A stretch of 9,718 nt of DNA from positions 107 through 9,824 of the forward strand of contig PEWQ01000009.1 in the NCBI GenBank assembly GCA_002780065.1, read 5' to 3'. Source of the DNA: Candidatus Hydrogenedentes bacterium CG07_land_8_20_14_0_80_42_17 (GTDB lineage: Bacteria > UBA8481). The notes beneath the pieces were generated by a model. It did not search any database and was not told the origin of the DNA. It worked only from the letters and a program-made list of their open reading frames with translations. The position numbers and the translations under genes are program-made. Each line of letters starts with the position of its first letter. Position 1 is the first letter of the stretch. Shown piece after piece: positions 1 through 9,718 of the stretch.

Positions 1-37
1 CAATTTGCACTTTCAAATATTATAACTCGTCATGGAG

Positions 38-160
38 GCACAGGCGCCACGCGTCAATGGGCGCCACGCGTCAACAGGCGCCACGCGTCAACAGGCGCCA
101 CGCGTCAATGGACGCCTCGCGTCAATGGACGTCACGCGTCAATGGACGCCTCGCCTGTGC
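38..160. repeat. 9-bp perfect inverted repeat bounding the tandem array
   Basis: GCACAGGCG at 38-46 and its exact reverse complement CGCCTGTGC at 152-160 enclose the array. The right arm ends on the first base of the dapA stop codon as read on the plus strand. The arms partly share sequence with the repeat units (GGCG), so part of the symmetry may come from the units themselves, but the outer GCACA/TGTGC bases are outside the unit consensus. It could be the ends of a small inserted element or the base of a long stem. No target-site duplication was found. Confidence 0.7.
43..155. repeat. 17-bp GC-rich tandem repeat array (six full units plus a partial one)
   Basis: Six consecutive 17-bp units start at 43, 60, 77, 94, 111 and 128, and a partial seventh starts at 145. 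The plus-strand consensus is GGCGCCACGCGTCAAYR. Units 1 to 4 are nearly identical and differ only in the last two bases (TG or CA). Units 5 to 7 begin GACGCC or GACGTC, so the dapA-proximal end is more diverged. Each unit holds the palindromes GGCGCC and ACGCGT or variants, so units could pair with one another in RNA or single-stranded DNA. On the minus strand the full units read TTGACG. Seventeen is not a multiple of three, so the array is not a protein repeat; the short open frame crossing it has no coding look. It lies just past the dapA stop and would be in the dapA 3' UTR. Function unknown. Confidence 0.93.
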
Positions 161-1050
161 TAGCGACTATTCAAAGACTCGATCGCTGATTTCATCTTGT
201 CGATTGTGGCTTGCGAAGCTTCTGTCAGCGGAGATCTTACTTTATTGTTGCATTTACCCAATAAAGATACTCCGGCTTTTACCGGTATAGGATTCGATTC
301 GTTGAAGCATGCTCTGGCTAACGGAAGCAGTCTGTAATGCAGAGCTTTTGCTTTTTCGATATCGACTGACTCCCACGCTTTAATCATCTCTGAGTTGAGC
401 CGCGGTGCAATATTTGCCGTGACTGAGATTACTCCTTTTCCTCCGATTGCAAGAGTCGGAACCACAGTGAAGTCATCACCGGAAAGCACGATAAAATCTT
501 TTGGAGTGTTTTCAATTATCTCGGATATCTGTTTCAAATCGGCTGTAGCTTCTTTTATTCCGGCTATTCTGGGATGTTTTGCGCACGCGGCAACTGTCGC
601 AGGAAGCATGTTTACTCCAGTGCGGCCGGGGACATTGTAAAGAATTAATGGAATCGGCGACTCGTCGGCAATCCTCGTGAAATGCGCGATAAGACCGTTT
701 TGCGTAGGCTTGTTGTAATATGGCGTTATTGAGAGGACAAAGTCTGCTTCGACAGAGGCAGCGTGTTTTGTCAGCCGTATCGCTTCAGTTGTTGAATTCG
801 AGCCGGCTCCGGCTATGACCGGAATCCTGCGGTTTACTGTCTCGATTACTATCTCGACAACCTTGTCGTGTTCTCCGTGTGAAAGCGTCGCCGATTCGCC
901 TGTGGTTCCGCATGGAACTATTCCGTCTGTGCCTTCGGCAATATGCCACTCGACGAGCTCACGTAATGCAGTCTCATCAATCTGTCCGTTTTTATTAAAC
1001 GGAGTTATTATTGCAACTATCGATCCTCTCAAATTAATTGTTTCACTCAT
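160..1050 (-). CDS. dapA: 4-hydroxy-tetrahydrodipicolinate synthase (DapA)
   Basis: This cytoplasmic aldolase-family enzyme condenses pyruvate with aspartate semialdehyde, the committed step to diaminopimelate and lysine. The 296-residue product has the usual length for the family and is a single TIM-barrel domain. Visible motifs are the CGTTGES pyruvate-binding loop (residues 47-53), the YY pair at 111-112, the catalytic tyrosine in YNVPGRTG (Tyr138) and the Schiff-base lysine in GIKEA (Lys166). The GGKGVIS segment near residue 203 is also typical. The start is fixed by an AAGGAG ribosome site 7 bases upstream and by the ATGAGTGA overlap with the lysA stop, which implies translational coupling. 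It is the distal gene of lysA-dapA. Its stop codon abuts the left-edge repeat array. DapA and related N-acetylneuraminate lyases share the fold, but the motifs and the lysA partner make DapA clear. Confidence 0.96.
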   Translation of the reverse strand: MSETINLRGSIVAIITPFNKNGQIDETALRELVEWHIAEGTDGIVPCGTTGESATLSHGEHDKVVEIVIETVNRRIPVIAGAGSNSTTEAIRLTKHAASVEADFVLSITPYYNKPTQNGLIAHFTRIADESPIPLILYNVPGRTGVNMLPATVAACAKHPRIAGIKEATADLKQISEIIENTPKDFIVLSGDDFTVVPTLAIGGKGVISVTANIAPRLNSEMIKAWESVDIEKAKALHYRLLPLARACFNESNPIPVKAGVSLLGKCNNKVRSPLTEASQATIDKMKSAIESLNSR

Positions 1051-2302
1051 CTTCGATCTCCTTTTCAGTTCTGGAAAGGTCCGCGTATGTTTCGCGCCTT
1101 CGCACCAGTTTGAACTTATTTTTATCGACTAAAATTTCCGCCGCTCTGGTTCTTTGATTGTAATTCGAAGACATTGCCATTCCGTATGCGCCAGCCGAGC
1201 GGATCATCAAAATGTCTCCGGAGGCTGGTAGAGGCATCTTCCTGCCCTTTGCAAGAAAATCTCCGGTTTCGCAAATTGGGCCGACGATTTCGCATACTGT
1301 TTCAGTTCGAGCTTGGCGAGTGTCGATATGTTCGATTGAATGAAAAGCATCATAGAATGCGGGACGTATCAAATCATTCATGGCGGCATCTACTATGACG
1401 TAGCGGTGAATAGGAGTTTCTTTTATGTAATGAACTCGGGTTAGTAGAACTCCAGAATTGCCCACAATTGAGCGGCCGGGTTCGATGATGAGTTTGCAAC
1501 CTGACTCTTCGATAAATGGCGAAATAACGTTTGCAAGTTCTGAGGGTGTTGGCGGAACGGTTCCGTCGTAATCGATTCCGAGTCCGCCGCCAATGTCTAA
1601 ATAATTTATGCTCGCTCCCAGCTCACGGACCTCGCGGATAACGCGAACAACCTTTTCAATCGCCTGCACAAATGGATTTGTTTTAGTTATTTGAGAACCT
1701 ATGTGGCAATGAATACCAAGCGCTTCAACATTCTTCATCTTCAGCGACAAACGGTAGGCTTCTATCGCAGTCTTTATGTCCAGCCCGAATTTGGATTCTT
1801 TCTTTCCGGTCGAGATGTATGCGTGAGTTCGAGGATCAACATCGGGATTAACTCGAATGGCAAAGTGAGCAGTTAGATTCATCTCGCCTGCAATGCTGTC
1901 GAGAAGTTTGAGCTCAGGAATGGACTCTACATTGAAGATAAGTATTTCGGCGGCGAGCGCCGCTTCGATCTCTGCATGCGACTTTCCAACTCCGGCAAAA
2001 ACAATTTTATTCGTGGGAATTCCTGCATCAATTGCTCGATGCAGTTCGCCTCCCGAAACAATATCTGCGCCTGCTCCGAGCAGTCCTGCTTCACGCAGAA
2101 TAGAAAGATTTGGATTCGCTTTTATTGCATACGCGACAATCGGAGAAAATTTTCTAAATGCTTCCTGATAAGCAGTGACCATATTTTTGATCGAATTCAG
2201 AGAATAAACAAACAGAGGTGTGCCGTATCTTTTTGCAAGAAGCTCAAGCGAAACATCTTCGCAGTGAACGATTCCTTCTTTTTCAGTAAACATGTTTTGC
2301 AT
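1043..2302 (-). CDS. lysA: Diaminopimelate decarboxylase (LysA)
   Basis: A PLP-dependent fold-type III decarboxylase that converts meso-diaminopimelate to lysine in the cytoplasm. The 419-residue length is normal. The N-terminal alanine-racemase-like barrel has the PLP lysine in AYAIKANPN (Lys61), HCHIGSQ at 198-204 and DIGGGLG at 236-242; EPGRS follows at 274-278. The C-terminal domain carries CETGD (344-348), whose cysteine and glutamate contact substrate across the dimer, then SAGAYG and SSNYNQR. It is the first gene of lysA-dapA and is divergent from hisG. The start is uncertain: neither the ATG at 2302 nor the in-frame ATG at 2293 (Met4) has a Shine-Dalgarno sequence. TATACT and TATAGT boxes lie directly upstream, so a leaderless message is possible. 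Identity is secure; only the first three residues are in doubt. Confidence 0.96.
   Translation of the reverse strand: MQNMFTEKEGIVHCEDVSLELLAKRYGTPLFVYSLNSIKNMVTAYQEAFRKFSPIVAYAIKANPNLSILREAGLLGAGADIVSGGELHRAIDAGIPTNKIVFAGVGKSHAEIEAALAAEILIFNVESIPELKLLDSIAGEMNLTAHFAIRVNPDVDPRTHAYISTGKKESKFGLDIKTAIEAYRLSLKMKNVEALGIHCHIGSQITKTNPFVQAIEKVVRVIREVRELGASINYLDIGGGLGIDYDGTVPPTPSELANVISPFIEESGCKLIIEPGRSIVGNSGVLLTRVHYIKETPIHRYVIVDAAMNDLIRPAFYDAFHSIEHIDTRQARTETVCEIVGPICETGDFLAKGRKMPLPASGDILMIRSAGAYGMAMSSNYNQRTRAAEILVDKNKFKLVRRRETYADLSRTEKEIEDE
1058..1063 (-). promoter_or_regulatory. dapA ribosome binding site inside the end of lysA
   Basis: On the minus strand the hexamer AAGGAG sits 7 bases before the dapA ATG, within the last lysA codons. 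It decides the dapA start and shows that dapA is initiated on the lysA transcript. Confidence 0.85.
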
Positions 2303-2360
2303 AGTATAACTATAAACAACTTTTTTTTAGAAGAAAAGCGTTTAGAAATTTTTTTCGTAA

Positions 2361-2387
2361 TTGTCAAAAACCTGAATCGAAGATAAT
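2361..2387 (+). promoter_or_regulatory. Candidate hisG promoter giving a leaderless or near-leaderless mRNA
   Basis: TTGTCA (2361-2366, five of six bases of the -35 consensus) and GATAAT (2382-2387, five of six of the -10) lie 15 bp apart, slightly short. Transcription should begin about 7 bases past the -10, at roughly 2394-2396, on or next to the hisG ATG. The lack of a Shine-Dalgarno sequence before hisG agrees. This is inferred from sequence only. Confidence 0.5.
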
Positions 2388-2391
2388 CTTC
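2379..2391. promoter_or_regulatory. 13-bp perfect palindrome overlapping the hisG -10 box
   Basis: GAAGAT-A-ATCTTC is a perfect palindrome with 6-bp arms and a one-base centre. It covers the putative -10 GATAAT and ends 4 bases before the hisG ATG. That position suits a repressor operator. No regulator gene is in the window, so the protein that would bind is unknown. The match may also be chance in an AT-rich stretch. Confidence 0.45.
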
Positions 2392-2395
2392 ACTC

Positions 2396-3025
2396 ATGTC
2401 TGATTGTGTGCGCATAGCTCTTCCTAAGGGAAGAATGTTCGAGGATATGCTCGAACTGATGAAAAGGTGCGGGTATTCTTTTGAAACCTCAAACTCTTCT
2501 CGGAGTTTAAAACTATTCAGTTCGTGCGGACAGATCGAGTCAATGATTGTTCGCTCGCAGGATGTTCCGACTTATGTTTATTATGGCGCGGCAGATCTCG
2601 GAGTTGTCGGCCGCGATGTGCTCATTGAGCACGAAGACATGGACGAAAATTTATTTGAGCTTCTCGATCTGGGATTCGGCCGTTGCCGAATAGTTATAGC
2701 CGGTTTGAAGAATAGAAAGAGTTTGCCTTCTGCTGTCCGAGTGGCGACGAAATATCCGGCAATAGCTAAAAAAATATTTCAGGAGCGAGGCACTTCTGCT
2801 GAAATAATAAAACTTTACGGTTCGGTGGAACTCGCGCCGCTTTGTAATCTTGCGGACGTGATTGTGGATATTGTGGAGACGGGCAAAACATTGGAAGCTA
2901 ATGGACTCGAAGCTATTGAAGAGTGCGGAATTTCGACTGCAAGGCTGATAGCCAATAGAGTGGCGTATAAGACTCGATACGAACTTTTGAATAAGTTTAT
3001 TTCCGGTTTGGAGAATAATTTGTGA
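2396..3025 (+). CDS. hisG: ATP phosphoribosyltransferase, short form (HisG)
   Basis: Catalyses the first histidine step, joining ATP and PRPP to give phosphoribosyl-ATP. The 209-residue product is the short (HisG-S) class: it has the two-lobed catalytic domain but lacks the C-terminal ACT-like regulatory domain of the roughly 300-residue long form. Motifs are IALPKGR (7-13), the VRSQDVPTYV-GAADLGVVGRDVL block (52-76), RVATKYP (115-121), GSVELAPL (142-149) and the PRPP loop VDIVETGKTL (157-166). Short HisG normally needs the HisRS-like subunit HisZ for activity and feedback control; no hisZ is in the window. The start follows from the IALPKGR motif lying only seven residues in. It has no Shine-Dalgarno sequence. 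It leads hisGDCB, and its stop overlaps the hisD GTG start (GTGA). Confidence 0.96.
   Translation: MSDCVRIALPKGRMFEDMLELMKRCGYSFETSNSSRSLKLFSSCGQIESMIVRSQDVPTYVYYGAADLGVVGRDVLIEHEDMDENLFELLDLGFGRCRIVIAGLKNRKSLPSAVRVATKYPAIAKKIFQERGTSAEIIKLYGSVELAPLCNLADVIVDIVETGKTLEANGLEAIEECGISTARLIANRVAYKTRYELLNKFISGLENNL
3010..3013 (+). promoter_or_regulatory. hisD ribosome binding site
   Basis: GGAG within the end of hisG lies 8 bases before the GTG at 3022. It supports that GTG as the hisD start and explains how hisD is initiated inside the GTGA stop/start overlap. Confidence 0.7.
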
Positions 3026-4314
3026 GAAAATCCGAAACTATAAAGATTTTTTCTGCGCATGAAATGAAACTTCGGATTTTTGACGTCAGAAAAGAAACTA
3101 ACATTTCTAAAACAGTCGCAAAGATAATTGACGATGTTCGACTGCGCGGAGATAAGGCTCTGATTGAAATGACTCGACAGTTTGATCGCTGTGAAATCGA
3201 TTCAGTCATATTTAAATCTCGCAGAGTAAAAATAGACCGCGCCCTTGAAAACTGCATGAAGACTGCATTTGCGCGCATTTTGAAATTTCATAAAGAGACT
3301 GCTGACGAATCGAAGCTGATCAGACGCGAAGGGGAAATACTCGGAAGAATTGTGAGACCTCTGCGCCGCGTCGGAGTGTATGTGCCTGGCGGTTCGGCTC
3401 CGCTCTTCTCAACACTCTTGATGGCAGTCGGAGCCGCACGCGCCGCGGGCGTAAAAGAAATTGCAGTAGCTACACCGCCGCCTGTGAATGACTTGATAAT
3501 TGCGGCGGCACGAATTGCAGGTGTGAGTGAGATTTATTCTGTCGGAGGAGCTCAGGCGATTGCGGCGCTTGCTTTTGGGACTGAGTCGGTGAAGCCTGTC
3601 GACAAGATTGTGGGGCCTGGAAACAGATTTGTTGCTGAGGCTAAAAGACAGGTCTTCGGAAGAGTGGGAATCGATTCGATTGCGGGTCCGAGCGAGATAC
3701 TGATTCTTGCGGATGAGTCTTCGTCTCCGAAGATGATTGCCGCGGATATGATAGCTCAGGCTGAACACGATATCTTCGCGCGTTCGATTTTATTGACCTC
3801 TTCAAGAAGAATCGGAGAGGCTGTGATTCTGGAAATCGAAGAGCAGTTAAAAGATTTGCCGCGCAGAGATATTGCGAAGAGTTCTCTAGCTGAAAGAGGA
3901 ATTATCGGAATTTGCAGAGATAGCTCGGAGATGCTCGCATTGGCAAATATGTGCGCTCCAGAGCATTTGGAGATTATGATAAAAAAACCGTGGGAAGTTG
4001 TGAAAAAGATTTATGCCGCCGGCGCGATCTTTGTCGGAAACTATTCGCCGGAAATTCTGGGTGATTACGTTGCGGGTCCGAACCATATCCTTCCGACCGG
4101 TGGAACTGCGCGTTTCTCTCCGCCGCTTTCAGCTCGTGATTTTGTTGCGGTCTCGACAGTTCAGTCATTCTCGAAGAAAGCATCCTCGGTTTTGGCAAAG
4201 AAGGCGGTTATGATGGCACGGGCAGAAGGTCTTGAGGCGCACGCTCGCTCGATTGAATCTCGATTCGATGAATCTCGATTCGATGAATCAAAAAAAAAGT
4301 CGAGGAAAAGATGA
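3022..4314 (+). CDS. hisD: Histidinol dehydrogenase (HisD)
   Basis: A zinc enzyme that carries out the last two histidine steps, oxidising histidinol to histidine with two NAD. The 430 residues match the family. Visible motifs are YVPGGSAPLFSTLLM (120-134), the KIVGPGN block (195-201) and IAGPSEIL (220-227). The expected zinc ligands are Gln246 and His249 in AQAEHD, Asp348 in GDYVAGPNH and His407 in LEAHARS. The catalytic Glu/His pair is in APEHLE (314-315). The start is GTG, set by a GGAG site 8 bases upstream and a GTGA overlap with hisG. After the conserved His407 region the protein ends in an unusual charged tail with SRFDE duplicated, then KKKSRKR. That tail contains a nine-A run on which a -1 slip would run into hisC. 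HisC starts 4 bases before the hisD stop ends. Confidence 0.96.
   Translation: MRKSETIKIFSAHEMKLRIFDVRKETNISKTVAKIIDDVRLRGDKALIEMTRQFDRCEIDSVIFKSRRVKIDRALENCMKTAFARILKFHKETADESKLIRREGEILGRIVRPLRRVGVYVPGGSAPLFSTLLMAVGAARAAGVKEIAVATPPPVNDLIIAAARIAGVSEIYSVGGAQAIAALAFGTESVKPVDKIVGPGNRFVAEAKRQVFGRVGIDSIAGPSEILILADESSSPKMIAADMIAQAEHDIFARSILLTSSRRIGEAVILEIEEQLKDLPRRDIAKSSLAERGIIGICRDSSEMLALANMCAPEHLEIMIKKPWEVVKKIYAAGAIFVGNYSPEILGDYVAGPNHILPTGGTARFSPPLSARDFVAVSTVQSFSKKASSVLAKKAVMMARAEGLEAHARSIESRFDESRFDESKKKSRKR
4261..4290 (+). repeat. 15-bp tandem duplication in the hisD tail
   Basis: CGATTCGATGAATCT at 4261-4275 is followed at once by the same 15 bases with a final A (4276-4290), and a shorter related copy (CGATTGAATCT) precedes at 4250-4260. 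The in-frame duplication adds one extra SRFDE-type unit past the conserved histidinol dehydrogenase core. It looks recent because the copies differ at only one base. Confidence 0.9.
4290..4299 (+). other. A9-G slippery run at the hisD/hisC junction
   Basis: Nine A residues then G are read in the hisD frame as TCA-AAA-AAA-AAG, so the heptamer A-AAA-AAG is in the register of the E. coli dnaX slippery site. In the -1 frame the reading continues Val-Glu-Glu-Lys directly into the hisC ATG with no stop; the last stop in that frame is at 4284-4286, before the run. A slip would fuse HisD to HisC. Whether it happens is inference. Confidence 0.5.
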
Positions 4315-5342
4315 GTAATTTTTTGAAGGATTCACTGAAGAACGCGCCGCCTTATATTCCGGGTGAACAACTGACCGGTGTAATAAAATTGAATACTAAT
4401 GAGTCTCCGTATTCTCCTTCTCCGAAGGCGATTGCCGCTATCGAAAAAGAAACGAATAAATTAATGAGATATCCGCAAGTCGATGCAAATGACACTAGAA
4501 AGGCGTTGGCGCGAAGACTCAATATTAAACCTGAAAATGTTTTTGTCGGAAATGGCTCTGACGAAGTCTTGAGGCTCTGCTTTCAAGCATATTTGGAATT
4601 CGGTTCAAAGGCGGCGTGGTCAACTCCAACTTATTCGCTTTATGAAATTCTAGCAGGATTTGCAGGAGCAAAAATAATTGATGTTCGGCGGCGCGATGAT
4701 TTTACCGTCGATATTGAGGCTCTTGCAAAGGCCGGAGCAGATTTGACAATTATTGCATCTCCGAATTCGCCGACGGGGACACTTACACCTTTGAATGAGA
4801 TCGATGAATTGGCTTCGAAGGTTAAATTGCTTCTCGTCGATGAAGCTTACGCTGATTTCGCCGGTATTACTGCGTCGAAGCTTATTGACAAAAGAAAAAA
4901 TCTCATCGTTGCAAGATCTCTTTCTAAGTCGTATTCTCTTGCCGGTCTTCGAGTGGGATTTGCGGTCGCTGACAATTCGATAATTGATGACTTCATGCTG
5001 CTGAAGGATTCGTATAATGTCAGCCGAATTGCGAATGCGGCGGCAGAGGCCGCGCTCGATGATACGGCGTATTTTGAAACGATACGGACGAGAATACTTT
5101 CAACTCGCCGAAGACTTGAAGAAGGTCTAAGTAAAAGAGGTTGGAAGGTCTTCGAGAGCGGAGCAAATTTTGTCTTTGCTGTGCCGCCGGATCGAGATGG
5201 AGGGGCCGTTTACAAAAGATTGCTTGAGAAGAAAATTCTTGTCAGATGGTTTGGAAACGATCCGCGGACCGCTGTTGGAGTGAGAATTACAGTTGGAACA
5301 GATGAAGAGATTTCGAGATTGCTGGAGGTAATTGGGGAATGA
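4311..5342 (+). CDS. hisC: Histidinol-phosphate aminotransferase (HisC)
   Basis: A PLP enzyme of fold type I (aminotransferase class I/II) that moves an amino group from glutamate to imidazole acetol phosphate, giving histidinol phosphate. The 343 residues are typical. Motifs in order are IKLNTNESPYSPSP (25-38), GNGSDEVL (80-87), PNSPTG (151-156), VDEAYADF (176-183) and the PLP lysine motif SLSKSYSLAGLRVGF (Lys206). An arginine near the end (VRITVG, 325-330) matches the phosphate or carboxylate-binding position. The start is supported by GAGG 5 bases upstream and by the ATGA-type overlap with the hisD stop. It is the third gene of hisGDCB and overlaps hisB by 4 bp. The related CobD decarboxylase is possible by fold alone, but motifs and operon context favour HisC. 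Confidence 0.95.
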   Translation: MSNFLKDSLKNAPPYIPGEQLTGVIKLNTNESPYSPSPKAIAAIEKETNKLMRYPQVDANDTRKALARRLNIKPENVFVGNGSDEVLRLCFQAYLEFGSKAAWSTPTYSLYEILAGFAGAKIIDVRRRDDFTVDIEALAKAGADLTIIASPNSPTGTLTPLNEIDELASKVKLLLVDEAYADFAGITASKLIDKRKNLIVARSLSKSYSLAGLRVGFAVADNSIIDDFMLLKDSYNVSRIANAAAEAALDDTAYFETIRTRILSTRRRLEEGLSKRGWKVFESGANFVFAVPPDRDGGAVYKRLLEKKILVRWFGNDPRTAVGVRITVGTDEEISRLLEVIGE

Positions 5343-5929
5343 ATGATCGAATAGGCAGAGTCGAAAGAAAGACTCGAGAGACTGAGGTCGTTGTCACTGT
5401 GAGAATTGATGGGAGCGGAGAGGCTAATGTCGAGACTGGAATCGGATTCTTCGACCACATGCTAGAACTTTTCGGCAGACATTCTTTGATGGACATTATT
5501 GTGAAAGCCAAAGGCGATATTCAAATCGATGAGCATCATACCGTAGAGGATGTTGGAATCGTGATGGGGCAGGCGCTTCTGCAGGCGCTTGGGGATAAGC
5601 GTTCGATACAGCGCTTTGCAGTCACTGCGGCGCCGCTCGATGAGGCGCTCACTCGAGTCAATCTCGATATTTCAGGACGAGGTGGTTTTTATCTGCACGG
5701 CGCTTTTCCGCGGGAAAAGACCGGAGGCTTCGACGCATTTATGGCTGAGGACTTTTTTCGCGCTCTTTCTCAGAATGCAGGACTGACAGTGCACATGGAA
5801 CTCGTAAGCGGCTCGAATCCTCATCATGTTGTCGAGACCGCATTCAAGGCTCTGGCTCTTTCTTTGAAAGAAGCGGTTACGGTTGATCATAGAATTTCAG
5901 GAGTGCCGTCGACAAAGGGCTCGCTGTAG
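5339..5929 (+). CDS. hisB: Imidazoleglycerol-phosphate dehydratase (HisB, monofunctional)
   Basis: A manganese-dependent enzyme that dehydrates imidazoleglycerol phosphate to imidazole acetol phosphate, the HisC substrate. The 196 residues are the monofunctional dehydratase alone, without the N-terminal histidinol-phosphate phosphatase domain of the E. coli fusion, so that phosphatase must be encoded elsewhere. Motifs are GIGFFDHMLELFGRH (34-48), the metal-binding DEHHTVEDVG (64-73), DEAL with the LDISGRG strand (101-115), the second metal site HHVVETAFKAL (162-172) and the C-terminal PSTKGSL. The start overlaps the hisC stop as ATGA, with GGAGG 10 bases upstream. It is the last gene of the local his cluster. 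A REP-like hairpin follows 43 bases after the stop. Confidence 0.96.
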   Translation: MNDRIGRVERKTRETEVVVTVRIDGSGEANVETGIGFFDHMLELFGRHSLMDIIVKAKGDIQIDEHHTVEDVGIVMGQALLQALGDKRSIQRFAVTAAPLDEALTRVNLDISGRGGFYLHGAFPREKTGGFDAFMAEDFFRALSQNAGLTVHMELVSGSNPHHVVETAFKALALSLKEAVTVDHRISGVPSTKGSL

Positions 5930-5972
5930 TGGATTATTGAAATGCGTTCGAAGATGGGAATGAGTTCGAATG

Positions 5973-5995
5973 GTAGGCGCAGGCTTTAGCCTGCG
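5973..5995 (+). repeat. REP-like palindrome (GTAG plus hairpin)
   Basis: GTAG (5973-5976) precedes a perfect stem-loop, CGCAGGC-TTTA-GCCTGCG (5978-5995). A GTAG tetranucleotide at the 5' foot of a GC-rich hairpin is the signature of REP sequences recognised by REP-associated tyrosine transposases (RAYTs) in the IS200/IS605 group. Only one copy and no RAYT gene are seen in the window. Without a T tract after it, it is not a typical intrinsic terminator, though it could stabilise the hisB 3' end. Confidence 0.65.
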
Positions 5996-6028
5996 ATGAA
6001 AGTAGTTTGAATTGAAATAATAAATAAT

Positions 6029-6037
6029 GGAGAGGTG
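6029..6037 (+). promoter_or_regulatory. argG ribosome binding site
   Basis: GGAGAGGTG lies just upstream of the ATG at 6043, with AGAGG ending 7 bases before it. This strong site fixes the argG start and shows the organism does use Shine-Dalgarno initiation, in contrast to hisG. Confidence 0.85.
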
Positions 6038-6042
6038 CTAAA

Positions 6043-7251
6043 ATGTCACGTAAAAAGGTTGTTCTGGCTTATTCTGGTGGATTGGATACTTCAGTGATTT
6101 TGAAGTGGCTCATTGAAGAGAAGGGCTACGACGTTGTTGCGTATGCCGCTGACCTTGGGCAAGGCTCTGAAGTTAATGAAATAAAAAAGAAGGCCAAGGC
6201 TACAGGCGCAATTAAAACCGTAATTTTGGATCAGAAGGAAGAGTTTGTAAGAGATTTTGTCTTTCCTGCGATTCGCATGAACGCAATTTATGAAGGAATA
6301 TATTTGATGGGGACTTCTCTCGCTCGGCCATGCATTGCGCGTGGAATGATCGAGGTCGCAAAGAGGGAAGGCGCGGAGGCAGTTTCACATGGCGCAACAG
6401 GAAAAGGAAATGATCAGGTCAGATTCGAAGTAAGCTGTTATGCTTTGAAGCCGGATATTGAAGTGATTGCTCCGTGGCGTGAATGGGATTTCAAAGGCCG
6501 AGAAGACCTTTTGGCTTATGCGAAGAAGCATGGCATTCCAGTGCCTAAATATGGCGGCAAACCTTATTCAAGCGATAGGAATCTTTTTCATATCTCTTTT
6601 GAAAGCGGCATTTTAGAAGATCCGTGGGCTGAACCGCCTGAGAATATTTATCAGATGTCGGTCTCTCCTGAGAAGGCTCCGAATAAAGCTACTTACATAG
6701 AAATAACTTTTAAGAATGGAAATCCAATTGCAGTGAACGGACAAAAACTTTCTCCCGCAAAATTGCTGACAAAGCTCAATGAGATCGGGGGCAAGAATGG
6801 AGTAGGACGTTCTGACTGCGTGGAGAACCGCTATGTCGGAATGAAGTCCAGAGGCGTCTATGAGACACCTGGCGGCACGATTATGCATATCGCTCATCGC
6901 GCTTTGGAGACGATTACTCTGGACCGCGAGGTCATGCATCTGCGCGATCAGCTTATTCCTCGATATGCGGAGATGTGCTACTACGGCTACTGGTACACGC
7001 CGGAGCGTGAAATGATTCAGACTGCTTGCGATGATATACAAAAGTGGGTGAATGGTGTTGTGCGCTTGAAACTCTATAAAGGCAATTGCGCTGTTGTCGG
7101 TAGAAAATCGCCGAATTCGCTTTATAGACCTGACATCGTGACAATGGGAGCTGACAAGGGCGCTTACAATCAGGCGGATGCGACCGGCTTTATTAAACTG
7201 AATTCTTTGAGACTGCGTATTCGAGGCATGGTCTCACGTCCTAAATTCTAA
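6043..7251 (+). CDS. argG: Argininosuccinate synthase (ArgG)
   Basis: Joins citrulline and aspartate with ATP to form argininosuccinate, the penultimate arginine step, in the cytoplasm. At 402 residues it has the length of the common bacterial (non-E. coli-type) class. The N-terminal ATP-pyrophosphatase P-loop is [12 protein letters not shown] (9-20). Further motifs are [10 protein letters not shown] (90-99), the nucleotide/citrulline segment [13 protein letters not shown] (117-129), [17 protein letters not shown] (179-195), and [24 protein letters not shown] (255-278). The start is set by a strong GGAGAGGTG site. argH follows after 4 bases, so the pair is one transcript. Nothing is missing or broken. 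Confidence 0.97.
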
Positions 7252-7255
7252 TGCG

Positions 7256-8563
7256 ATGAAGACTCGAAAAAAACTTTGGGGCGGCGGCTATGGTAAAGCA
7301 ACTGCCGGAATAGTGGAACAATTTACGCAGTCAGTTTCTTTTGATAAACGGCTTGCGCCTTTCGATATTAGAGGCTCTATCGCACATGCGGAGATGCTCG
7401 GCCGGACTGGAATTATCTCGAGAAAAGATTCGGATAAAATCGTAAGAGGTTTGAAGACGATTTTGAGTGATATCGAAAAAGGTAAATTTACTTGGGACGA
7501 GTCGCTTGAAGATTTGCATATGAACATCGAATCAGAATTGACGAGACGGATCGGTGAAGCTGGGAAGCGCCTTCACACTGGCAGGAGCAGGAACGATCAG
7601 GTTGCAACTGCGTTTCGGCTTTATTGCGCAGACGCGTCGAGAAGGATTATTTACGCGATTAGAGATTTAATTTCCGCCATAGATAAGGTCTCGAAGCAAT
7701 ACAAAGGCAAACTTATGCCGGCATACACTCATCTTCAGCAGGCTCAGCCGACAACTTTTGATTTGTGGCTGAGCGCCTATCGCGAGATGCTTTTACGTGA
7801 TATCGCGCGTTTCGAAGATGCGGCTTCTCTGGCAATGGCTTCTTCGCCGCTTGGCTCAGGAGCTCTCATGGGCTCTTCACTGCCGCTCGACAGAAAGTAT
7901 ACTGCTGAGAAATTGGGATTCGAAAAGGTTTCGGTCTCGACATTGGATTCGGTTTCGGATCGGGATTTTGCATTGGAGCTGCTATTTGCTTCTGCGCTAT
8001 TTCAAATTCATCTTTCGAGATTGGCTGAGGATTTGATTGTTTATTCGACAAAGGAATTTGGTTTTGTGAAGCTCGATGATTCCGTGACTACCGGCTCTTC
8101 GTTGATGCCGCAGAAAAAGAATCCTGATGTTTGCGAATTGACTCGTGGAAAGTCCGGCCGCGTTATAGGGAATCTTGTTTCTTTGTTGACTACAATTAAG
8201 GGACTGCCGATGACATACAACAGAGATCTGCAGGAGGACAAAGAGCCGGTTTTTGATTCTGTGGATACTGTTATTCTTTCAGCGTCCGCAATGTCCCTTG
8301 CAGTGAATACGATGAAGTTCAATTCAGAGCGAGCTGAATCCGCAATCGATCCGTCGATGATGGCGACTGATCTTGCCGAGCATTTAGTCGAACATGGAAT
8401 GCCTTTTCGCGAGGCGCATGAGACAGTTGCGCGGCTTATTCACAGCGGCGTGAATTTGTCAAAGTGTGTAGCTGCCGACCTAGAAGAACTGCATCCATTA
8501 TTAAAGGGTGCGTTCAATCGCCTTTCACCTCATGAGTCGGTTAGACGTAGAAGCAAAAGATAA
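7256..8563 (+). CDS. argH: Argininosuccinate lyase (ArgH), shortened C-terminus
   Basis: Splits argininosuccinate into arginine and fumarate; a homotetrameric member of the fumarase/aspartase superfamily. Motifs in order are KLWGGGY (6-12), HTGRSRNDQVATAFRLY (107-123), the general-acid region YTHLQQAQP (157-165, His159), and the flexible catalytic loop TTGSSLMPQKKNPDVCEL (278-295, Ser281/Ser282). DLAEHLVEHGMPFREAH (372-388) and a HPL segment near residue 413 mark the C-terminal domain. At 435 residues it stops at SVRRRSKR, where the family usually continues through a GGTAP-like motif and one more helix, about 20-25 residues further. No continuation is seen in the next frames. The active-site segments are intact. 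It starts 4 bases after the argG stop without a clear ribosome site, so it is probably translated by coupling. Confidence 0.95.
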   Translation: MKTRKKLWGGGYGKATAGIVEQFTQSVSFDKRLAPFDIRGSIAHAEMLGRTGIISRKDSDKIVRGLKTILSDIEKGKFTWDESLEDLHMNIESELTRRIGEAGKRLHTGRSRNDQVATAFRLYCADASRRIIYAIRDLISAIDKVSKQYKGKLMPAYTHLQQAQPTTFDLWLSAYREMLLRDIARFEDAASLAMASSPLGSGALMGSSLPLDRKYTAEKLGFEKVSVSTLDSVSDRDFALELLFASALFQIHLSRLAEDLIVYSTKEFGFVKLDDSVTTGSSLMPQKKNPDVCELTRGKSGRVIGNLVSLLTTIKGLPMTYNRDLQEDKEPVFDSVDTVILSASAMSLAVNTMKFNSERAESAIDPSMMATDLAEHLVEHGMPFREAHETVARLIHSGVNLSKCVAADLEELHPLLKGAFNRLSPHESVRRRSKR

Positions 8564-8619
8564 TATTTTCTATTAAGTTTTTGCCTATAGTTTTTCACAT
8601 AAATTACATACAAAAGTAC

Positions 8620-8645
8620 AGTAATGGACATTTTTTAATATTACT
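8620..8645. repeat. Inverted repeat AGTAAT-N14-ATTACT upstream of recA
   Basis: AGTAAT (8620-8625) and ATTACT (8640-8645) are exact reverse complements across 14 bases and lie 26-52 bp upstream of the sigma-54-like element. It could be a regulator site or a chance match in AT-rich sequence. Confidence 0.35.
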
Positions 8646-8671
8646 ATTTTGATTTTATGAGAGTTATATTA

Positions 8672-8687
8672 TGGCACGATTAATGCT
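8672..8687 (+). promoter_or_regulatory. Sigma-54 (RpoN)-type -24/-12 promoter motif upstream of recA
   Basis: TGGCACG (8672-8678), ATTA, then ATGCT (8683-8687) matches the RpoN consensus TGGCACG-N4-TTGCW at all but one of the specified positions. The invariant GG (8673-8674) and GC (8685-8686) are exactly 10 bases apart. Transcription would begin near 8697-8698, about 50 bases before the recA GTG. No clear sigma-70 promoter competes in the region. An RpoN promoter would need an AAA+ enhancer-binding protein, not seen here. Sequence match only. Confidence 0.5.
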
Positions 8688-8700
8688 TTAACAATAAATA

Positions 8701-8717
8701 TGCGCTTGCTTGGCGCA
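8701..8717 (+). promoter_or_regulatory. Short hairpin or operator in the recA leader
   Basis: TGCGC (8701-8705) and GCGCA (8713-8717) form a perfect 5-bp inverted repeat around a 7-base spacer, a GC-rich island in AT-rich surroundings. It lies between the predicted start of transcription and the recA ribosome site, so it could be an RNA hairpin or a repressor site, including a lineage-specific SOS operator. Confidence 0.4.
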
Positions 8718-8734
8718 AATAAATTATTGAAGTT

Positions 8735-8743
8735 GGAAAGGAG
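8735..8743 (+). promoter_or_regulatory. recA ribosome binding site
   Basis: GGAAAGGAG ends 6 bases before the GTG at 8750. This is one of the strongest sites in the window and favours the GTG as the recA start over the in-frame ATG at 8798. Confidence 0.8.
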
Positions 8744-8749
8744 TACATT

Positions 8750-9718
8750 GTGGGTGCTGTTATATCTAGAGCTGGTATTGATAAAGAGGATGGAAAGATG
8801 GAAGAACGGAAGAATGCGGCGCTGAAGGCGGCAATGGATCAAATTTCAAAAGATTTTGGTAAGGGCTCGATCATGAGACTTGGAGATAAAAACTTTTCGA
8901 TCGATGTTGAGGCCGCTACAACCGGAATACTGGGGCTTGATATTGCATTAGGAGTAGGAGGACTTCCGCGCGGCCGGATTATTGAAGTGTTCGGACCTGA
9001 ATCCGGCGGCAAGACAACTCTTTGTCTGCATGCTATTGCGGCAATTCAGAAAAGCGGAGGTACTGCGGCATTCATCGACGCAGAACATGCATTGGATCCG
9101 GCTTACGCGGCAAAATTGGGAATTCAGCTTGAATCACTTCTTGTGTCTCAGCCTGGAACGGGCGAGGAGGCTCTCGAAATTACAGATGCTCTCGTCAGAT
9201 CCGGAGCGGTCGATATTGTTGTTATCGACTCCGTGGCCGCTCTGGTTCCAAAGGCTGAGATCGAAGGTGATATGGGTGATCAGCACATGGGACTTCAGGC
9301 TAGGCTCATGAGTCAGGCTTTGCGTAAACTCACGGCAAGTATCTCGCGCTCTAAGACGATATGTGTTTTCATCAATCAACTTCGTGAAAAGATTGGAATC
9401 ATGTTCGGTAATCCGGAAACTACTCCCGGCGGCAGAGCATTGAAGTTTTATTCTTCAATACGTATTGACGTGCGCGGTGGAGAGACTATTAAGAATGGTA
9501 CAGAAATTATCGGCAGAAAAATGAAGGTGAAGGTTGTGAAGAATAAGGTTGCGCCGCCTTTCAAGAATACTTTGCTTGATGTGATTTACGGTGAAGGAAT
9601 ATCGAGCGAAGGCTCGCTGATCGATCTTGGAATTGAACACAAAATTCTCGAGACGAGAGGAACTTGGATAAGATGGAATGAAGAAGGACTTGGGCAGGGA
9701 AGAGAAAAAGCCAAAGAA
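8750..9718 (+). CDS. recA: Recombinase RecA (partial, runs off the right edge)
   Basis: RecA forms ATP-dependent filaments on single-stranded DNA, drives strand exchange and activates LexA self-cleavage. The 323 codons seen cover the N-terminal domain and the ATPase core and enter the C-terminal domain; the stop is beyond the window. Motifs are [10 protein letters not shown] (36-45), Walker [10 protein letters not shown] (82-90; the common form has SS), the catalytic glutamate in DAEHALD (Glu112), Walker [13 protein letters not shown] (154-165), loop L1 [22 protein letters not shown] (172-193) and loop L2 [21 protein letters not shown] (208-228). Translation from the GTG gives about 16 residues more at the N-terminus than usual. 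The ATG at 8798 (Met17) gives the conventional length and has GAGG 8 bases before it, so two starts are possible. The reading frame is open throughout. Confidence 0.97.

Follow-up and report, generated by a model that had tools for sequence, protein, structure and literature searches.

The recA gene is usually regarded as a standard gene under the control of LexA and sigma-70. In mycobacteria, recA has a LexA-dependent promoter P2 and, closer to the start codon, a LexA-independent promoter P1 which depends on PafBC (PMC5656591), while the recA gene of the pneumococcus has a basal promoter and a competence promoter used by sigma-X (PMC11708029). The LexA boxes of cyanobacteria follow the pattern RGTACNNNDGTWCB, and recA and ssb are among the common LexA targets in that group (PMC3091678). 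Finally, the RtcR system of Salmonella depends on sigma-54, has an activator of the CARF type and responds downstream of RecA and LexA (PMC9879122). A recA gene driven by sigma-54 itself is not described in the open-access full-text literature that we searched, and the ProPr54 paper contains nothing concerning recA.

The window analyzed here, i.e. the whole stretch of 9,718 nucleotides from a Candidatus Hydrogenedentes genome, carries dapA-, lysA-, his- and arg-type genes, argH and recA, with all names except that of recA taken from reading the translations. The recA gene (8750..9718, plus strand; TIGR02012 500.9 bits, Pfam RecA 448 bits) begins with GTG, is cut by the contig end and is preceded by a ribosome-binding site recognized by reading the sequence (GGAAAGGAG, 8735..8743, plus strand). 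The gap in front of it comprises 186 nt and is bounded upstream by the end of the argH-type gene, an open reading frame of 435 aa at 7256..8563 on the same strand. Within this gap, the -24/-12 element TGGCACGATTAATGCT, or TGGCACG-N4-ATGCT, occupies exactly positions 8672-8687 of the plus strand, with the GG at 8673-8674, the GC at 8685-8686 and ten nucleotides between them. It departs from the consensus TGGCACGNNNNTTGCW at one position, where an A instead of the usual T precedes the TGC. The GG-N10-GC geometry and the single mismatch that an earlier note on this DNA had claimed are thereby confirmed. The element starts 78 nt before the GTG, and the +1 of a sigma-54 transcript is predicted at about 8698. 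A small inverted repeat (TGCGCTTGCTTGGCGCA) is found at 8701-8717, near the start of this predicted transcript.

Matches to the consensus with up to three mismatches are not more frequent in the window than expected by chance (9 found, 12.7 expected), and the recA element is the only one among them with a single mismatch. The whole 2.39-Mb genome contains no perfect and 14 one-mismatch matches to the consensus. A matrix was built from 12 promoter-placed sites of this genome (G000; 207 contigs, 86.9% complete) and of a relative from the same phylum and order but another family (G001); it excluded both recA sites as well as that of G000 ssb2 and included the one of G001 ssb2. With this matrix the recA element reached 21.9 of about 24.4 bits, the runner-up in the window 10.9 bits, and no score as high as that of the recA element occurred in 3 Mb of random sequence. 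The motif is real and, as judged from sequence, most likely constitutes a functional sigma-54 promoter.

The machinery needed for such a promoter is encoded in the genome. A search for rpoN and for genes of enhancer-binding proteins (bEBPs), which the earlier note had proposed as a check, revealed one RpoN (E 2.4e-63, 496 aa), whose RpoN box, ARRTITKYRE, is intact, as well as eight strong bEBP matches. The second check proposed there, the conservation of the GG and the GC in front of recA, likewise turned out in favor of the promoter: both are kept in G001, the single relative compared, so that conservation amounts to one comparison per gene between two genomes. In G001 the site TGGCACGcaatATGCT / TGGCACGCAATATGCT lies 96 nt before the ATG of the recA gene whose product is nearest to that of the window (76% identical). 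It retains all 11 core bases (shuffling the 400 bp upstream 20,000 times gave an equal result twice), and it is one of five perfect matches to the pattern TGGCACGNNNNNTGCW in the whole G001 genome. The DNA flanking the two recA sites cannot be aligned between the genomes and the gene upstream of recA differs, so the match cannot be put down to conserved gene order. The relative has in fact two recA genes (C23 = L152 and C103 = L153; 76% and 72% identical to that of the window), and the second of them (L153) has no convincing sigma-54 site upstream, the best one scoring 9.1 bits. In the RecA tree, in which some minus-strand loci were misread, the protein of the window and both G001 proteins form one fully supported group.

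In a wider survey 109 recA upstream regions were scored, three of these loci having stops in the frame checked, and only G001 and a Desulfosporosinus MAG (L048) exceeded the reverse-strand controls (maximum 14.7 bits). A further match (L089) was set aside as it lies inside the upstream gene. The site of the Desulfosporosinus MAG, GGGCACGAAATTTGCT (L048:2743-2758, 16.7 bits), is located between genes, 238 nt before recA, and is possibly an independent case of sigma-54 in front of recA.

The gap before recA contains additional signals. The earlier note had stated that it harbors neither a clear sigma-70 promoter nor a LexA box. This statement is doubtful, since the palindrome ATACAAAAGTACAGT at 8608-8622 (plus strand) is common to the promoter regions of lexA-dinB, recA and ssb2. 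Its clearest copy, GTATACGAACGTATAC, stands 33 nt before the start of lexA, which is encoded together with dinB and whose product has the HTH and S24 peptidase domains of LexA (TIGR00498 109.5 bits, just below the cut-off of 110.95); the copy upstream of ssb2 is GTACTTTAGTACAAT. All three fit the pattern RTACNNNNGTAYANT, which has five matches in the genome, all of them intergenic, a count that is supportive but not independent as the pattern was defined from three of the five. The fourth is located 252 nt before a ribonucleotide-reductase-like gene, nearer to a divergent guaB-like gene, and the fifth before a murC-like gene. The distance from the start of the box to the sigma-54 site is almost the same at recA (64 nt) and ssb2 (63 nt). 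Overlapping the box at recA, a weak sigma-70-like promoter, TTCACA-17-TACAGT, agrees with the consensus in 9 of 12 positions (8594..8622, plus strand); two sites of this grade were found in the region, compared with 0.9 expected from shuffles. We infer from these matches that the palindrome at 8608-8622 binds LexA. It resembles the cyanobacterial LexA box in being a pseudo-palindrome with TAC/GTA half-sites and a 4-nt spacer, but its half-sites are ATAC or GTAC, unlike those in cyanobacteria, and it is regarded as a candidate LexA site. In G001, no LexA box of its own was identified.

A second case of the same promoter type is found in front of another gene of DNA recombination. The pattern TGGCACGNNNNNTGCW has three perfect matches in G000, namely at recA, within a gene, and before a small CarD-like ORF (Pfam CarD_TRCF_RID 20.4 bits, under the 23-bit cut-off) which is followed by an SSB paralogue, ssb2. 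The CarD-like orthologue of G001 (38% identical, E 1e-11) is also preceded by an ATGCT-type site, AGGCACGATAAATGCT, so that this site type stands before CarD-like/ssb2 in both genomes; when held out of the matrix, the G001 ssb2 site scored 13.6 bits. Contig C127 of G001 ends at the CarD-like gene and contig C113 begins with the SSB2 orthologue (40% identical), suggesting that both genes form one operon across the contig break. The other SSB genes (stretches around L192 and L193) have no convincing sigma-54 site.

Among the classical targets of sigma-54 are glnA and pilin genes. Indeed, glnA has a -24/-12 site in both genomes (TGGCATGGAGTTTGCT, TGGCACGGCCATTGCT), and such sites are also present at pilin genes of G001 (TGGCACGATGCTTGCA, CGGCACGCGTTTTGCT). 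These classical promoters share the GG-N10-GC element of the same consensus with the repair promoters of the same two genomes; they differ in having TTGCW where the repair promoters have ATGCT, and the target of the latter is DNA recombination. In G000, 31 places differ from TGGCACGNNNNNTGCW by at most one mismatch, most of them in coding sequence. Those clearly placed as promoters belong to recA, CarD-like/ssb2, glnA, an S41 protease, a DUF4114 protein and a lipoprotein-like gene, names which are partly taken from reading the translations. The exact sequence GTACNNNNGTAC proved too strict as a search pattern, with one place in G000.

Taken together, the best explanation, to which we assign a probability of roughly 0.7, is a proximal RpoN promoter and a distal input of the LexA/sigma-70 type at recA, which is part of a small recombination regulon. 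With an active enhancer-binding protein, RpoN would transcribe recA from about position 8698. Some 60 nt further upstream, the LexA-type box over the weak sigma-70-like promoter would provide the usual SOS input, and the LexA-type and the RpoN input would add up at recA. As the layout is the same before CarD-like/SSB2, RpoN probably commands a small regulon consisting of recA and the second SSB in this phylum, the sigma-54 sites being presumably active. The control of recA by RpoN, as put forward in the earlier note, is thus supported by the RpoN and bEBP genes, the conserved GG and GC and the site at ssb2, whereas the part of that claim which saw recA as devoid of LexA and sigma-70 signals does not hold. 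Given the LexA-type box upstream of recA, the RpoN input most likely supplements LexA control and does not replace it. RpoN in front of recA and of an SSB paralogue would make the recombination capacity dependent on an ATP-driven activator with a signal of its own, raising the question of which signals other than DNA damage call for RecA.

The arrangement resembles that of mycobacterial recA in its two inputs, one of them by LexA and the other by a LexA-independent promoter nearer to the start codon. The mycobacterial P1, however, is the PafBC-dependent tTGTCRgtg-N8-TannnT (PMC5656591), whereas the proximal element found here is a -24/-12 site of RpoN. In Salmonella, RecA activation comes first and the RpoN-driven expression of RNA repair genes follows from it (PMC9879122); here, an RpoN site is located in front of recA itself, and no RtcB was found in G000. 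The pneumococcal case is similar in that recA and an SSB paralogue are both raised by an alternative sigma factor. Sigma-X, however, belongs to the sigma-70 family, its site lies before cinA and it serves transformation (PMC11708029), whereas the factor considered here is RpoN, and no link to uptake genes was found: dprA of G000 has no such site.

Natural transformation, with recA and ssb2 as members of an RpoN-driven competence regulon, is another explanation to be weighed. The sigma-54 sites at the G001 pilin genes and the presence of dprA in both genomes would fit it, but besides the missing site at G000 dprA, the sole match in the G001 stretch examined lies inside an open frame, and we consider this explanation distinctly doubtful. 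Somewhat more probable, though still unlikely, is the idea that recA has a genuine sigma-54 promoter but that the palindrome, instead of being a LexA box, is bound by the bEBP which activates recA and ssb2. The fixed distances from the -24 box, 64 nt at recA and 63 nt at ssb2, are in the usual range of activator sites, and recA of G001 has a 5/6 match to TACNNNNGTA which starts 64 nt before its site; however, the clearest palindrome is that of the lexA-dinB promoter, where no strong sigma-54 site is nearby (best 13.0 bits).

There are also reasons to ask whether the motif matches by chance or is a decayed site, with transcription of recA coming solely from the promoter of the LexA/sigma-70 type, as the consensus matches with up to three mismatches occur in the window at chance frequency and the one-mismatch places in the genome are mostly intragenic. 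The conservation in a second genome at both recA and CarD-like/ssb2, the high matrix score and the position in a promoter region argue against it and make this very unlikely. Alternatively, RpoN holoenzyme at the site might mainly block readthrough from the upstream promoter and thus be repressive until an activator appears. Located downstream of the LexA-type box and upstream of the start codon, a closed complex at the site would stand in the way of the distal transcript, but nothing in the sequence demands such a role and the predicted conservation is the same as for an active promoter; we regard it as highly improbable.

Which bEBP might act on the RpoN promoter of recA is a separate matter, for which the sequence next to the -24 box provides a lead. 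Directly abutting this box is a proximal element, GATTTTATGAGAGTTATATTA (8651..8671, plus strand), of which near-copies exist at the csm/CARF-bEBP promoter and at a response-regulator gene of G001. At the CARF-bEBP gene the near-copy GATTTTACGAGAGTTGTATAT has the same distance as at recA from a GG-N10-GC site, TGGCATACAGAGTGCA, which keeps the GG and GC and is weak in the matrix (7.1 bits). The motif GTTRYAY, which was picked after viewing the sites and is to be taken as a lead only, occurs just before the -24 box at CARF-bEBP, G000 recA and both ssb2 genes, that is at four of the five repair/defence promoters; the G001 recA gene has GTTGTCT at this position. As far as read by eye, it is absent within about 15 nt of 13 other candidate sigma-54 sites.

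The CARF-bEBP is the first gene of a type III-A csm operon on the minus strand (L235:602-9218; G000:C139), which includes Csm1 (624.8 bits), Csm2, RAMP genes and a weak Csm6-HEPN match. It encodes an activator of the CARF/RtcR type (Pfam RtcR 25.2 bits, above the cut-off; Sigma54_activat 203.5 bits). The GG-N10-GC site and the near-copy lie immediately ahead of the start of this gene, on the minus strand of L235 at about 7.0 kb, counted in reverse from the locus end, and adjoin a masked stretch. Among the CARF families, the RtcR-like one has been listed as exceptional because it does not occur near cas genes (Makarova et al. 2014, PMC4012209), so a CARF activator within a csm operon looks unusual. 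As the activator of recA, the CARF-bEBP is a speculative candidate. It is also a rather remote idea that RpoN serves a genome-defence regulon in this phylum in which the CARF-bEBP, possibly activated by cyclic oligoadenylates that Cas10 produces during invasion, switches on its own csm operon, recA and ssb2 via their -24/-12 sites and the shared proximal GAGAGTT; if true, this would link CRISPR signalling to recombination. The near-copy in G001, GATTTTACGAGAGTTATGT (L179:1471-1516; G001:C9), differs from the recA element by 2 mismatches in 17 positions. It lies 30 nt before TGGCACGCTCATTGCC and stands in front of the response-regulator gene, which in turn comes after a bEBP gene.
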